From Pikeienuella piscinae (lineage in GTDB: Bacteria; Pseudomonadota; Alphaproteobacteria; Rhodobacterales; Rhodobacteraceae), in assembly GCF_011044155.1 (NCBI RefSeq), contig NZ_CP049056.1, positions 4,034,001 through 4,098,000 on the forward strand: a DNA stretch of 64,000 nucleotides, written 5' to 3'. The notes under the pieces were generated by a model, which was not told where the DNA came from, did not search any database, and saw only the letters and a list, made by a program, of their open reading frames with translations. The translations under genes and the position numbers were made by a program. Positions 1 to 64,000 of the stretch are shown here, piece after piece. Every line of letters starts with the position of its first letter. The first letter of the stretch is position 1.

Positions 1-73
1 GACCGCCGGCCAAAGACGAACCGCCCCGCCAGAGGGCGGACGCGACGACAGAGAGAGAAGGAGATTGTGAGAC

Positions 74-1552
74 ATGGCGACGGATATCGAACGTTTCGTG
101 GAGGCCGAGGGGCGCGACGAGAAGATAAAGGCGGTTCGCGCGAAGATCGACGAGCTCGGCATCGAATATCTCTACCTGCAGTTCGTGTCCGTCACCGGCA
201 AGATCATGGGCAAGGGCATCCCCTCCGACCATTGGGAGAGCGTCGCAAAAAAGGGCTTTCAGCTCGTCTATGGCGCGACGATGAACCTCTTCACCAACCG
301 GGCGGGCGAATACCTGGGCTACGGGCCTGAGGCGGCGGAGCTGATCGGCGTGCCGGAGCCGGAAACCTTCATGCAGCTGCCCTGGGCGCCGGAAATCGGG
401 CGCTTTTACTGCACGCTTTTCCGCAATCGTGAGGAAAAGGAGAATCCGGGCGGCTATCTGACCGCGGATTGCCGCGGCAACCTTCGCCGGCTGCACGAGC
501 AGTTCAAGGAAAAGCACAAGGGCCTCAGCCTTCGCATCGGCACCGAGCCGGAGATGATGTGGCTCAAGTTCGATGAGAACGGCAAACCGCGAGACGGTTA
601 TTCGAAGCCCTTCTGCTATCATATCGACCAGTTCGAAAGCCTGCGCCCGGTTTCCCTCCAGGTGATCCGCTACGCCCGGAAGATGGGCCTCGACATGATC
701 CAGGGCGACCATGAGGACGCGCCGGGCCAGCTCGAACTCAACTGGATGTTCGACGATGTGCTGCGCAACGCCGACAGGCTCACGACCTATCGCCAGATCT
801 GCGCGCAGGTGGCGCGCGAGAACGGCATCTTCGCCTGCTTCATGTCGAAACCGTTCATGGGCGTCTCGGCCTCCGGCTGCCATCACAACATGTCGCTCTG
901 GCGCGGCGGCGAGGATGAGTTCGTCAAGTGCGGGAACGACCCGGACAGCCTGCCGGGCGCGCGTGAGAATTACATGTATGTGAAGGGCGGCGACAACACC
1001 TTCATGCCCGACGGCGACGACCCGCAGATGCCGCAGAAGGCCGGGCTCGACGCGATTGGCGGCATTGTCCATCACCTGAGGGCGCTCACGGCGATCGGGT
1101 GTTCGACGGTGAACTCCTATCGCCGGCTCTGGGACACGGGTTTCTGGGCGCCGGTCTTCGCGGACTGGGGGTTCCAGAACCGCACCACCGGACTCCGGGT
1201 CTCCGCGCCCGGCCGGTTCGAATACCGTTCGGTCGACAGCATGGTGAACCCCTACATCATGGGCTCGACGATCCTCGCGGCCGCCGATGACGGGATCGAT
1301 AACAAGATCGACCCCGGCGCGCCGGAGGAGCGGAACATCTACGAGGCGATGGAGCAGGGCAAGATCGTCAAGAAACTGCCGATGTCGCTTGGCGAGGCGC
1401 TGGAGGCGCTGGAGAAGGACGAGGTCGTCCAGCGCGGCATGCCGGGCGAGATGTACCGGCTCTATCACGAGTACAAATCCGACGAGTGGGCGCGCTTCAT
1501 GTCCACCGTCACCGACTGGGACAAGGACACCTACATGGAATGTCTGCCCTGA
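74..1552 (+). CDS. gmaS: Glutamine synthetase family protein, probable gamma-glutamylmethylamide synthetase (GlnT-like)
   Basis: A 492-aa glutamine-synthetase-fold ligase. Visible motifs are TEPE (157-160), the metal/glutamate segment EDAPGQLELN (214-223), the ATP-loop equivalent SASGCHHNMSLW (265-276) and the arginine segment NSYRRL (about 347-352). It is longer than the roughly 440 aa I expect for GmaS or GlnT. The start is set by AAGGAG about 8-13 bases upstream. It lies directly upstream of mgsABC and in the same locus as tmm and tdm, so the inferred reaction is ATP-dependent ligation of methylamine to glutamate, giving gamma-glutamylmethylamide for N-methylglutamate synthase. The fold is certain. 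The substrate is inferred, because close homologues (GlnT) are annotated as ammonia ligases and sequence alone cannot separate them. Confidence 0.8.
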   Translation: MATDIERFVEAEGRDEKIKAVRAKIDELGIEYLYLQFVSVTGKIMGKGIPSDHWESVAKKGFQLVYGATMNLFTNRAGEYLGYGPEAAELIGVPEPETFMQLPWAPEIGRFYCTLFRNREEKENPGGYLTADCRGNLRRLHEQFKEKHKGLSLRIGTEPEMMWLKFDENGKPRDGYSKPFCYHIDQFESLRPVSLQVIRYARKMGLDMIQGDHEDAPGQLELNWMFDDVLRNADRLTTYRQICAQVARENGIFACFMSKPFMGVSASGCHHNMSLWRGGEDEFVKCGNDPDSLPGARENYMYVKGGDNTFMPDGDDPQMPQKAGLDAIGGIVHHLRALTAIGCSTVNSYRRLWDTGFWAPVFADWGFQNRTTGLRVSAPGRFEYRSVDSMVNPYIMGSTILAAADDGIDNKIDPGAPEERNIYEAMEQGKIVKKLPMSLGEALEALEKDEVVQRGMPGEMYRLYHEYKSDEWARFMSTVTDWDKDTYMECLP

Positions 1553-1567
1553 TCGGAAGCTTTGCGG

Positions 1568-1585
1568 CGGCGCGAACCCGCGCCG
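1568..1585 (+). promoter_or_regulatory. Intergenic hairpin between gmaS and mgsA
   Basis: A perfect 7-bp stem CGGCGCG with loop AACC lies in the 68-base gap. No T-run follows, so it is more likely an mRNA-stabilising or attenuating stem-loop than a terminator. It could adjust gmaS levels relative to mgsABC. Confidence 0.4.
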
Positions 1586-1620
1586 TCCGGTCCCCAAACC
1601 TGATGGGAGGCGCAACCTGA

Positions 1621-2556
1621 ATGTGCGGAATCGCTGGACTAATTCACAAAGGCAAGAGTTCCAATGTCGGCGGTGAGATGACCGCGATGCTGCAGGCGTT
1701 GAAGCATCGTGGGCCTGACAGCACCGGTTATGCGGTTTACGGCGCGCCGGTCGAGGGCGATTACGTCATGCGCCTCAAGGTGGCGGAGGCCGACGACATG
1801 GCCAGGGGCCGCGGCGCCCACAAGCTGATCGAGGGCCGGGTCGCCGCGGTCGACGAGATCCTCGCCGAGCATGGCGCGGAGGTGAAGTCGAAGGAGAGCG
1901 CGACCGAATACGCGCTCCGCTATGTCATCAGCCACGCCGGCGACACCGCGAAGCTGGCCGCGCATATCGAGGAGACCGGAGGCGTCGAGATCCTCTCGTT
2001 GGGCAACGGGCTGGAGCTGATCAAGGATCTCGGCGACGCCGCCGATGTCGCCGGGCTCTACGGACTCAACGAATTTCAGGGCACGCACGGCATCGGCCAC
2101 ACGCGGATGGCGACGGAATCAGATGTCGATATCCGCTCCGCGCATCCCTACTGGGCCTTTCCCTATAACGACGTCTCCGTCGTTCATAACGGCCAGATCA
2201 CCAATTACTGGAACATGCGCCGGCAGATGGAGCGTGGGGGGCACCGGTTCATGTCCGATTGCGACTCGGAGCTGCTGGCGGTCTACACCGCGCACAACCT
2301 CGCCAACGGGGTAGAGCTGGAGGACAGTCTCCGCCGGTCGATCGAGGAGATCGACGGCGTATTCACCTATCTGGTGGCGACGAAGGACCAGCTCGGCATG
2401 GCGAAGGACACGATGGCGGCGAAGCCGCTCGTTCTCTACGAGAGCGACGACATGATCGCCATGGCTTCGGAGGAGGTGGCGATCCGCGCCATCCTTCCGC
2501 AGGAAATCGACACCACCGATCCCTATGACGAGGAGGTGCGGGTATGGCGGGCGTGA
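1621..2556 (+). CDS. mgsA: N-methylglutamate synthase subunit A / GlxB-type class II glutamine amidotransferase
   Basis: A 311-aa protein that begins MCGIAG. After removal of Met the N-terminal Cys is the nucleophile of class II (Ntn) glutaminases. GIGHTRMAT (about 156-164) and HNGQITN (about 189-195) are the expected glutamine-binding elements. It corresponds to the N-terminal domain of glutamate synthase GltB, split out as a separate subunit (GlxB/MgsA). The mgsB start codon lies inside its last codons (13-base overlap), so the two are translationally coupled. Within MgsABC the inferred role is to release the amine from the gamma-glutamyl amide supplied by GmaS. A general glutamate-synthase-like role (GlxB) is the alternative. 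Confidence 0.85.
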   Translation: MCGIAGLIHKGKSSNVGGEMTAMLQALKHRGPDSTGYAVYGAPVEGDYVMRLKVAEADDMARGRGAHKLIEGRVAAVDEILAEHGAEVKSKESATEYALRYVISHAGDTAKLAAHIEETGGVEILSLGNGLELIKDLGDAADVAGLYGLNEFQGTHGIGHTRMATESDVDIRSAHPYWAFPYNDVSVVHNGQITNYWNMRRQMERGGHRFMSDCDSELLAVYTAHNLANGVELEDSLRRSIEEIDGVFTYLVATKDQLGMAKDTMAAKPLVLYESDDMIAMASEEVAIRAILPQEIDTTDPYDEEVRVWRA

Positions 2557-3413
2557 GCGACGCTGAACTGAAGACGATGACGCAGGAGGAGCGCGTCACC
2601 GCGCTCGGCATGCGCACGGAGCAGCTGACCGGCCGCTCCATGTTCATCGAGTTCGACGAGGCTGCGGAGGAGCGTTTCACCTATCCCTGGGCGCCCGAGG
2701 TCGATTTCAACAAGCGCACCGAGATCGACACCGGCGAGATGACGACGACCGAGGTGAACCGGAAGATCCGCGCCCTGATGGCGGAGGGCTACGGGACCAT
2801 CGTCCTGAAGGATCCGCGCGGCAAGCATTCGGTCGGGACCGGCATTCTCAGCCGCCTCAACCTGATCATCGAAGGCTCGATCGGCTATTTCGGCGTCGGC
2901 CTGATCGACGGGCCGAACGTGCGCATCACCGGCCGGGTCGGCTGGTCCTGCGGCGAGAACATGATGTCGGGCTCGGTGGTGATCGAGAAGAACGCGGGCT
3001 CCACCTTCGGCGCGGCGATTCGCGGCGGCGATCTCGTCTGTCGCGGCTCGGTCGGCTCGCGCACCGGCATCGACATGAAGGGCGGCACGATCATCGTCGG
3101 CGGCGACACCGGCGCGCTTTCGGGCTTCATGATGCAGCGCGGGCGCATGGTCGTCTGCGGAAACGCCGGCAAGAATCTCGGCGACAGCATGTATGACGGC
3201 ACGATCTTCGTCGGCGGCGAGATCAAGTCGCTCGGGGTCGACGCGGTCGAGGCGGAAAAGACCGATCTCGACAAGGCCTGGCTGACGCGGAAGCTGACGC
3301 AATACGGGCTGATCGACGAGCGCGGCGTCGATCACTTCACCAAGGTCGTTTCCGGCAAGATGCTCTGGAACTACGACAATCTCGAACCCACCGAAAAGAA
3401 AATGATCCTTTGA
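2544..3413 (+). CDS. mgsB: N-methylglutamate synthase subunit B / GlxC (GltB C-terminal GXGXG domain)
   Basis: A 289-aa protein made largely of the right-handed beta-helix repeats of the glutamate synthase C-terminal domain. Recurrent Gly-rich turns (GRVGWSCGENMMSGS, RGSVGSRTGIDMKGGT, VGGDTGALSGF) mark the GXGXG repeats from about 100 to 230. The family has a structural role, linking glutaminase and synthase domains. The start at 2544 overlaps the end of mgsA. The 18-base gap to mgsC contains CAGGAGG, a strong ribosome site. Together with MgsA and MgsC it recreates GltB as three polypeptides. Confidence 0.85.
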   Translation: MAGVSDAELKTMTQEERVTALGMRTEQLTGRSMFIEFDEAAEERFTYPWAPEVDFNKRTEIDTGEMTTTEVNRKIRALMAEGYGTIVLKDPRGKHSVGTGILSRLNLIIEGSIGYFGVGLIDGPNVRITGRVGWSCGENMMSGSVVIEKNAGSTFGAAIRGGDLVCRGSVGSRTGIDMKGGTIIVGGDTGALSGFMMQRGRMVVCGNAGKNLGDSMYDGTIFVGGEIKSLGVDAVEAEKTDLDKAWLTRKLTQYGLIDERGVDHFTKVVSGKMLWNYDNLEPTEKKMIL

Positions 3414-3431
3414 CCTCAGGAGGCTCCACCC

Positions 3432-4796
3432 ATGGCTGACGGCGACATGCCAACGAAGAAGCCCCTGAACCGGGACACGTACCGGCTGGGCAATTCCTTC
3501 ATCTTCCCACCTCATGTGATGGACGACATCCATGTGAAGGCCGAACTCGGCCGCTACCGGATGCGGGGATTCTCGCTCTTCAAGAAAATCCCGCACTGGG
3601 ACGACCTGACCTTCCTGCCAGGCACGCTGACGCGGTTCGTCATCGAGGGCTATCGCGAGAAATGTGATACGAAAACGGTGATCGGGCCGCGGGCGAAACG
3701 GCCGATCGAGCTGGACATTCCGGTCTATGTGACGGGCATGAGCTTCGGCGCGCTGTCCTACGAGGCGAAGACGGCGCTGGCGCGCGGCGCGACGATGGCG
3801 GGGACGGCGACCTGCTCGGGCGAGGGCGGGATGATCCCCGACGAGCGGCGCTATTCCTCCAAATGGTTCTATCAGAACATCCAGTCGCGCTACGGCTTCA
3901 ACCCGCACCACCTGATGCTGGCGGACGGGTGCGAGTTCTTTATCGGGCAGGGCTGCAAGGTCGGGCTCGGCGGGCACTTGATGGGCCAGAAGGTGACCGA
4001 TCAGGTGGCCGAGATGCGGAGCCTGCCGGCCGGGATCGACCAGCGCTCTCCGGCCCGGCATCCGGACTGGCTGGGCCCGGACGATCTGGCGCTGAAGATC
4101 CAGGAGATCAGGGAGGCGACCGACTGGCAGATTCCGATCCAGCTCAAGCTCGGCGCCGCGCGCGTCTATGACGATGTGCGCATGGCGGTGAAGTGCGACC
4201 CGGACAGCATCTATATCGACGGCATGGAGGGCAGCACCGGGGCCGGGCCGCATCTGGCGACCGAGGATACCGGCGTTCCCGGCATGGCGGCGATCCGGCA
4301 GGCGCGCCGCGCCATCGACGATCTCGGCAAGCGGGGTGAGATTTCGCTGGTCTACGCCGGCGGGATCAGGAACGGCGCCGACGTCGCGAAGGCGATCGCG
4401 CTCGGGGCGGACGCCATCGCCCTCGGCCATTCGATGATGATGGCTCTCAATTGCAACAAGGATATTCCGGAAGCGAACTTCCAGGAGGAGATCGGCGTCG
4501 AGCCAGGGTATTGCTATCACTGCCATACCGGTCGCTGTCCGGTCGGCGTCGCGACGCAGGACCCCAAGCTGCGCGCCCGGCTCGACCCGGATGCGGCGGC
4601 GGAGCGGGTCTACAATTTCCTCCACACGCTGACCATCGAGGCGCAACTTTTCGCGCGCGCCTGCGGCAAGACCAACATCCACTCGCTGGAGCCCGAGGAC
4701 CTCGCGGCGCTCACGATGGAGTCGAGCGCGATGGCGGGGGTTCCCCTGGCCGGCACCAACATGACCGTCGGCGTCGAAGATTATCATCATCTCTGA
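3432..4796 (+). CDS. mgsC: N-methylglutamate synthase subunit C / GlxD (FMN-binding glutamate synthase domain)
   Basis: A 454-aa protein matching the FMN-binding synthase domain of GltB (TIM barrel). Features include YVTGMSFGALSYEAK (about 98-112), DGMEGSTGAGP (about 259-269), a Gly-rich phosphate-binding stretch (YAGGIRNGADVAKAIALGAD) and a Cys cluster CYHCHTGRCPVG (about 361-372) of the type that holds the 3Fe-4S cluster. It is the catalytic subunit, expected to reductively transfer the amine onto 2-oxoglutarate. It is the last recognised member of gmaS-mgsABC. A 12-base gap with an AAAGGAGG ribosome site leads into an unrecognised small gene. Confidence 0.87.
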   Translation: MADGDMPTKKPLNRDTYRLGNSFIFPPHVMDDIHVKAELGRYRMRGFSLFKKIPHWDDLTFLPGTLTRFVIEGYREKCDTKTVIGPRAKRPIELDIPVYVTGMSFGALSYEAKTALARGATMAGTATCSGEGGMIPDERRYSSKWFYQNIQSRYGFNPHHLMLADGCEFFIGQGCKVGLGGHLMGQKVTDQVAEMRSLPAGIDQRSPARHPDWLGPDDLALKIQEIREATDWQIPIQLKLGAARVYDDVRMAVKCDPDSIYIDGMEGSTGAGPHLATEDTGVPGMAAIRQARRAIDDLGKRGEISLVYAGGIRNGADVAKAIALGADAIALGHSMMMALNCNKDIPEANFQEEIGVEPGYCYHCHTGRCPVGVATQDPKLRARLDPDAAAERVYNFLHTLTIEAQLFARACGKTNIHSLEPEDLAALTMESSAMAGVPLAGTNMTVGVEDYHHL

Positions 4797-4808
4797 AAGG
4801 AGGCCGCC

Positions 4809-5222
4809 ATGGCGGGAACGCAATATCGCGGATCCGAAATCGAGGATGTCGACCAGTTCCGCAAGGACGCGAAAGGGCTCGCGTCCGAGCGCGAGAAGGA
4901 GATCGGCCAGCACATCGGCTATCGCTATGATGTCAACCTCGTCCCCGATTACGAGCGCATCACCCCGTTTCTGAAGAAATATATCGAGGTGATGGGCTGG
5001 GACGACCTCAACTGGCTCGAAGACATCCACATGGGTTACGAGGAAGGCGCCGCCGCGGTGTTCGACCGCAACATCAACGGCTGGGTCCGGGTGCCGGAGC
5101 ATATCGAACTGCCCGACAACCAGCAGGATCGCGACATGCTCGCGCGCGAGCTGCTGGTGAAGTTCCAGATGTCCGACCGTCACCCGCTCGGGACGCTGCG
5201 AAAGGCGTATTCGAAGTTCTGA
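4809..5222 (+). CDS. Conserved-looking orphan in the mgs operon, 137 aa
   Basis: I do not recognise this family. It is a soluble, charged protein without signal peptide or membrane segment. It is acidic and helix-rich at the N-terminus (about 1-45), then has aromatic-rich segments (EVMGWDDLNWLEDIHMGYEEG, WVRVPEHIELPD) and a basic C-terminal tail. It has a strong ribosome site (AAAGGAGG), starts 12 bases after mgsC and ends 16 bases before the nitrilase gene, so it is almost certainly cotranscribed. It could be an accessory or regulatory subunit of the split glutamate synthase, but there is no motif evidence for that. Confidence 0.75.
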   Translation: MAGTQYRGSEIEDVDQFRKDAKGLASEREKEIGQHIGYRYDVNLVPDYERITPFLKKYIEVMGWDDLNWLEDIHMGYEEGAAAVFDRNINGWVRVPEHIELPDNQQDRDMLARELLVKFQMSDRHPLGTLRKAYSKF

Positions 5223-5238
5223 CGAAAGGACCGAACCG

Positions 5239-6093
5239 ATGCCGACCGCTGAAATCGCCTGCCTTCAGACCCGCGTCACGCCGGATTTCGAAACCGCGCT
5301 GGCGGAGGCGCTGGGGCTGGGCGAGGAGGCGGTCGCCGCGGGCGCGGAATTCCTTCTGCTCCCGGAATATTGCGGCGGGCTGACCAGCGACGGCGCGGCC
5401 CTGCGCCCGCCCGCGGCGCCGGAGGCGGAGCATCCGGTGCTGGCGGGGCTGAGGGATTTCGCGGCGAAGCGCGGCGTCTGGCTGATGGTCGGCTCGGTCG
5501 CGGTGACGGGGCCGGGCGGCAAGATCGTGAACCGGGGTTTCGTTCTCGACGCGGCGGGCGCGATCGTCAGCCGCTATGACAAGATCCACATGTTCGACAT
5601 CCAGCTTTCCGCGGCGGAGGCGGTGCGCGAAAGCGCGCTGGTCTCGCCGGGCGATGCGGCGGTGGTGGTGGAGACGCCCTTCGGCCGCGTGGGGCACACG
5701 ATCTGTTATGATCTCAGGTTTCCGCATCTCTACCGCGACCTCGCGCAGGCCGGGGCGGAGATCCTGACCGCGCCGGCCGCCTTCACGAAAAAGACCGGCG
5801 AGGCGCACTGGCATATCCTCAACCGCGCGCGGGCGGTGGAGAACCTGGCCTGGATGGTCTCGCCCTGCGCGGTCGGGGACGTGCCCGGCGGCGGGGAAGC
5901 CTACGGCCATTCGCTGGTGGTCGCCCCCTGGGGCGACATCGTCGCCGAGGGTGGCGACGGGCCCGGCGTAGTGCGCGCCACGCTCGATCTGACGGCGCCC
6001 GCGGCGGCGCGCGAGCGGATTCCAAGTCTGGATCACGACAGGGCGTTCCGGTCCGCCGGAGCAGCGGGAAAGAGGGCTGCAAACGCCGCATAA
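5239..6093 (+). CDS. Carbon-nitrogen hydrolase (nitrilase superfamily amidase)
   Basis: A 284-aa nitrilase-superfamily enzyme with the full catalytic triad: Glu43 (LLLPEY), Lys115 (RYDKIHMFD) and Cys156 (HTICYDLRFP). YDKIHMFD and ICYDLRFPHLYR are typical of the Nit/omega-amidase branch, which hydrolyses small aliphatic amides such as 2-oxoglutaramate. It is likely cytoplasmic. It sits in the gmaS-mgs operon, 16 bases after the orphan gene. A role in hydrolysing an amide made from gamma-glutamylmethylamide, or its oxo-derivative after transamination, would fit, but that is inference. Confidence 0.85.
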   Translation: MPTAEIACLQTRVTPDFETALAEALGLGEEAVAAGAEFLLLPEYCGGLTSDGAALRPPAAPEAEHPVLAGLRDFAAKRGVWLMVGSVAVTGPGGKIVNRGFVLDAAGAIVSRYDKIHMFDIQLSAAEAVRESALVSPGDAAVVVETPFGRVGHTICYDLRFPHLYRDLAQAGAEILTAPAAFTKKTGEAHWHILNRARAVENLAWMVSPCAVGDVPGGGEAYGHSLVVAPWGDIVAEGGDGPGVVRATLDLTAPAAARERIPSLDHDRAFRSAGAAGKRAANAA

Positions 6094-6126
6094 GCGGTAG
6101 AAAATCCGACGAGGGAGGGGAATGAT

Positions 6127-7740
6127 ATGAGCTTGAACGAAGCGACGACAGGTGCGGGAGAAGCGCCGGGGCTTCATCGCGCGATCGGCTGGGGCCAGGC
6201 GTTCTGGCTGGCGAGCGGGGTGCCGGCGCTGGTCCTGTTTTCGATCGGCGGGATCGCGGCGACGATCGGCAACCCGTCATGGGTCGTCTGGATCCTGTCG
6301 GTGTCATTCGGCTTCATCCAGGCTTTTGTCTACGCGGAGATCGCGGGGCTTTTCCCCTCGAAGAGCGGCGGCGCCTCGGTCTACGGCGCGGCGGCGTGGG
6401 TGCGTTATGGCAAGATGATCGCGCCGCTCTCGGTCTGGTGCAACTGGCTGGCCTGGACGCCGGTGCTGGCGATCGGCGGCGGACTCGCGGCGGGGTATAT
6501 CCTGACCGTCTTCTTCGACGCGGATTCCGCGGTGCGGGCGTGGGAGATCACGTTGCTCGATCTCGGCTCGCTGAAAGAGGGCCTGACGCTGCGGATCGAC
6601 GCGACCTTCCTTCTTGGCGCGCTGATCCTGCTGGCCGTTTTCGCCATTCAGCATGGCGGCGTGCTCAGGGCGGCGAAATTCCAGATGATCGTCGGAATCG
6701 CGGTGGTCGTGCCGTTGCTGATCGTCGGCATCGTGCCGCTGATCTCCGGCGATGTGCTGGCGTCGAACCTCCTGCCGCTGAAACCGCTCGCCTTCGGACC
6801 CGACGGCGCGGTGACCGAAGGGGTCTGGGACATTCCGGGCTGGACGCTATTCCTCGGCGGTCTCTTCATCGCGGCGTGGTCGGCCTACGCCTTCGAGACG
6901 GCGATCTGCTACACGTCGGAATTCCGCAACCCGGCGTCCGACACCAGCAAGGCGATCCTGGGCGCCGGGCTGCTCTGCATCCTCGTCTACACGCTGGTTC
7001 CGCTGACCTTTCAGGGCGTACTCGGCGTCGACGGCATGTTGCAGGACGGCATCGTCGACGGCTCCGCGGTGGCGGGCGCGATGGCGGGGATGGTCGGCGG
7101 CGGCTCGTTCATCTTCGGGCTGATGGTGATCATGCTCATCCTCGCGCTTCTGCTCGCGGTGATGACGTCGATGGCGGGGTCCTCGCGCACGCTCTATCAG
7201 GGGTCGGTGGACGGCTGGCTGCCGCGCTATCTCGGCAGGGCCAACGAGCACGGCGCGCCGACGCACGCGATGTGGACCGACTTCGCCTTCAACCTCATCC
7301 TGCTGATGATGTCGGATTACCTCTTCGTGCTGGCGGTCTCCAACTGCTGTTACCTGATCTTCAACTTCCTGAACCTGAACGCGGGCTGGATTCACCGGAT
7401 CGACAGCGCCGAGACGAAACGGCCCTGGCGCTGCCCGACACCGATCATGGCGGTCGCGGTGCTGCTTTCCTTCGTCAACGCGCTGCTGCTCGGCGCCGGC
7501 GCGAATGTCTGGGGCGAGGGCACGCTGATGTCGGGCGTCATCGCCGCGGCGCTGATCCTGCCGGTGTTCGCCTTCCGCCATTACGTTCAGGACAAGGGCG
7601 TCTTTCCAAAGCAGATGCTGCTCGACCTTCATGTATCGTCGCGCGACCTCAGCATTCGACGGGCGGGCGTGAAACCTTACCTGGCGCTGGCGGCGGGTAT
7701 CGCCGTCGCCGTCTTCGGCAACATGGTGTTCCACCTGTGA
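6127..7740 (+). CDS. APC-family amino acid/amine permease
   Basis: A 537-aa polytopic membrane protein with about 12 hydrophobic segments. The N-terminal part (WGQAFWLASGVPALVLFSIGG, about 19-39) and the Ser/Gly-rich first helices match the amino acid-polyamine-organocation superfamily. The start is preceded by GAGGGAGGG. It follows the nitrilase gene by 33 bases and probably belongs to the same transcription unit. It could import methylamine, a methylated amino acid or another nitrogen compound feeding the mgs pathway. The substrate cannot be read from the sequence. Confidence 0.85.
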   Translation: MSLNEATTGAGEAPGLHRAIGWGQAFWLASGVPALVLFSIGGIAATIGNPSWVVWILSVSFGFIQAFVYAEIAGLFPSKSGGASVYGAAAWVRYGKMIAPLSVWCNWLAWTPVLAIGGGLAAGYILTVFFDADSAVRAWEITLLDLGSLKEGLTLRIDATFLLGALILLAVFAIQHGGVLRAAKFQMIVGIAVVVPLLIVGIVPLISGDVLASNLLPLKPLAFGPDGAVTEGVWDIPGWTLFLGGLFIAAWSAYAFETAICYTSEFRNPASDTSKAILGAGLLCILVYTLVPLTFQGVLGVDGMLQDGIVDGSAVAGAMAGMVGGGSFIFGLMVIMLILALLLAVMTSMAGSSRTLYQGSVDGWLPRYLGRANEHGAPTHAMWTDFAFNLILLMMSDYLFVLAVSNCCYLIFNFLNLNAGWIHRIDSAETKRPWRCPTPIMAVAVLLSFVNALLLGAGANVWGEGTLMSGVIAAALILPVFAFRHYVQDKGVFPKQMLLDLHVSSRDLSIRRAGVKPYLALAAGIAVAVFGNMVFHL

Positions 7741-7801
7741 GCGCAGCGCGGGCATCTGGCTGGCGCGCCCCGTGCGCCGGCGTCGCGCGGGGGGGATCGC
7801 C

Positions 7802-8392
7802 GTGATCTCCCTCGCCGCGGAATTCGGGATCCCGCCGGAGCGCTCGGCCCTGCGCTCCGGCTTTCTTGGCTGGCAATGCCGGGTGCGGCAGATGATGATG
7901 CGCGAGGGCGGCGGCCGACCGTCCGACGCGGTGATGCCGGAGGTTACGCTCGACGGCGAGGACGCGCCCCTCGGGCGGATCATCACGGTGCTCTCGAAAG
8001 CGCCGGCATGGTCGGTGACGCCGGAGCTGACGCATATCGCGAAAAAGACCAACGATCCGATGAAATGGAGAGAAGAGGCGCTGACCTTTTTCTCCGCGAC
8101 CTATTTTCAGCGCCCGCATGAATTTTCCGACATCCTGACGGCGAGCTTCGCGCCAGGCTCCGAAGGCGCGGCGCGGCTGCGCGCGGCGCCCGGCGTCACG
8201 CTTTCCTTCGACGCCTATGGCCAGCGCTATGATCTTTCGTGCAAGGTCTGGAAACTGGCGCGGCGCAACCCGCTGCGCGCCGCGACGATAGCGCATAACC
8301 GGCTGTTCAACCCCGCTTTGCATCCGGACGCCGATATCCTCGGCTTCGAGCCCGATTGGGAGAAATCCACCGCCGATCCCGCGCCGGCCTGA
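7802..8392 (+). CDS. Conserved hypothetical protein, about 196 aa, between permease and tmm
   Basis: I do not recognise a named family. The GTG at 7802 is preferred because GGGGGGAT precedes it and the protein then starts [29 protein letters not shown]. An upstream in-frame start exists at 7772. The protein is soluble, Arg-rich near the N-terminus, with a central segment [21 protein letters not shown] and no Cys motif or signal peptide. It starts 62 bases after the permease gene and ends 41 bases before tmm, so it may be part of the methylamine unit. Confidence 0.6.
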
Positions 8393-8432
8393 GCCGCGCC
8401 CGGCGCAAGAAGTGAAAAAAGGAGAACGAGAT

Positions 8433-9770
8433 ATGACCAGAGTGGCGATCATCGGCGCCGGCCCGTCCGGCCTCGCGCAGCTCAGGGCCTTCCAGTCCGC
8501 GAAAGCCGCCGGCGCTGAAATCCCGGAGATCGTCTGCTACGAAGCGCAAGCGAATTGGGGCGGGCTCTGGAACTATTCCTGGCGCACTGGCACCGATGAG
8601 GCGGGGTTTCCCAACCACGGTTCGATGTATCGCTATCTCTGGTCGAACGGCCCGAAAGAGGGGCTGGAATTCGCCGATTATTCCTTCGAGGAGCATTTCG
8701 GCAAGCAGATCGCCTCCTACCCGCCGCGGGCCGTGCTTTTCGACTATATCGAGGGACGGGTGAAAAAGGCCGGGGTGCGCGACTGGATCCGCTTCAACAA
8801 CCGCGTCCGCGACGTTCGCTATGACGAGGCGACCGGAAAATTCAGCCTGATCGTCCGCGATACGGTGAAGGACGCGGAAACGACCGAGGAATTCGACAAC
8901 GTCATCGTCGCCAGCGGCCATTTCTCCACGCCGAACGTGCCTTATTACCCGGGTTTCGAAAGCTTCAAGGGCCGCATCCTTCACGCCCATGACTTCCGCG
9001 ACGCGCTGGAGTTCGCAGGGCAGGACATTCTCATTCTCGGCACCTCCTATTCGGCCGAGGATATCGGCTCGCAATGCTGGAAATACGGCTGCCGCTCGGT
9101 CACCGTCGCGCACCGGACGGCGCCGATGGGCTACAAATGGCCGGAGAACTGGGCGGAGGTGCCGGCGCTGGTGCGCGTCGAAGGCAAGACCGCGCATTTC
9201 AAGGATGGGAGCAGCAGGGATGTCGACGCGATCATCCTGTGCACCGGCTACAAGCATCACTTCCCGTTCCTGCCGGACGATCTGAGGCTGAAGACCGCGA
9301 ACCGGCTGGCGACGGCGGATCTCTACAAGGGCGTCGTCTATGTTCCGAACCCGAAGCTTTTCTATCTCGGGATGCAGGACCAGTGGTTCACCTTCAACAT
9401 GTTCGACGCGCAGGCCTGGTGGGTGCGGGACTGCATCATGGGCATGATCGCGCTGCCCGACCGCGCGACGATGGAGGCGGATGTCGCCGCGCGCGTCGCC
9501 GCCGAGGACGCGCTGGAGGACGATTACGCCTGCATCTGGTATCAAGGGGACTACACGAAGGAGCTGATCGACGAGACGGATTATCCCTCCTTCGATGTCG
9601 AGGGCGCCTGCAAAGCATTCAAGGAATGGAAGGGCCACAAGAAGAAAGACATCATGAAGTTCCGCGACAATTCCTACAAATCGGTCATCACCGGCACGAT
9701 GGCGCCAAAGCATCATACGCCCTGGAAGGACGCGCTCGACGATGGGCTGGAGACCTATTTGAAGAATTAA
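8433..9770 (+). CDS. tmm: Trimethylamine monooxygenase (flavin-containing monooxygenase)
   Basis: A 445-aa class B flavin monooxygenase that oxidises trimethylamine to trimethylamine N-oxide using NADPH and O2. It has the FAD motif GAGPSGLA (8-15), the FMO signature region [13 protein letters not shown] (about 177-189), the second nucleotide-binding stretch [12 protein letters not shown] and the ILCTGY motif (about 268). Long segments such as [34 protein letters not shown] and [17 protein letters not shown] match what I recall of marine bacterial Tmm, including the conserved C-terminus [13 protein letters not shown]. The ATG at 8433 is preferred over the in-frame GTG at 8412 because AAAAGGAG lies between them. 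It is followed by tmoX. Confidence 0.93.
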
Positions 9771-9865
9771 GACCAACGATCCGCGGGCGAACTGCGGGCG
9801 ACTACAATCGAATCTCGAACCGACGGGGCCGGATCGCGGCCGCGCAGAAAAACAGGGAGACTGAA

Positions 9866-10807
9866 ATGAAGTGCTTGATGAGAACCGCAACTTTTGTCGC
9901 GATGGCCGCCGCGCCCTTCGCCGCGCTGGCGGAAGCCGACTGGGACGAGCCGATTATCATCGTTCAGAATAACTGGACCAGCCAGCTCGTCACTTCGACC
10001 ATCGTCGGCAACGTGCTGGAGGAGATGGGCTACGAGGTCGAATACGCCCCGGCCGACAGCCAGCTGCAGTTCGCCGCCATCGCCGCCGGAGACATGCATT
10101 TCCAGATCGAGGCCTGGGAAGGTTCGATGAAATCCGCCTTCGAGGCGGCGGTGGAAGAGGGCATGATCGACGCCGGCACGCATGAGGCGGTGACGCGCGA
10201 GGAATGGTGGATTCCGAAATACGTGCTCGACGTTTGTCCGGAAGCCGGAGACTGGAAAGGACTAGACGCCTGCGCCGAGATCTTCGCGACCGCCGAGACC
10301 GCGCCGAAGGGCCGCTTTGTCGGCCCGCCGGCCGACTGGGGCAAGAACTACGCCGACCGGATCAAGGCGTTGAACATGAACTTCACCGCGATCAATGTCG
10401 GTCAGGCGGCGACGCTCTGGGCCGAGCTGCAGTCCGCCTATGACCGGAAAGAGCCGATCGTGCTCTTCAGCTGGACGCCGAATTTCGTCGAATCGAAATT
10501 CGACGGCGAGTTCGTCAATTTTCCGGAGCCGGAGCCGGCCTGCTTCGACGATCCGTCCTGGGGCCCGAACCCCGAAGCCACCGGAGACTGCGGCGCGCCG
10601 CACAAAGCCTGGCTGAAAAAGGCGATGTGGAGCGGGCTTGAAGAGAATGCGCCGAAGGCGGCGAAATTCCTGCGCAACGTCAACTTCACCAACGCGCAGC
10701 TCGCGGACGCCGCGTATATGGTGGATGTCGACGGGATGTCGCCGGAAGAAGCGGCGGAGAAATGGGCGGAGGAGAATCCCGACATCATCGCCGGCTGGAT
10801 GGAGTAA
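9866..10807 (+). CDS. tmoX: ABC transporter substrate-binding protein for TMAO/glycine-betaine-type compounds
   Basis: A 313-aa periplasmic binding protein of the OpuAC/ProX-like family. A signal peptide is visible (basic MKCLMR, hydrophobic core, cleavage after ALA at about 22). The mature part has several Trp and aromatic residues (NNWTSQLV, EAWEGSM, EEWWIPKY, FSWTPNF, WGPNPEA) as expected for an aromatic box that holds a quaternary or N-oxide head group. It lies just after tmm and is followed by the ATPase and permease, then tdm, so TMAO is the likely ligand. Choline or betaine cannot be excluded. AACAGGGAGA upstream serves as the ribosome site. Confidence 0.87.
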   Translation: MKCLMRTATFVAMAAAPFAALAEADWDEPIIIVQNNWTSQLVTSTIVGNVLEEMGYEVEYAPADSQLQFAAIAAGDMHFQIEAWEGSMKSAFEAAVEEGMIDAGTHEAVTREEWWIPKYVLDVCPEAGDWKGLDACAEIFATAETAPKGRFVGPPADWGKNYADRIKALNMNFTAINVGQAATLWAELQSAYDRKEPIVLFSWTPNFVESKFDGEFVNFPEPEPACFDDPSWGPNPEATGDCGAPHKAWLKKAMWSGLEENAPKAAKFLRNVNFTNAQLADAAYMVDVDGMSPEEAAEKWAEENPDIIAGWME

Positions 10808-10822
10808 CCTCTCACGAGGAAT

Positions 10823-10857
10823 GCGGGGGCCGGACGCCGGTTGCGCGCCCGGCCCGC
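10823..10857 (+). promoter_or_regulatory. GC-rich stem-loop between tmoX and tmoW
   Basis: Arms GCGGGGGCCGG (10823-10833) and CCCGGCCCGC (10848-10857) pair with one bulge across a 14-base loop, in the 76-base gap after the binding-protein gene. There is no T-run. Such stem-loops often protect or separate binding-protein mRNA so that it exceeds ATPase and permease mRNA. Confidence 0.4.
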
Positions 10858-10883
10858 CATCACGTCCATAACCAGGTGGAGAG

Positions 10884-11906
10884 ATGATGACCGGCGACGT
10901 ACAAATCAAATGCCGGAATATCTGGAAGATCTTTGGAGACGATCCGAAGGGCTTTCTCGCGCGCCACAACGGCGCGCCCGAAGACGATGCTTTCGGTGAC
11001 GAGGGGTACATCGGCGCGGTGCGCGACGTCTCCTTCGATGTGCGCCAAGGTGAGATTCTGATCATCATGGGGCTTTCGGGCTCCGGCAAGTCTACGCTGA
11101 TCCGCTGCATCACCCGGCTCAACGATCCGACCGCGGGAGAGATGGAATACGAGGGGAGGGATCTCCTGAAAGCCTCGGAGGCGGAACTGATCGATATCCG
11201 CCGTCACAAGATGGGCATGGTGTTTCAGAATTTCGGCCTGCTGCCGCATCGCGACGTGCTCTCCAACGTCGCCTTTCCGCTGGAGGTGCAAGGGGTCGCG
11301 CGCGCGAAGCGCGACGCCCGGGCGCGCGAGATGATCCAGCTGGTCGGGCTGGAGGGGCGCGAGGCCTATTTTCCGCGCCAGCTTTCCGGCGGCCAGCAGC
11401 AGCGCGTCGGCATCGCCCGCTCGCTGGCGGTGGAGCCCGACATCTGGTTCCTCGACGAGCCCTTTTCGGCGCTCGATCCGCTGATCCGGACCGAGATGCA
11501 GGATGAGTTCATCCGTCTTCAGCAGCTTCTGAAGAAGACCATCGTTTTCATCACCCATGATTTCGAGGAGGCGACCAAGCTCGCGGATCGGATCGGCATC
11601 ATGAAGGATGGGCGCATGGTGCAGCTCGCGACGCCGGAGGAGATCGTGCTGAACCCGGCTGACGAATACGTCGCCGAATTCGCCCGCAACGCGCCCCACG
11701 CGCGGATCGTCTCGGCCCGCACCATCATGGGGCCGGTTTCGGAGGGAATGGCGGCGGCGACGGTTCCGGCGGACGCCAAGATCGGCGCCATCGCGGCGCA
11801 GGTCATCGGCTCCGACGCCCCGACGCCGGTGGTGGACGAAGCGGGCGCGCCGATCGGCGCGATCACCCGCGAGACAGTCTCCGACGCTCTCTTTCGCGCG
11901 CGCTGA
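10884..11906 (+). CDS. tmoW: ABC transporter ATP-binding protein (ProV/OpuAA type)
   Basis: A 340-aa ATPase with Walker [10 protein letters not shown] (about 63-71), signature LSGGQQQR (about 171-178) and Walker B IWFLDEP (about 189-195). The Q-loop and H-loop (FITHDFEEA) are present. The C-terminal 60-70 residues look like the CBS-type regulatory extension of betaine transporters, which senses ionic strength in OpuA. It powers uptake by the double-domain permease TmoV. Its stop overlaps the TmoV start (TGATG at 11904-11908), so the two are translationally coupled. Glycine betaine import is the alternative function. Confidence 0.88.
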
Positions 11907-13885
11907 TGGAGGAGGTGAGCCAGATCCGCCACGGGGGCGCCGGGCCGACCGGGTTCTTCCACTCGATGGCCGGGCAGATCGCGCTGGTCGCGGTGTTCGG
12001 CGTCGCGCTGTCGCTGGTCTGGCCGGGCGCGACGCGCTGGCCGACGGGCTGGGTGATTCCGGCCGAGTTCTGGGTCACGGACTACATCACTTGGCTGAAA
12101 GGCGACGCGTCGATCTTCGGTGTGCCTTTCAAGGACATCACCCGCGCGTTCGGCGAGTTTCTGGAAGCGCCGGTCAACTGGTCGGATTACCTTCTGGTGC
12201 GGGGGTCGGACACGCTCGGCCTCGACCAGGTTCCGTGGGTGGCGGTGAGCGCGGGGATGGTCATCCTGGCGCACTGGGTCGGCGGCTGGAGGCTGGCGGC
12301 GCTCGCGCTTTCGACCTGTCTGTATCTCGCGTTCTTCCATCTCTGGAAGGATTCGATGCGCACCATGACCATCGTCATCGCCGCCGTGCCGATGGCGGTG
12401 CTGATCGGGCTCGGGCTCGGCGTGTGGGTCACGCGCTCGAAGCGCGCGGCGGCGGTCTTCATGCCGATGTTCGACCTGATGCAGGCGACGCCGCATCTCG
12501 CCTATCTGCCGCCCGTCGCGGCGCTCTTCTCCTTCGGTTCGGTTTCGGCGCTGATCGCGACCGTTGTCTTCGCGATGCCGCCGATGGCGCGCTGCACGAT
12601 CCTCGGGCTGCAATCGGTCTCGCCCGAGATCGTCGAGAGCGGGCGGATGTCGGGCTGCACCGGCAGGCAACTGCTCTGGAAGGTCGCGCTGCCTTCGGCG
12701 AAGCGGACGCTGATGCTCGGCGTCAACCAGGTGGTGATGCAGACCTTCGCCATGGTCGTCATCTGCTCCATCGTCGGCGCGAGCGGGCTGGGGCAGAAGC
12801 TGCTCTATTCGCTGCAACAGCTGAAGGTCGGCGCGGCGATCGAGCAGGGCCTCGCGATTACGCTGATCGCCATTGTCCTCGACCGGATCACCCAAGCCTA
12901 CGCCGACCGGCCGGTGGACTACGAACTGCGTGAGAAAAGCTGGCTGGCGCGCCATCGGCACGCGGTCATCTTCCTCGTCATCCTCGTGGTGTCCTATGTC
13001 GTCGCCGAATTCTATCGCCCGGTGGAGCTTCTGCCGCGAAAGATGACGATCAGCTTCGGCGGCGAGATGGACAGCGCGATCCGCGCGTTCAACGTCGCCG
13101 CCTTTCCCTATCTGAATCCGGTGCGCGACTGGGTGACGGTCTGGATCCTGCTGCCGATCAGGGATTTCTGCCTCTGGCTGCCGTGGCCGACCTTCGTCGG
13201 CGCCATCGCCGTCGCCGCCTGGCGGCTGGGCGGGTGGTCGGTCCTGATCCTCTGCGTCACGCTGGTGATGAGTTTCATCGTCACCGGGTTCTGGGTCGAG
13301 GCGATGAAGACGACCTATCTGGTCTTCGTCTCGACGCTGCTTTGCCTCGCGATCGGAATCCCGATCGGCATCTGGTGCGCGCGCTCGGACCCGGTGGCGA
13401 AGATCGCCCTTTCGATCTGCGACACGCTGCAGACCTTCCCATCATTCATCTACCTTATTCCGGCGATCATGCTTTTCCGCGTCGGCGATTTCGCCAATGT
13501 CGTCGCGATCATTCCCTACGCCACCGTTCCAGCGATCCGCTACACCTATCTCGGGCTGAAGCGTATCCCGCCGGTGACGGTGGAGGCGTCGATCGCCAAT
13601 GGCGCGACGCGCAGGCAACTGCTCTGGAAGGTGCAGATGCCGATCGCGCTGCCGGAGATCATGCTCGGCGTCAACCAGACGATCATGATGGCGCTGGCGA
13701 TGACCGCGATCACGGCGCTGATCGGCTCCACCGATCTGGGACAGGAGGTCGTGCGCGCCATTTCAACGCAGAACTTCGGCCGCGGCATTCTCTGCGGCTT
13801 CTTCATCGCGGCGCTCGGCATCGTCGGCGACAGGCTGATCGGGGCCTGGGCGGCGAAGCGCCGGGCCGAACTTGGGATGGGCTGA
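11906..13885 (+). CDS. tmoV: ABC transporter permease with two tandem permease domains (TmoV-like)
   Basis: A 659-aa membrane protein that carries two BPD-transporter permease domains in one chain. Each has an EAA loop: ESGRMSGCTGRQLLWKVALP (about 248-267) and EASIANGATRRQLLWKVQMP (about 562-581). The two loops are clearly homologous, showing an internal duplication, so one polypeptide can supply both transmembrane halves. This explains the lack of a second permease gene. The start shares bases with the tmoW stop. The next gene, tdm, begins one base after its stop, so the importer and the TMAO-degrading enzyme are expressed together. Confidence 0.88.
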   Translation: MEEVSQIRHGGAGPTGFFHSMAGQIALVAVFGVALSLVWPGATRWPTGWVIPAEFWVTDYITWLKGDASIFGVPFKDITRAFGEFLEAPVNWSDYLLVRGSDTLGLDQVPWVAVSAGMVILAHWVGGWRLAALALSTCLYLAFFHLWKDSMRTMTIVIAAVPMAVLIGLGLGVWVTRSKRAAAVFMPMFDLMQATPHLAYLPPVAALFSFGSVSALIATVVFAMPPMARCTILGLQSVSPEIVESGRMSGCTGRQLLWKVALPSAKRTLMLGVNQVVMQTFAMVVICSIVGASGLGQKLLYSLQQLKVGAAIEQGLAITLIAIVLDRITQAYADRPVDYELREKSWLARHRHAVIFLVILVVSYVVAEFYRPVELLPRKMTISFGGEMDSAIRAFNVAAFPYLNPVRDWVTVWILLPIRDFCLWLPWPTFVGAIAVAAWRLGGWSVLILCVTLVMSFIVTGFWVEAMKTTYLVFVSTLLCLAIGIPIGIWCARSDPVAKIALSICDTLQTFPSFIYLIPAIMLFRVGDFANVVAIIPYATVPAIRYTYLGLKRIPPVTVEASIANGATRRQLLWKVQMPIALPEIMLGVNQTIMMALAMTAITALIGSTDLGQEVVRAISTQNFGRGILCGFFIAALGIVGDRLIGAWAAKRRAELGMG

Positions 13886-13886
13886 A

Positions 13887-16259
13887 ATGGGTGTGAAGCC
13901 GGTTTTCGAGACGCCATACGAGCGGCGCGGCGTGATCGCGCCGGGGCTGCCGATTTTGCCGCACGGGGTGGAGCGCCATCCGGTGCCGGGCGGCGGCAGC
14001 CGGGCGGTGCGGATCGAGCGCGGCGACGAGATCAGCGTCGTCGACCGCGAGGGGCTGCAGCCGTGCGAACTGGTCTTCTTCGCGCCGGACGGCCGGTCCG
14101 ACGCGGGAATGATCGGCGCGAAAGGAGGGGCAGAGGCGAAGGGGCTTCAACGCGCCCTCGCCACGGGAGACGCTTCTGGGCGCCGGGTTCTGGCGGCGCT
14201 GGCGAAGAGTGGCTTCGATATCGGCCGGGCGGATGCGGTCAGGGTTTTCGACGGCGCCTCGCGCCCCGGCGACATCGCGACTTTTCATGCGGCTTCGGAT
14301 GGGCTTCTGATCGTCTGCGCGCCCGGCGGGCCGATGGCGCCGGAGGCGCAGGACGCGCCGACCGAGATCGCGCTCTATATCCGACGCGCCAATCCCGGCG
14401 AGGGGAAGGGCGCCGCCGCGCCGCCACCGCCGCTGGCGGACCCGCTGATGGACGCCAACATCCAGCCCGGAAACACGCACGCCTATGAGGTGCGGGCCGG
14501 CCAGTTCATCCAGATACTCGATGTTCAGGGGCGGGAATGCTCGGATTTTCAGGCCTTCTCCCACCGCGCGCTGGAGAAGGGGCTGGAGCGGGAGATCGAC
14601 CCGACGACAACGCGCTCGCTGATGGGCAGCCTCTATCCCGCGCCCGGCCTCTTCGCGAAATACTGGACGCTGGACCATGAGCCGTTGGTGGAGATCGTGC
14701 AGGACACCTGCGGCCGGCATGACGCCTTCAACCTCGCCTGCACGGCGCGCTATTACGAGGATCTCGGCTATCCCGGCCATGTGAACTGCTCGGACAACAT
14801 CAACGCCGATCTCGCGCGCTATGATGTCCGCCCGCGCGGCGGCTGGCCGGCGATCAACTTCTTCTTCAACACGATGCTGGACGATACGAACGCGATCACC
14901 ATGGACGACCCGTGGTCGCGCCCCGGCGATTTCGTGCTGGTCAGGGCGCTGACCGATCTGGTCTGCATCTCCTCGGCCTGCCCCTGCGATGTCGACCCGG
15001 CGAACGGTTGGAACCCGACCGACATTCAGGTTCGGATCTACGGCGCGAACGAGGATTTCCGGCGTTCGATTGGCTTTCGAAAGACCGCGGAGGCGGATGT
15101 GGAAGAGACGAAAAAGACCGGGTTTCACGATTGTTTCGCCCGGCACACCCGCGATTTCACCGCCTATAACGGCTACTGGCTGCCGGCGAAGATGCACGGG
15201 CATGGCGCGATCGCGGAATACTGGGCCTGCCGCGAGAAGGCGGTGGTGATGGATCTCAGCCCGCTCCGGAAATACGAGGTCACTGGCCCGGACTCGGAGA
15301 CATTGATGCAGCTTTGCGTCACGCGCAACATGAAGAAGCTCTCGGTCGGTCAGGTGGTCTACACCGCGATGTGCTACGAGCATGGCGGGATGATCGACGA
15401 CGGCACGGTCTACCGGCTCGGCGAGATGAATTTCCGCTGGATCGGTGGCGACGACGCCTCTGGGCTCTGGCTGCGCGAGCAGGCGGAGAAGCGCGGGCTG
15501 AACGCCTGGGTCCGCGCCTCGACCGACCAGTTGCACAACATCGCGGTGCAGGGCCGGCTGTCGCGGGAGATCCTGTCGGAGGTCATCTGGACGCCGCCGG
15601 CGCAACCGACGCTGGAGGAATTGGGCTGGTTCCGCTTCGCCGTGGGCCGGATCGGCGATATCCACGGGCCGGCGGTGGTGGTTTCGCGCACTGGCTATTC
15701 GGGCGAACTCGGCTACGAGGTGTTCTGCCATCCGAAGGACGCGGTCGCGGTGTTCGACGCGGTCTGGGCGGCGGGGGCGCCGAAGGGCATGATCCCGCTC
15801 GGCCTCCAGGCGCTCGACATGCTCCGGATCGAAGCCGGGCTGATCTTCGCGAAGAGCGAGTTTTCCGACCAGACCAACCCCTATGAGGCGGGTATCGGCT
15901 TCACCGTGCCGCTGAAGTCGAAGGAGGACGATTTCATCGGTCGCGCCGCCATCGAGGAACGGAAGGCCCATCCGCAGAGGAAAATCGTCGGACTCGATGT
16001 CGAGGGCGGCGTGGTGCCGTCGAGCGGAGATTGCCTGCGCGTCGGCAAGGCGCAGGTCGGCGAGATCACCTCGGCGATGAAATCCCCCGTTCTCGGCAAG
16101 GTGATCGCGCTGGCGCGCGTCGACGTCACCCATGCCGAGATCGGCGCGCCGATCGAGATCGGCCAGCTCGACGGCCAGCAGAAACGGCTCCGCGCCGTGG
16201 TGGCCCCCTATCCGCATTTTGACCCGCAAAAGGCGCGGGTGAAAGGCGATTACGGCTGA
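13887..16259 (+). CDS. tdm: Trimethylamine N-oxide demethylase (TMAO aldolase)
   Basis: A 790-aa fusion. The N-terminal about 400 residues include a DUF1989-type metal-binding domain with Cys-rich segments (GRECSDFQAF, QDTCGRHDAFN, SSACPCDVDPANGWNP; the CPC pair is at about 366). From about 425 onward it is a GcvT-like tetrahydrofolate-binding domain (YNGYWLPAKMHGHG through VGLDVEGG). This is the Tdm architecture: TMAO is split to dimethylamine and formaldehyde, and the C-terminal domain channels the formaldehyde to THF. The ATG at 13887 is one base after tmoV; an in-frame TTG at 13872 also exists. The last 10 bases overlap the end of the convergent LysR gene. Confidence 0.92.
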   Translation: MGVKPVFETPYERRGVIAPGLPILPHGVERHPVPGGGSRAVRIERGDEISVVDREGLQPCELVFFAPDGRSDAGMIGAKGGAEAKGLQRALATGDASGRRVLAALAKSGFDIGRADAVRVFDGASRPGDIATFHAASDGLLIVCAPGGPMAPEAQDAPTEIALYIRRANPGEGKGAAAPPPPLADPLMDANIQPGNTHAYEVRAGQFIQILDVQGRECSDFQAFSHRALEKGLEREIDPTTTRSLMGSLYPAPGLFAKYWTLDHEPLVEIVQDTCGRHDAFNLACTARYYEDLGYPGHVNCSDNINADLARYDVRPRGGWPAINFFFNTMLDDTNAITMDDPWSRPGDFVLVRALTDLVCISSACPCDVDPANGWNPTDIQVRIYGANEDFRRSIGFRKTAEADVEETKKTGFHDCFARHTRDFTAYNGYWLPAKMHGHGAIAEYWACREKAVVMDLSPLRKYEVTGPDSETLMQLCVTRNMKKLSVGQVVYTAMCYEHGGMIDDGTVYRLGEMNFRWIGGDDASGLWLREQAEKRGLNAWVRASTDQLHNIAVQGRLSREILSEVIWTPPAQPTLEELGWFRFAVGRIGDIHGPAVVVSRTGYSGELGYEVFCHPKDAVAVFDAVWAAGAPKGMIPLGLQALDMLRIEAGLIFAKSEFSDQTNPYEAGIGFTVPLKSKEDDFIGRAAIEERKAHPQRKIVGLDVEGGVVPSSGDCLRVGKAQVGEITSAMKSPVLGKVIALARVDVTHAEIGAPIEIGQLDGQQKRLRAVVAPYPHFDPQKARVKGDYG

Positions 16260-17167
16260 GGCGCGGCCGAAAGCTCCGCCGCGGCCCAGTCGCGAAAGGC
16301 CGAGGCGGCGTCGGGCAGGGCGCGCGCCTCCGACCAGACGAAATGATAGCCCGCGTCGGTTTCCACGGACTCCGCGACCGGCCGGACGAGCGCGCCGGAG
16401 GCGATGGCGTCGTCGACCAGCCGGTCCCAGCCGAGCGCCACGCCCTGGCCGTTCTTCGCCGCCTCGATCAGCAGGGGATATGAATTGATGCGGAATGTCC
16501 CTGTCTGCGCCGGCAGGTCGACCCCGGTGTTTGAAAGCCAGTTTCGCCAGTTCATCCAGTCCCAGCGGGCGTCTTCGAATTCGAGCAACGCGTGGGAAGG
16601 CAGTTCGGCGGCGGCGCCGATCGGCCCCCGTCTGGCCAGATAGTCCTGGCTGCAAACCGGAAAGATCGACTCCCCGAAAAAGAGCGTGGAGGCGAAGCCG
16701 GGCCATGCGCCGGCTCCATGGATGATCGCGATGTCGACGCCGGCCGCGAGGCTGTCGCGCTCCTCGTCCGACGCCACAAGGCGGACCGCGATGTCGCCGT
16801 GGCGCGCGTGAAAACGCGGCAGGCGGGGGAGGAGCCAGAGCGCCGCGATGGACTGGTCGGCGGCGACGGTCAGGCTGGCGCGCGCCGGCCGGGCGCGCAG
16901 TTCCGCCGCCGCGACGGCGATCTGGCGGAGGGCGGCCGCGATGGTGTGCTGAAAGCGCCGCCCCTCCGGCGAAAGCCGCACTTTCCGGTGAGTCCTGAGA
17001 AAGAGCGCCGTCCCCAGCGCCCGCTCCAGATTGCGGATCTGCTGGCTGACCGCCGCCTGGCTGAGGTTGAGCTCCTCCGCCGCGCGGGTGAAATTCTCGT
17101 GCCGCGCCGCCGCCTCGAACGCGATCAGCGGGCCCATCGGCGGCAGGGTGCTGCGCAGATTTTGCAT
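16250..17167 (-). CDS. LysR-family transcriptional regulator (GcvA-like)
   Basis: About 305 aa. The N-terminal winged helix-turn-helix (IAFEAAARHENFTRAAEELN, then LSQAAVSQQIRNLERALG) is typical of the GcvA branch, and the C-terminal LysR substrate domain ends with the usual aromatic-rich segment. The ATG at 17167 is chosen; an in-frame GTG lies six bases upstream. It is convergent with tdm (10-base overlap) and divergent from the Rieske oxygenase gene. The roughly 115-base gap contains a LysR-type dyad, so it most likely controls that oxygenase and itself. It could also affect the methylamine genes. Confidence 0.88.
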   Translation of the reverse strand: MQNLRSTLPPMGPLIAFEAAARHENFTRAAEELNLSQAAVSQQIRNLERALGTALFLRTHRKVRLSPEGRRFQHTIAAALRQIAVAAAELRARPARASLTVAADQSIAALWLLPRLPRFHARHGDIAVRLVASDEERDSLAAGVDIAIIHGAGAWPGFASTLFFGESIFPVCSQDYLARRGPIGAAAELPSHALLEFEDARWDWMNWRNWLSNTGVDLPAQTGTFRINSYPLLIEAAKNGQGVALGWDRLVDDAIASGALVRPVAESVETDAGYHFVWSEARALPDAASAFRDWAAAELSAAPQP

Positions 17168-17184
17168 AATCACAGCTTATCCAA

Positions 17185-17201
17185 TTTCCCTGAGAAGGAA
17201 A
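17185..17201. promoter_or_regulatory. Candidate LysR-type operator, TTTCC-N7-GGAAA
   Basis: A perfect 5-bp dyad, TTTCC CTGAGAA GGAAA, contains the T-N11-A core of LysR-regulator boxes. It lies between the divergent LysR gene and the Rieske oxygenase gene, 18 bases upstream of the regulator's ATG. The position fits autoregulation and control of the divergent gene. Confidence 0.55.
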
Positions 17202-17281
17202 GGTTTGAGAGGAAAGGCGTGTCATTTAGCATCGGCCGATATTGAACAACTCTCCGCCAGAATCGATAAGGACCGCAGCCG

Positions 17282-18424
17282 ATGAACGCCCCGACCCTGA
17301 CTCTCCAGAATGACGACCGGCCGTTTCGCACCGACCCGCAACGCTCCTTCACCCTTCCGGCGCGCTTCTATCACGACCCGATGATTTACGAGGCGGAGAA
17401 ACCGGCGATCTTCTATCGAAGCTGGCACTATGCCGGCCATGTCAGCCAGGTGGCGGAACCGGGCCAGTACCTGACGACGAAGATTCACGAGCAGAATGTC
17501 TTTGTCGCGCGCGGGCGTGATGGCGTGTTGCGCGCCTTCTACAATGTCTGCGCCCATCGTGGGCACGAGCTGCTCGAAGGGACGGGGAAAAGGAACGTCA
17601 TCACCTGCCCCTATCACGCCTGGGCGTTCGATTTCGACGGACGGCTGGTGAGCGCCCGCAATTCCGAGAATGTCGCCGGGTTCGACAAATGCGATTTCTC
17701 ACTGAAGCCGGTGCGGGTGGAGCTCTTTTGCGGCCTGGTGATGATCAATCTCGATCCGGACGCGAAACCGTTCAGCGAGGAATTTGACGGACTTGAGGCC
17801 GAAATCCGCGCCTACCTGCCTTCGGTCGATACGCTGGCCTATGCGCAGCGTGACACCTACGATGTCGCCGCCAACTGGAAGGTGCTCGTCGACAATTTCC
17901 TCGAATGCTATCATTGCCAGAACGCGCACCGGGATTTCGTCGATCTGGTGGACATGGGCAGTTACCGGACCATAACCCACAAGCGCTACTCCGCCCAGTG
18001 CGCCGCCGCGCCCCGCACCACGACCAGCAATGCCTTCTCCTTCACTCCGGGCGAGGTGGATTTCGGCTATGCCGGGTTCTTCGTCTGGCCGAATATCACC
18101 ATCTGGATCTATCCGGGGGAGCCGAATCTATCGGTCCTGCAGATGAACCCCGCGGGGCCGGAGCGCTGCGTCGAGCATCAGGACTGGTTCACGCCGGGCG
18201 GAGCGGTCACGGCGCAACTGAAAGACGCGATCGCCTATCAGAAGGACGTGCTGCAGCCGGAGGATATAGGTCTTTGCGAAAGCGTGCAGCGCGGGCTGAA
18301 ATCGCGCGGTTACAATCAGGGCCGGTTCATCGTCGATCAGGGCCTGACGGAACTCTCCGAACACGCGGTTCACCATTTCCAGACCATGGTGGCCGAGGCG
18401 CTGGGCGCGGAGTTCGACGAATGA
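17282..18424 (+). CDS. Rieske non-heme iron oxygenase alpha subunit, glycine betaine/carnitine monooxygenase type
   Basis: A 380-aa ring-hydroxylating-oxygenase-type alpha subunit. The Rieske 2Fe-2S motif is C-A-H followed later by C-P-Y-H (about 90-112), and the mononuclear iron site is NFLECYHCQNAH (about 204-215). The residue bridging the two centres is Glu (FLEC) rather than the usual Asp. That is characteristic of the branch acting on quaternary amines, such as glycine betaine demethylase GbcA and carnitine oxygenase CntA. No reductase gene adjoins it, so the electron donor must be encoded elsewhere. It fits the methylated-amine theme of the region. Glycine betaine is the likeliest substrate, with stachydrine or carnitine as alternatives. 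Confidence 0.82.
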   Translation: MNAPTLTLQNDDRPFRTDPQRSFTLPARFYHDPMIYEAEKPAIFYRSWHYAGHVSQVAEPGQYLTTKIHEQNVFVARGRDGVLRAFYNVCAHRGHELLEGTGKRNVITCPYHAWAFDFDGRLVSARNSENVAGFDKCDFSLKPVRVELFCGLVMINLDPDAKPFSEEFDGLEAEIRAYLPSVDTLAYAQRDTYDVAANWKVLVDNFLECYHCQNAHRDFVDLVDMGSYRTITHKRYSAQCAAAPRTTTSNAFSFTPGEVDFGYAGFFVWPNITIWIYPGEPNLSVLQMNPAGPERCVEHQDWFTPGGAVTAQLKDAIAYQKDVLQPEDIGLCESVQRGLKSRGYNQGRFIVDQGLTELSEHAVHHFQTMVAEALGAEFDE

Positions 18425-18660
18425 GCCTGACGGGAAAAGAACGCGCCGAGACATTCGGCTGGGGCCTCTTCGTCGTCTCGGCGCTCTTCTATGCGATCGC
18501 CAGCTACCGGGCGGGCGACGCATACGGCCTGATCGCGTCGGTCCTTTTTCTCTTCGCCTGTTGCGTATTCATCGGCGCTGTCTTCGGCGGCGCGGCGAAG
18601 CGTTCGTCTCTCACTCAGCGCACGAAAAACGACGCCGGATTAGCCCACTTGCGACATTGA
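18421..18660 (+). CDS. Small membrane protein, 79 aa
   Basis: Unrecognised. It overlaps the Rieske gene by ATGA, implying translational coupling. Two hydrophobic segments (about 11-27 and 32-53) and a basic C-terminal tail (KRSSLTQRTKN) predict a two-helix inner-membrane protein. It has no homology that I can name. It could anchor or accompany the oxygenase, but only position supports that. Confidence 0.6.
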   Translation: MSLTGKERAETFGWGLFVVSALFYAIASYRAGDAYGLIASVLFLFACCVFIGAVFGGAAKRSSLTQRTKNDAGLAHLRH

Positions 18661-18790
18661 CGCTCATGGCGGCGCCGGCGCCGGCGCCTATTATCCGCAT
18701 CGGATGTGACGAAAAACCTTGCGCTGGGCGCACCCGGCGCCCGAACCTTGGCCAGAACGTAGCGAGGCCACCAAGGCAAGCGAGGACGCG

Positions 18791-20005
18791 ATGAATTTCG
18801 AGGCGCTGTTCCAGACCCAGCTCGAAGCACTGAAGCGGGAGGGCAATTACCGCGTGTTCGCGGATCTGGAGCGCCAGCGCGGCTCGTTCCCGCAAGCGAA
18901 GAATTACTACGAGGAGGGCGAGCGGCAGGTCACGATCTGGTGCTCGAACGACTATCTTGGCATGGGGCAGCACCCCGCAGTGGTCGACGCCATGGTGGAG
19001 GCGGCGGAAAGCTGCGGCGCGGGGGCGGGCGGCACGCGCAACATTTCCGGCACCAGCCATCATCACCTGGCGCTGGAGCGCGAACTCGCCGATCTTCACG
19101 GCAAGGAAGCGGCGCTGCTTTTCACCTCGGGCTATGTCTCGAACTGGGCCGCGCTCTCGACGCTCGGCGCGCGGCTGCCGGGCGCGGTGATTCTTTCGGA
19201 CAGCCTCAACCACGCGTCGATGATCGAGGGCATCCGCCACAGCCGGGCCGACAAGGTGATCTGGAAGCATAACGACCCGGAGGACCTGGATCGCAAGCTC
19301 GCGGCGGTCGGCCCCGACCGGCCGAAGATCGTCGCCTTCGAAAGCGTCTATTCGATGGATGGCGACATCGCCCCGATTCGCGAAATCGTCGAGGTCGCCG
19401 AAAAGCATGGCGCCATGACCTATCTCGACGAGGTCCACGCCGTCGGCCTCTACGGGCCGCGCGGCGGCGGCGTCGCAGAGCGAGAGGGGCTGATGGACCG
19501 CATCACCCTGATCGAAGGCACGCTCGGCAAGGCGTTCGGAGTCGTCGGCGGTTATATCGCCGGCTCGTTCGCGCTCTGCGATTTCATCCGCAGCTTCGCC
19601 TCCGGCTTCATCTTCACCACCTCGCTGCCGCCCGCCGTCGCCGCGGCGGCGACGGTCGCCATCCGACATCTGAAGGAAAGCGACGCGGAGCGGGATTTGC
19701 AGCGCCTCCGCGTCCGCCAGCTTCGCACCGCGCTGGACCGCGAAGGCATCCCGCATCTTCCGAACCCGAGCCATATCATCCCGGTGATGATCAAGGACCC
19801 GGTGAAGTGCAGGATGATCTCCGACTTCCTGATGGACAGGTTCGGGATCTACGTTCAGCCGATCAACTATCCGACCGTTCCGAAGGGCACCGAGCGCCTG
19901 CGATTCACGCCCTCTCCGCTGCATTCCGAGGCGGATATCGCGTATCTGGTCAACGCGCTTTCCTCTCTCTGGAGCCAATGCGCGCTGAGCCGCGCGGTAG
20001 CCTGA
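18791..20005 (+). CDS. hemA: 5-aminolevulinate synthase
   Basis: A 404-aa PLP enzyme that condenses glycine and succinyl-CoA to 5-aminolevulinate, the C4 route into tetrapyrroles used by Alphaproteobacteria. It begins MNFEALF. It shows [12 protein letters not shown] (about 54-65), [21 protein letters not shown] (glycine loop), [10 protein letters not shown] and the PLP-lysine motif GTLGKAFG (Lys about 247). The length is standard. An in-frame start at 18719 is rejected because the family begins at 18791. It stands alone here. The neighbouring genes have no obvious relation to heme. Confidence 0.95.
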
Positions 20006-20108
20006 CCCGCGCGCATCCTGCCTGTATTCGAGCGGATACGCCGCGCGGGGCTGCCGGCTGGTTCGGCATGTCGGTCGCCGTTTTCGACAGCCGCAGCCGG
20101 ACATGGAA

Positions 20109-20128
20109 ACGGGCCCCTGAGGGCCCGT
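20109..20128. terminator. Bidirectional terminator between hemA and the VPLPA-CTERM gene
   Basis: A perfect 8-bp stem ACGGGCCC with loop CTGA lies in the gap between two convergent genes. On the minus strand it is followed by TTTCC. On the plus strand the following tract is only moderately T-rich. Confidence 0.5.
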
Positions 20129-20156
20129 CGCCTGCTTGCTTCTGACGCGTCGCCGC

Positions 20157-20795
20157 TCAGGCCGCGGCGCGACGGCGCCGGCGCGCCGCGAAACCCAGAC
20201 CGCCGAGGCCGCTGACCAGCAGCAGCGCCGACGCCGGAAGCGGCACCGACGCCACCGATTCGCTCACCAGAGATACGGTTGCCTCGACGCTCGCGCCACG
20301 ATGCTCGCCCCCGGCGAGGCCGAGGAAACCGAAATTGAAGGTCTCGTCGCTGAGCGCGACCGTGAAGAGCCCGCCGTTGCCGAAGCTGAGTTCAAGTGGC
20401 GCGTCCCAGGTGACTTCGCCGTTCTGGAAGAGGCCGCCGATGATGCGGTTGCCCAACGTCTCACCGCCAAGCGTTCCGCTGGCGACCGGATCGGTGAAGG
20501 TGAACTCGACGAAAATGCTCTGAGAGACGTCGTCCTCACCCGCGTTGACGCTCGACTCGTCGGTCCAGATATCGAAGAGAAGGAAACTGGCGCTGGAGCC
20601 CGCTTCCAACGAGAACGGCGCGATCGGTCCGCCGCCGTTCGGCGCAGTGCTGACGACCAGCCCCGGTTCGTCGAAAGCGTCGCCGTCCACAGAGAAAGAG
20701 CCGTTGAATGTCGTGGCGCTCAGCGCAACCGACGGAGCGGCCAGCAAGAGCGCGGTCGCACCTGCGGCGACCATGGTCTTCAAACTACGCGTCAT
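20157..20795 (-). CDS. VPLPA-CTERM sorting-domain exported protein
   Basis: A 212-aa secreted protein. A signal peptide is present (MTRSLK, hydrophobic core, cleavage about ALS-A at 26). The C-terminus has the tripartite sorting signal: VPLPASALLL (about 183-192), a hydrophobic Gly-rich helix, and an Arg cluster ARRRRR. This is the alphaproteobacterial VPLPA variant of PEP-CTERM, processed by an exosortase-type enzyme. No exosortase gene is in the window. The body is beta-rich, acidic and Gly/Ser/Thr-rich, as in surface or biofilm-matrix proteins. Confidence 0.88.
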   Translation of the reverse strand: MTRSLKTMVAAGATALLLAAPSVALSATTFNGSFSVDGDAFDEPGLVVSTAPNGGGPIAPFSLEAGSSASFLLFDIWTDESSVNAGEDDVSQSIFVEFTFTDPVASGTLGGETLGNRIIGGLFQNGEVTWDAPLELSFGNGGLFTVALSDETFNFGFLGLAGGEHRGASVEATVSLVSESVASVPLPASALLLVSGLGGLGFAARRRRRAAA

Positions 20796-21165
20796 GTTTT
20801 ATTCCCCAACCGCCGGCGTCGATGACATACGGAGACGCCAGCATGACAAGTTACACGCCGAGGCGCGCATCGCCCCCGCAACTTTTAATAGAATGGCGCC
20901 GGATTGATGTCCATATGGCTGTGAACGCAAATGCCGCCGGCTCGCCGGCTTCGGCCGATGTTCTTGGCGAGGCCTTTAACGCGAGCGTGCGCGGGCCGGT
21001 TTCAGCGGCGTGGGCGATGCCTCTGGAATCATTTGTCGCCTGCGGTGGTCCGCGCCTGCGGGTGGTGGTTTCGTCCGGAGCGTCCTGGCTCCTGATGCGG
21101 CTTCTTGCCTTGGGCTGGCGGGTGATGAAACCTCGACTCCGGTGCGGCGATGCGGTGACGACGCC
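20796..21165. other. Intergenic region upstream of two divergent genes
   Basis: A 370-base gap between the divergently read VPLPA-CTERM gene and the FAD monooxygenase gene. It should hold both promoters. I see only a loose GGCGTC/GACGCC dyad (20815-20839, 13-base loop) near the CTERM gene. No convincing small gene or RNA structure was found. Confidence 0.4.
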
Positions 21166-22338
21166 ATGAGCTACGGACGGAAACTGCGCGCGGTGGTTGC
21201 GGGGGGCGGGGTCGGCGGGCTCGCCGCCGGTCTGGCGCTGGCGCGCGCCGGATGGGAGGTGCGGGTCTTCGAGCGCGCCTCCGCGATCGGCGAAATCGGC
21301 GCCGGGCTGCAACTTGGGCCGAACGGCTGGCGCGCGCTCGACGCGCTCGGCGTCGCGGAGAGAGTCGAGGTGGAGGCTTTCGAGCCGGAGGCGATCGAGA
21401 TGCGCCGCGGGGCGAGCGGCCGGGTCATGGCCAGGGTGCCCCTCGGCGCCGCCGCCCGCCGCCGCTGGGGCGGGCCCTATCTGCAGGTTCACCGCGCCGA
21501 TCTCATCGCTGCGCTTCACGATGCGCTGGAAGCGGCGGCGCCCGGCGCCGTGATCCCCGGGGCGGCGGCGGTTGGTTACGAGAACGCCGGCGCCGGCGCC
21601 GCGCTCCACCTTGTCGACGGACGGGAGGAGGAGGCCGACCTGGTTGTCGGCGCCGACGGGCTCCGCTCCGCTCTCCGGAGCGCGATGCTGGGGCCGGAGG
21701 CGCCGCGCTTCACGGGTCATGTCGCCTGGCGCGCGACGGTTCCCGCCGCCCGGCTCGAGACGGTCCCGGCCGCAGCCGCGACGGTTTGGGCCGGGCGCGG
21801 CCGGCACGCCGTCACCTATCCGCTGCGCGGCGGCGCGCTGGTCAATTTTGTCGGACTGGTTCAGGAGGACTGGCGCCGGGAAAGCTGGACCGAGCCGGGC
21901 GACCCCGCCGCGCTCAGAGCGGCGTATGCTGGCTGGGCGCCCGAATTGGCCGCGATCATCGACGCCATCGACGCGCCCTGGCGCTGGGCGCTTTTCGACC
22001 GGGCGCCGCTACCCCGCTGGTCGGACGGGCGCGTCGTCCTGCTCGGCGACGCCTGCCACCCGATGCTCCCCTCGCTGGCGCAGGGCGCGGCGCAGGCGCT
22101 GGAGGACGCGGCGGCGCTGGCGGGCCGCCTCGGCGCGCGACCGGACGATATTCCCGCCGCGCTTCGCGCCCACTTCAAGGAGAGGATCGCCCGGGTGAGC
22201 CGGGTGCAGCGCGAGGCGCGGGCGAATCTTGTCCGCTTTCATCGTGACGATCCGGTCACGAGGTTCGGCGCGCGGCTTGTCCACCGCCTTGCGCCGAGCT
22301 GGTTCCAGAGCCGTCTGGACTGGCTTTACGCCGGCTGA
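21166..22338 (+). CDS. FAD-dependent aromatic-type monooxygenase (salicylate hydroxylase/UbiH group)
   Basis: A 390-aa group A flavoprotein monooxygenase. It has the N-terminal dinucleotide motif VVAGGGVGGLAAGLALARAG (about 9-28), the central VGADGLRS (the DG motif, about 162-169) and the C-terminal LLGDACHPMLPSLAQGA (about 290-306), which binds the FAD ribityl and phosphate. Length and motifs match salicylate- or hydroxybenzoate-type hydroxylases using NAD(P)H. No ring-cleavage or other aromatic-pathway gene lies beside it, so the substrate is unknown. The ATG at 21166 starts the nucleotide-binding strand at the usual distance. Confidence 0.85.
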   Translation: MSYGRKLRAVVAGGGVGGLAAGLALARAGWEVRVFERASAIGEIGAGLQLGPNGWRALDALGVAERVEVEAFEPEAIEMRRGASGRVMARVPLGAAARRRWGGPYLQVHRADLIAALHDALEAAAPGAVIPGAAAVGYENAGAGAALHLVDGREEEADLVVGADGLRSALRSAMLGPEAPRFTGHVAWRATVPAARLETVPAAAATVWAGRGRHAVTYPLRGGALVNFVGLVQEDWRRESWTEPGDPAALRAAYAGWAPELAAIIDAIDAPWRWALFDRAPLPRWSDGRVVLLGDACHPMLPSLAQGAAQALEDAAALAGRLGARPDDIPAALRAHFKERIARVSRVQREARANLVRFHRDDPVTRFGARLVHRLAPSWFQSRLDWLYAG

Positions 22339-22397
22339 CGACGGGCGCGAGACCGCCGCCGGTGGCCGCCGGCGCGCGGGTCGCCACCCCTGCGCGT

Positions 22398-22823
22398 TTA
22401 CGCCTTCACGGTCGCGAGCCGCTCGGTAAGCTTGAGGCTGAATTGCGCGTCGCCGAGTTCGACAGCGCTGGTCGCAAAGACGCCGATCGAGCGGCCGACC
22501 GAGCCGTTCGGGTGGGCCGCGCTCGCCGGCTCGGCCTTCCGGACCCAGAGTGGCGCCCCTTCGAGAAGGAGGTTCCGCCATTCCTCATGCTCGGGTTTCC
22601 GCCACCAGGCTCCGTCTTCGGATTCGCCCGCCTCGGCCAGGAAATCGACGGCAGCGCCGCCCCATGTCCATAGGCCGTCGTTGAAGTCCCGCATCACCGG
22701 GACGATCTCACAACCGAGGACATCGGCTGAACGCTGGTCGTTGCTTTTGGCGAGCCAGGCGCCGCGCTTCTGCGTCAGCCCGACGGTCGGCGTAATCTTT
22801 GGGGCGACCGGTTTCTTTTTCAT
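22398..22823 (-). CDS. Hypothetical protein, 141 aa
   Basis: Unrecognised. The start is set by MKKKPVAP at 22823, after which the sequence looks like a folded soluble protein with several Trp residues (AWLAKS, LWTWGGAAVDFL, GAWWRKPEHEEW). It has no signal peptide, membrane segment or catalytic motif I can name. It is convergent with the FAD monooxygenase and stands alone. Confidence 0.55.
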   Translation of the reverse strand: MKKKPVAPKITPTVGLTQKRGAWLAKSNDQRSADVLGCEIVPVMRDFNDGLWTWGGAAVDFLAEAGESEDGAWWRKPEHEEWRNLLLEGAPLWVRKAEPASAAHPNGSVGRSIGVFATSAVELGDAQFSLKLTERLATVKA

Positions 22824-23071
22824 GTTCAGACGAACCTCGCTTGTCGGATTGCGTGGCGGATCGCCGCAGGATCCGCGGCGGCGCCGATATGCACTAAGTA
22901 ACATCTCGCCGGCGCTTTCGCCAATTTGGCGCGCGTTCGGCTTCGCCACGTCCTTGCGGGCTGGCCGCGCCGCCGCCGCCGGCATAAGTATCGCCGATCG
23001 GTCTCAGGCCCGGCGTTGGTTTGGAGGAGCGTCTTTTGTCACAAGGGTTGGGCGTGTTCTGGAGCTGCGCC

Positions 23072-23656
23072 ATGCAGCGTTGGAGTCCGGGGATCGGCGA
23101 CCCGACGCTGATCGGCTGGTTTACCGTGGCGGCGTATTTCGTCGCCGCCGCGCTGGCGATCCGCACGACCATGATGCTCCGCGCGGGCGGCGGCGCGCGG
23201 GACCGCGCGGAGTTCACGTTCTGGGTGGGAACCTGCATCGCACTGATCCTTCTCGGGTTCAACAAGCAGCTGGATCTTCAGTCTCTTCTCACCGCGCTCG
23301 GGCGCTGCGTCGCGCAGATCGACGGTTGGTATCAGCAGCGTCGCGCGATGCAGGCGGGGTTCATCATCGCGATTGTCGGCACCGCGGAGTTAGTGTTCTT
23401 CGGTTTCGCGTACGCCATGCGCCGGACGATCGGACGCAACGGAATCGCGCTGCTGGGCATGGGGATCATCGCGACATTTGTCATGGTGCGCGCGGTTGGC
23501 CTTCATCATGTCGATTCACTGCTCGGCCTGACGCTGAACGGGTGGCGTCTGAACTGGATCCTGGAACTGGGCGGAATCGGCGTCGTCACTATCGGAGCGA
23601 TCGCGCGCATGTCTTTCGAACGCGACTCCGGCGAAAGGCGCGCAAGCGCGGGGTGA
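23072..23656 (+). CDS. Polytopic membrane protein, about 194 aa
   Basis: Unrecognised. Four or five hydrophobic segments are visible (about 14-33, 46-62, 90-110, 123-143, 163-178). The conserved-looking start WSPGIGDPTLIGWFTVAAY supports the ATG at 23072 rather than the in-frame start at 23021. The short loops contain few charged residues. It is convergent with the next gene and has no neighbour that suggests a function. Confidence 0.6.
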   Translation: MQRWSPGIGDPTLIGWFTVAAYFVAAALAIRTTMMLRAGGGARDRAEFTFWVGTCIALILLGFNKQLDLQSLLTALGRCVAQIDGWYQQRRAMQAGFIIAIVGTAELVFFGFAYAMRRTIGRNGIALLGMGIIATFVMVRAVGLHHVDSLLGLTLNGWRLNWILELGGIGVVTIGAIARMSFERDSGERRASAG

Positions 23657-23680
23657 CGCGGTGCGCGGCCGATCTTTCTG

Positions 23681-24124
23681 TCAGATCAGGTCGTTGACGA
23701 CCAGCCAGAAGATCAGTGCGGCGACGATTCCGAGCGACCAGAAACCGCCGGAGACCACTTCGATAGCGCGGTTGATGGTGAATGGCCCGGTCTGCTTCGC
23801 GTTGCGCTGAAGTCCGAGCGCGGGTTCGGTCAGCATCGCGCGTTCGACTCGCTCGACATGCGCCAGCGCGACCTTGATGACGAAATAGAAGGTCAGGCAG
23901 CGCAGACCCGCCAATGAAAGGATCAGGAGGGGCAGTGCGCTGATGAAGATGCGCGCCCGCTCGATCTCCGGCGTGATTCCGGATACGGAGAACGCCGCGA
24001 GCGCCGCCGCGCCGGCGAGGGCGAAGCGCTCGGTCGCGGTGACGATCTCGACATATTTGATGATGAGGGCGCGCAGCTCCCCGCATTCGGCGAGGGCGAA
24101 CTGCTTGTCGAACTCGGCCGTCAT
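23681..24124 (-). CDS. Membrane protein, 147 aa, similar in design to the next gene
   Basis: Unrecognised. It has an N-terminal amphipathic helix (ECGELRALIIKYVEI), a membrane hairpin (about 34-52 and 58-85), a soluble charged helix (HVERVERAMLTEPALGLQRN) and a C-terminal membrane segment (about 124-144). This order of elements is repeated in the protein encoded at 24375-24941, which suggests distant paralogues. Nothing in the sequence shows an enzymatic function. Confidence 0.55.
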   Translation of the reverse strand: MTAEFDKQFALAECGELRALIIKYVEIVTATERFALAGAAALAAFSVSGITPEIERARIFISALPLLILSLAGLRCLTFYFVIKVALAHVERVERAMLTEPALGLQRNAKQTGPFTINRAIEVVSGGFWSLGIVAALIFWLVVNDLI

Positions 24125-24315
24125 CGCGCAACGCCCTCTTCGCGGCGCCGTTGAACGGGATGCTGCGCCATGCGCGCGAAACCTGCTGTTTTCGGGCCGG
24201 CTTCAGGGGGCGTATCGCTTGCTGCGTCGGCGGCGGACATGAGAGCCTCGCGCCTCCATCTTCCGGTGGAAACTAGTTCTTCGAGCAAAGCATACGCTTT
24301 CAGCGTCCGGGGCGC

Positions 24316-24350
24316 AGAAAAAATCCCCGGGCGTATTCGGCGGGAACGCC
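24316..24350 (-). terminator. Rho-independent terminator of the 24375-24941 gene
   Basis: Read on the minus strand: a 5-bp stem GGCGT/ACGCC with an 11-base GC-rich loop, then CGGGGA and TTTTTT. It begins 25 bases after the stop codon of the upstream gene. The stem is short, so efficiency is uncertain. Confidence 0.45.
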
Positions 24351-24374
24351 TCTTGGGGAGGGTGGCCCGCCCGC

Positions 24375-24941
24375 TCACCCGGCCCCCCACGCGCCGAGGG
24401 GAATCGGGCCGCGGAGGATCGCGCAGGTCATGGCGCTGGCCACGATCACGGTGATGGCGGCGATGATGACCCAGATCGAGCGCATTACCCTGGAGAACCG
24501 CGCCGAAGCCTCGCGCGATTGCAAGACCCTCAGTAGGCGCCCGATCTCACCCCGGGCGGCGCCGCTCTCACGTGGGCGATCCGTCTTGAGCTCCGGGTCG
24601 CGAAGGCGGATCAGCGAGTTTTCCCAGCCGCGAAGCGCCGGGTCGCCGTAGCGCTCCTCGATCATCGCGAGATAGGCGCCGGCCTGCTTGACCCCGATCG
24701 AGGCGCTGTAGTTGAGGCCGAGTCCGGCGAGCGCCACGAAGACGGGCAGCCACCAGGCGAAAACCGCGAGAACGCTCAGTTCCGGTGCGATGGTTTCGGT
24801 GAGCAGGAACGCCCAGATCGCGACGATAGCGGCGACGCCATACTGGAAGGTGTGCGCGCGCACGGATTGCTGCGCCAGAATCTCGGCGCGGAGCGCCTGA
24901 TATTCCGCCAGATGCAGCTTGAACGCGTTATCGCCGCTCAT
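24375..24941 (-). CDS. Membrane protein, 188 aa, N-terminal helix plus membrane hairpin
   Basis: Unrecognised family. The N-terminal helix EYQALRAEILAQQSVRAHT (13-31) is followed by a membrane hairpin (about 35-50 and 58-78), a charged cytosolic helix (AYLAMIEERYGDPALRGWE), a basic linker (about 120-145) and a C-terminal membrane segment (about 157-175). An N-terminal Y-x2-LR-x-EI helix plus hairpin also occurs in small membrane proteins of genomic islands, some of them suspected effectors. I cannot assign it to any of those. It may be paralogous to its neighbour. Confidence 0.6.
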   Translation of the reverse strand: MSGDNAFKLHLAEYQALRAEILAQQSVRAHTFQYGVAAIVAIWAFLLTETIAPELSVLAVFAWWLPVFVALAGLGLNYSASIGVKQAGAYLAMIEERYGDPALRGWENSLIRLRDPELKTDRPRESGAARGEIGRLLRVLQSREASARFSRVMRSIWVIIAAITVIVASAMTCAILRGPIPLGAWGAG

Positions 24942-25045
24942 CGGATCCGTCCCTGCGCAGGCGCCCGCCCGGCGCCCCGGGGTGAAGTCGCTTCGCGCTC
25001 GGCGCGGCGGATCATGCGCGGCCTTCCTTTCTCACGCGGCGGGCG

Positions 25046-25950
25046 TCAGAGCGCCGCCAGAACCGCCTCACGGCGGGGAATCGGCGCGGTGGCGCCGTAG
25101 CCGGAAACCGTGCCGGCGGCGACGATGGCGGCGCGGCGCGCGGCCTCGAACGGGTCTCCGGTCTCCAGCCGCCAGGCGTGAAAGGCGCCGGAGAAGCTGT
25201 CGCCTGCCCCGGTGCTGTCGACCGGCGATGCGGGCGCGGGCGGGATCGTGCGGCGTTCGCCCTCCGCCATGATCCGGCAGCCGCGCTCGCCCATGGTGAC
25301 GATCACCGCGCCCGGCCCGGCGCCGGCCCAGAGATCGGCGATCCCGTCCGCGTCCGACATGCCGAACAACGCCTCGCTGTCGTCGATCGAGGTGACGAGG
25401 ACATCGGCGCCGCGTGCGGCCCCGAGCAGCGTCTCGCGCGCCTCCTCCTCGCCCCAGAGGGCGAGACGCAGATTGGTGTCGAGCGAGACCGCGCCGCCCG
25501 CTTCGCGCGCCGTCTTCATCGCCGCCAGTCCCGCGGCGCGAAGGGTCGGAGAAACGGCGAGCGTGATCCCGGAGAGATGCAGGACCCGGGCCGCGCCGAT
25601 GGCCGCATGGTCGAGATCGCCCGGCCCGTATCGCGAGGCGGCGGACCCCTTGCGCACATAGGTGAAGCGCCGCGCGGCGGGGTCCGGTTCGACGAAGTTC
25701 AGCCCGGTCGGCGCATCCGGATCACGTCGCACCGTCGCTGAGTCCACGCCCTCTTCGGCCCAGTGCGCGACCACGCCGTCGCCGAAGAGATCGGCGCCGA
25801 GCGCGCCGAGATAGCCGACGCTGGCGCCCTGGCGCGCCGCGGCGATGGCGGCGTTGGAAGTGTCGCCGCCATAACCCATCCGCCAGCGCCCGTCCGGTTC
25901 GCGCACGAACTCGACCAGCGGCTCGCCGAGGCAGAGGATGTCGGCGGCCA

Positions 25951-25951
<1 letters not shown>
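25046..25951 (-). CDS. kdgK: PfkB-family sugar kinase, probable 2-dehydro-3-deoxygluconate kinase
   Basis: A 301-aa ribokinase/PfkB-fold kinase. It starts MAADILCLGEPLVEFV, shows the Gly-rich substrate segment GYGGDTSNAAIAAARQGASV (about 28-47) and ends with the ATP/catalytic motif DSTGAGDSFSGAF (about 245-257, catalytic Asp in GAGD). It overlaps the upstream SDR gene by one base (TGATG), so the pair is one operon. KDG kinase activity would place it in hexonate breakdown to 2-keto-3-deoxy-6-phosphogluconate. Ketohexonate or fructose kinases have similar sequences. Confidence 0.8.
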
Positions 25952-26724
<773 letters not shown>

Positions 26725-26840
26725 TTGCGCGTTCCCTTTCGTGTGCCGCGCATCATCGCCGCCGCGCCGCCGCGCCGCAAGTGAGGCTGGCGCGGCGGCG
26801 CGCTTTCCGACATGCTCACGGGGGAAAGAATGGAGGCTCC

Positions 26841-27872
26841 ATGCGCGCAATCGTCATCCACGCCCCGAAGGACCTTCGTATCGAGGAACGCGAGACCGGC
26901 GCGCCGGGGCAGGGTGAGGTCAGGGTCCGGCTCGCTGTCGGCGGGGTCTGCGGCTCCGACCTTCACTATTACAATCACGGCGGCTTCGGCGCGGTCAGGA
27001 TCAGGGAGCCGATGATTCTCGGCCATGAGGTTTCGGGCCATGTCGAGGCGCTCGGCCCCGGCGTGACCGGGTTGAGCGAAGGGGATCTCGTCGCCATCTC
27101 GCCGTCGCGCCCCTGCGGGCGTTGCCGCTACTGCGCCGAGGGGCTTCGCAATCATTGCCTCGACATGCGCTTTTACGGTTCGGCGATGCCCTTCCCGCAT
27201 ATCCAGGGCGCATTTCGCGAGCACCTGGTCGCGGGCGCCTCGCAATGCGTGAAGGCGGAGGGGCTCAGCCCCGGCGTCGCGGCGATGGCGGAGCCGCTTT
27301 CGGTCTGCCTCCACGCGGTCAGGCGCGCCGGCGAGATGATCGGCAAACGGGTGCTGATAACCGGCTGCGGGCCGATCGGCGCGCTCGCTATCCTCGCCGC
27401 GCGCCGCGCCGGCGCGGCGGAGATCGTGGTGACGGATCTCGCGGCGGAGGCGCTGGCGCATGGGCGCCGCGCCGGCGCTGACCGCGTGGCGGATATCGGC
27501 GCAGAGCCGGAGGCGCTGGCGCCCTACGGGGCCGACAAGGGTTGGTTCGACGTCCATTTCGAATGCTCCGGCGCGCCATCGGCGCTCGCCGCCGGCGTCG
27601 CTGCGCTGCGCCCACGCGGGGTGCTGGTGCAGGTCGGGATGGGCGGCGACATGAATGTCCCTATGCAGGCGATCACCGCCAAGGAGATCGACCTGCGCGG
27701 CGCGTTTCGCTTTCACGAGGAGTTCGCCTTCGCCGTTGGCCTGATGCGGGACGGGTTGATCGACCCGGCGCCGCTGATCACTCACACCATGAAGCTGGAC
27801 GACGCGGAAGCCGCATTCACCACCGCGAACGACCGGCGCCGCGCAATGAAGACGCAGATCGCCTTCACCTGA
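26841..27872 (+). CDS. idnD: Zinc-dependent alcohol dehydrogenase, probable L-idonate 5-dehydrogenase
   Basis: A 343-aa medium-chain dehydrogenase. The catalytic zinc site is GGVCGSDLHYYNHGG with LGHEVSGHV. The structural zinc loop is CGRCRYCAEGLRNHC (about 93-107). The cofactor motif is GCGPIGALA (about 175-183). The HYYNHGG and MRFYGSAM segments resemble IdnD. L-idonate would be oxidised to 5-ketogluconate, which the divergent SDR could reduce to gluconate. Sorbitol or xylitol dehydrogenases are close relatives, so the substrate is moderately certain. The ribosome site GGAGG lies 4-8 bases before the start. Confidence 0.8.
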   Translation: MRAIVIHAPKDLRIEERETGAPGQGEVRVRLAVGGVCGSDLHYYNHGGFGAVRIREPMILGHEVSGHVEALGPGVTGLSEGDLVAISPSRPCGRCRYCAEGLRNHCLDMRFYGSAMPFPHIQGAFREHLVAGASQCVKAEGLSPGVAAMAEPLSVCLHAVRRAGEMIGKRVLITGCGPIGALAILAARRAGAAEIVVTDLAAEALAHGRRAGADRVADIGAEPEALAPYGADKGWFDVHFECSGAPSALAAGVAALRPRGVLVQVGMGGDMNVPMQAITAKEIDLRGAFRFHEEFAFAVGLMRDGLIDPAPLITHTMKLDDAEAAFTTANDRRRAMKTQIAFT

Positions 27873-27934
27873 AATCCTTGCCGTCGCGGCGATTCTCGGC
27901 GACCGTCTTCTCCCGGGAGTAGAGGGAGCGCGCG

Positions 27935-29032
27935 ATGGAGATTCTCGAAGGGGCCGCCGCCTTCGCCGTGGTGATGATCGTGCTGTCGACCATCGTCACC
28001 GGCATAGCGGAGGCGTTCCTGCGGCTGCTGGCGGTGCGGCAGATCGTACTCGCCGACGCGATCGAGCGACTGATCGTCGACGAGATTGTCCCGTCGGTGA
28101 AGACGGAGCTGGCCGGGGTGCTCGACGCGGATGGCGACGGGCGGCTCTCCACTGCGGATGTAGACATGCTGAAGGACAAGCTTTCGCTCAGCCCGCTGAC
28201 GGCGAAGGCGGCGAAGATCCCCTTCGCTTCGATGCGGTTCGGGCACGAGAAGATCACCACCTATTCGCTGCTTCAGCGCCTTGCGAAAAGCGAGTTGGGC
28301 GACGCGCTGGCGAAATACGGCCGCAGCGAGTTGCGCGAAAAGCTCACCGACATCGCCCGCACCTATGAACGTTATGCGGCCGCGGCGGCGGAGCGCTTTC
28401 GTTACAAGGCGCATCGCTACACCGCCATCGCGGCGGTTCTTTTCGCCTTTGGCGCGAATGTCGACGCCGGGCGGGTCTTCGTCTACCTGATGGACGATCC
28501 CGGCGCGCGCCAGACGCTGTTCGCACGCGCCGAGGCGGCGAAGGTGGAGAACGACGCCGCCGTCGCGCGTCTGAAGGCGGCGCAGACCGGGGTCGAGGAG
28601 GCGACGCTCGACGAGGTCTCGGAGTCGATCGAAGGGCTCTCGGATTCGCTCGTCGCCTTTCGCACAGACGTGCGCCTGCCGATCGGGCCGAGCTACTATC
28701 CCTATTGCGGCTCCGGGCTCGCCGAACTAACGATCTTCGGCTGGAAGCTGGATGGCGTCTTCGCCGCGACCGGCTGCGCCGGCAATGTCGACCGGAGCTA
28801 TTTCGGCTGGGCGGCCTATACGCTGCTCGCCGGCGTGCTGATCGGGCTTGGCGGCCCGTTCTGGTATCGCGTCTACGCTTCCTTGTCCCGCGTCATCAGC
28901 GTCGCCCGCTCGGTCGGCGTCGGTGGCGAGACGATAGACGAGAAATCCGCGGACCAGCCCGCCAGCCACAAGGCGCTGACGCAGGAGGATATCGTCACGA
29001 CCTTCCAGGTCGCACGGGCGGGAAGGACCTGA
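27935..29032 (+). CDS. Membrane protein with an EF-hand calcium loop, 365 aa
   Basis: Unrecognised as a whole. An N-terminal membrane helix (about 7-24) is followed by a canonical EF-hand loop, DADGDGRLSTAD (about 63-74), with Asp at positions 1, 3, 5 and 12. A soluble region follows, then a hydrophobic stretch (about 160-175), a coiled-coil-like Ala/Glu-rich section (about 186-240), and a C-terminal membrane hairpin beginning WAAYTLLAGVLIGLGGPFWY (about 290-309). The C-terminal segment LGGPFWY-x-VYASLSRVISVARS recalls membrane proteins of unknown function. It ends at a strong bidirectional terminator. A calcium-responsive membrane role is inference. Confidence 0.65.
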   Translation: MEILEGAAAFAVVMIVLSTIVTGIAEAFLRLLAVRQIVLADAIERLIVDEIVPSVKTELAGVLDADGDGRLSTADVDMLKDKLSLSPLTAKAAKIPFASMRFGHEKITTYSLLQRLAKSELGDALAKYGRSELREKLTDIARTYERYAAAAAERFRYKAHRYTAIAAVLFAFGANVDAGRVFVYLMDDPGARQTLFARAEAAKVENDAAVARLKAAQTGVEEATLDEVSESIEGLSDSLVAFRTDVRLPIGPSYYPYCGSGLAELTIFGWKLDGVFAATGCAGNVDRSYFGWAAYTLLAGVLIGLGGPFWYRVYASLSRVISVARSVGVGGETIDEKSADQPASHKALTQEDIVTTFQVARAGRT

Positions 29033-29040
29033 ATCGAAAA

Positions 29041-29066
29041 GGCCCGCGCCGCTCCCGGCGCGGGCC
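29041..29066. terminator. Strong bidirectional rho-independent terminator
   Basis: A perfect 10-bp stem, GGCCCGCGCC/GGCGCGGGCC, with a 6-base loop. It is followed by CTTCTTC on the plus strand and by TTTTCG on the minus strand. It lies between the convergent EF-hand gene and the ABC binding-protein gene and can end both transcripts. Confidence 0.8.
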
Positions 29067-29086
29067 CTTCTTCACGTGAGAGACGC

Positions 29087-30073
29087 TCAGAGCGCCTTGT
29101 CGGTGATCGCGTGTGTCCAGGCGCCTTCCGGCTCCTTGGTGATGACCGGGTCCGAGCCGGCCGAGAGCAGCGTCTCCACCGTCCGCTCGTAATCGGCGGG
29201 GTCGAGCTCGCCGTTCGATCCGGCGGTCAGCTTGGCGACTTCGCCCATCATCCGCTTCTGATGCTTTTCGGTCTGGGCGCCGGTCATGTCGTTCTCGAGC
29301 ACGATTTCAGCGGCCTCGTCGGTGTTCGCCTCGGCCCATTTCCAACCCTTCATCGAGGCCCGGACGAACCGCGCCATCTTGTCCTGAAAAGCAGGGTCCT
29401 CGAGGTTCTCCTCCAGCACGTAGAGCCCGTCCTCCAGCGTCGAGATGCCCTCCTTCTCATAGCTGAAGATCACGAGATCATCAGGCGAGAGGCCAGCGTC
29501 GAGAATCTGCCAGTATTCATTATAGGTCATCGCGGTGATGCAGTCCGCCTGCTTCTGGAGCAGCGGATCGACATTGAATCCGATCTTCTGGATCACAACG
29601 CCGTCGTCCCCACCCTCTGTCGAGAAGCCGAGCTTCGACATCCAGCTGAGGAGCGGATACTCGTTGCCGTAGAACCAGGTGCCGAGGGTCTTTCCCTTGA
29701 AGTCCTCGGGCGTGGTGATGCCGGTCTCCTTCCGGCAGACGAGGTTGAGGCCCGACGATTTGAAGGGCTGCGCGATGTTCACAACCGGCACGCCCTTTTC
29801 CCGCGCAGCGAGGGCCGAGGGCATCCAGTCGACCATGACGTCGGCGCCGCCCCCGGCGAGCACCTGCACCGGGGCCACGTCCGGGCCGCCCGGCTTGATC
29901 TCGACGTCGAGCCCCTCTTCCTCATAGAAGCCCTTGTCCTTCGCCACGTAATAGCCGCCGAACTGGGCCTGCGTGACCCATTTCAGCTGTAGCGTCACCT
30001 TGTCGGCGGCCTCCGCCGCCACGCCGCCGAGCGCGAACGCCCCGATTGCGGCGCCGATCATAAGTTTCTTCAT
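29087..30073 (-). CDS. ABC transporter substrate-binding protein (NMT1/THI5-like), pyrimidine cluster
   Basis: A 328-aa exported binding protein. Its signal peptide (MKKLMIGAAIGAFALGGVAAEA, cleavage about AEA-AD) is followed by the NMT1/THI5 fold typical of aromatic heterocycle ligands: LQLKWVTQAQFGGYYVAKDK, GFYEEEGLDVEIKPGG and a Gly-rich loop AGGGADVMVDW. It is last in a minus-strand operon with two permeases, an ATPase and the pyrimidine-degradation enzymes. A pyrimidine, dihydropyrimidine or ureido compound is therefore the likely ligand. Relatives bind thiamine-pyrimidine precursors or riboflavin, so this remains inference. Confidence 0.82.
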   Translation of the reverse strand: MKKLMIGAAIGAFALGGVAAEAADKVTLQLKWVTQAQFGGYYVAKDKGFYEEEGLDVEIKPGGPDVAPVQVLAGGGADVMVDWMPSALAAREKGVPVVNIAQPFKSSGLNLVCRKETGITTPEDFKGKTLGTWFYGNEYPLLSWMSKLGFSTEGGDDGVVIQKIGFNVDPLLQKQADCITAMTYNEYWQILDAGLSPDDLVIFSYEKEGISTLEDGLYVLEENLEDPAFQDKMARFVRASMKGWKWAEANTDEAAEIVLENDMTGAQTEKHQKRMMGEVAKLTAGSNGELDPADYERTVETLLSAGSDPVITKEPEGAWTHAITDKAL

Positions 30074-30105
30074 CGTCCTCTCCTGTTGCTTGAAAGCGCG
30101 TCCGA

Positions 30106-30954
30106 TTAACCCCGTTGCGACGGATGCCAGAACGTGACGGCGCGCTCCATGAGCGCCACCATGCCATAGAAAACCGAGCCGGCAAGCGCCGCGACCGCGA
30201 TCTCCGCCCAGACCATGTCGACATTCATCCGCCCGACCTCGGTCGAGATCCGGAACCCCATGCCGACAATGGGCGTGCCGAAGAACTCCGCCACGATCGC
30301 GCCGATCAGCGAAAGCGTGGTGCAGATCTTCAGCCCGTTGAAGATGAACGGCGCCGCGGCCGGCAGGCGCAGCTTCACCAGCGTCTGGCCGTAGGTCGCC
30401 GCATAGGTCCGCATCAGGTCGCGCTGCATGTGATCCGCGGCGCGAAGCCCCTCGACGGTGTTCACCAGCATCGGAAAGAAACACATGACGACGACGACCG
30501 CCGCTTTCGACTGCCAGTCGAAGCCGAACCACATCACCATGATCGGCGCGACGCCGATGACCGGCAGCGCCGCGACGAGATTGCCCACGGGCAGCAGCCC
30601 GCGCTGCAGGAAGGATGAGCGGTCGACCGCCAGCGCCGTCAGGAACGCCGCGCCGCAACCGATGGCGTAGCCCGCCATCACGCCCTTGAAGGTCTGGAGA
30701 AAATCGACCCAGAGGATTGGCAGCGAGCCGGCGATGCGCGCCGCGATGACTGAGGGCGGCGGCAGCAGAACGGGCGAAATCTCCAGCGCCGCGACGCCGA
30801 TCTCCCAGAGCGCCAGCAGCGTCACCCCAAAGAGCGCCGGAACAGCGTAGCGCACCCATGGCCAGGCCCGTTCGCGCCCGGTCATGAACACGTTCAGCGC
30901 CCACGAAGCCGCCCAGATCACCAAAGCGAGAACCGGAAGCGCCGCGCCGCTCAT
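30106..30954 (-). CDS. ABC transporter permease (pyrimidine-cluster importer, subunit 2)
   Basis: A 282-aa membrane protein of the SsuC/TauC/RibX permease family with about six helices and a typical EAA loop (RTYAATYGQTLVKLRLPAAAP). The start at 30954 overlaps the end of the preceding permease gene by four bases (ATGA), as expected for paired permeases. The extended in-frame reading upstream is rejected because it runs through the other permease in a different frame. It partners with the 30951-31808 permease, the binding protein and the ATPase. Confidence 0.85.
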   Translation of the reverse strand: MSGAALPVLALVIWAASWALNVFMTGRERAWPWVRYAVPALFGVTLLALWEIGVAALEISPVLLPPPSVIAARIAGSLPILWVDFLQTFKGVMAGYAIGCGAAFLTALAVDRSSFLQRGLLPVGNLVAALPVIGVAPIMVMWFGFDWQSKAAVVVVMCFFPMLVNTVEGLRAADHMQRDLMRTYAATYGQTLVKLRLPAAAPFIFNGLKICTTLSLIGAIVAEFFGTPIVGMGFRISTEVGRMNVDMVWAEIAVAALAGSVFYGMVALMERAVTFWHPSQRG

Positions 30955-31808
30955 GTCGGGCGCCCGCGCATCGCCAGCCGTTGCGCCGCGCCGATCAACG
31001 GGATCAACCCTCCGGCCAGCACGGCGGACGCGATCAGCGCCGCCCAGATCATCATCGTCTGCCCGTAATAGGAGCCGTTCAACAGCCGCGAGCCGAGCCC
31101 GCCATCCTGGCTCAGCGTCATCTCCGCGACGATGGCCCCGACCAGCGAGGCGGCGACGCCGACCTTCATCGACGTGAAGAGATAGGGAAGCGAAGCCGGA
31201 AGCCGCAGCTTCAGGAAGGTCTGCGCACCGTTGGCGCTGTAGGTGCGCATGAGATCGAGTTGCAGCGCGTCCGGGCTGCGCAACCCCTTCACCATGCCGA
31301 CGACCACGGGAAAGAAGCTCAGATACATCGAGATCATCGCCTTCGCCACCAGGCCGCCGACATCGGCGGCGTTGAGAACGACAATCATCATCGGCGCGAT
31401 GGCGAGGATCGGCACCATCTGGCTGGCGATGACCCAGGGCATGACGCTGATGTCCATGGTCCGGCTGGCGACGATGCCGATGGCGAGAATCACCCCCAGC
31501 GCCGTGCCGAATGCGAAGCCGAGGAGCGTCGCGGAAAGCGTGATCCAGCCATGCCAGACGAGGGAGCGCTTGGAGGTGACGGGTTTCGCAGCGACCGTGT
31601 CCCAAAGCTCGACCGCAACCTGATGCGGCGCCGGAAGCACCGGCCGCTCCTGCGCCATGGTTTTCGGAATGATCTCCGCAAGGGTGATCTCTACCCCGGC
31701 GCGCTCGGCCTGATCGCGCTCCCATTGCGCGTTCATCCAGACCGCGCCGAGATACCAGATGACGATGATCGCGGCGATGACGGTTGCGACGGGGAGGGCG
31801 CGGGACAT
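30951..31808 (-). CDS. ABC transporter permease (pyrimidine-cluster importer, subunit 1)
   Basis: A 285-aa membrane protein, paralogous to its downstream partner. It has an N-terminal helix (about 5-24), a periplasmic stretch with a Pro-rich PVLPAPHQV segment, then the BPD permease core and an EAA loop (RTYSANGAQTFLKLRLPASLP). The ATG at 31808 overlaps the stop of the 77-aa gene (ATGA). The permease pair plus one ATPase is the usual arrangement for nitrate/taurine/thiamine-type importers. Confidence 0.84.
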   Translation of the reverse strand: MSRALPVATVIAAIIVIWYLGAVWMNAQWERDQAERAGVEITLAEIIPKTMAQERPVLPAPHQVAVELWDTVAAKPVTSKRSLVWHGWITLSATLLGFAFGTALGVILAIGIVASRTMDISVMPWVIASQMVPILAIAPMMIVVLNAADVGGLVAKAMISMYLSFFPVVVGMVKGLRSPDALQLDLMRTYSANGAQTFLKLRLPASLPYLFTSMKVGVAASLVGAIVAEMTLSQDGGLGSRLLNGSYYGQTMMIWAALIASAVLAGGLIPLIGAAQRLAMRGRPT

Positions 31809-32041
31809 CACGCGAGCGCCCAAGTTCCTCGCGATACGTTGGCTACCTTGCCTTCGTCACGAAGCAGTTGCATGGCCCACCGCATATCGTAGTGCCAAGT
31901 GTAGAAGAGGTCACCCTGACTCCTTAGATCCATCTCGCGGCGGGTCCAAATCGCCTTGGCGCACTCTACCCAGGTCATTCCGTCGTTCTTCGTCGCTAGG
32001 GCTTCGAGGGTAGCGCTTTTTTGAAGCTCCCGGTTAGTCAT
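31808..32041 (-). CDS. 77-aa protein resembling the Mrr N-terminal winged helix, inserted in the ABC operon
   Basis: A short protein, start ATG at 32041 (an in-frame TTG lies at 32050), lying between the ATPase gene and the permease gene with a 4-base ATGA overlap into the latter. It reads as a single winged-helix-like domain: helix LQKSATLEALATKN, a Trp-containing segment MTWVECAKAIWTRREMD and a final RWAMQLLRDEGKVANVSRGTW, like the N-terminal DNA-binding domain of Mrr-type proteins (R-W-A-x2-L-x-x-E-G-x-V ... R-G-x-W). There is no nuclease domain. Base composition looks clearly lower in GC than its neighbours. The function is unknown and family membership is a judgement by eye. Confidence 0.6.
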   Translation of the reverse strand: MTNRELQKSATLEALATKNDGMTWVECAKAIWTRREMDLRSQGDLFYTWHYDMRWAMQLLRDEGKVANVSRGTWALA

Positions 32042-32046
32042 CGCCT

Positions 32047-32823
32047 TCAATCCTCATAACTGTGCCCCGCTCGCAGCCCTTCCCTCACCCGATGCGCCAC
32101 TTCCAGGAATTCCGGCGACTCGCGGATATCGAGCGGGCGCTGCTTCGGCAGCGGGCTGTCAATCACGTCGATGATCCGGCCGGGGCGGGGGCTCATCACC
32201 ACGATTTTCGTTGAAAGGTAAACCGCCTCCGGGATGGAATGCGTGACGAAGCAGATGGTCTTTTCGGTCCGCGCCCAGAGCGCCAGCAGTTGCTCGTTCA
32301 GATGGTCGCGCACGATCTCGTCGAGCGCGCCGAAAGGTTCGTCCATCAGGAGGAGATCGGCGTCGAAGGCCAGCGCCCGCGCGATGGAGGCGCGCTGCTG
32401 CATCCCCCCCGAAAGCTGCCAGGGAAAGCGCTTCTCGAACCCCTCAAGCTCGACCAGTTCCAGCACCCGCGCCACGCGCTCGGCCTGCTCTGCCTTCGGG
32501 ATGCCGATGATCTCCAGCGGCAGGCGGATATTGCCGCCGATTGTCCGCCAGGGATAAAGCCCCGCCGCCTGAAACACATAGCCATAGGCGCGCGCCCGGC
32601 GCGCCGCCTCCGGCGAGACGCCGTTCACCGTGATCGCGCCGCCGGTCGCGCGCTCCAGATCGGCGATCACCCGCAGAAACGTAGTCTTGCCACAGCCCGA
32701 AGGCCCGATGAAGGAGACGAAATCGCCCTTCTCGACCTCCAGCGACACGTTGGAAAGCGCATGGACCGGGCCGTCATCCGTTTCGAATGTCAGGCTGAGC
32801 GCGGAGGCGGAGACGACGCTCAT
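32047..32823 (-). CDS. ABC transporter ATP-binding protein (pyrimidine-cluster importer)
   Basis: A 258-aa ATPase of the SsuB/TauB/ThiZ group: Walker A IGPSGCGKTT (about 39-48), signature LSGGMQQRASIARAL, Walker B LLLMDEPFGALD and the switch histidine in FVTHSIPEAVYL. It starts at 32823, overlapping the stop of the SDR gene by four bases. The operon order is SDR, ATPase, 77-aa gene, permease, permease, binding protein. It supplies energy for the importer, with the substrate inferred to be a pyrimidine-pathway compound. Confidence 0.87.
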   Translation of the reverse strand: MSVVSASALSLTFETDDGPVHALSNVSLEVEKGDFVSFIGPSGCGKTTFLRVIADLERATGGAITVNGVSPEAARRARAYGYVFQAAGLYPWRTIGGNIRLPLEIIGIPKAEQAERVARVLELVELEGFEKRFPWQLSGGMQQRASIARALAFDADLLLMDEPFGALDEIVRDHLNEQLLALWARTEKTICFVTHSIPEAVYLSTKIVVMSPRPGRIIDVIDSPLPKQRPLDIRESPEFLEVAHRVREGLRAGHSYED

Positions 32824-33521
32824 ACCGACCTTGTGATCCCGCCGTCGACCCTCAGGTTCTGCCCGGTGATATAGGCCGCGCCGTCGGAAGCCAGAAACGC
32901 CACCGTCGCCGCGATCTCCCCGTAAGAGGAGCCGTAGCGGCCCATCGGGACGCGGTCCCGAAACTCCGCCTTCTCCGGCAGGCTGTCGATGAAGCCGGGC
33001 AGGACATTGTTCATCCGCACATTGTCCGGCGCATACTTGTCCGCGAACAGTTTCGTGTAGGCGGCGAGGCCGGCGCGAAACACGCCCGAGGTCGGGAAGA
33101 CCGGGTCCGGCTCGAACGCGGCGAAGGTCGATATGTTGACGATGGCGCCGGATTTCTGCGCCACCATCACCGGCGTGACGAGACGGACCGCGCGCGCGAC
33201 GTTCAGGAAATAGACGTCGAGCCCGCGATGCCAGTCCTCGTCGGTCAACTCCAGCACCGGCGCGCGCGGGCCGTGCCCGGCGGAGTTCACCAAGGCGTCG
33301 ATCCGGCCCCAGCGCGCCATCGCCGCGTCGACGAACGCGGCGATATCCTCGTTCGACTGGTTGGAGCCGGTCCAACCGAGGCCGCCCAGCTCCTCCGCCA
33401 GCGCGGCGCCCTTGCCGGATGACGACATCACGCCGATCTCGAACCCGTCGGCGCGAAGCCGGCGGGCGGAATCGGCGCCCATCCCGCTGCCGCCGCCGAT
33501 GACGAGCGCCACCCTGGCCAT
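32820..33521 (-). CDS. SDR-family protein without the canonical Tyr-x3-Lys
   Basis: A 233-aa short-chain dehydrogenase-fold protein in the pyrimidine operon. The cofactor loop is IGGGSGMGADS and NSAG is present. However, the active-site segment reads VFPTSGVFRAGLAAYTK: at the positions of the usual Y-x3-K there is S-x3-R. It otherwise retains NNVLPGFIDS and the C-terminal GQNLRVDGG. A related group with the same VFRAGL segment exists in proteobacteria as far as I recall, so this is probably a fixed variant rather than a damaged gene. ATG 33521 is chosen; a GTG at 33527 overlaps the hydA stop. It may act on an intermediate of uracil or thymine breakdown. Confidence 0.78.
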   Translation of the reverse strand: MARVALVIGGGSGMGADSARRLRADGFEIGVMSSSGKGAALAEELGGLGWTGSNQSNEDIAAFVDAAMARWGRIDALVNSAGHGPRAPVLELTDEDWHRGLDVYFLNVARAVRLVTPVMVAQKSGAIVNISTFAAFEPDPVFPTSGVFRAGLAAYTKLFADKYAPDNVRMNNVLPGFIDSLPEKAEFRDRVPMGRYGSSYGEIAATVAFLASDGAAYITGQNLRVDGGITRSV

Positions 33522-33523
33522 GC

Positions 33524-34978
33524 TCACACCCCGCTCGCCGGTATGCCCGTCCGCTCAACCTTCCGCGGCGCGGTCAGTTCCTTCCATTTCGAGAGCGCCT
33601 TGCTCACCGCCTGGAAGGGTTCGCGCGCGACGAACTCACCGCGCCCTTCCTGCATGTTCAGATCGCCGTCGTTGATCGCGACATGGCCGCGGGTCAGCGT
33701 GTAGCGCGGCAGGCCCTTCACATGCTTGCCTTCGAAGACGTTGTAGTCGATGGCGGATTGCTGGCTCTTGGCGCTGATCGTCTTTTCCCTTTCGGGGTCC
33801 CAGACCACCAGGTCGGCGTCCGCCCCGACCAGCACCGCGCCCTTTCGCGGGTAGCAGTTGAGGATCTTGGCGCTGTTGGTGGAGGTCACGGCGACAAACT
33901 CGTTCATCGTCAGACGGCCTGTGGCGACGCCATGGGTCCAGAGCATCGGCATCCGGTCCTCCAGCCCGCCGGTGCCGTTCGGGATCTTGGTGAAGTCGCC
34001 GACGCCGTAGCGCTTCTGCTCGGTGGTGAAGGCGCAGTGATCCGTCGCGACGACCTGGAGCGAGCCAGCCTGCAGCCCGGCCCAGAGGCTGTCCTGGTGC
34101 TTCTTGTTGCGGAACGGCGGCGACATCACGCGGCGCGCGGCGTGGTCCCAGTCCTTGTTGAAATACTCGCTCTCGTCCAGCGTCAGATGCTGGATCAGCG
34201 GCTCGCCAAAGACGCGTTTCCCGTTCTGGCGCGCGCGGCGGATCGCCTCGTGACTTTCCTCGCAACTGGTGTGGACGACATAGAGCGGCACCCCGGCCAT
34301 GTCGGCGATCATGATCGCCCGGTTGGTCGCTTCCCCCTCCACCTGCGTCGGGCGAGAATAGGCGTGGCCCTCCGGCCCGTCATTGCCTTCGGCGAGCAGG
34401 CGCGCGGAAAGGTCCGCGACCACGTCGCCGTTTTCGGCATGGACGAGCGGCATTCCGCCGATCTCGGCGCAGCGCTGGAAGGAGGCGAACATCTCGTCGT
34501 CGTTCACCATCAGCGCGCCTTTATAGGCCATGAAGTGCTTGAAGGTGTTGATGCCTTTTTCCACCACTTTCGGCATCTCGTCGAAAACCCGCTTGCCCCA
34601 CCAGGTGATCGCCATGTGATAGGAATAGTCGCAATTCGCGCGGCCGGACTTGTTCGACCACATCTCGATAGCGTCAAGGAGCGGCTGGTCGGGCGCGGGC
34701 AGGGCGAAATCCACCACCATCGTCGTCCCGCCCGCGAGCGCGGCGCGGGTGCCGCTCTCGAAATCGTCGCTGGAATAGGTGCCCATGAAGGGCATCTCCA
34801 GATGCGTATGCGGGTCGATCCCGCCCGGCATGACATAGCAGCCGGTGGCGTCGAGTTCCTTGCCGCCGGAAAGATCAGGTCCGATCTCGACGATCTTCCC
34901 ACCCTCGACCTTCACGTCCGCCTTGTAAGTGAGGTCGGCGGTGACGATGGTTCCGTTCTTGATGGTAGTGGTGGTCAT
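33524..34978 (-). CDS. hydA: Dihydropyrimidinase (D-hydantoinase)
   Basis: A 484-aa cyclic amidohydrolase that opens dihydrouracil or dihydrothymine to N-carbamoyl-beta-amino acids. It has the metal motif DPHTHLEMPF (about 56-65), the carboxylated lysine in FMAYKGALM, histidines in HAENGD and VVHTSC, and the late VATDHCAFT aspartate. The length is typical. It lies in a minus-strand operon between the exported small protein gene and the SDR, with beta-ureidopropionase further upstream, and is step two of the reductive pyrimidine pathway. Hydantoins are alternative substrates. Confidence 0.93.
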   Translation of the reverse strand: MTTTTIKNGTIVTADLTYKADVKVEGGKIVEIGPDLSGGKELDATGCYVMPGGIDPHTHLEMPFMGTYSSDDFESGTRAALAGGTTMVVDFALPAPDQPLLDAIEMWSNKSGRANCDYSYHMAITWWGKRVFDEMPKVVEKGINTFKHFMAYKGALMVNDDEMFASFQRCAEIGGMPLVHAENGDVVADLSARLLAEGNDGPEGHAYSRPTQVEGEATNRAIMIADMAGVPLYVVHTSCEESHEAIRRARQNGKRVFGEPLIQHLTLDESEYFNKDWDHAARRVMSPPFRNKKHQDSLWAGLQAGSLQVVATDHCAFTTEQKRYGVGDFTKIPNGTGGLEDRMPMLWTHGVATGRLTMNEFVAVTSTNSAKILNCYPRKGAVLVGADADLVVWDPEREKTISAKSQQSAIDYNVFEGKHVKGLPRYTLTRGHVAINDGDLNMQEGRGEFVAREPFQAVSKALSKWKELTAPRKVERTGIPASGV

Positions 34979-35000
34979 GGGATGGCCTCACTAGATATTT

Positions 35001-35372
35001 TCATTGCGTTGGTACAGTAGGGTCCAGTTCAGGCAGAAGATCAAAAATATCTGCCGCCACTTTCACCAACGGGCTGTCTGGTTCAGTCACGCAGTGACCT
35101 ACGATTATTCTTTCCAACCCGTGCAGAGATGTTACGCCGTCCCCGTCGCTTTGAGTGTCTCTCAGCGGCTTCCCTTTTTCGGCCAGATACAAGTTGTAAC
35201 CGGTCCACCAACCGTGCACCCACCCAACTAGGTAATGCATAGATGTGTTCTGCTCGTCCCACTGGACGATCTGTTCGCACTCCACCATCCCTAGTCCAGC
35301 GATCCCTTCGTTGGGGATGTGGAGGTTCTGTGCGTGTAAAGCCGATGGAAAAATTGCGGCTAACACGCACAT
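35001..35372 (-). CDS. Small exported protein, 123 aa, between hyuC and hydA
   Basis: The start at 35372 is supported by a perfect AGGAGG seven bases upstream; an in-frame TTG at 35402 lacks one. A short signal peptide (MCVLAAIFPSALHA) is followed by a mature domain of about 109 aa with two Cys (ECEQIV and GHCVTEPD) that probably form a disulfide. The pattern C ... GWVHGWWTGYN ... C-x3-P ... A-x3-F-x-LLP resembles small periplasmic Rap1a/HdeA-like proteins, with low confidence. The AT-richer composition than the flanking genes suggests insertion into the hyuC-hydA operon. The function is unknown. Confidence 0.65.
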   Translation of the reverse strand: MCVLAAIFPSALHAQNLHIPNEGIAGLGMVECEQIVQWDEQNTSMHYLVGWVHGWWTGYNLYLAEKGKPLRDTQSDGDGVTSLHGLERIIVGHCVTEPDSPLVKVAADIFDLLPELDPTVPTQ

Positions 35373-35398
35373 CGTAGAGCCTCCTGAAACGGAGAAAC

Positions 35399-36649
35399 TC
35401 AACCCACAACCTCCGCCGTCTCCACCACCGCATGCATCAGGACATTGGCCCCCGCCGCCGCCCAGTCCTTCGTGATCTCCTCGGCCTCGTTATGGCTCAA
35501 CCCGTCGACGCAGGGGCACATCACCATTGCGGTCGGATAGACCCGGTTGATCCAGCAGGCGTCATGCCCGGCGCCGCTCACAATATTCTGGTGGGAATAG
35601 CCGAGGCGTTCGGCGGCGTTTCGCACCGCGCTGACGCAGCCTTCATCGAATGTCACCGGGTCGAAATGGCCAACTTCTTCGATCTCGATGCCGAGGCCGA
35701 GTTCTTCGGCGATCTTCGGCGCCTCCGCCTCCAGCCGCGCCTTCATGCCGTCCAGCTTCGCCTGATCGGGAGAGCGGAAGTCGATGGTGAAGACGGTTTT
35801 CTCCGGAATGACGTTCCGCGAATTCGGGTAGACGTCGCAATGGCCGACGGCGCCGACGGCGTCGGGCTGGTTCTCCATCGCGATGGTGTGCACGAGTTCC
35901 GTGATCCGCGCCATGCCGAGGCCGGCGTTCACCCGCATCGACATCGGCGTCGAGCCTGTATGCGCGGCGCGCCCGGTCAGCGTCACCTGCAGCCACCAGA
36001 GCCCCTGACCGTGGGTGACGACGCCGATCTCCTTGCCCTCGGCCTCCAGTATCGGGCCCTGTTCGATATGAAGCTCGAAAAACGCCCGCATCTTGCGGTC
36101 GCCGACCTTCTCCTCGCCCTTCCAGCCGATCCGCTCCAGCTCAGCGCCGAAGGTCTTTCCGTCGGCATCCTCGCGCGCATAGGCCCAGTCCCGGTCGAGC
36201 GCGCCGGCGAAGACGCCGGAGGCGAGCATGGCGGGGGCGAAGCGGGTGCCTTCCTCGTTGGTCCAGTTCGTCACCACGATCGGGTGGCGGGTCTTCACGT
36301 TGAGGTCGTTGAGGGTGCGGATCAGCTCCAGCCCGCCGAGCACGCCGAGAATCCCGTCGTATTTCCCGCCGGTCGGCTGGGTGTCGAGATGCGAGCCGAC
36401 ATAGACCGGCGGCAGGTCCGGCTCTTCGCCTTCGCGCCGGGCGAACATATCGCCCATCTCGTCGACGCCCATGGTCAGCCCGGCTTTTTCACACCAGGAC
36501 TGGAAGAGCTTCCGGCCCTCGCCATCCTCGTCGGTGAGCGTCTGGCGGTTATTGCCGCCCGCCACGCCCGGGCCGATCTTCGCCATCTCCATCAGGCTGT
36601 CCCAGAGACGCTCGGCGTCGATCTTCATGTTCTCACCCGGTGCGACCAT
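35399..36649 (-). CDS. hyuC: Beta-ureidopropionase/N-carbamoyl amino acid hydrolase (M20 family)
   Basis: A 416-aa binuclear zinc amidohydrolase, step three of reductive pyrimidine breakdown: N-carbamoyl-beta-alanine to beta-alanine, CO2 and ammonia. It has the metal motifs GSHLDTQPTGGKYDG (about 93-107), TNEEGTRF, LHIEQGPILE and the C-terminal SGAGHDACW. The start at 36649 is set by GGGGGAG just upstream. It is divergent from rutR with a RutR-like operator between them, and is the first gene of the hyuC-orphan-hydA-SDR-ABC operon. Allantoate amidohydrolase is a relative, but no purine gene is near. Confidence 0.92.
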   Translation of the reverse strand: MVAPGENMKIDAERLWDSLMEMAKIGPGVAGGNNRQTLTDEDGEGRKLFQSWCEKAGLTMGVDEMGDMFARREGEEPDLPPVYVGSHLDTQPTGGKYDGILGVLGGLELIRTLNDLNVKTRHPIVVTNWTNEEGTRFAPAMLASGVFAGALDRDWAYAREDADGKTFGAELERIGWKGEEKVGDRKMRAFFELHIEQGPILEAEGKEIGVVTHGQGLWWLQVTLTGRAAHTGSTPMSMRVNAGLGMARITELVHTIAMENQPDAVGAVGHCDVYPNSRNVIPEKTVFTIDFRSPDQAKLDGMKARLEAEAPKIAEELGLGIEIEEVGHFDPVTFDEGCVSAVRNAAERLGYSHQNIVSGAGHDACWINRVYPTAMVMCPCVDGLSHNEAEEITKDWAAAGANVLMHAVVETAEVVG

Positions 36650-36666
36650 GGCGCTCCCCCTTCTTC

Positions 36667-36682
36667 TTGACCATCTGGTAAA
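36667..36682. promoter_or_regulatory. RutR operator in the hyuC-rutR divergent promoter region
   Basis: TTGACCA TC TGGTAAA, matching the published E. coli RutR site TTGACCAnnTGGTCAA except for one base. It lies 17 bases upstream of the hyuC start and 19 bases upstream of the rutR start, a position where binding would block both promoters. RutR releases DNA when it binds uracil or thymine. Confidence 0.85.
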
Positions 36683-36701
36683 AACGACGCTAGCAAGATG
36701 A

Positions 36702-37352
36702 ATGACGGGGTCAAGTCCCGGCTGCCGGAGACGCTGTTTGCCCAACCCCAGACGGACCCGCATCCAGACAGAGAACCGCCTGCGGATCGTCGCCGCAGCC
36801 ATCGATATCTTCGCTCAGGACGGCTTCCGCGGCGCAACCGTGGACGCGATCGCCGAGCGCGCCGGCATGTCGAAACCCAATCTGCTCTATTACTTCCCTT
36901 CCAAGGAGGCGATCTATCGCGAGGTGCTGGAGCGGCTGCTCGACGACTGGCTCGCGCCGCTGCGCGCGCTTGACGAGACCGGCGATCCGGCGGCGGAGAT
37001 CGCAGCCTATCTCGATCGCAAGATCGAGATGGCGCGGGATTTTCCAGCCGAAAGCCGGCTCTTCGCGAACGAGATGCTGCGAGGCGCGCCAAATCTGAGC
37101 GACGTTCTCGCGGGAGAGTTGAAGGCGCTGGTGGACGAGAAGGCCGAGGTGATCCGGGCCTGGATCCGGCAGGGTCGCATCCGCCCGATCGACCCCTATC
37201 ACCTGATCTTCGCCATCTGGGCGACGACGCAGCACTACGCCGATTTCGACCCGCAGGTCCGCGCGGTGCTGGGCGACGATGGCGAGGGGCGGTTCCATGA
37301 CGGCGCGGCGTTCCTCAGGACGCTCTTTCTCGACGGGCTGCGGCCGCGCTAA
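36702..37352 (+). CDS. rutR: RutR-type TetR-family pyrimidine-sensing regulator
   Basis: A 216-aa TetR regulator. The helix-turn-helix region (RIVAAAIDIFAQDGFRGATV then DAIAERAGMSKPNLLYYFPS, about 28-67) and the C-terminal ligand domain (SRLFANEMLRGAPN, PYHLIFAIWATTQHYADF, ending DGLRPR) match RutR closely by recall. RutR is a dimer that senses uracil/thymine and controls pyrimidine degradation. An operator sits 20 bases upstream of its start, so it probably represses itself as well as the divergent hyuC operon. The second operator at preT extends the regulon. Its stop overlaps the end of the convergent EamA gene by four bases. Confidence 0.93.
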   Translation: MTGSSPGCRRRCLPNPRRTRIQTENRLRIVAAAIDIFAQDGFRGATVDAIAERAGMSKPNLLYYFPSKEAIYREVLERLLDDWLAPLRALDETGDPAAEIAAYLDRKIEMARDFPAESRLFANEMLRGAPNLSDVLAGELKALVDEKAEVIRAWIRQGRIRPIDPYHLIFAIWATTQHYADFDPQVRAVLGDDGEGRFHDGAAFLRTLFLDGLRPR

Positions 37353-38227
37353 TCCTTCAGCAGCAGGAGGAGCGCGCCGATCGTCGCCACGACCCCGAGC
37401 CAGACCGGCGCGGCGACCCAGACGCCGGCGAAAAGCCCCTCCCAGAGAATGACGAAGCTCGGCACCAGATAGCCGTAGGCCATGACCTTCGCGGAAGGTA
37501 GCCGGAGCGTCGCGAAGAGGACGAGAAAGAGCGTCACCGCCGTCGCCGCCAGCGCAAGGTAGAAAAGCGCGATCCAGACCACCGGCGGCAGCGTCGTCCA
37601 GTTTGTCTCCGCCAGCGCCCGCGCGCCATAGAGGCCGGTGACGAGAAAGCCGCCGATCAGTCCGCCGAAAGTGTAGACGAGCACCGGCTCCCCCCGGTGC
37701 AGCATCCGTCCGAGCGGGGCGTAGAGCGCGTGGAACGAGCAGCCGATCACGAAGATCGCCTCGCCCCTGCCAAGCTCAAGCCCCAGGATCGCCTCGATAT
37801 CGCCCCGGAAGATCACCCAGATCGCGCCCGTCCCGGCGAGCGCCAGGGAGACCGCCATGCGCCCCGTCGTCACTTGTCGCATCAGGAGCCAGGCGAACCC
37901 GGCGGTCATGATCGGCGTCAACGTGAAGATCGCGCCGGTGGAGATCGGGTCGGTCAGCTTCAGCGCCTCGAACATGAGGACGAAATAGCCCCCGAGCAGC
38001 CCGCCGAGCAGCGGATAGCGCCAGGTCGCGCGGAAATGCTTCAGCCGCATCCGGGGCGCCGCGATCGCGCCGATCGCGATTGCGGCGATCAGGAAGCGCG
38101 CGGCCGAGAGCGCGGCCGGGTCGATATGCGGCGCGGCGCGGGCGCCGAGAGAGAACGAGACGGAAACGAGCGCCGCGAAAAGCAGCATCGCGGCATGGCC
38201 GGGTAGGGACGCGGGCGTAGCGTTCAT
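37349..38227 (-). CDS. EamA/DMT-family transporter
   Basis: A 292-aa integral membrane protein with about ten helices in two EamA repeats (about 10-140 and 150-285). It is a drug/metabolite transporter-superfamily exporter or importer of unknown substrate. The duplicated halves and Pro/Gly kinks are typical. It sits convergent to rutR and may not be functionally linked. The start is MNATPASLPGH at 38227. Confidence 0.82.
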   Translation of the reverse strand: MNATPASLPGHAAMLLFAALVSVSFSLGARAAPHIDPAALSAARFLIAAIAIGAIAAPRMRLKHFRATWRYPLLGGLLGGYFVLMFEALKLTDPISTGAIFTLTPIMTAGFAWLLMRQVTTGRMAVSLALAGTGAIWVIFRGDIEAILGLELGRGEAIFVIGCSFHALYAPLGRMLHRGEPVLVYTFGGLIGGFLVTGLYGARALAETNWTTLPPVVWIALFYLALAATAVTLFLVLFATLRLPSAKVMAYGYLVPSFVILWEGLFAGVWVAAPVWLGVVATIGALLLLLKD

Positions 38228-38334
38228 CGGCGCGAGAGTTGGCGCCCGGGCGACGAAAGGTCAACGTCTCCGAATTTCATCGCGCCGGGCCGCCGAAACC
38301 GGTAGGGTGCCCCTATCCGACCGGAGGTCATTCA

Positions 38335-39963
38335 ATGTCGCGCGCCGCGCCGAACGTGCTTTTCATCCATCCGAAGTTCTCGAACACGTCCTTCTGGAAT
38401 TATGTCGAGACCTGCGAGCTCGTCGGCGCGAAATACCCCGCGCCGCCCCTCGGGCTGATCACCGTCGCGGCGATGTTGCCTGAGAGCTGGCGGGTGCGTC
38501 TTGTCGACCGCAATGTCGCCGAACTGACCGACGAGGAGATCGACGCCGCCGATCTCGTCATGTTCGGCGGTATGATCACCCAGCAGATGGACCTGCTGGC
38601 GACAGCCGCGCGAGCGAAGGCGCGCGGAAAGATCACCGTCGTCGGCGGGCCGGACGTCTCCTCCTCGCCGGAGATATACGCCGATCTCGACTTCCGCATC
38701 ATCGGAGAGGCGGAGGGCGCGATCGACGCGTTCATCGACGCATGGGAAACCGGCGCCTCGGAAGGCGAATTTCGCGCGCCGCTTCATTCGATCGATGTCA
38801 CCAAGACACCGAATCCGCGCTTCGATCTGCTGAATTTCTCCAATTACGTTCAGCTCAATGTCCAGTTTTCCCGCGGCTGCCCGTTTCTGTGCGAATTCTG
38901 CGACATCATCGAGCTTTTCGGCCGCAAGCCCCGCACCAAGGACACCGCGCAGATCCTCGCAGAGCTCGACCGCATCTACGCGCTCGGCTATCGCGGTCAT
39001 GTCGATTTCGTCGACGACAACCTGATCGGCAACAAGAAGGCGGTGAAACTCTTCCTGCCGCACCTCGTCGATTGGCAGAAACGCCACGGCTACCCGTTCG
39101 AGTTCTCCACCGAGGCTTCGCTGAACCTCGCCGATGACGACGAATTTCTCGGCATGATGCGCGACGCCGGATTCTTCGCCTGTTTCGTCGGCATCGAAAG
39201 CCCGGACCCGGACGTGCTGGTCGCGATGCAGAAGAAGCAGAACACCAAGCGCGACATCGCGTCGTGCATCCACAAGATCAACACCTACGGCATCTTCATC
39301 GTCGCCGGTTTCATCGTCGGTTTCGACAACGAGAGCGAACTGGCCTCCGAAGGCATGATCGAGTTGATCGAGGAGGCGTCGATTCCGGTCTCCATGGTCG
39401 GGCTCCTCGTCGCGCTTCCCAACACCCAACTCCAGCGGCGGCTGGAGAAGGAACAGCGCCTGCACGACCTTTTCGGCGTGATCGAGGATGAGCAGGACGG
39501 CGACCAGTGCGTCTCCGGCCTGAATTTCGAGACATTGAGGCCCCGCGCCGATATCCTCGAGCAATATCTTAAGGTGGTGAAGCGGATTTACGAACCTGCG
39601 AACTACTTCGCGCGGGTGCGCAAGACGGTCGAGCTGCTCGATTGTTCCGGCGTCGTCGGCGATCTCCGCCGCTCGACCATCCGTCATGACGTCAAGCAGT
39701 TCATTCAGTTCCTCTGGAACATCACCGTCAAACGCCCCGACATGCGAGGCCATGTGTGGCGCCTCCTCGCCCATGTCCTGCGCAAGAACCCCCGCGCGAT
39801 CAAGCACGCGCTCTACACTGCGGGTCTTTACGCCCATCTCGGCCCGTTCGCGCAATATGTGCAGCGCGAGATGGCAAGTCAGATCGCGGCGGTGAAAGCC
39901 GACCCGAACGCCCCGCGGCATCGGACTTTCAGAGGGAAACTGGAAGGGGTCGCGGCGGAATAG
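38335..39963 (+). CDS. B12-binding radical SAM protein with DUF4070 C-terminus, HpnP-like
   Basis: A 542-aa protein: a N-terminal cobalamin-binding Rossmann domain (about 1-150), then a radical SAM domain with the 4Fe-4S motif CPFLCEFC (C-x3-C-x2-C, about 182-189), then a DUF4070-type C-terminus (about 400-500). IIELFGRKPRTK, DFVDDNLIGNKKAV and FEFSTEASLNLADDDE strongly recall hopanoid C-2 methylase HpnP. No squalene-hopene cyclase or other hpn gene is in the window, so methylation of a different lipid or metabolite is equally possible. The ATG at 38335 follows GGAGG. Confidence 0.75.
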   Translation: MSRAAPNVLFIHPKFSNTSFWNYVETCELVGAKYPAPPLGLITVAAMLPESWRVRLVDRNVAELTDEEIDAADLVMFGGMITQQMDLLATAARAKARGKITVVGGPDVSSSPEIYADLDFRIIGEAEGAIDAFIDAWETGASEGEFRAPLHSIDVTKTPNPRFDLLNFSNYVQLNVQFSRGCPFLCEFCDIIELFGRKPRTKDTAQILAELDRIYALGYRGHVDFVDDNLIGNKKAVKLFLPHLVDWQKRHGYPFEFSTEASLNLADDDEFLGMMRDAGFFACFVGIESPDPDVLVAMQKKQNTKRDIASCIHKINTYGIFIVAGFIVGFDNESELASEGMIELIEEASIPVSMVGLLVALPNTQLQRRLEKEQRLHDLFGVIEDEQDGDQCVSGLNFETLRPRADILEQYLKVVKRIYEPANYFARVRKTVELLDCSGVVGDLRRSTIRHDVKQFIQFLWNITVKRPDMRGHVWRLLAHVLRKNPRAIKHALYTAGLYAHLGPFAQYVQREMASQIAAVKADPNAPRHRTFRGKLEGVAAE

Positions 39964-39986
39964 CCGCCGGCCCGCGCCACGCCGAC

Positions 39987-40003
39987 CCCGGCCCTGAGCC
40001 GGG
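39987..40003. terminator. Probable terminator hairpin between convergent genes
   Basis: A 6-bp stem CCCGGC/GCCGGG with a 5-base loop lies between the radical SAM gene and the RES gene. There is no T-run on either strand, so termination may need Rho. Confidence 0.35.
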
Positions 40004-40062
40004 CTCGCCGCCGGTTTCGCGCCGCATATCCGGCTGCCGCTCCGGGTGCGAACAGGCGGCGC

Positions 40063-40806
40063 TCACCGCTCCCAGTTCATCGCCGCGATCCTCGGGTCGG
40101 CCGCGAAGGCGTCCCGCCCGAACGAGAGCGCCCGCGCCGGCGTCTCGCAGCGCGCGAACGGCCCCGCCGCCGAGAGGCTGAGCCGCCATGTCCGCGTCGC
40201 GCGCGGGGCGGCGTCGCGGAACGCGGCGCAGGAAAGCAGCGTGACGTTGGCCCGATTCAAGGGATCGCGAGCTGAGGTTGAGCGAATGGCTTCGGCGCCG
40301 AGGGCGAAGGCCTGGTCAACCAGGTCGTGACAGGCCGTATAGTCAGTAGGGTGGGTCCAGAGCGCCGCCGCCGCGTCGAAGGGTGGCGCGGTGAGATCGA
40401 TCCGCTTCGCTGTCTCGTAGACGGTGCTGAAGGCGGTCAGTTCGACCGGATTCGCCGGCCAGGGCGCAGCCGGACTCTCGATAAAGAAGAGCAGGCGCCA
40501 GAATGCGATCTCCGCTATCGCCGTATCGACGCTTTCGGCGGCGTAAAAGACAGGGTGGAGCGGGCCGGCGCGGCGGAACCGGCTTTCGGTGCGCGCGGGA
40601 TAGCGGAACGGCGTGAACATCAGCCAGTGAAGATGCCGGCAGGGCGCCGGAACCGGCGGCTTCGTTTCGTCGAGCAGCGCTTCGAGCCGTTCCTGTTCTT
40701 CGGCGTTATCGACCAGCTTCATGGTCGAAACCCTGTGCTGCGCCTCGACGACGCGCCAGATCAGGCCCGATCCCGGCCCAAGGTCAGATGAGCGCGCGGC
40801 GCGCAT
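40063..40806 (-). CDS. RES-domain toxin of a RES/Xre toxin-antitoxin pair
   Basis: A 247-aa RES-family protein. The family is named for conserved Arg, Glu and Ser, here visible in RYPARTESRFRR (about 69-80), in the segment FYAAESVDTAIAEIAFWR (about 88-105), and in a later Ser. Such toxins degrade NAD+ with an ADP-ribosyltransferase-like fold. It begins WRVVEAQHRVSTMKLV within its first 32 residues, like known RES toxins. The start at 40806 overlaps the end of the antitoxin gene by 23 bases, so translation is coupled and the antitoxin is made first. Confidence 0.85.
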   Translation of the reverse strand: MRAARSSDLGPGSGLIWRVVEAQHRVSTMKLVDNAEEQERLEALLDETKPPVPAPCRHLHWLMFTPFRYPARTESRFRRAGPLHPVFYAAESVDTAIAEIAFWRLLFFIESPAAPWPANPVELTAFSTVYETAKRIDLTAPPFDAAAALWTHPTDYTACHDLVDQAFALGAEAIRSTSARDPLNRANVTLLSCAAFRDAAPRATRTWRLSLSAAGPFARCETPARALSFGRDAFAADPRIAAMNWER

Positions 40807-41167
40807 CGAGATAGGCGAGCACGTCCGTCAGCCCGGCGATGGTCCTGATCCGCGCCGCCGGCGCGCCGCCAAGCGCGGTGTTGTCGCTCCGCAGCCATTT
40901 CGCCGCCGCGTCGTCGTCGCCGCCGACGATGGCGTCCAGCGCACGATAGAAGCGGATGAAAAGCGCCGCGACCTCCCGCGCCTTCGGCGAGCGGGGCAGG
41001 GCGGCGTCCTTGTTGCTGATCTTCGAGATCACCGAGGGCGAGACGCCGATCACCTCGGAAAGCTCGGCATGGGTCATCCGCAGATGCTCCGCCGCCCGCA
41101 GCGCCGCTTTCGCCAGAAGCCGGTCGTCGCTGACCGGCGCTCTCTTCGCGATCAGAGTTCCCATCAT
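40784..41167 (-). CDS. Xre/MbcA/ParS-type antitoxin with DUF2384-like C-terminus
   Basis: A 127-aa protein with an N-terminal Xre-like helix-turn-helix (LRMTHAELSEVIGVSPSVIS, about 29-48) and a C-terminal helical toxin-binding domain. The latter has the typical DUF2384 end: RFYRALDAIVGGD, AAAKWLRSDNTALGG and GLTDVLAYLDARRA. It neutralises the RES toxin and should repress its own promoter. A palindrome sits between the -35 and -10 elements upstream. Either ATG (41167 or 41164) could be used. Confidence 0.85.
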   Translation of the reverse strand: MMGTLIAKRAPVSDDRLLAKAALRAAEHLRMTHAELSEVIGVSPSVISKISNKDAALPRSPKAREVAALFIRFYRALDAIVGGDDDAAAKWLRSDNTALGGAPAARIRTIAGLTDVLAYLDARRALI

Positions 41168-41194
41168 ATTCTCTCAGCATTGTTCTCAGAAGAA

Positions 41195-41222
41195 TATATA
41201 AGAGAAATAATTCTCTGGTCAA
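41195..41222 (-). promoter_or_regulatory. Promoter and operator of the RES/Xre operon
   Basis: On the minus strand: -35 TTGACC (41222-41217), a 16-base spacer and -10 TATATA (41200-41195). The spacer is exactly the palindrome AGAGAA-ATAA-TTCTCT (41201-41216). Antitoxin binding there would block RNA polymerase directly. This AT-rich stretch is distinct from its surroundings. Confidence 0.65.
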
Positions 41223-41292
41223 TCTTGCGCCCGGTTTCTTTCGGCGCTCTGCCTCTGGAATGTCGGGGTGCGTCGTGGATCACTACGTCAGC

Positions 41293-41934
41293 TCAACGAC
41301 CGAGTATCTGTATTGCCCGGTGACGTCCAAGGGTCGGATCATAGCCCTGCAACAAATAGATCGCATCAAACTCTGTCGCTTGAGTTTCGATGCGCTTGGC
41401 CCAGTTTTCTACTTCTTCCCAACATCGCTGATGATCTGAGTCTTCAAGCACGAGCACCAGCCATCTCTCTGAAAGCACAGGTTCATCTGGCCAACGACAA
41501 AGATCACGTTCTTTCCTTGCAATTGATTCCAAAATCTCATTGCGAAGTTGAGATTCACTGAGGTTCCAAACGATACCCCGATCCCGTGGTTCAAGTTTCT
41601 CGTGAAAAGATACTCCGTGGACGGGTTTACCCTTTCTGAGCGCGTCGCGGCCTTTTCGAAGTTGCCTATTCGTCAACCATCGATGTTCGACGCCTATAAT
41701 CCGCTCGCCGACGGTACGGATCGCATCGGGCGGATCGTTCCCCGGACGAACGAGAGAGATCTCATGATGATTCAGCCCGAGCGCATCGGCGAGATCCTGA
41801 ACATCGCCAATTTCTTTGAGTGGTTTGAATCCGGATGGAGTGATGCCGTCTTGGCACTGCGGCAAGCACTGCATGGCATCGAGTTCAGACCAGCCATGCG
41901 CAGATTCTGCCGGTGCTTCGAAATCTGCACGCAC
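41293..41934 (-). CDS. Orphan protein, possible PD-(D/E)XK-fold nuclease-like, uncertain start
   Basis: About 213 aa from a GTG at 41934; a clear start codon with ribosome site is lacking, so the N-terminus may be truncated or wrongly placed. It follows preA by 28 bases on the same strand. The segment NDPPDAIRTVGERIIGVEHR (about 57-76) resembles the PD-x(n)-G-(I/V)-E core of restriction-like nucleases, but the expected E-x-K is E-H-R. The C-terminal LVLVLEDSDHQRCWEEV and FDAIYLLQGYDP fit that kind of protein. It looks AT-richer than its neighbours. The fold call is tentative and activity is doubtful. Confidence 0.5.
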   Translation of the reverse strand: MRADFEAPAESAHGWSELDAMQCLPQCQDGITPSGFKPLKEIGDVQDLADALGLNHHEISLVRPGNDPPDAIRTVGERIIGVEHRWLTNRQLRKGRDALRKGKPVHGVSFHEKLEPRDRGIVWNLSESQLRNEILESIARKERDLCRWPDEPVLSERWLVLVLEDSDHQRCWEEVENWAKRIETQATEFDAIYLLQGYDPTLGRHRAIQILGR

Positions 41935-41962
41935 TCTTATTCTTTGCTTTTTCGACGACGTC

Positions 41963-43264
41963 TCACTCCGCCGCCACCGCCCCCGGATTGTTTGGGTGCG
42001 CCGTCCAGTCGCCGTGCTCCTCGACCACGACCTTGCCGGTGCGCGGGTCGGTGGCGCCGACATCAAGTCGCTCCATGGTGATGCAGTTCTCCACCGGGCA
42101 GACATTGACGCAGAGGTTGCAGGCGACGCATTCGTCGTCGAGCACCTCGAAGACCCGACCCGGCTTCATCGCGATGGCCTGGTGGGAGGTGTCCTCGCAC
42201 GCCGCGAAGCAGCGGCCGCACTTGATGCATGAATCCTGATCGATCCGGGCCTTGGTGACGTAATTCAGGTTCAGATTCTGCCAGTCGGTGACGTTCGGCG
42301 TCGCCCGCCCGACCAGATCCGCCAGCGCCATGTCCTTGCCGTCGAGATAGTCGGAAAGCCCGGCTGTCATCTCCTTCACGATGGCGAAGCCATAGGTCAT
42401 CGCCGCGGTGCAGACTTGCACGTTGCCGCAGCCGAGCGCCATGAACTCCGCCGCGTCGCGCCATGTCGTCACCCCGCCGATGCCCGAGATCGGCAGGCCG
42501 GCGGTCTCCGGGTCGCGGGCGATCTCGGAGACCATGGAGAGCGCGATGGGCTTGACCGCCGGGCCGCAATAGCCGCCGTGAGAGCCCTTTCCGTCGATCG
42601 TCGGCTCCGGCGCGAAACTGTCGAGGTCGACCGCGGTGATCGAGTTGATCGTGTTGATCAGGCTGACCGCGTCCGCGCCGCCCGCCTTCGCCGCCGCGGC
42701 GGGCTTACGGATATCGGTGATATTGGGCGTCAGCTTCACGATCACCGGCATGCGCGTCGTCTGCTTGCACCAGCGCGCGACCATCTCGATATATTCCGGC
42801 ACCTGACCGACGGCGGAGCCCATGCCGCGCTCGCTCATCCCGTGCGGGCAACCGAAATTCAACTCGATTCCATCGGCCCCGGTCTCCTCCACCAGCGGCA
42901 GGATCGCTTTCCACGCAGCCTCCTCGCAGGGCACCATGATGGAGGCGATCAACGCCCGGTCCGGCCAGTCGCGCTTGACCGTCTTCATCTCGCGCAGATT
43001 CACCTCCAGCGGCCGGTCGGTGATCAGCTCTATATTGTTGAGTCCCAGAAGCCGCCGGTCCGCGCCCCAGATCGCGCCGTAGCGCGGGCCGTTGACGTTC
43101 ACCACCGGCGGCCCTGCCTCGCCCAGCGTCTTCCAGACGACGCCGCCCCAGCCCGCCTTGAAGGCGCGGACGATGTTGTATTCCTTGTCGGTCGGCGGCG
43201 CGGAGGCGAGCCAGAACGGGTTGGGGGATTTGATCCCAAGGAATTCACTGGAGAGGCTGGCCAT
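41963..43264 (-). CDS. preA: NAD-dependent dihydropyrimidine dehydrogenase subunit PreA (PydA)
   Basis: A 433-aa flavoprotein of the dihydroorotate/dihydropyrimidine dehydrogenase family with C-terminal ferredoxin-type clusters: CIKCGRCFAACEDTSH (about 342-357) and CVACNLCVNVCPVENC (about 377-392). The FMN barrel includes LASAPPTDKEYN (about 18-29), ELNFGCPHGMSERGMG (about 133-148) and GGVTTWRDAAEF. It performs the first step, uracil or thymine to the dihydro form, with PreT passing electrons from NAD(P)H. The operon is preT-methyltransferase-preA. Confidence 0.93.
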   Translation of the reverse strand: MASLSSEFLGIKSPNPFWLASAPPTDKEYNIVRAFKAGWGGVVWKTLGEAGPPVVNVNGPRYGAIWGADRRLLGLNNIELITDRPLEVNLREMKTVKRDWPDRALIASIMVPCEEAAWKAILPLVEETGADGIELNFGCPHGMSERGMGSAVGQVPEYIEMVARWCKQTTRMPVIVKLTPNITDIRKPAAAAKAGGADAVSLINTINSITAVDLDSFAPEPTIDGKGSHGGYCGPAVKPIALSMVSEIARDPETAGLPISGIGGVTTWRDAAEFMALGCGNVQVCTAAMTYGFAIVKEMTAGLSDYLDGKDMALADLVGRATPNVTDWQNLNLNYVTKARIDQDSCIKCGRCFAACEDTSHQAIAMKPGRVFEVLDDECVACNLCVNVCPVENCITMERLDVGATDPRTGKVVVEEHGDWTAHPNNPGAVAAE

Positions 43265-43277
43265 GGGCTGGCTCCTT

Positions 43278-44111
43278 TCAGGCGCGGAGGATGAGTTCGA
43301 CCGGCGCGATGCGGCCGGCCTTCACGTTGTCGACATAGTTTTTTATCTTTTCGCCCGCGGTCTCCCGCATCATCAGGTGGATGCCGAGCGGGGAGGGGCC
43401 GTGTTCCTTCATCCGCGCGAAAACCTCGGCGAAGAAGTCGAGCGCGAACTGCGCCCGCGCGCGCGTCGCGACGATCTCGAACCCGGCTGCGCGCGCTGCG
43501 TCCTCGTAGGCGGCAAGGGGGGTGACGAAGGAAGTCCCGGCGGCTTCCGACCAGGGCAACGGGAACGCGAGGGGCGTCGTCTCGTCCTCCGCCCTCATCA
43601 CGTCGAATACCGCGAATGTCCCGCCCGGTTTCAGGACGCGCTTCGCCTCCGCCATGAGGGTGGTCTTGTCCTCGATGTTCATCCCGACATGCAGCAGCAG
43701 CGCGAGTTCGAAATGCCCGTCCTTCACCGGCAGCGCTAGCGCCGAGCCGGTATGGAAATCGGTCTGGTCCGCGAGGCCGACCAGCGCCGAAAGCTCCCGC
43801 GCAGTCTCGATGAATTCCGGCGTCAGATCGACTCCGGTGACATGCGCGCCCTTCGTGTGCGCGACGTGCCGCGCCGGCCCGCCGATGCCGCAGCCGATAT
43901 CGAGCGCGAGCGTTCCCGGCTTGATCGTCAACTGCGCGAGAAGATCGTCGGTCGCCCGCCGCCCGCCGGTGTGAAACTCGTCCACCGCAGCGAGGTCGTC
44001 GGGCGTCGCCGCATCGGGGTCGATGTCCAGCGTCCTCAGCGCGTTGAGGATATGCCGCATCAGCGCTCCGGTGGTGTAGTGCTTCGCGACCTCGGTCTCG
44101 ATATCGGGCAT
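43278..44111 (-). CDS. Class I SAM-dependent methyltransferase in the preTA operon
   Basis: A 277-aa methyltransferase with motif I LALDIGCGIGGPARHVA (about 88-104), a post-I acidic end VTGVDLTPEFIE and motif IV/V elements LLLHVGMNIEDK and RVLKPGGTFAVFDV. It most resembles the UbiE/sarcosine-dimethylglycine methyltransferase group. It is sandwiched between preT and preA with gaps of 27 and 13 bases, in the same RutR-controlled unit. No step of reductive pyrimidine catabolism is known to need a methyltransferase, so its role is unexplained. Methylation of an intermediate, of a side product or of an unrelated substrate are all open. Confidence 0.82.
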   Translation of the reverse strand: MPDIETEVAKHYTTGALMRHILNALRTLDIDPDAATPDDLAAVDEFHTGGRRATDDLLAQLTIKPGTLALDIGCGIGGPARHVAHTKGAHVTGVDLTPEFIETARELSALVGLADQTDFHTGSALALPVKDGHFELALLLHVGMNIEDKTTLMAEAKRVLKPGGTFAVFDVMRAEDETTPLAFPLPWSEAAGTSFVTPLAAYEDAARAAGFEIVATRARAQFALDFFAEVFARMKEHGPSPLGIHLMMRETAGEKIKNYVDNVKAGRIAPVELILRA

Positions 44112-44138
44112 CGCCTCGCCTTTCGTCCGCGCCCTGGA

Positions 44139-45464
44139 TCAGCGTCCTCCGGTCAGCGCGGCGTGAATGTCCTCGGCCGCGTCCCGCCCCTCGGCCACGG
44201 CCGTCACGGTCAGATCGTCGCCCCCGACGGCGCAATCGCCGCCCGCCCAGACCCTGGCGAGCGTGGTGCGGCCGGGACCCTCGACGCTTATCTTACCACC
44301 TTCTAGCGCCAAAGTCTCAGGCGCGCCGTCGAGCCGCTGGCCGATCGCGGCGAGCACCTGATCCGCTTTGAGGATCACGGTCTCGCCGGTCTCGCGCAGC
44401 CCGTCCGGGCCCTCCGTGGTGTAGGCGAGTTCAACCTCGCCCGCGCTGATCCGTATCGGCGCGACGTTGGTGAGGATGCGCACGCCGGAAGTCGCCGCGA
44501 GATCCTGTTCGAACGCGCTGGCGTTCATCCGTTCGCGGCCGCGTCGATAGGCGAGCGTCACGTTCAGCGCGCCGAGCTTTCTGGCCTGCACCGCCGCGTC
44601 GATCGCGGTCATGCCGCCGCCGATGACAACGACATTGCGCCCGACGCGAAGCGCGCGGCGGTCCTCCGCCTGGCGCAGTGCGGCGATGAACTCCACCGCA
44701 TCTTCCGCGCTCCCATCCTCGGCGCCCTCGAGCCCGAGCGCGTTGACCCCCGCGAGCCCGAGGCCGAGGAACACCGCGTCGTGATGATCGCGTAGCTCGT
44801 CGAGCGTCATGTCGGCCCCGAGCCGGCGGCCGGTCTTCAGCGTGATCCCGCCGATTCCGAGCAGCCATTCCACCTCGCGCTCCGCGAACTCCTCGACCGT
44901 CTTGTAGGCGGCGATGCCGTATTCGTTGAGCCCGCCGGGCTTGGGGCGGGCGTCGTAGATCGTCACCTCGTGGCCCTTCATCGCCAGCCGGTGCGCGCAG
45001 GCCAACCCGGCCGGACCGGCCCCGACCACCGCGATCCGCCGGCCGGTCGCCGCTTCGCGCTCGAAGGGCTGTTCGCCGGCCATCAGCATGTCGGTGGCGA
45101 AGCGCTGGAGCCGGCCGATCTCCACCGGCTTGCCCTCCGCCGCCTCGCGCACGCAGGCCTCCTCGCACAGCGTCTCGGTCGGGCAGACGCGGGCGCACAT
45201 GCCGCCGAGAATGTTCTGCGCGAAGATCGTCCGCGCCGCGCCCTCCGGCGAGCCGGTGGCGATCTGTCGGATGAAGAGCGGGATGTCGATCGTGGTCGGG
45301 CAGGCCGCGACGCAGGGCGCGTCGTGGCAGAAATAGCACCGGTCGGCGGCGACCAGCGCCTCGTGCGCGTCGAGCGGCGGGTGCAGGTCGGCGAAATTCG
45401 CGTCGATCGTCTCCGCCGGCAACCGTCCAGCGGCGAGCCCTGGCGTCATGGGCGAGTTTGGCAT
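44139..45464 (-). CDS. preT: Dihydropyrimidine dehydrogenase subunit PreT (PydB), GltD-like
   Basis: A 441-aa FAD/NAD(P) oxidoreductase resembling the glutamate synthase small subunit. The N-terminal four-iron clusters are visible as CYFCHDAPC-x3-CP and CARVCPTETLCEEAC. The first nucleotide motif is VVGAGPAGLACAH (about 145-157), the second is VVIGGGMTAIDAA, and the C-terminal GDCAVGG is the FAD aspartate motif. It feeds electrons to PreA. The start is at 45464, 19 bases from a RutR-like operator, so it is the first gene of the preT-methyltransferase-preA operon. Confidence 0.92.
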   Translation of the reverse strand: MPNSPMTPGLAAGRLPAETIDANFADLHPPLDAHEALVAADRCYFCHDAPCVAACPTTIDIPLFIRQIATGSPEGAARTIFAQNILGGMCARVCPTETLCEEACVREAAEGKPVEIGRLQRFATDMLMAGEQPFEREAATGRRIAVVGAGPAGLACAHRLAMKGHEVTIYDARPKPGGLNEYGIAAYKTVEEFAEREVEWLLGIGGITLKTGRRLGADMTLDELRDHHDAVFLGLGLAGVNALGLEGAEDGSAEDAVEFIAALRQAEDRRALRVGRNVVVIGGGMTAIDAAVQARKLGALNVTLAYRRGRERMNASAFEQDLAATSGVRILTNVAPIRISAGEVELAYTTEGPDGLRETGETVILKADQVLAAIGQRLDGAPETLALEGGKISVEGPGRTTLARVWAGGDCAVGGDDLTVTAVAEGRDAAEDIHAALTGGR

Positions 45465-45482
45465 CTGGCTACCACCCTGTTT

Positions 45483-45498
45483 TTGACTAATTGGTAAA
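45483..45498. promoter_or_regulatory. Second RutR operator, upstream of preT
   Basis: TTGACTA AT TGGTAAA, the same dyad as the hyuC-rutR site with one base changed. It is 18 bases upstream of the preT start codon. It indicates control of the preT operon by the RutR encoded about 8 kb away. Confidence 0.8.
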
Positions 45499-45682
45499 AT
45501 TCTTTCCCGCGCGCACGCCTCATGTCAAGCGCCGGGAGCAAGAGATGGCGTTCCCGCCGGGTGCGACCGGACGCCATTTCGCTCGGAGACTCGGGAACCC
45601 TTCATCCGTCGCGACGTTGAACAGGCGTCGCGCCCGTCACGCGCGCGGCGCGGAATTGATTGAATCATACGGGAGAAACGGG

Positions 45683-45757
45683 ATGCACGGAATAATCTAT
45701 CTTGTCGGGCTCGTGGTCGTCGTCATGGCGGTCCTGTCCCTGCTCGGGCTGCAATAG
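45683..45757 (+). CDS. Micro-protein, 24 aa, single membrane helix
   Basis: Start ATG at 45683 with GGGAGAAACGGG upstream. The product MHGIIYLVGLVVVVMAVLSL plus LGLQ is almost entirely hydrophobic, so a one-helix inner-membrane peptide is expected. The ribosome site and the neighbouring membrane-protein gene (36 bases downstream) support translation. Similar tiny helices precede such genes in related bacteria, as I recall. Its role is unknown. Confidence 0.55.
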   Translation: MHGIIYLVGLVVVVMAVLSLLGLQ

Positions 45758-45792
45758 CCCCTCCATGACCGATCACGAGAGAGGACAGTAAG

Positions 45793-46503
45793 ATGTCGGA
45801 ACGAATTGAAGCGCCGACCTCGGCGGCCCGCCCCGCGCTCGCCGATCAGGGAAACTATGTCGATTGGTCGTCGATCTTCGCGGGCGCAGTCGTCGCGTCG
45901 GGGATCGCGTTCGTTTTCATGACGTTCGGCGCGGCGTTGGGGCTCTCGTTCATTTCCCCGTACAAGGGCGAGGGATCGGCGCTCGCGGCGTTGGTCGCCG
46001 TCGGTTGCTGGATGTTGTGGACCACGATCTCCAGCTTCATGGCGGGCGGTTACATCGCCGGCCGCATGCGGCGGCGTATCGATAGCGCGAGCGTCGACGA
46101 GGTGAGCATCCGCGATGGCGTCCACGGCCTGACCATGTGGGGCGTCGCGGTGCTGCTCGGCGCCGCTCTCCTGGCTGCGAGCGCGAACACCGCCGTCCAG
46201 GACGCCGCCGAAACGACCGCGGCCGCCACTGCCGCGCAGAGCATGGCGACCGACGCGTCGTCCTCTGCGTCGGACCCGGCCACTGCGTCGGAGACCGCGA
46301 CGACCGTCGCGGCGAAGCCGGAACTCAGCGACGCCGAGGCGAAAGCGGCGGCCGAAACCGCGCGCAAATACTCGATTCTATCAGCGTTCGTGCTGGCGTC
46401 GTCGCTCCTGATCGCCGGGGCCGGCGCCTATTGGGCGGCGGGCGTTGGCGGACGCCACCGGGACGAAGGGCGCGTTTTCACCCAATTCGGCCGCTGGGCG
46501 TAG
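45793..46503 (+). CDS. Membrane protein, 236 aa, with a long Ala/Ser/Thr-rich loop
   Basis: Unrecognised function. It has four membrane helices (about 27-51, 62-84, 112-135, 195-220). The segment between the third and fourth is about 50 residues, mostly Ala, Thr and Ser (about 136-185), and looks flexible. It begins MSERIEAPTSAARPALADQG and NYVDWSSIFAGAVVASG follows. It lies between two genes for hydrophobic micro-proteins and probably shares a transcript with them. A stress-related or envelope role is a guess. Confidence 0.65.
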   Translation: MSERIEAPTSAARPALADQGNYVDWSSIFAGAVVASGIAFVFMTFGAALGLSFISPYKGEGSALAALVAVGCWMLWTTISSFMAGGYIAGRMRRRIDSASVDEVSIRDGVHGLTMWGVAVLLGAALLAASANTAVQDAAETTAAATAAQSMATDASSSASDPATASETATTVAAKPELSDAEAKAAAETARKYSILSAFVLASSLLIAGAGAYWAAGVGGRHRDEGRVFTQFGRWA

Positions 46504-46515
46504 GGAGGATAACCA

Positions 46516-46587
46516 ATGGGTGCGATATTACTCTGGCTGATCGGCGTTCCGCTCTGGATCATCATCCTGCTGGCTCTGTTGGCGTGA
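46516..46587 (+). CDS. Micro-protein, 23 aa, single membrane helix
   Basis: Start ATG at 46516 with a strong ribosome site (AGGGAGGAT) upstream; TGA at 46585-46587. The peptide MGAILLWLIGVPLWIIILLA is hydrophobic throughout. It lies 12 bases after the 236-aa gene. Comparable small inner-membrane peptides are common in bacteria, often poorly annotated. Its role is unknown. Confidence 0.6.
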   Translation: MGAILLWLIGVPLWIIILLALLA

Positions 46588-46605
46588 CCAGCGCTGAAGG
46601 CGAAG

Positions 46606-46632
46606 GCGCCGCCCCCGGAAAGGGGGCGGCGC
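46606..46632. terminator. Strong hairpin between the micro-protein and sensor kinase genes
   Basis: A perfect 11-bp stem, GCGCCGCCCCC/GGGGGCGGCGC, with loop GGAAA, lies between two convergent genes. No T-run follows on either strand, but the stem is very stable. Confidence 0.55.
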
Positions 46633-46708
46633 GACCTGTCTTGAACTTCTGGCTGGCGTCGCCGGCGGCCCGCGCGATCCCCGGCGATGATGATACCGCC
46701 TTGTCTGT

Positions 46709-47845
46709 TCAGGCGCTGACAGGCTTGAGAACGCTTTTCTCGACCGCGCCGGAACCGCGGTCGGCCGGGAACTCCAGCCGGATCGAAACCCCATCGGGCG
46801 AGCTTTCGACATCGAGATCGCAGCGCAACTCCATGCAGACCAGTTCGGCGATCTTCATGCCGAGGCCGCCCGAACCCGAATCCGCATCAGCCGGCAATCC
46901 GACGCCGTTGTCGGATGAGACGATCCTGACCGTTCCGTCCCGGTCGGCGTCCACCGCGATCAGGACCCGGCCGGGCCTCTGATCGGGAAACGCGTGCTTG
47001 AACGAATTCGCGACGAACTCGTTGACCAGAGTTCCGACGGCGACGGCTTGGCGCGAACTGACCACGACCGGCTCGGCTTCCACGTCAATGGTCACGGTTT
47101 CCGGCGCAATCCCGACAAGGTAGTCGCGGACATTCCGGATGTAGCTGGCGAGGTCCACCATCGGCCCCGCATCGGTCCGATAGAGTTGTTCGTGAAGCGC
47201 GGCGACGGCTTCGATTCGGGTCCCGATGCCCGCTACCGCGGCTCTCGCATCGTCCGACTGCAGGGTCCGGCCCTGAATCCGTATGAACGAGGACAACGAC
47301 TGCAGCGAATTCTTCACCCGGTGGTCCACCTCTCGCCGCAGCATTCCCGCGACGCGGAGCGCCCTTCGCATCTCGAGCTGCGCCATGACCTGATTTGCGA
47401 GAACCCTGATCGCGTCGCGCTGCAACGGAGTCAGCGTCCTCGGCTGATGATCGAGAACGCAGAGCGTGCCGAGCGGCAAGCCCTCTTTCGTCTTCAGGAT
47501 CGCCCCGGCGTAGAACCGCAGCCCCGGATCGCCGCAGCAGAGCGGATTGTCGACCATGCGGGGGTCTTCGAGCGTGTCCTCAATCTCGACGAAATCGTTC
47601 TCCAGGATCACATGCGAACAGATCGAGGTCGCCAGAGGCGTCTCCCGGACGCCGAGGCCGGTCTCCGCCTTGAACCATTGCCGCTCGGCGTCGATCAGAT
47701 TGACGACCGCGATCGGCGAATCGCAGATCGACGCCGCCAGAAGGGCGATATCATCGAAATCCTTCTCTCGATCCGTGTCGAGAATCTCGTATGAGCGCAG
47801 CGCGGCGAGTCGCTCCGCCTGCCTGGGGTGCAGATCAGCTTCCAT
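46709..47845 (-). CDS. Sensor histidine kinase with GAF domain (HisKA_2 type)
   Basis: About 378 aa, cytoplasmic, no membrane segment. The N-terminal GAF domain (about 25-150, with LDTDREKDFDDIALLAASIC and FYAGAILKTKEGLPLGTLCV) precedes the phospho-acceptor box EVDHRVKNSLQSL (about 172-184), of the HRVKN type characteristic of HisKA_2 kinases. The ATPase domain has EFVANSFKHAF (N-box) and SDNGVGLPADADSGSGGLGM (G-box). No response regulator is adjacent, so the partner lies elsewhere. Such kinases often sense light or redox in alphaproteobacterial stress signalling. The signal here is unknown. Confidence 0.82.
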   Translation of the reverse strand: MEADLHPRQAERLAALRSYEILDTDREKDFDDIALLAASICDSPIAVVNLIDAERQWFKAETGLGVRETPLATSICSHVILENDFVEIEDTLEDPRMVDNPLCCGDPGLRFYAGAILKTKEGLPLGTLCVLDHQPRTLTPLQRDAIRVLANQVMAQLEMRRALRVAGMLRREVDHRVKNSLQSLSSFIRIQGRTLQSDDARAAVAGIGTRIEAVAALHEQLYRTDAGPMVDLASYIRNVRDYLVGIAPETVTIDVEAEPVVVSSRQAVAVGTLVNEFVANSFKHAFPDQRPGRVLIAVDADRDGTVRIVSSDNGVGLPADADSGSGGLGMKIAELVCMELRCDLDVESSPDGVSIRLEFPADRGSGAVEKSVLKPVSA

Positions 47846-47993
47846 GTTTCCTGGCGGCTCCAATTTCGGACGGCTGCGCTCTCTCTACGCGCCGAAACTT
47901 CAGAAGGGCATTTAACTGGATTAATCGGAGCAAAACGAGCGCGGGCGCGGCAAAGAGCCGCGCGCGCCGCCGCATGGCCGCCGCGGGTTGGTC

Positions 47994-48329
47994 TCAGATT
48001 GAAAAGCTTGTCCCGCAACCGCAGGAGCTTGTCGCGTTCGGGTTCTCGACTTCGAAGCGGGCGCCGATCAGTTCATTCTTGAAGTCGACGACGGAGCCGG
48101 CAAGGAACGGCAGCGAAACCGGGTCGATCAGAACGGCGGCGCCGCCGGCCTCGATCACCAGATCGTCCTCGCCGGTCTCGTCCTCGAGCGTGAACTCGTA
48201 CGAAAAGCCCGAGCAGCCGCCGCCGAGCACCGCGACGCGGAGATTCTTCTTCGCGCCCTCAGCCTCGGCGATGGCGTTCAGCCGCGCGGCGCAGGCGTCC
48301 GTGACTTTGATCGGCAGTGTGAGGTCCAT
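47994..48329 (-). CDS. erpA: Iron-sulfur cluster insertion protein, ErpA/IscA type
   Basis: A 111-aa A-type carrier of the HesB family. The three ligand cysteines are present: GGGCSGF (about 35-41) and SSCGCG (about 100-105). It carries and inserts Fe-S clusters into apo-proteins. It is divergent from dgt, with a gap of about 100 bases that holds both promoters. The placement beside dgt-argS is common in this group. Confidence 0.92.
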   Translation of the reverse strand: MDLTLPIKVTDACAARLNAIAEAEGAKKNLRVAVLGGGCSGFSYEFTLEDETGEDDLVIEAGGAAVLIDPVSLPFLAGSVVDFKNELIGARFEVENPNATSSCGCGTSFSI

Positions 48330-48429
48330 GCGTTTTCTCTCGGCCAGTCCTCATGTATAGGCTGCCCGCAATGTATGATTTGGCGCGCAAGGGAACAAGG
48401 GCGGCGATGAAGCGGCGGCGTGACGTCCG

Positions 48430-49617
48430 ATGATGAACCGCCAGCCGCTCGCGCCCTACGCGACCGACGCGGCGTGCTCCCGCGGGCGGCTGCACGCGGA
48501 GCCGGAGAGCGCGCATCGCAGTCCGTTCCAGCGCGACCGTGATCGCATCATCCATTCCTCCGCCTTTCGCCGTCTGAAGCACAAGACCCAGGTTTTCGTC
48601 GAGCATGAAGGCGACCACTATCGCACGCGGCTCACCCATAGCCTCGAGGTTGCGCAGATCGCGCGGACCTGCGCCCGCACCCTCGGCGCCGACGAGGACC
48701 TGGCCGAGGCCGTGGCGCTCGCGCATGATCTCGGCCACACGCCCTTCGGCCACACCGGCGAGGAAGCTCTGCATGGGGCGATGCGGGCGCATGGCGGGTT
48801 CGATCACAACGCCCAGACGCTGAAGATCGTCACCGATCTGGAGCGGCGCTACGCTGAGTTCGACGGGCTGAACCTGACATGGGAGGTGCTGGAAGGCATC
48901 GCCAAGCACAACGGGCCGCTCCTCGCCAGCGCCGGCGACGACCCTTCGACATTGCATTTCGCGCTCGCGGAGTATGACGCGCGATTCGATCTCGAACTCT
49001 GGACCCATGCCGGGCTGGAGGCGCAGATCGCCGCGCTCTCGGACGATATCGCCTATAATACGCACGATCTCGACGATGGGCTTCGGGCCGGGCTTTTCGG
49101 GCTTGGCGATCTCGCGGACCTTCCGCTCGCCGGCCCGGCGCTGGCGGAGGTGCGCGCGCGCTATCCCGGGCTCGACGCGCAGCGAACCGCGCACGAGACG
49201 TTCCGCCGGGTCTTTGGCGCGATGGTCGAGGACGTGTTGACGGAGACGCGGGCCCGCCTCGACGCCGCCGCGCCCGAAAGCGCCGAGGCGCTGCGCGCGC
49301 TTCCGGTTCAGATGGCGGCTTTCTCCGAAGCGCTGGACGGCGATCTGAAGATCGTCCGCGAGTTCCTTTTCGCCCGGATGTATCGCCACCCCGAGGTGCT
49401 GCGGATGCGCAGAAAAACCGCGCGCGTCGTCCGCGATCTCTTCGCGATCTTCGTGGAGGAGCCCGCGCTGCTTCCCGACGATTGGCGCGATGCGGCGGTT
49501 CACGCGGTTTCCGCGGATATCCGCGCCCGCGTCGTCGCCGATTACATCGCCGGGATGACCGACCGTTTCGCGCTGGACGAGCATCGGAACCTTACCGATG
49601 CGACGGCCCGCGTCTGA
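48430..49617 (+). CDS. dgt: Deoxyguanosine triphosphate triphosphohydrolase-like protein
   Basis: A 395-aa HD-domain protein of the Dgt family, type 2. Metal motifs are H in RTRLTHSLEVAQIART (about 60-75), HD in LAHDLGHTPFGH (about 97-108) and a later Asp. It hydrolyses dNTPs to the nucleoside and triphosphate, regulating dNTP pools. The start is MMNRQPLAPYAT, and an alternative ATG lies three bases on. It is followed by argS 119 bases downstream, as in related genomes. Confidence 0.9.
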   Translation: MMNRQPLAPYATDAACSRGRLHAEPESAHRSPFQRDRDRIIHSSAFRRLKHKTQVFVEHEGDHYRTRLTHSLEVAQIARTCARTLGADEDLAEAVALAHDLGHTPFGHTGEEALHGAMRAHGGFDHNAQTLKIVTDLERRYAEFDGLNLTWEVLEGIAKHNGPLLASAGDDPSTLHFALAEYDARFDLELWTHAGLEAQIAALSDDIAYNTHDLDDGLRAGLFGLGDLADLPLAGPALAEVRARYPGLDAQRTAHETFRRVFGAMVEDVLTETRARLDAAAPESAEALRALPVQMAAFSEALDGDLKIVREFLFARMYRHPEVLRMRRKTARVVRDLFAIFVEEPALLPDDWRDAAVHAVSADIRARVVADYIAGMTDRFALDEHRNLTDATARV

Positions 49618-49736
49618 GCGACAAGAATGCTGGCCCGGCCGAACCGGATTGACGTGGCCGGCTTGTCGCGCCTGTGCTAGAGGGCGCGGAAATGGCGGAT
49701 TTCCGTCGCAAAACCATCAAGCCGAGTGACGATCGC

Positions 49737-51482
49737 ATGAATCTTTTCACCGATATCTGGAAACTCATCGACGAGGCGCTTGACGCGCTCGCCGCCGAGG
49801 GCGCGTTGCCCGCCGGTCTCGACCGCGGCGCGGTGACGGTTGAACCGCCGCGCGACGCCGCGCATGGCGACATGGCGACGAACGCGGCGATGGCGTTGGC
49901 GAAACCGGCCGGGATGAACCCGCGCGCCCTTGCCGGGCTGCTCGCGCCGAAGCTGGCGGCCGACCCGCGCGTCGCTGACGCCGCGATCGCGGGACCGGGC
50001 TTCATCAATCTCCGCCTCGCGCCCGAACTCTGGCTTGGCGCGATCCGGGCCGCGCTCGCCGCCGGGGCCGATTTCGGCCGGGCGACGAGCGGCGCCGGGC
50101 GCTCGGTCAATGTCGAGTTCGTCTCCGCGAACCCCACAGGCCCCCTTCATGTCGGCCACGCCCGCGGCGCCGTCTTTGGCGATGCGCTTGCGGGGCTTCT
50201 CGATTTCGCCGGCTGGAAGGTGACGCGCGAATACTACGTCAACGATGGCGGCGCCCAGGTCGACGTTCTCGCCCGCTCCGCCCATCACCGCTATCAGGAG
50301 GCGTTCGGTCGGGCGGTGGAGATCGCGCCGGGCCTCTATCCCGGCGACTACCTCGTTCCCGTCGGGGAGGCGCTCAAGGCCGAGTTCGGCGATCGTCTGC
50401 TCGACGCGCCGGAGTCGGAATGGCTCCCGATCGTCCGCGAATTCACGACCTCGCGGATGATGGACCTCATCCGCGAGGATCTGGCGGCATTCGGCGTGAG
50501 GATGGATCGCTTCCAGTCCGAAAAGGCGCTCTACGGCGCCGGCAAGATCGACGACGCGCTGAAGGCGCTCGACAGGAAGGGGCTCATTTACGAGGGCGTG
50601 CTTCCGCCGCCCAAGGGCAAAACGCCGGAGGATTGGGAGCCGCGTGAGCAGACGCTTTTCCGCTCCACCGCCTATGGCGACGATGTCGACCGGCCGGTGA
50701 AGAAATCCGACGGCGCCTGGACCTATTTCGCCCCAGATATCGCCTATCACTATGACAAGGTCGAGCGCGGCTATGACCTGCTGATCGACGTTTTTGGCGC
50801 TGACCACGGCGGCTATGTGAAACGGATGAAGGCGGTCGTCGCGGCGCTTTCCGACGGCAAGACCTCGCTCGACGTCAAGCTCTGCCAGTTGGTGAAGCTC
50901 TACAAGAACGGTGAACCCTACAAGATGTCGAAACGGGCGGGCACGTTCGTGACGCTGCGCGACGTGGTGGACGAGGTCGGCCCGGACGTCGCCCGGTTCA
51001 CCATGTTGACCCGCAAGAACGATGCGCCGCTGGATTTCGATTTCGTGAAGGCGCAGGAGCAGTCGAAGGACAACCCGGTCTTCTATGTCCAGTACGCCAA
51101 CGCCCGCGTCCATTCCGTGCTGCGGGGCGCGGTCGAGCAGGGCGTCCCCTGCGACGACGCCGCGCTCGGGCGCGCCGATCTCTCGTCGCTCGGCCACGAA
51201 GCATGGATCGAGCTGGCGAAGAAAGTCGCCGAATGGCCCCGCCTTGTGGAGACTGCGGCCCGGACGCATGAGCCGCATCGCGTCGCGTTTTACCTCTACG
51301 ACCTCGCCGCCGTCTTTCACGCGCTTTGGAATCGCGGCCGAGATGAGGGCGCGCTTCGCTTCCTGCAGGAGAATGACGCAGCCGGCGCGCCGGCGCGTCT
51401 CGCGGCGATTCGCGCCGTTTCTGTTGTGATCTCGGCAGGTCTTGGTATCCTAGGGGTGACCCCGGTGACCGAAATGCGGTGA
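49737..51482 (+). CDS. argS: Arginyl-tRNA synthetase
   Basis: A 581-aa class I aminoacyl-tRNA synthetase that charges tRNA-Arg. The HIGH-type motif is [11 protein letters not shown] (about 131-141), and the KMSKS-type motif reads [10 protein letters not shown] (about 395-404). The N-terminal Add1 domain and C-terminal DALR anticodon domain are present. The ATG at 49737 (MNLFTDIW) is the family start; the in-frame upstream start is rejected. It belongs to the conserved housekeeping block. Confidence 0.96.
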
Positions 51483-51556
51483 ACGCAGGCACATTTGGGG
51501 TTTGAGCAGCAGGCGACCACCATATAAGGTGGCGTAAAGGCACAGGCGAAAACCCC

Positions 51557-52549
51557 ATGCGGGACGATTCTTACCTTGAATCCGGCGCCGCCGCCAAGGC
51601 GGCCGTACGGAAATGGCGAAACGGCGCTGTCACAGCGCTCGGCGCGATGATCTCGTTGGCGATCCTGATCGGCGTCGTCACCTGGTCCTACAGGCTGGGT
51701 ATGCGCGACGCCGAGGACATACCGGTGATACGGGCCGAGCTTGGCCCGACCAAGATCCGCCCGGAGGAGCCGGGGGGGCAGGAGGTCGCGCACCAGGATC
51801 GCGCCGTTTATGACGTGATCTCCGGCGGCGATGCGTCCACGTCCGCCAAGACGGCGCTCGCCCCGCCCGCCGACGGGCTGGCGCCCGACGACAAGGCCCC
51901 GGCCGCGCTGTCGCCGAAGCCCGCGCCTAGACCGGGAGACGAAAAGGTGGTGGCCGCCGTCGTCCCGGAGCCCGCCGCCGCGCCGCGTTCCGAGACGGAG
52001 GAGACCGTGGAGGCCGATGCGCCGGGCGCGCTGGAGGAGGAATCCGTCGCCGCGTCGGACGGCGCCGCCGAAAGCCCCGCCGCGCAAGACCCGCTCGCCG
52101 CCGCCGTCGCCGCCGCCGTCGCCGAAGTGATGGCGACGGAGCCGTCGGCCGGTGAGACTGACGAGGGGGCGGGGGACGGAGCCACCGGACAGGCGCCGAA
52201 ATTCGCGCCCGCCGCGCCGCCTCGCCCGGTCCGGTCAGCCGCCCTCGCCTCCGGCCCGGCGAACGCCGCGGTGGCGGAGCCGCGCGCGGCGGCCGCCGCC
52301 AGCGAGATCCAGATCCAGCTCGGCGCTTTTGACAGCGAAGAGATCGCCGCGGCTGAGTGGACCCGGCTCAAGGCTGGAAACGGCGATCTTCTGACCGGGC
52401 GCGGCCGGGTGATCATGCCGGTGCAATCGGGCGGGCGCACGCTCTGGCGGCTCCGCGCCGGCCCCTTCGACGCCATCGCCGACGCGGCGGCGCTCTGCCG
52501 TGGTTTTCACGCCCGGAACGAAGCCTGCATCGTGGCGCGGGCGCGCTGA
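51557..52549 (+). CDS. SPOR-domain membrane-anchored protein
   Basis: A 330-aa protein with one N-terminal membrane helix (about 27-47), a long Ala/Pro/Glu-rich flexible linker (about 75-245) and a C-terminal SPOR peptidoglycan-binding domain (about 252-328, beginning IQIQLGAFDSEEIAAAEW). SPOR domains bind glycan strands lacking stem peptides, at division sites. It overlaps nagZ by TGATG, linking it to cell-wall turnover. This is the usual gene order in the group. Confidence 0.88.
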   Translation: MRDDSYLESGAAAKAAVRKWRNGAVTALGAMISLAILIGVVTWSYRLGMRDAEDIPVIRAELGPTKIRPEEPGGQEVAHQDRAVYDVISGGDASTSAKTALAPPADGLAPDDKAPAALSPKPAPRPGDEKVVAAVVPEPAAAPRSETEETVEADAPGALEEESVAASDGAAESPAAQDPLAAAVAAAVAEVMATEPSAGETDEGAGDGATGQAPKFAPAAPPRPVRSAALASGPANAAVAEPRAAAAASEIQIQLGAFDSEEIAAAEWTRLKAGNGDLLTGRGRVIMPVQSGGRTLWRLRAGPFDAIADAAALCRGFHARNEACIVARAR

Positions 52550-53562
52550 TGGCGCCGGCGCCGCTGATCTTCGGCTTTGAGAGCGCGGAGCTGACGGCGC
52601 GGGAGCGGGATTTCTTCCGCTCGGCCAACCCATGGGGCTTCATCGTCTTCGCCCGGAACGTCGGGAATCAGGCGCAGCTTTCCGCGCTGACCGCCGATCT
52701 GCGCGATGCGGTGGGCCGCGCCGCGCCGGTGCTGATCGATCAGGAGGGCGGGCGCGTCCAGCGTCTCCGCCCGCCGAACTGGCGTAAGTTCCCGCCCGCG
52801 ATGGCGGAAATAGAAGGGCGGAAGCTGGAGACTGCGGCCGAGGCGCTGGTCTTGCGCTACCGGCTGATTGCGCATGAGCTTTCCGCCTGCGGGATCGACG
52901 TGAACTGCGCGCCGCTTCTCGATGTCGCCAGCGCCGGGCTGCATGAGGCGATCGGAGATCGCGCGCTCGGGCGCGATCCGGCGACCGTCGCCGCGCTCGG
53001 CCACGCGGTTCGGCGCGGGCTGATGGCGGGCGGCGTGCTCCCCGTGGTGAAACATCTCCCCGGCTATGGCCGCGCCACCGTCGACCCGCATGTCGCGCTG
53101 CCCGTGGTGAGCGCCCCCCGCGCCGATCTGGAGCTGGATTTCGCGCCGTTCCGCGCGCATGCCGACGCGCCGATGGGTATGACTGCGCATCTGGTGATCG
53201 AAGCAGTGGACAGCGAATACGCGGTCACGTTTTCCGGCCCCTGCATCGACCTGATCCGCGAGGAGATCGGCTTCGACGGGCTGCTGATGACCGACGATAT
53301 CTCCATGGGCGCCCTTCAAGGTCCGATTGGCGAACGCGTCGAGGCCAGCCTCGGCGCCGGCTGCGATATCGTTCTCCACTGCAATGGCGAGATGGCGGAA
53401 ATGGAGGCGGCGGCCGCCGCCGCCGGAACGCTGACCGACGCCGCCCTGAAACGCGCCGAAGCCGTGGACGCCTTGAAACGCGAGGTCGAGGAGATCGACA
53501 TCGCCGAGGTCGCGCGCCGCTATGACGCGCTCTCTTCGCGAAAGGCGGACTGCCATGCGTGA
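52549..53562 (+). CDS. nagZ: Beta-N-acetylhexosaminidase
   Basis: A 337-aa glycoside hydrolase family 3 enzyme, cytosolic, that removes N-acetylglucosamine from peptidoglycan muropeptides during recycling. It has KHLPGYGRATVDPH (about 167-180, the general-acid His region) and the nucleophile segment MTDDISMGAL (about 247-256). DQEGGRVQRL is the substrate-binding loop. It overlaps the SPOR gene upstream and scpA downstream (8 bases). Confidence 0.92.
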   Translation: MAPAPLIFGFESAELTARERDFFRSANPWGFIVFARNVGNQAQLSALTADLRDAVGRAAPVLIDQEGGRVQRLRPPNWRKFPPAMAEIEGRKLETAAEALVLRYRLIAHELSACGIDVNCAPLLDVASAGLHEAIGDRALGRDPATVAALGHAVRRGLMAGGVLPVVKHLPGYGRATVDPHVALPVVSAPRADLELDFAPFRAHADAPMGMTAHLVIEAVDSEYAVTFSGPCIDLIREEIGFDGLLMTDDISMGALQGPIGERVEASLGAGCDIVLHCNGEMAEMEAAAAAAGTLTDAALKRAEAVDALKREVEEIDIAEVARRYDALSSRKADCHA

Positions 53563-54397
53563 CGACAGGGGCCATGAGCCGATCCTTCCACCCGAGAAGA
53601 AAGAGGAAGAGCTCTTTGTCGCGCCCCGCGCCGAAGCTGTCGATCCGGAGGCGCTTCTGGTCGATGTTGACGGTTTCGAGGGGCCGCTCGATCTTCTTCT
53701 AACGCTGGCGCGCGGCCAGAAGGTGGATCTGCGCCGCGTCTCGATTCTCCAACTCGCGGAGCAGTATCTCGCCTTCGTTTCGGCGGCGCGGAAACTCCGG
53801 ATCGAACTCGCCGCCGATTATCTCGTCATGGCGGCCTGGCTCGCCTTTCTGAAATCCCGCCTCCTCCTGCCGCCGCCGGATGAGGAGGAAGGCCCGAGCG
53901 CGGAGGAACTCGCCGCCCGGCTCGCCTTCCGGCTGGAGCGGCTGGAGGCCATGCGCACCGCCGGCGCCCGTCTGATGGCCCGCGATCAGCTTGGCCGCGA
54001 GACATTCGCGCGGGGCGAGGCGGAGGTGCCGACCGTGCGGCGCGAGGTGGAATGGACCGCCTCGCTCGCGGAACTGCTGGCCGCGTACGCGCGCGTCAAG
54101 ACCAAGGAAAGCTACGAGCCGCTGCACCTTCGCAGGGCGCCGGTCTTCGCGCTCGACGACGCGGTCAAACGTCTCGCCGGGCTGGTCGGCGAGGCGCTGG
54201 ACTGGACCGCGCTTTCCGCCTGGCTGCCGCTCGAGTGGACCGGCGCGCCGGATCGCCGACGCAGCGCTCTCGCCTCGCATTTCGCAGCCTCGCTGGAATT
54301 GGTGAAGCGGGGCGAAGCCGAGCTTCGGCAGGATGACGCCTTCGGTCCGATCATGCTGCGCGCTCGCAGGAAAAAGGTCGCCGACGCTCATGTCTGA
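53555..54397 (+). CDS. scpA: Segregation and condensation protein A
   Basis: A 280-aa kleisin subunit of the SMC-ScpAB condensin. The N-terminal VDGFEGPLDLLLTLARGQKVDL (about 35-56) is the diagnostic helical domain that contacts the SMC neck. The C-terminal winged helix closes the ring. The ATG at 53555 lies within the end of nagZ and the last codons overlap scpB. Such overlaps imply tight translational coupling. Confidence 0.93.
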   Translation: MRDDRGHEPILPPEKKEEELFVAPRAEAVDPEALLVDVDGFEGPLDLLLTLARGQKVDLRRVSILQLAEQYLAFVSAARKLRIELAADYLVMAAWLAFLKSRLLLPPPDEEEGPSAEELAARLAFRLERLEAMRTAGARLMARDQLGRETFARGEAEVPTVRREVEWTASLAELLAAYARVKTKESYEPLHLRRAPVFALDDAVKRLAGLVGEALDWTALSAWLPLEWTGAPDRRRSALASHFAASLELVKRGEAELRQDDAFGPIMLRARRKKVADAHV

Positions 54398-55037
54398 CGA
54401 CGCTTCCAGAAGCGCCGAAAGCCTCTTCACCGCGCCGCCGCTGGCGGAGCAGGAGCGGATGGTCGAGGCGCTGCTCTTCGCCGCGGCCAAGCCGGTCAGC
54501 CTCAAAGAGATGGCGGAGCGCATGCCGCACGGTTCCGACCCGGCCGAGGCGCTGGCGCATCTTCGCCGCCGCTATGAGGGGCGCGGCGTTCTGATCCGTC
54601 GCGTGGGGCAGGGTTGGGCGATCCGCACCGCGCCCGACCTCGCGTTTCTGATGCGCCGCGATCAGGTCGAGACGCGCCGGCTCTCTCGCGCCGCGGTCGA
54701 GACGCTGGCGATCATCGCCTATCACCAGCCGGTGACCCGCGCCGAGATAGAGGAGATCAGGGGCGTTTCGGTCTCGAAGGGCACGGTCGACATGCTGATC
54801 GAGCTTGAATGGGTCCGGCTGGGTCGGCGCCGGATGACCCCCGGCCGCCCGATCACCTTCGTCACCACCGAGAGCTTTCTCGACCATTTCAGCCTCGAAA
54901 GCCCCCGCGACCTCCCCGGTGTCAGGGAACTCCGCGACGCCGGCCTTCTCGACAACCAGGGCGCGGTCGACGCCGGCGAGGAGGACGATGACGACGATGC
55001 CCCGCCCCAGAAAGGCCAGGACGAGCTCTTCGAGTAG
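54390..55037 (+). CDS. scpB: Segregation and condensation protein B
   Basis: A 215-aa ScpB with two winged helices. VEALLFAAAKPVSLKEMAERMP (about 25-46) and the YHQPVTRAEIEEIRGVSVSKG segment (about 110-130) are typical, and it ends in an acidic tail (EEDDDDDAPP). It dimerises and binds ScpA in the condensin complex. It closes the block. The tatABC genes that I expect next in many Rhodobacteraceae are absent. Confidence 0.93.
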   Translation: MSDDASRSAESLFTAPPLAEQERMVEALLFAAAKPVSLKEMAERMPHGSDPAEALAHLRRRYEGRGVLIRRVGQGWAIRTAPDLAFLMRRDQVETRRLSRAAVETLAIIAYHQPVTRAEIEEIRGVSVSKGTVDMLIELEWVRLGRRRMTPGRPITFVTTESFLDHFSLESPRDLPGVRELRDAGLLDNQGAVDAGEEDDDDDAPPQKGQDELFE

Positions 55038-55503
55038 ACGGCGCGCATCGTCTGCGCGACGGGCGAGAGAGCGTGAGCGTCCGACCGTTCGCGCCGCTCC
55101 GGCGGAAGTCCGCGCCGTCCCTGGCGGGAAGGAGATCCGGGCCGCGTCTGCTTTCGCCGCGAGCGACCTGGGCCGCTTTCATGTCTCGCCCTCGTACGAT
55201 CGCCGCTCTTGCACAGGTCCCGAAGCTCATTTCCGATGAGGTGACGGCGAGCATGTCCTTCGCGACGACGCGCGGCTGCGATGTCCAGGAGAGAAGGGGC
55301 GCGCCGGGACGACAACGCCCCCGAGATTGGCGCACCCACGGATGACGCGCCTGCTTGAGACGGGAGAGGCCACGCCGTAGCGTCGCCGGCATGGCCAAAC
55401 GCAGCTCTTCCGATCATTCCCAGACCAGCCTGGAGACTGTCGGCCCGGCAGCGTTGGACGCTGGGGTTTGGAATACCGGCCGTGCGAGAAGGGAAGAGAC
55501 GCG
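55038..55503. other. Intergenic region after scpB without a convincing gene
   Basis: About 465 bases. A 6-bp hairpin CGCGCA/TGCGCG lies shortly after the scpB stop (about 55042-55058) without a T-run. Open frames here look like composition-driven reading frames with Arg/Ser/Pro bias. No tRNA, small RNA structure or operator was recognised. It likely contains the promoter of the LysR gene. Confidence 0.4.
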
Positions 55504-56418
55504 ATGATCAGGAATTCGATCAATCTGAAGCAACTTGAAGCCTTCGTCGCTGTTGTCGATTTCGGCACTTTCCGAAATGCGGCCGCACATCTCGGGACGA
55601 CGCAGCCGAACATCTCCGCGCGCATAGCGGCGCTCGAATCCGGCATCGACGCGTTGCTCATGCGGCGCGATGCGGGCTCCGTGACCCTGACCGAAAAGGG
55701 GCGCACCCTTCTGCCTGCGGCGCGCAGAGTGCTCTGGTCGGCGGAGGCGTTCCTCGAAGAGGCGCACCGCACGGATCTGATCGCCGACAAGCTGAGACTG
55801 GGCGTCACGGAAATCGTCGCCGGCGCCTGGCTGAACGCGTATCTCCGCCGATTGCGGGAGGTCTACCCCTCGCTTACGGTCGAACTGACGGTCAATCTCT
55901 CTCGCGAGATCGAGCGCGACCTGGCATCGGGCGATCTCGACCTTTCATTGCAGACGGCCCCCTTCGCCATCGACATGCCAAGCGCTATCGAACTTGGTGA
56001 GTATGAATACAACTGGGTCGCGGCGCCCTTCGTCGCCGATGAGTTTTCTTCGCCGCTCAGCCTTGCGGACGCGATGGAATCGGCAGTTCTGATGCACGCG
56101 AAACACACGACGGCATCCGTCGAATTGCTGGAGGCGGCGCGGTTGCGCGGGCTGCGGACGGATCGCGTCGTTCATTCGAACAGTCTCGCGTCCTGCATCC
56201 AGATGGCGGTTGACGGACTCGGCCTCGCGCTCGCGCCGCGCGCGCTGACCGCGCGCCTCGTCTCGCGAGGCGAGCTTCACGTCATGCCTTCGGATTGGCG
56301 ACCTTCTCCGTTACGGATATTTGCGCGCTATGACGACCGGCGCGCGCCACGCTTTGTCGCCGCCGCAGCGCGGCTGGCCGCGGAGGTTGAGCGCGCGAGC
56401 GGCGCTCACCTAGGATAA
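55504..56418 (+). CDS. LysR-family transcriptional regulator next to hyuAB
   Basis: A 304-aa LysR regulator. The helix-turn-helix region is LEAFVAVVDFGTFRNAAAHL and TTQPNISARIAALE (about 9-42), followed by the LysR effector domain ending GLALAPRALTARLVSRGEL. It reads in the same direction as hyuA, 125 bases upstream, and may control the hyuAB-aminotransferase-TRAP genes. The ATG at 55504 follows GGGAAGAGACGCG. Confidence 0.85.
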   Translation: MIRNSINLKQLEAFVAVVDFGTFRNAAAHLGTTQPNISARIAALESGIDALLMRRDAGSVTLTEKGRTLLPAARRVLWSAEAFLEEAHRTDLIADKLRLGVTEIVAGAWLNAYLRRLREVYPSLTVELTVNLSREIERDLASGDLDLSLQTAPFAIDMPSAIELGEYEYNWVAAPFVADEFSSPLSLADAMESAVLMHAKHTTASVELLEAARLRGLRTDRVVHSNSLASCIQMAVDGLGLALAPRALTARLVSRGELHVMPSDWRPSPLRIFARYDDRRAPRFVAAAARLAAEVERASGAHLG

Positions 56419-56543
56419 GAAAAATTGATCATGCCGAAACAGGAAAACAATTAGACTTGTTCGTCTTGCTTTCGCTTAGCTGGCGGGCGGGATTTGAAGG
56501 CGGCGCCGCCGTCGGGCGAGACGGCAGGGACAGGAGTGCAGGA

Positions 56544-58622
56544 ATGAAAGCGAAGTCCGTTCGGCTTGGCGTGGACATCGGCGGCACATTTACGGATGTC
56601 GTGCTCGAAAAGGATGGCGAGATCACCTCGACAAAGGTGCTCACCACATATGATGCGCCCGAACGAGCGATCATCGACGGCATCGCCCAGGTCTGCCGCA
56701 AGGCGGAGGTCGAGCCGGGCGAGATCGGCCAGATCATCCATGGCACCACGCTCGCGACCAACGCGCTTATCGAGCGGCGTGGCGCGAAGACGGCGTTGAT
56801 CACCACCGAGGGCTTTCGCGACGTGATCGAGATGCGGACGGAAAGCCGCTTCGAGCAATACGACCTCAATCTTCTGCTGCCGGAACCGCTGCTGCCGCGC
56901 TATATGCGCTTCACCGTGAAGGAACGTGTGAGCGCTACCGGCGAGACGCTGATCCCGCTCGATCGCGCCGAGGTCGAAGAGGTGGTGGAGCGGATCGCGC
57001 GGACGGGCGCCGAGTCCGTCGCCGTTGGCCTCATCCATTCCTATCTCGACGGCGCGCACGAACGCATGATCCGTGATGTCGTGGCGGAGAAGATGCCGGG
57101 CGCGGCGATCTCGCTCTCCTCTGAGGTGTCGCCTCAGATGCGGGAGTACGAGCGTTTCAACACTGTGGTGGCGAACGCTTTCATCAAGCCGCTGATGAAG
57201 TCCTATCTCGACCGGCTCGCCGACCGGTTGCGGGCGGAGGGCGCCGATTGCGACGTGTTCCTGATCCATTCCGGCGGCGGAATCATCTCGCTTGAGGACG
57301 CGGCCGAGTTTCCCGTGCGGCTGGTCGAGTCCGGCCCTGCGGGGGGCGCCGTCTTCGCCGCGCATATCGCGGCGCGCTACGGACTGGACAAGGTGCTCAG
57401 TTTCGACATGGGCGGGACGACCGCGAAGATCTGCCTGATCAAGAACCAGACGCCCAAGACCAGCCGCGTCTTCGAGGTGGCACGCACCTACCGGTTCAAG
57501 AAGGGTTCGGGGATGCCGATCTCAATTCCGGTGATCGACATGGTCGAGATCGGCGCTGGCGGCGGTTCGCTCGCCCATGTCGACGCGCTGCGACAGATTC
57601 GCGTCGGGCCTGAATCGGCGGGATCGGAGCCCGGCCCCGCCTGCTACGGAAGAGATGGGGAGCGGCCGGCCGTCACCGACGCCGATCTCGTTCTCGGAAA
57701 GCTCGATCCGGACAATTTCGCCGGTGGGTCGATCCGCCTTCACGCCGACCGGTCACGCGCGGCGCTGACCGGGCATATCGGCGAGCGGCTGGAGATGGAT
57801 GCCGCGGAAGCGGCGTTCGGCGTCGCCGAGGTGGTGGACGAGAACATGGCCAACGCCGCCCGCGTGCACGCGGTCGAGAACGGCGAGGATCTGTCTGGCT
57901 ACACGATGATCGCCTTCGGCGGCGCGGCGCCGCTCCATGCCGGCCGCCTCTGCGAGAAGCTCGGCGTCAGCCGCATGCTTGTGCCCGAAGGGGCGGGCGT
58001 CGGCTCCGCCATCGGCTTTCTGCGCGCGCCCTTCAGCTTCGAGGCGAACCGCTCGGTCTTCATGCGGCTTGACGCGTTCGAACCCGCCCGCATCACCGCT
58101 CTTCTTGACGAGTTGACGGAGGAGGCGACGAGTTTTGTCCGCTCTTGCGCGCCGGAAAGTGAGATCCTTTCGGAATACAAGGTCTACATGCGATATTCCG
58201 GTCAGGGGTGGGAGATCCCCGTCACCCTGACCAGGGAGCAGGCGACCAACCCTGATGCGGAGGTCTTCCTCGCGCGCTTCGAGGAGGATTACACGAAGCT
58301 CTTCGGGCGACCGGTCACCGGCATGGCGGTCGAAATCACCGTCTGGTCGGTCAACGCGACGACCCCGCCCGAGAACGTCGCCCGCGTCGAGACGGCGGAG
58401 CGGGCCGACCGCGCGCCTTCGGATGCGACGCGGCCGATCTTCGACGCCGCCGAGGGCGGCTTCGTCGACGCCGCCCTTGTCGATCGCGACAGAATCGGAA
58501 CCGGTCAGGCGGTGGACGGCCCCGCCGCGATCACGGAGACGGAGACGACCGTCATCGTGCCATCGAGCCGTTACGCGATCCGACAGCCGGATGGCTGCAT
58601 CGACATGCGCGAGAAGGAGTGA
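56544..58622 (+). CDS. hyuA: Hydantoinase/oxoprolinase subunit A family protein
   Basis: A 692-aa protein of the N-methylhydantoinase A/5-oxoprolinase/acetone carboxylase family. The N-terminal actin-like ATP-binding motif is GVDIGGTFTDVVLEKDGE (about 9-26), with HGTTLATNALIERRG (about 69-83). The central FDMGGTTAKICLI and HSGGGIIS are typical. It uses ATP to phosphorylate an amide oxygen before ring opening by subunit B. The start ATG at 56544 is preceded by AGGAGTGCAGGA; in-frame upstream starts are rejected. The exact substrate (5-oxoproline, hydantoin or another lactam) is unknown. Confidence 0.88.
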   Translation: MKAKSVRLGVDIGGTFTDVVLEKDGEITSTKVLTTYDAPERAIIDGIAQVCRKAEVEPGEIGQIIHGTTLATNALIERRGAKTALITTEGFRDVIEMRTESRFEQYDLNLLLPEPLLPRYMRFTVKERVSATGETLIPLDRAEVEEVVERIARTGAESVAVGLIHSYLDGAHERMIRDVVAEKMPGAAISLSSEVSPQMREYERFNTVVANAFIKPLMKSYLDRLADRLRAEGADCDVFLIHSGGGIISLEDAAEFPVRLVESGPAGGAVFAAHIAARYGLDKVLSFDMGGTTAKICLIKNQTPKTSRVFEVARTYRFKKGSGMPISIPVIDMVEIGAGGGSLAHVDALRQIRVGPESAGSEPGPACYGRDGERPAVTDADLVLGKLDPDNFAGGSIRLHADRSRAALTGHIGERLEMDAAEAAFGVAEVVDENMANAARVHAVENGEDLSGYTMIAFGGAAPLHAGRLCEKLGVSRMLVPEGAGVGSAIGFLRAPFSFEANRSVFMRLDAFEPARITALLDELTEEATSFVRSCAPESEILSEYKVYMRYSGQGWEIPVTLTREQATNPDAEVFLARFEEDYTKLFGRPVTGMAVEITVWSVNATTPPENVARVETAERADRAPSDATRPIFDAAEGGFVDAALVDRDRIGTGQAVDGPAAITETETTVIVPSSRYAIRQPDGCIDMREKE

Positions 58623-58626
58623 GGCG

Positions 58627-60336
58627 ATGACCCGCGAGCATTCACAGGTTTCCTACCAGGTGATGTGGAATCGCCTGATCTCCGTCGTCGAGGAGCAGGC
58701 GCAGGCGCTGATCAGAACTGCGTTCTCCACTTCGGTCCGGGAGGCGGGCGATCTTTCCGCCGGCGTCTACGACACCCATGGCCGCATGCTGGCGCAGGCG
58801 GTGACGGGAACGCCCGGCCATGTGAACGCTATGGCTGACGCCGTTGCTCACTTCATCCGCGAGATTGGTCGCCAGAACATCTTCGAGGGCGATGTCTACA
58901 TCACCAACGATCCCTGGAAGGGAACGGGCCATCTCCATGACATTACGATGGTCACACCGTCTTTCCACAGAGGCGTGCTCGTGGGGTTCTTCGCCTGCAC
59001 GGCGCATATCGTTGATATCGGCGGGCGCGGCTTCGGCGCGGACGCGGCGAGCGTCTATGAGGAAGGGCTCTACATTCCGATCATGAAGTTCGCCGAGCGG
59101 ACGGAAGTGGACATGCCCTTCATCCGGCTCGTGCGCGCGAATGTGCGCGAGCCGGACCAGCTCATCGGCGACATGTACGCGCTGGCCACCTGCAACGAGA
59201 TTGGCCATCGCCGCCTGATCGACATGATGGAGGAGTTCGAACTCGACACGCTGGAAGGGATCGCCGAGTTCATTCTCGAGAATTCGCGCCGCGCCACGCT
59301 CGAACGCATCGGCGCGCTGCCGGCGGGGGCCGCGTCCGGCGAGATGACCGTGGACGGGTTCGACAGCCCGATCACGCTGAAGGTCAAGCTGACGGTCGAG
59401 AAAGACAGGATCGTCTCGGATTTCACCGGCACGAGCAGCGTCGACAAGAAGGGCATCAACTGCCCGCTGGTCTACACCAAGGCTTATAGCTGCTACGCTC
59501 TCAAATGCGCGATCGCGCCGGAGATTCCGAACAATCACGCTTCGCTCGCGCCTTTCGAGATCGTGGCCGCCGAGGATACGATCGTGAACGCGAAACACCC
59601 CGCGCCGGTCGCGCTCAGGCACATCATCGGGCATTTCGTGCCCGACGCGGTCTATGACGCGCTGGATCAGATCCTGCCCGGCGTCGTTCCGGCGGAGGGC
59701 GCGGGCTCCCTCTGCAACTTCCAGGTTTCGCTCAGGCCCCGGTCGGACGCGCCGGCGCCCCCCGGCGCGCGGCGCGCGGAGGTGCTGACCTTCAACTCGG
59801 GCGGCTCCGGCGCTCGGCCGACCCATGACGGGCTGAACGCCACGGCGTTTCCCTCGGGCGTGATGACCATGCCGATCGAGGCGACCGAACATACCGGCCC
59901 CGTCATCATCTGGCGGAAGGAGTTGCGCCCCGATTCCGGCGGCGCGGGCGAGACGCGCGGCGGATTGGGCCAATACATGGAGGTTGGCGCCGTCGAGGGG
60001 CACGAGTTCGACTTCCAGGCCATGTTTGACCGCGTGAACCACCCCGCGCAGGGCCGGCGCGGCGGGCATGCAGGCGAACCGACGACAATTTCGCAGGATG
60101 ACGGCGCGCCGATGCGGGGGAAGGGAAAACAGTTCGTCCCGCACGGGCGCAAGGTCATGCTCGCGTTCCCGGGCGGCGCCGGCTACGGCGACCCGCGTAA
60201 TCGCGACGCCGCGAAGGTGAGGCGCGATCTCGCGCTCGGCTACATATCGGCGCGGGTGGCGAAGGAGTCATACGGGCTGACCGATGAAGACATCGCCGCC
60301 GTGGAGGCGGCCGTGAGCAGAGGCGAGACGGTCTGA
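58627..60336 (+). CDS. hyuB: Hydantoinase/oxoprolinase subunit B family protein
   Basis: A 569-aa partner of HyuA. Landmarks include QVMWNRLISVVEEQAQALIRTAFS (about 11-34), SVREAGDLSAGVYD, FEGDVYITNDPWKGTGHLHD and the C-terminal FNSGGSGARPTHDGLNATAFPSG. It catalyses hydrolytic ring opening in complex with HyuA. It starts 4 bases after the hyuA stop. It overlaps the aminotransferase start by one base (TGATG), so the three genes form a unit. Confidence 0.88.
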   Translation: MTREHSQVSYQVMWNRLISVVEEQAQALIRTAFSTSVREAGDLSAGVYDTHGRMLAQAVTGTPGHVNAMADAVAHFIREIGRQNIFEGDVYITNDPWKGTGHLHDITMVTPSFHRGVLVGFFACTAHIVDIGGRGFGADAASVYEEGLYIPIMKFAERTEVDMPFIRLVRANVREPDQLIGDMYALATCNEIGHRRLIDMMEEFELDTLEGIAEFILENSRRATLERIGALPAGAASGEMTVDGFDSPITLKVKLTVEKDRIVSDFTGTSSVDKKGINCPLVYTKAYSCYALKCAIAPEIPNNHASLAPFEIVAAEDTIVNAKHPAPVALRHIIGHFVPDAVYDALDQILPGVVPAEGAGSLCNFQVSLRPRSDAPAPPGARRAEVLTFNSGGSGARPTHDGLNATAFPSGVMTMPIEATEHTGPVIIWRKELRPDSGGAGETRGGLGQYMEVGAVEGHEFDFQAMFDRVNHPAQGRRGGHAGEPTTISQDDGAPMRGKGKQFVPHGRKVMLAFPGGAGYGDPRNRDAAKVRRDLALGYISARVAKESYGLTDEDIAAVEAAVSRGETV

Positions 60337-61604
60337 TGGCGCGGCTCGATTCCCGCGGTCCGCAACCCGCCGAAACGCCCGTGCGATACGCATCATCCCG
60401 GCTCGACCCGGTCAAACCCTCGGCCTCCGCATGGGTCTCGCAAGCCGCGCAGGAGGCGCGGGCCCGCGGTGAAGACGTGATCGACCTTGGCGTCGGCGAG
60501 CCGGATTTCGACACCCCCGCGCATATCAAGGAAGCGGCGCATGTCGCGGCGTTGAATGGAGAGACGAAATATCCGCTTACAGGCGGGACAGCCCGGCTCA
60601 AGGCGGCGATCTCCGCGAAATTGCGCGGCGAGAACGGACTGGAGTATGGCCCGGACGGGATCATCGTCTCCAACGGCGCCAAGCAGGTGATCTTCGATGC
60701 GCTGATGGCGACCCTTGAGCCCGGGGACGAGGTTCTGCTCGCGGCGCCCTATTTCGGCTCCTACGCGGACGCCGTCTTGATGCTGGGCGGAAAGCCGGTC
60801 GTCATTCCCTGCCGCGCGGAGGACGGGTTTCGTCTCACGCCGGAAAGGCTTGAGGGCGCGCTGACCGAACGCGCGCGCTGGCTCTTTCTCAACTACCCGT
60901 CGAACCCGGCCGGCGCGGTCTATGACGAGTCGGAGCTGCGCGCGCTCGGCGCGATCATGCGCGGGCGCGAGAATCTTCTGCTGCTCGCGGACGAGATTTA
61001 CGAGCACATCCTTTTCGACGGGCGCGCATTCCGGTCCTTCGCCGCCGCCTGCCCCGAACTGAAGAACCGCGTTCTGACTGTAAACGGGGTGTCAAAGGCC
61101 TATGCGATGACGGGCTGGCGCATCGGTTACGGCGCGGGGCCCGCGCCGCTGATCGCTGCGATGACCAAGGTTCAGAGCCAGATCAGCTCCGGCGCCTGTT
61201 CGATCGCGCAGGCCGCCGCCGCCGCCGCGCTGGAAGGACCGCAGGACGAGGTGCGCCGGTTCCGGAACGCGTTCGAGAAGCGGCGCAATCTGGTCGTGGA
61301 GCGCGTCGCCGGAATCCCCGGTCTCCGGCTCGCGCCGCCCGGCGGCGCCTTCTACGCGCTCATCGAATGCGGCGCGCTGATCGGCGCGACGACGCCTGAT
61401 GGCGGCGTCATCGGCGATGACGCCGATCTGACCGCCTATCTCCTCACGCGCGCAGGGGTCGCCGCGGTGCCGGGCGCGGCCTATGGAATCTCTCCCTATT
61501 TCCGTATCTCGACGGCGTCGTCCGAGGAGGTTCTGACACAGGCGCTGGAACGGATCGCCACTGCGGTCGGCGCGCTCCGGCCGAAGGAGGTCGGCGTTTC
61601 CTGA
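60336..61604 (+). CDS. Class I PLP aminotransferase
   Basis: A 422-aa fold-type I aminotransferase of the aspartate aminotransferase class. It has GVGEPDFDTP (about 51-60), the substrate/phosphate segment NYPSNPAGAV (about 187-196), DEIYEHILFDG and the PLP-lysine motif SKAYAMTGWRIGY (about 253-265). It would transaminate the amino acid released by HyuAB. The overlap with hyuB supports a shared pathway. The substrate is unknown. Confidence 0.88.
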   Translation: MARLDSRGPQPAETPVRYASSRLDPVKPSASAWVSQAAQEARARGEDVIDLGVGEPDFDTPAHIKEAAHVAALNGETKYPLTGGTARLKAAISAKLRGENGLEYGPDGIIVSNGAKQVIFDALMATLEPGDEVLLAAPYFGSYADAVLMLGGKPVVIPCRAEDGFRLTPERLEGALTERARWLFLNYPSNPAGAVYDESELRALGAIMRGRENLLLLADEIYEHILFDGRAFRSFAAACPELKNRVLTVNGVSKAYAMTGWRIGYGAGPAPLIAAMTKVQSQISSGACSIAQAAAAAALEGPQDEVRRFRNAFEKRRNLVVERVAGIPGLRLAPPGGAFYALIECGALIGATTPDGGVIGDDADLTAYLLTRAGVAAVPGAAYGISPYFRISTASSEEVLTQALERIATAVGALRPKEVGVS

Positions 61605-61681
61605 TCGTGGACGTTGCGCCGCACGGGCCAGTCCGTGCATAAATCGGAAAACAAAAACTACAGCAGTTCAGCAATGGAGGT

Positions 61682-62674
61682 ATGAACACGATGAACGATC
61701 TGACGAAATTTGGCGTAGCCGCCGCGCTTGCGATGGCGTTCGCGGGGCCGGTCGCGGCGGAGACCACGTGGGTCATGGCTTCGGGCTATCCCGAGGACAG
61801 CTTCTTCACCAAGAACATCCGCGCCTTCATCGAGGAGGTCGAGGCCGCGAGCGAGGGAGAACTCAAGATCGACCTGCGCCCCAATGGCGAACTCATCAAG
61901 CTGGACGCGATCCGCCGCGCGGTGCAGTCGGGCCAGATTCAGCTCGGGGAGATCCGCTTCGGCGTCTATGGCAACGAGAGCCCGATGTTCACGCTCGACA
62001 GCCTGCCGAACGTCGCCGGCGATTACGACGCCGCCCGCAAGCTGATGGAAGCGCAGAAGCCGTGGTTCGACAAGGTTTTCGGTGATGACGGCATGATGGT
62101 CATCAGCTATGCGCCCTGGCCGGGGCAAGGTTTCTACACCGATTTCCCCGTCGAAGACGGCTCCAAGTTCCAGGATGTGAAACTTCGCATCTATTCCCCG
62201 GCGACCCAGCGGATGGGCGAGCTTCTGGGCTTCCAGGCGACGATCCTGCCGTTCGCCGAGGTGCCGCAGGCCTTCTCTACCGGATTGATTGAGGCGCTCT
62301 TCACCTCAGCGCAGACTGGCAACGACATCCAAGCCTGGGACTATGTGGATCATTTCACCTATACGGGCTCGATGCACAACAAGAACGGGTTCATCATCAA
62401 CAAGCGCGCCCTCAAGGCGCTGGACCCCAAGCTGCAGGAAGCCATTCTCGCGGCGGGTGAGCGGGCCACGGAAAGAGCGTTCAAGCTGAGCAAGGAAGCT
62501 TCGGACGAAACTCAGGCCAAACTGGTCGAGAACGGCATGATCGTTACCGAGGCTTCGCCGGAATTGCAGGCGAAGCTGGCCGAAATCGGCAAAGCCATGA
62601 CCGAGGAATGGAGCGCGCAGGCTTCACCGGAAGAACTGGAGGTTCTGAAGGCTTATCAGGCTTCGATGCAGTAA
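61682..62674 (+). CDS. dctP: TRAP transporter substrate-binding protein (DctP-like)
   Basis: A 330-aa periplasmic binding protein. A signal peptide (MNTMNDLTKFGVAAALAMAF, cleavage about VAA-E at 27) precedes the DctP fold. The conserved carboxylate-binding arginine is expected in KLRIYSPATQRMGELLG (about 159-175). It binds an organic acid or amino-acid-like ligand for a Na+/H+ symporter. It begins 77 bases after the aminotransferase, with GGAGGT before the start, and is followed by DctQ and DctM. The HyuAB neighbours suggest a cyclic amide or its acid. Confidence 0.88.
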   Translation: MNTMNDLTKFGVAAALAMAFAGPVAAETTWVMASGYPEDSFFTKNIRAFIEEVEAASEGELKIDLRPNGELIKLDAIRRAVQSGQIQLGEIRFGVYGNESPMFTLDSLPNVAGDYDAARKLMEAQKPWFDKVFGDDGMMVISYAPWPGQGFYTDFPVEDGSKFQDVKLRIYSPATQRMGELLGFQATILPFAEVPQAFSTGLIEALFTSAQTGNDIQAWDYVDHFTYTGSMHNKNGFIINKRALKALDPKLQEAILAAGERATERAFKLSKEASDETQAKLVENGMIVTEASPELQAKLAEIGKAMTEEWSAQASPEELEVLKAYQASMQ

Positions 62675-62745
62675 GATCACCCACTGGGCCGGCTGCGCGT
62701 CCGCACGGCGCGCAGCCGCGACCCGCCATGCGCAAAGGTGTGTGA

Positions 62746-63255
62746 ATGCTTCGATCCATCGTTCTGAATCTGTCTCGAATCTGCGGCGGGCTCGCCGCCT
62801 GTTTCCTCGCGCTGATCGCCGTCGCGACAATCCTGCAAGTCGTCGCGCGCCAGTTCGGGCAGGCTGTCGAGACCACCGAACTGTCCGGCTTCTTTCTCGC
62901 GGCCTCCACCTTTCTCGGCCTCGCCTACACATTCATCAACGGCGGGCATGTCAGAATCTCGCTCGTTTCGCAGTTCGCCTCCGAACGCGTAAGGCGGCCG
63001 ATTGAGCTTTGGGCCTGCGGAGTCGCCCTGGCGGTGACGGGCTTCGCGACCTGGCACATGATCGCCTTTACTTATGAGACCTACTCTTTCGGAGACCTGA
63101 GTCCCGGGTTGCTGGCCGTCCCGCTCTGGATTCCGCAATCGGCGCTCGCCTTCGGGCTGCTCGTCCTGATGCTCGCCATCGTCGAACAGGGCGCGCTCGT
63201 GATCGCGGGGCGCCCGGCGGGCTACGCGATCAACATCGACGGCACGGCGGAATAG
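62746..63255 (+). CDS. dctQ: TRAP transporter small permease (DctQ-like)
   Basis: A 169-aa membrane protein with four helices (about 13-33, 42-58, 85-105, 125-150). RQFGQAVETTELSGFFLAAST is the typical segment around the first loop. It binds DctM to form the transport core. It lies between the binding protein and the large permease, whose GTG start comes 3 bases after its stop. Confidence 0.87.
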   Translation: MLRSIVLNLSRICGGLAACFLALIAVATILQVVARQFGQAVETTELSGFFLAASTFLGLAYTFINGGHVRISLVSQFASERVRRPIELWACGVALAVTGFATWHMIAFTYETYSFGDLSPGLLAVPLWIPQSALAFGLLVLMLAIVEQGALVIAGRPAGYAINIDGTAE

Positions 63256-63258
63256 GGC

Positions 63259-64000
63259 GTGGAACCGGTCGCGCTCGCATCGCTCGTACTGGTCCTGGCG
63301 CTTTTCGTGCTGCTGGGCTCCGGCGTCTGGATCGCGCTTTCGCTGCTGTCGGCCGGTGTGATCGTTTTCACCTTCTTCGCGCCGTTGCCGCCGGGGTCGA
63401 TCATGGCTTCGACCATGTGGGACTCCAGCTGGAACTGGGCGCTGACCGCATTGCCGCTCTTCGTCTGGATGGGTGAGATACTCATGCGATCGGGTCTTTC
63501 ATCGAGCCTCTTTCGCGGCCTCTCACCCTGGGTGGCGCGGCTTCCGGGCGGGCTGATGCATGTGAATGTGCTCGGCTGTGGCGTGATGGCGGCGGTCGCG
63601 GGCTCCTCCGCGGTGACCTGCGCGACGGTCGGACGCATGAGCATTCCGGAGCTTTCGAGGCGCAATTACGACCCGCGGATGATGATCGGCTCACTCGCCG
63701 GCGCGGGAACGTTCGGGTTGCTGATCCCGCCCTCGATCATCATGATCGTCTACGGTGTGGTTGCGCAGCAGTCGGTGGCCCGCCTTTTCATCGCGGGCAT
63801 CCTGCCCGGTCTGATGCTGATCGGGCTGTTCTCCTCCTATATCGCGCTCTGGTCGCTGCTGAACCCGTCGAAACAGGGCGACCGACCGCCGCCGACGTCG
63901 CTGAGGGAGAAGCTGACCGCGTCGCGCGACCTGATGCCCGTCGCGGCGCTCATCGCCGCGATCATCGGCTCCATCTACGGCGGGATCGCCACGCCGACCG
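63259..64000 (+). CDS. dctM: TRAP transporter large permease (DctM-like), 3' end outside the window
   Basis: An open reading frame from GTG 63259 to the end of the window (247 codons seen) with no stop. It shows DctM features: LPLFVWMGEILMRSGLS, the conserved GCGVMAAVAGSSAVTCATVG and GTFGLLIPPSIIMIVYG. The full family length is about 430 aa, so about 40 percent is missing because of the window edge and not because of a mutation. It forms the ion-coupled channel with DctQ. Confidence 0.9.
   Translation, partial: MEPVALASLVLVLALFVLLGSGVWIALSLLSAGVIVFTFFAPLPPGSIMASTMWDSSWNWALTALPLFVWMGEILMRSGLSSSLFRGLSPWVARLPGGLMHVNVLGCGVMAAVAGSSAVTCATVGRMSIPELSRRNYDPRMMIGSLAGAGTFGLLIPPSIIMIVYGVVAQQSVARLFIAGILPGLMLIGLFSSYIALWSLLNPSKQGDRPPPTSLREKLTASRDLMPVAALIAAIIGSIYGGIATPT

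Follow-up and report, generated by a model that had tools for sequence, protein, structure and literature searches.

A small protein that accompanies one clade of MgsC proteins and its possible place in a dimethylamine-handling gene cluster

The known N-methylglutamate synthase converts glutamate and methylamine into N-methylglutamate and ammonia, a redox-neutral reaction that needs no electron input. The described MgsABC and GmaS systems, of the Methyloversatilis, M. extorquens and Roseobacter type, combine a ligase with class II amidotransferase, GXGXG and FMN subunits, and M. extorquens mgsABC by itself yields N-methylglutamate in P. putida (PMC6237917). Genes for Tmm, Tdm and GmaS are reported in 20–25% of marine bacteria, whereas dmmDABC occurs rarely and is missing in SAR11; SAR11 with Tmm, Tdm and GmaS but without dmmDABC have been described as a metabolic bottleneck that leaves dimethylamine for marine aerosol (PMC5520151). 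Strain HTCC1062, which lacks Dmm, is nevertheless discussed as able to grow with TMAO as nitrogen source, with mention of a possible 'isoenzyme of DmmDABC' (PMC8918994). We found no description of a dimethylglutamate or dimethylamine ligase route in the literature.

The window, as we call the whole 64,000-nucleotide stretch of DNA analysed, carries a related gene set whose members are written here with a prime (Table 1). The cluster order is the SoxB-like oxidoreductase (often), GmaS', MgsA'B'C' and a 137-aa protein, whose ORF starts with ATG and ends with TGA. Like the described systems, the cluster joins a ligase to amidotransferase, GXGXG and FMN subunits, and GmaS' has all the published catalytic residues of RhGmaS. 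Unlike in the canonical loci, GmaS' is about 30% and MgsC' 50–55% identical to the canonical proteins, MgsC' carries Fe-S cysteines, MgsB' is longer, the 137-aa protein is always present and a SoxB-like oxidoreductase often lies upstream; the cluster and the canonical set often coexist in one genome. Amidotransferase, FMN/Fe-S and GXGXG modules are also shared with GOGAT GltB and its split GlxBCD-type relatives. In contrast to GltB, however, the cluster is split into three genes, lacks the central domain, has no GltD partner within it and comes with an alkylamine ligase and with the 137-aa protein. An earlier, sequence-only reading had placed the small gene in a 'gmaS-mgsABC operon'; the amidotransferase, GXGXG and FMN genes do lie in one operon, but they and the ligase are paralogues and not the characterised set.

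Table 1. Coordinates of the cluster and its surroundings (window positions unless a locus is named)
Feature	Position	Strand	Remarks
SoxB-like FAD oxidoreductase, 447 aa	L160:18659-19999; last stop-codon bases at window 1..2	+	PF01266 DAO
GmaS', glutamine-synthetase-fold alkylamine ligase (predicted)	74..1552	+	~30% identical to characterised GmaS; catalytic/amine-pocket residues kept
MgsA', class II glutamine amidotransferase	1621..2556	+	N-terminal Cys2 (MCGIAGL)
MgsB', GXGXG beta-helix subunit, 289 aa	2544..3413	+	~50-60 residues longer than canonical MgsB
MgsC', FMN-binding glutamate synthase domain	3432..4796	+	invariant C-x2-C-x4-C motif
Intergenic gap, 12 bases	4797..4808	+	between the mgsC' stop (ends 4796) and the 137-aa ORF
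137-aa protein (P0001), putative fourth MgsA'B'C' subunit	4809..5222	+	ORF, survey, adjacency, conservation
Nitrilase-superfamily amidase (CN_hydrolase)	5239..6093	+	near the 137-aa gene in 69/80 loci, optional
TMAO permease	6127..7740	+	NF053774
206-aa protein	7772..8392	+	no Pfam/NCBIfam/PHROGs match; near the 137-aa gene in 78/80 loci
Trimethylamine monooxygenase Tmm	8412..9770	+	NF058570
TMAO ABC transporter ATPase and permease, TmoV/TmoW-like	10884..13885	+	
TMAO demethylase Tdm, dimethylamine source	13872..16259	+	DUF1989 + GCV_T

Against TIGR03105 (type III glutamate--ammonia ligase; cut-off 470 bits), the window GmaS' scores 308 bits and the true GmaS of locus L143 scores 667; the percentage identity given above was obtained with RhGmaS (PDB 7cql). 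When aligned using the list of RhGmaS catalytic and methylamine-pocket residues (PMC7948447), GmaS' keeps K30, Y147, Q175, D177, E179, E186, N188, R312 and W300 in 68–70 of 70 loci, and this Trp stands where glutamine synthetase has its flap Glu. Given that every listed residue is retained, GmaS' should be an alkylamine ligase; judged from these residues, its amine pocket does not tell mono- from dimethylamine. True GmaS is missing from the window genome but present in 11 of the 13 other carrier genomes examined, and thus the GmaS' set constitutes a second, parallel cluster rather than simply the GmaS of these bacteria. Canonical-type MgsC is present in 18 of the 37 carriers of the 137-aa protein, and in two genomes (G030 and G337) the GmaS'/MgsA'B'C' system adjoins the true GmaS system.

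The C-x2-C-x4-C motif was found in every MgsC' covering the site, its three cysteines preceding PVG-ATQ as in the GltB-type [3Fe-4S] motif. In GltB, the first cysteine is spaced as C-x5-C, unlike the C-x2-C of MgsC'. These Fe-S cysteines are gone from the MgsC encoded beside true GmaS, Dmm and Tmm, and at two such loci (L170:10457-11911 and L171:9576-10910) AYDDWHEG-DPAG replaces CYHCHTGRCPVG. Other members of this second MgsC clade keep CHHCHTGKCPVG, so that clade mixes at least two kinds. Considering that the canonical reaction is redox-neutral, the cluster kept in MgsC' suggests that MgsA'B'C' may trade electrons with an outside partner.

Several lines of evidence show that the 137-aa ORF is a real gene. 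The sequence AAAGGAGG, which begins at the final base of the mgsC' stop, forms a Shine-Dalgarno site 5 bases ahead of the ATG, and 16 bases separate the ORF from the nitrilase start. The strong ribosome site and the 12- and 16-base gaps between mgsC and the nitrilase that had been claimed from the sequence are thus confirmed. In codon comparisons with eight orthologues, changes were mostly synonymous (for example, 53 synonymous and 18 non-synonymous codons) and fell mainly at third codon positions (12/6/68 by codon position in one such comparison), which indicates a real protein under strong purifying selection. The C-terminal 110 residues hardly differ between large genomes and one of 1.2 Mb, and the N-terminus is variable; R39, D41, D66, E71, D72, H74, R87, R108, R113 and E114 are among the many invariant polar residues. 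The gene is single copy in the window genome, and its product there contains no Cys, is acidic (pI 5.1) and lacks any cofactor motif. Median identity among orthologues is 85%, compared with 83–92% for MgsA', MgsB', MgsC' and GmaS' and 57–63% for optional neighbours.

Searches of Pfam, NCBIfam and PHROGs returned no match to the 137-aa protein up to E = 1, which upholds the earlier statement that no domain is visible. Sequence searches of the PDB gave nothing convincing, with a best E of 0.05 for the single sequence and 0.014 for a profile of 16 diverse orthologues; the latter match, to Toxoplasma TLAP2, was dismissed as chance. AlphaFold2 modelled the protein alone (68 close orthologues) with a pLDDT of 72 as helices and a small three-stranded sheet, for which the best PDB fold matches were meaningless (Foldseek E 1.2, VIA-align Z 2.2). 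MgsB', MgsC' and the 137-aa protein share one reading frame in the window, and an AlphaFold2 model of their in-frame read-through (TGA read as W, 99 rows) reached a pLDDT of 51, low also within MgsC'. Among the loci read, no fusion of the 137-aa protein to MgsC was seen; some GC-rich loci contain long open frames, which do not share the reading frame of MgsC and were rejected as fusions. The viral contigs and plasmids searched held no copy.

The distribution of the 137-aa protein follows a single MgsC clade. Window-type MgsC, 79–93% identical to the MgsC of the window, was detected in 38 of the 385 genomes of the class that were surveyed, and the 137-aa protein occurs in 37 of these and in none of the remaining genomes (Fisher 7e-51; as the surveyed genomes share ancestry, p-values are indicative and overstate independence). 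In the sole discrepant genome (G173), the MgsC gene is cut by the contig edge, with a ribosome site and start codon visible before the break. In a second sample, from another class, the protein stands behind window-type MgsC in 13/13 genomes and behind the paralogue MgsC in 0/17 loci. Members of the other MgsC/GlxD-like clade, 49–55% identical to that of the window, had no 137-aa protein next to them in the loci read (those 17 together with L170 and L171), and the two identity classes separate without overlap. The gene lies directly after MgsC', on the same strand, in 135/135 loci (some of them fetched twice), with a median gap of 14 bases. Orthologues occurring only outside mgs loci, which the sequence-only reading had named as evidence against its proposal, did not appear in this neighbourhood check; none was seen away from such mgs-type loci.

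We regard the 137-aa protein, with high confidence, as a dedicated partner of MgsC'. Since the canonical loci read lack it and M. extorquens mgsABC is sufficient (PMC6237917), it does not complete the known enzyme. The earlier proposal of a subunit completing the split N-methylglutamate synthase holds with regard to the strict one-to-one link with an MgsC clade, but the synthase in question is a distinct Fe-S-type paralogue. Slow evolution, a link to one MgsC clade without exception and the absence of a cofactor motif make a fourth subunit the simplest reading, and on these grounds it is rather probable that the protein is physically part of MgsA'B'C'. Similarity-based 'gmaS-mgsABC' labels lump together two different systems, for which the 137-aa protein offers a clean distinguishing marker.

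In the same 385 genomes, the 137-aa protein co-occurs with Tdm: both were detected in 26, the protein without Tdm in 11, Tdm without the protein in 8 and neither in 340 (7e-25). The Dmm haem subunit was sought in all 45 genomes with Tdm and/or the 137-aa protein, true Dmm being judged by identity and a reductase neighbour. It was found in 0/26 Tdm genomes that carry the protein and in 4/8 that lack it (G159, G252, G283 and G310; p = 0.0015, with genomes that share ancestry). No carrier of the protein had a true Dmm, and the fetched carrier loci held no Dmm haem or reductase genes. Dmm and the cluster therefore look like alternatives. One Tdm genome (G335) has neither. The matches in G030 and G337 are weak (51–59 bits). 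A PF11927 match also pointed to the window genome as a Dmm owner, and this was rejected, as the HODM_asu-like product shares only 25% identity with the Dmm haem subunit and a search beside the gene found no Dmm reductase; this solitary gene is at L168:5564-6331 (G000:C1:1065563-1066330).

A complete genome of 1.2 Mb, 33% GC and a single contig (G207) encodes, in order, Tdm, an oxidoreductase, GmaS', MgsA', MgsB', MgsC', the 137-aa protein and amt. True GmaS is present in this genome and a canonical MgsC match is absent, so MgsA'B'C' may also serve monomethylamine there. This arrangement is compatible with the order of published HTCC1062 tags, in which 1302 is opuAC, 1303 GcvT-like, 1304 monomeric sarcosine oxidase, 1305 glnT, 1309 hypothetical and 1310 amt (PMC3160333, PMC5069961, PMC2704228). 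From position, SAR11_1309 is predicted to be the orthologue of the 137-aa protein, and SAR11_1304 is likely the SAR11 counterpart of the SoxB-like oxidoreductase of the window. The cluster occupies the place of the missing Dmm and supplies named candidate genes for it.

In our main reading, an Fe-S-type MgsA'B'C' within a dimethylamine-handling cluster has the 137-aa protein as its dedicated partner and most likely as a fourth small subunit; from the sequence evidence, we put the probability of this reading at about 0.5. That the cluster follows a dimethylamine route at all falls slightly short of an even chance. More tentatively still, we propose an undescribed Dmm-free route made up of Tdm, GmaS', MgsA'B'C'D (the 137-aa protein being D) and the SoxB-like oxidoreductase, running via gamma-glutamyldimethylamide and N,N-dimethylglutamate. 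Tdm would free dimethylamine from TMAO, and GmaS' would couple it to the gamma-carboxyl of glutamate. MgsA' would then liberate the amine and channel it to the FMN site of MgsC'/MgsB', where its condensation with 2-oxoglutarate and reduction would give N,N-dimethylglutamate; the electrons would presumably enter via the iron-sulphur cluster of MgsC'. The SoxB-like oxidoreductase and/or Mgd would demethylate this product, and the 137-aa protein may bind MgsC' and give shape to its amine channel or to the face where electrons enter. In the pathway, the cluster would take the position of DmmDABC (HODM type) and remove the dimethylamine that Tdm produces. Unlike DmmDABC, the cluster has no haem, ferredoxin reductase or DmmD genes, and a ligase/synthase route is proposed instead. 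If this is true, a monooxygenase-free route replaces Dmm in SAR11 and many TMAO-using marine bacteria, closing the reported dimethylamine gap.

Among the points against a subunit acting in a dimethylamine route, Tdm is missing from 11 carriers, and the canonical mgsABC enzyme functions with no protein of this kind (PMC6237917). The first of these would fit a cluster whose substrate is some other secondary or N-methylated amine, taken up or produced in these genomes, with Dmm exclusion reflecting lineage history alone. Some Roseovarius loci, where TMA/TMAO genes are absent over 8 kb around the cluster and apparent ectoine genes follow it, also suit this explanation, yet 26/34 Tdm genomes carry the 137-aa protein, and the cluster adjoins Tdm in a very small genome and lies close to it in the window; we consider another amine rather improbable. 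It is also unlikely, though somewhat less so, that the protein keeps its subunit role in what is a monomethylamine isozyme set, with GmaS' and MgsA'B'C' producing N-methylglutamate. The entire monomethylamine pocket of RhGmaS is retained in GmaS', the window genome is without a true GmaS, and any monomethylamine use in the 1.2-Mb genome, lacking canonical MgsC, would run through MgsA'B'C'. However, the frequency of true GmaS and of canonical-type MgsC among carriers argues against an isozyme, as does the lack of Dmm in carriers although Tdm supplies most of them with dimethylamine. The Km values of RhGmaS, 27 uM for monomethylamine and 16 mM for dimethylamine (PMC7948447), likewise make a second monomethylamine ligase hard to justify.

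Other explanations concern the 137-aa protein itself. Rather than a stable subunit, it could be a small enzyme in its own right, or a factor that helps MgsC' to assemble or mature by inserting FMN or Fe-S. The failure of PDB searches to find a fold or subunit homologue, the predicted helices with a three-stranded sheet and the many invariant polar residues would all suit such a protein, but the strict one-to-one link with an MgsC clade and the slow rate of change suit a structural partner better, and we hold this alternative to be about as unlikely as the monomethylamine isozyme. A general servant of the Fe-S site was rejected: paralogous MgsC that keep the Cys motif (e.g. at L133, L144 and L145) lack the protein, so the Fe-S cluster alone does not require it. 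A regulator, for instance of synthase activity by nitrogen status, would be compatible with a small, acidic protein without a cofactor motif; given that Pfam, NCBIfam and the fold search show no likeness to PII or other regulators and that conservation is even over the C-terminal 110 residues, this is very improbable.

Besides the core genes, the surroundings of the cluster vary. The SoxB-like oxidoreductase adjoins gmaS' upstream in 26/62 loci and, in addition, in small Tdm-bearing genomes. Further upstream, at L160:17061-18644, a GntR-type regulator is encoded together with a class I amidotransferase, with similar genes upstream in L070 and L081, and the GntR-type protein is likely a dedicated regulator. 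The nitrilase-superfamily amidase is close to deaminated glutathione amidase and did not turn up in the small genomes; its role may be the hydrolysis of a glutamyl amide formed as a side product. The fast-evolving 206-aa protein (median identity 57%) is encoded within about 2–4 kb of the 137-aa gene, in either orientation across loci, and a distant copy adjoins true GmaS in G030 and G337. After Tdm and a LysR-type regulator, window positions 17282-18424 encode a Rieske oxygenase with a weak match to the glycine betaine monooxygenase GbcA (157 bits, cut-off 670). At 38239-39963 lies a gene for a radical SAM protein, a distant relative of the PhpK P-methyltransferase family (86 bits, cut-off 600).
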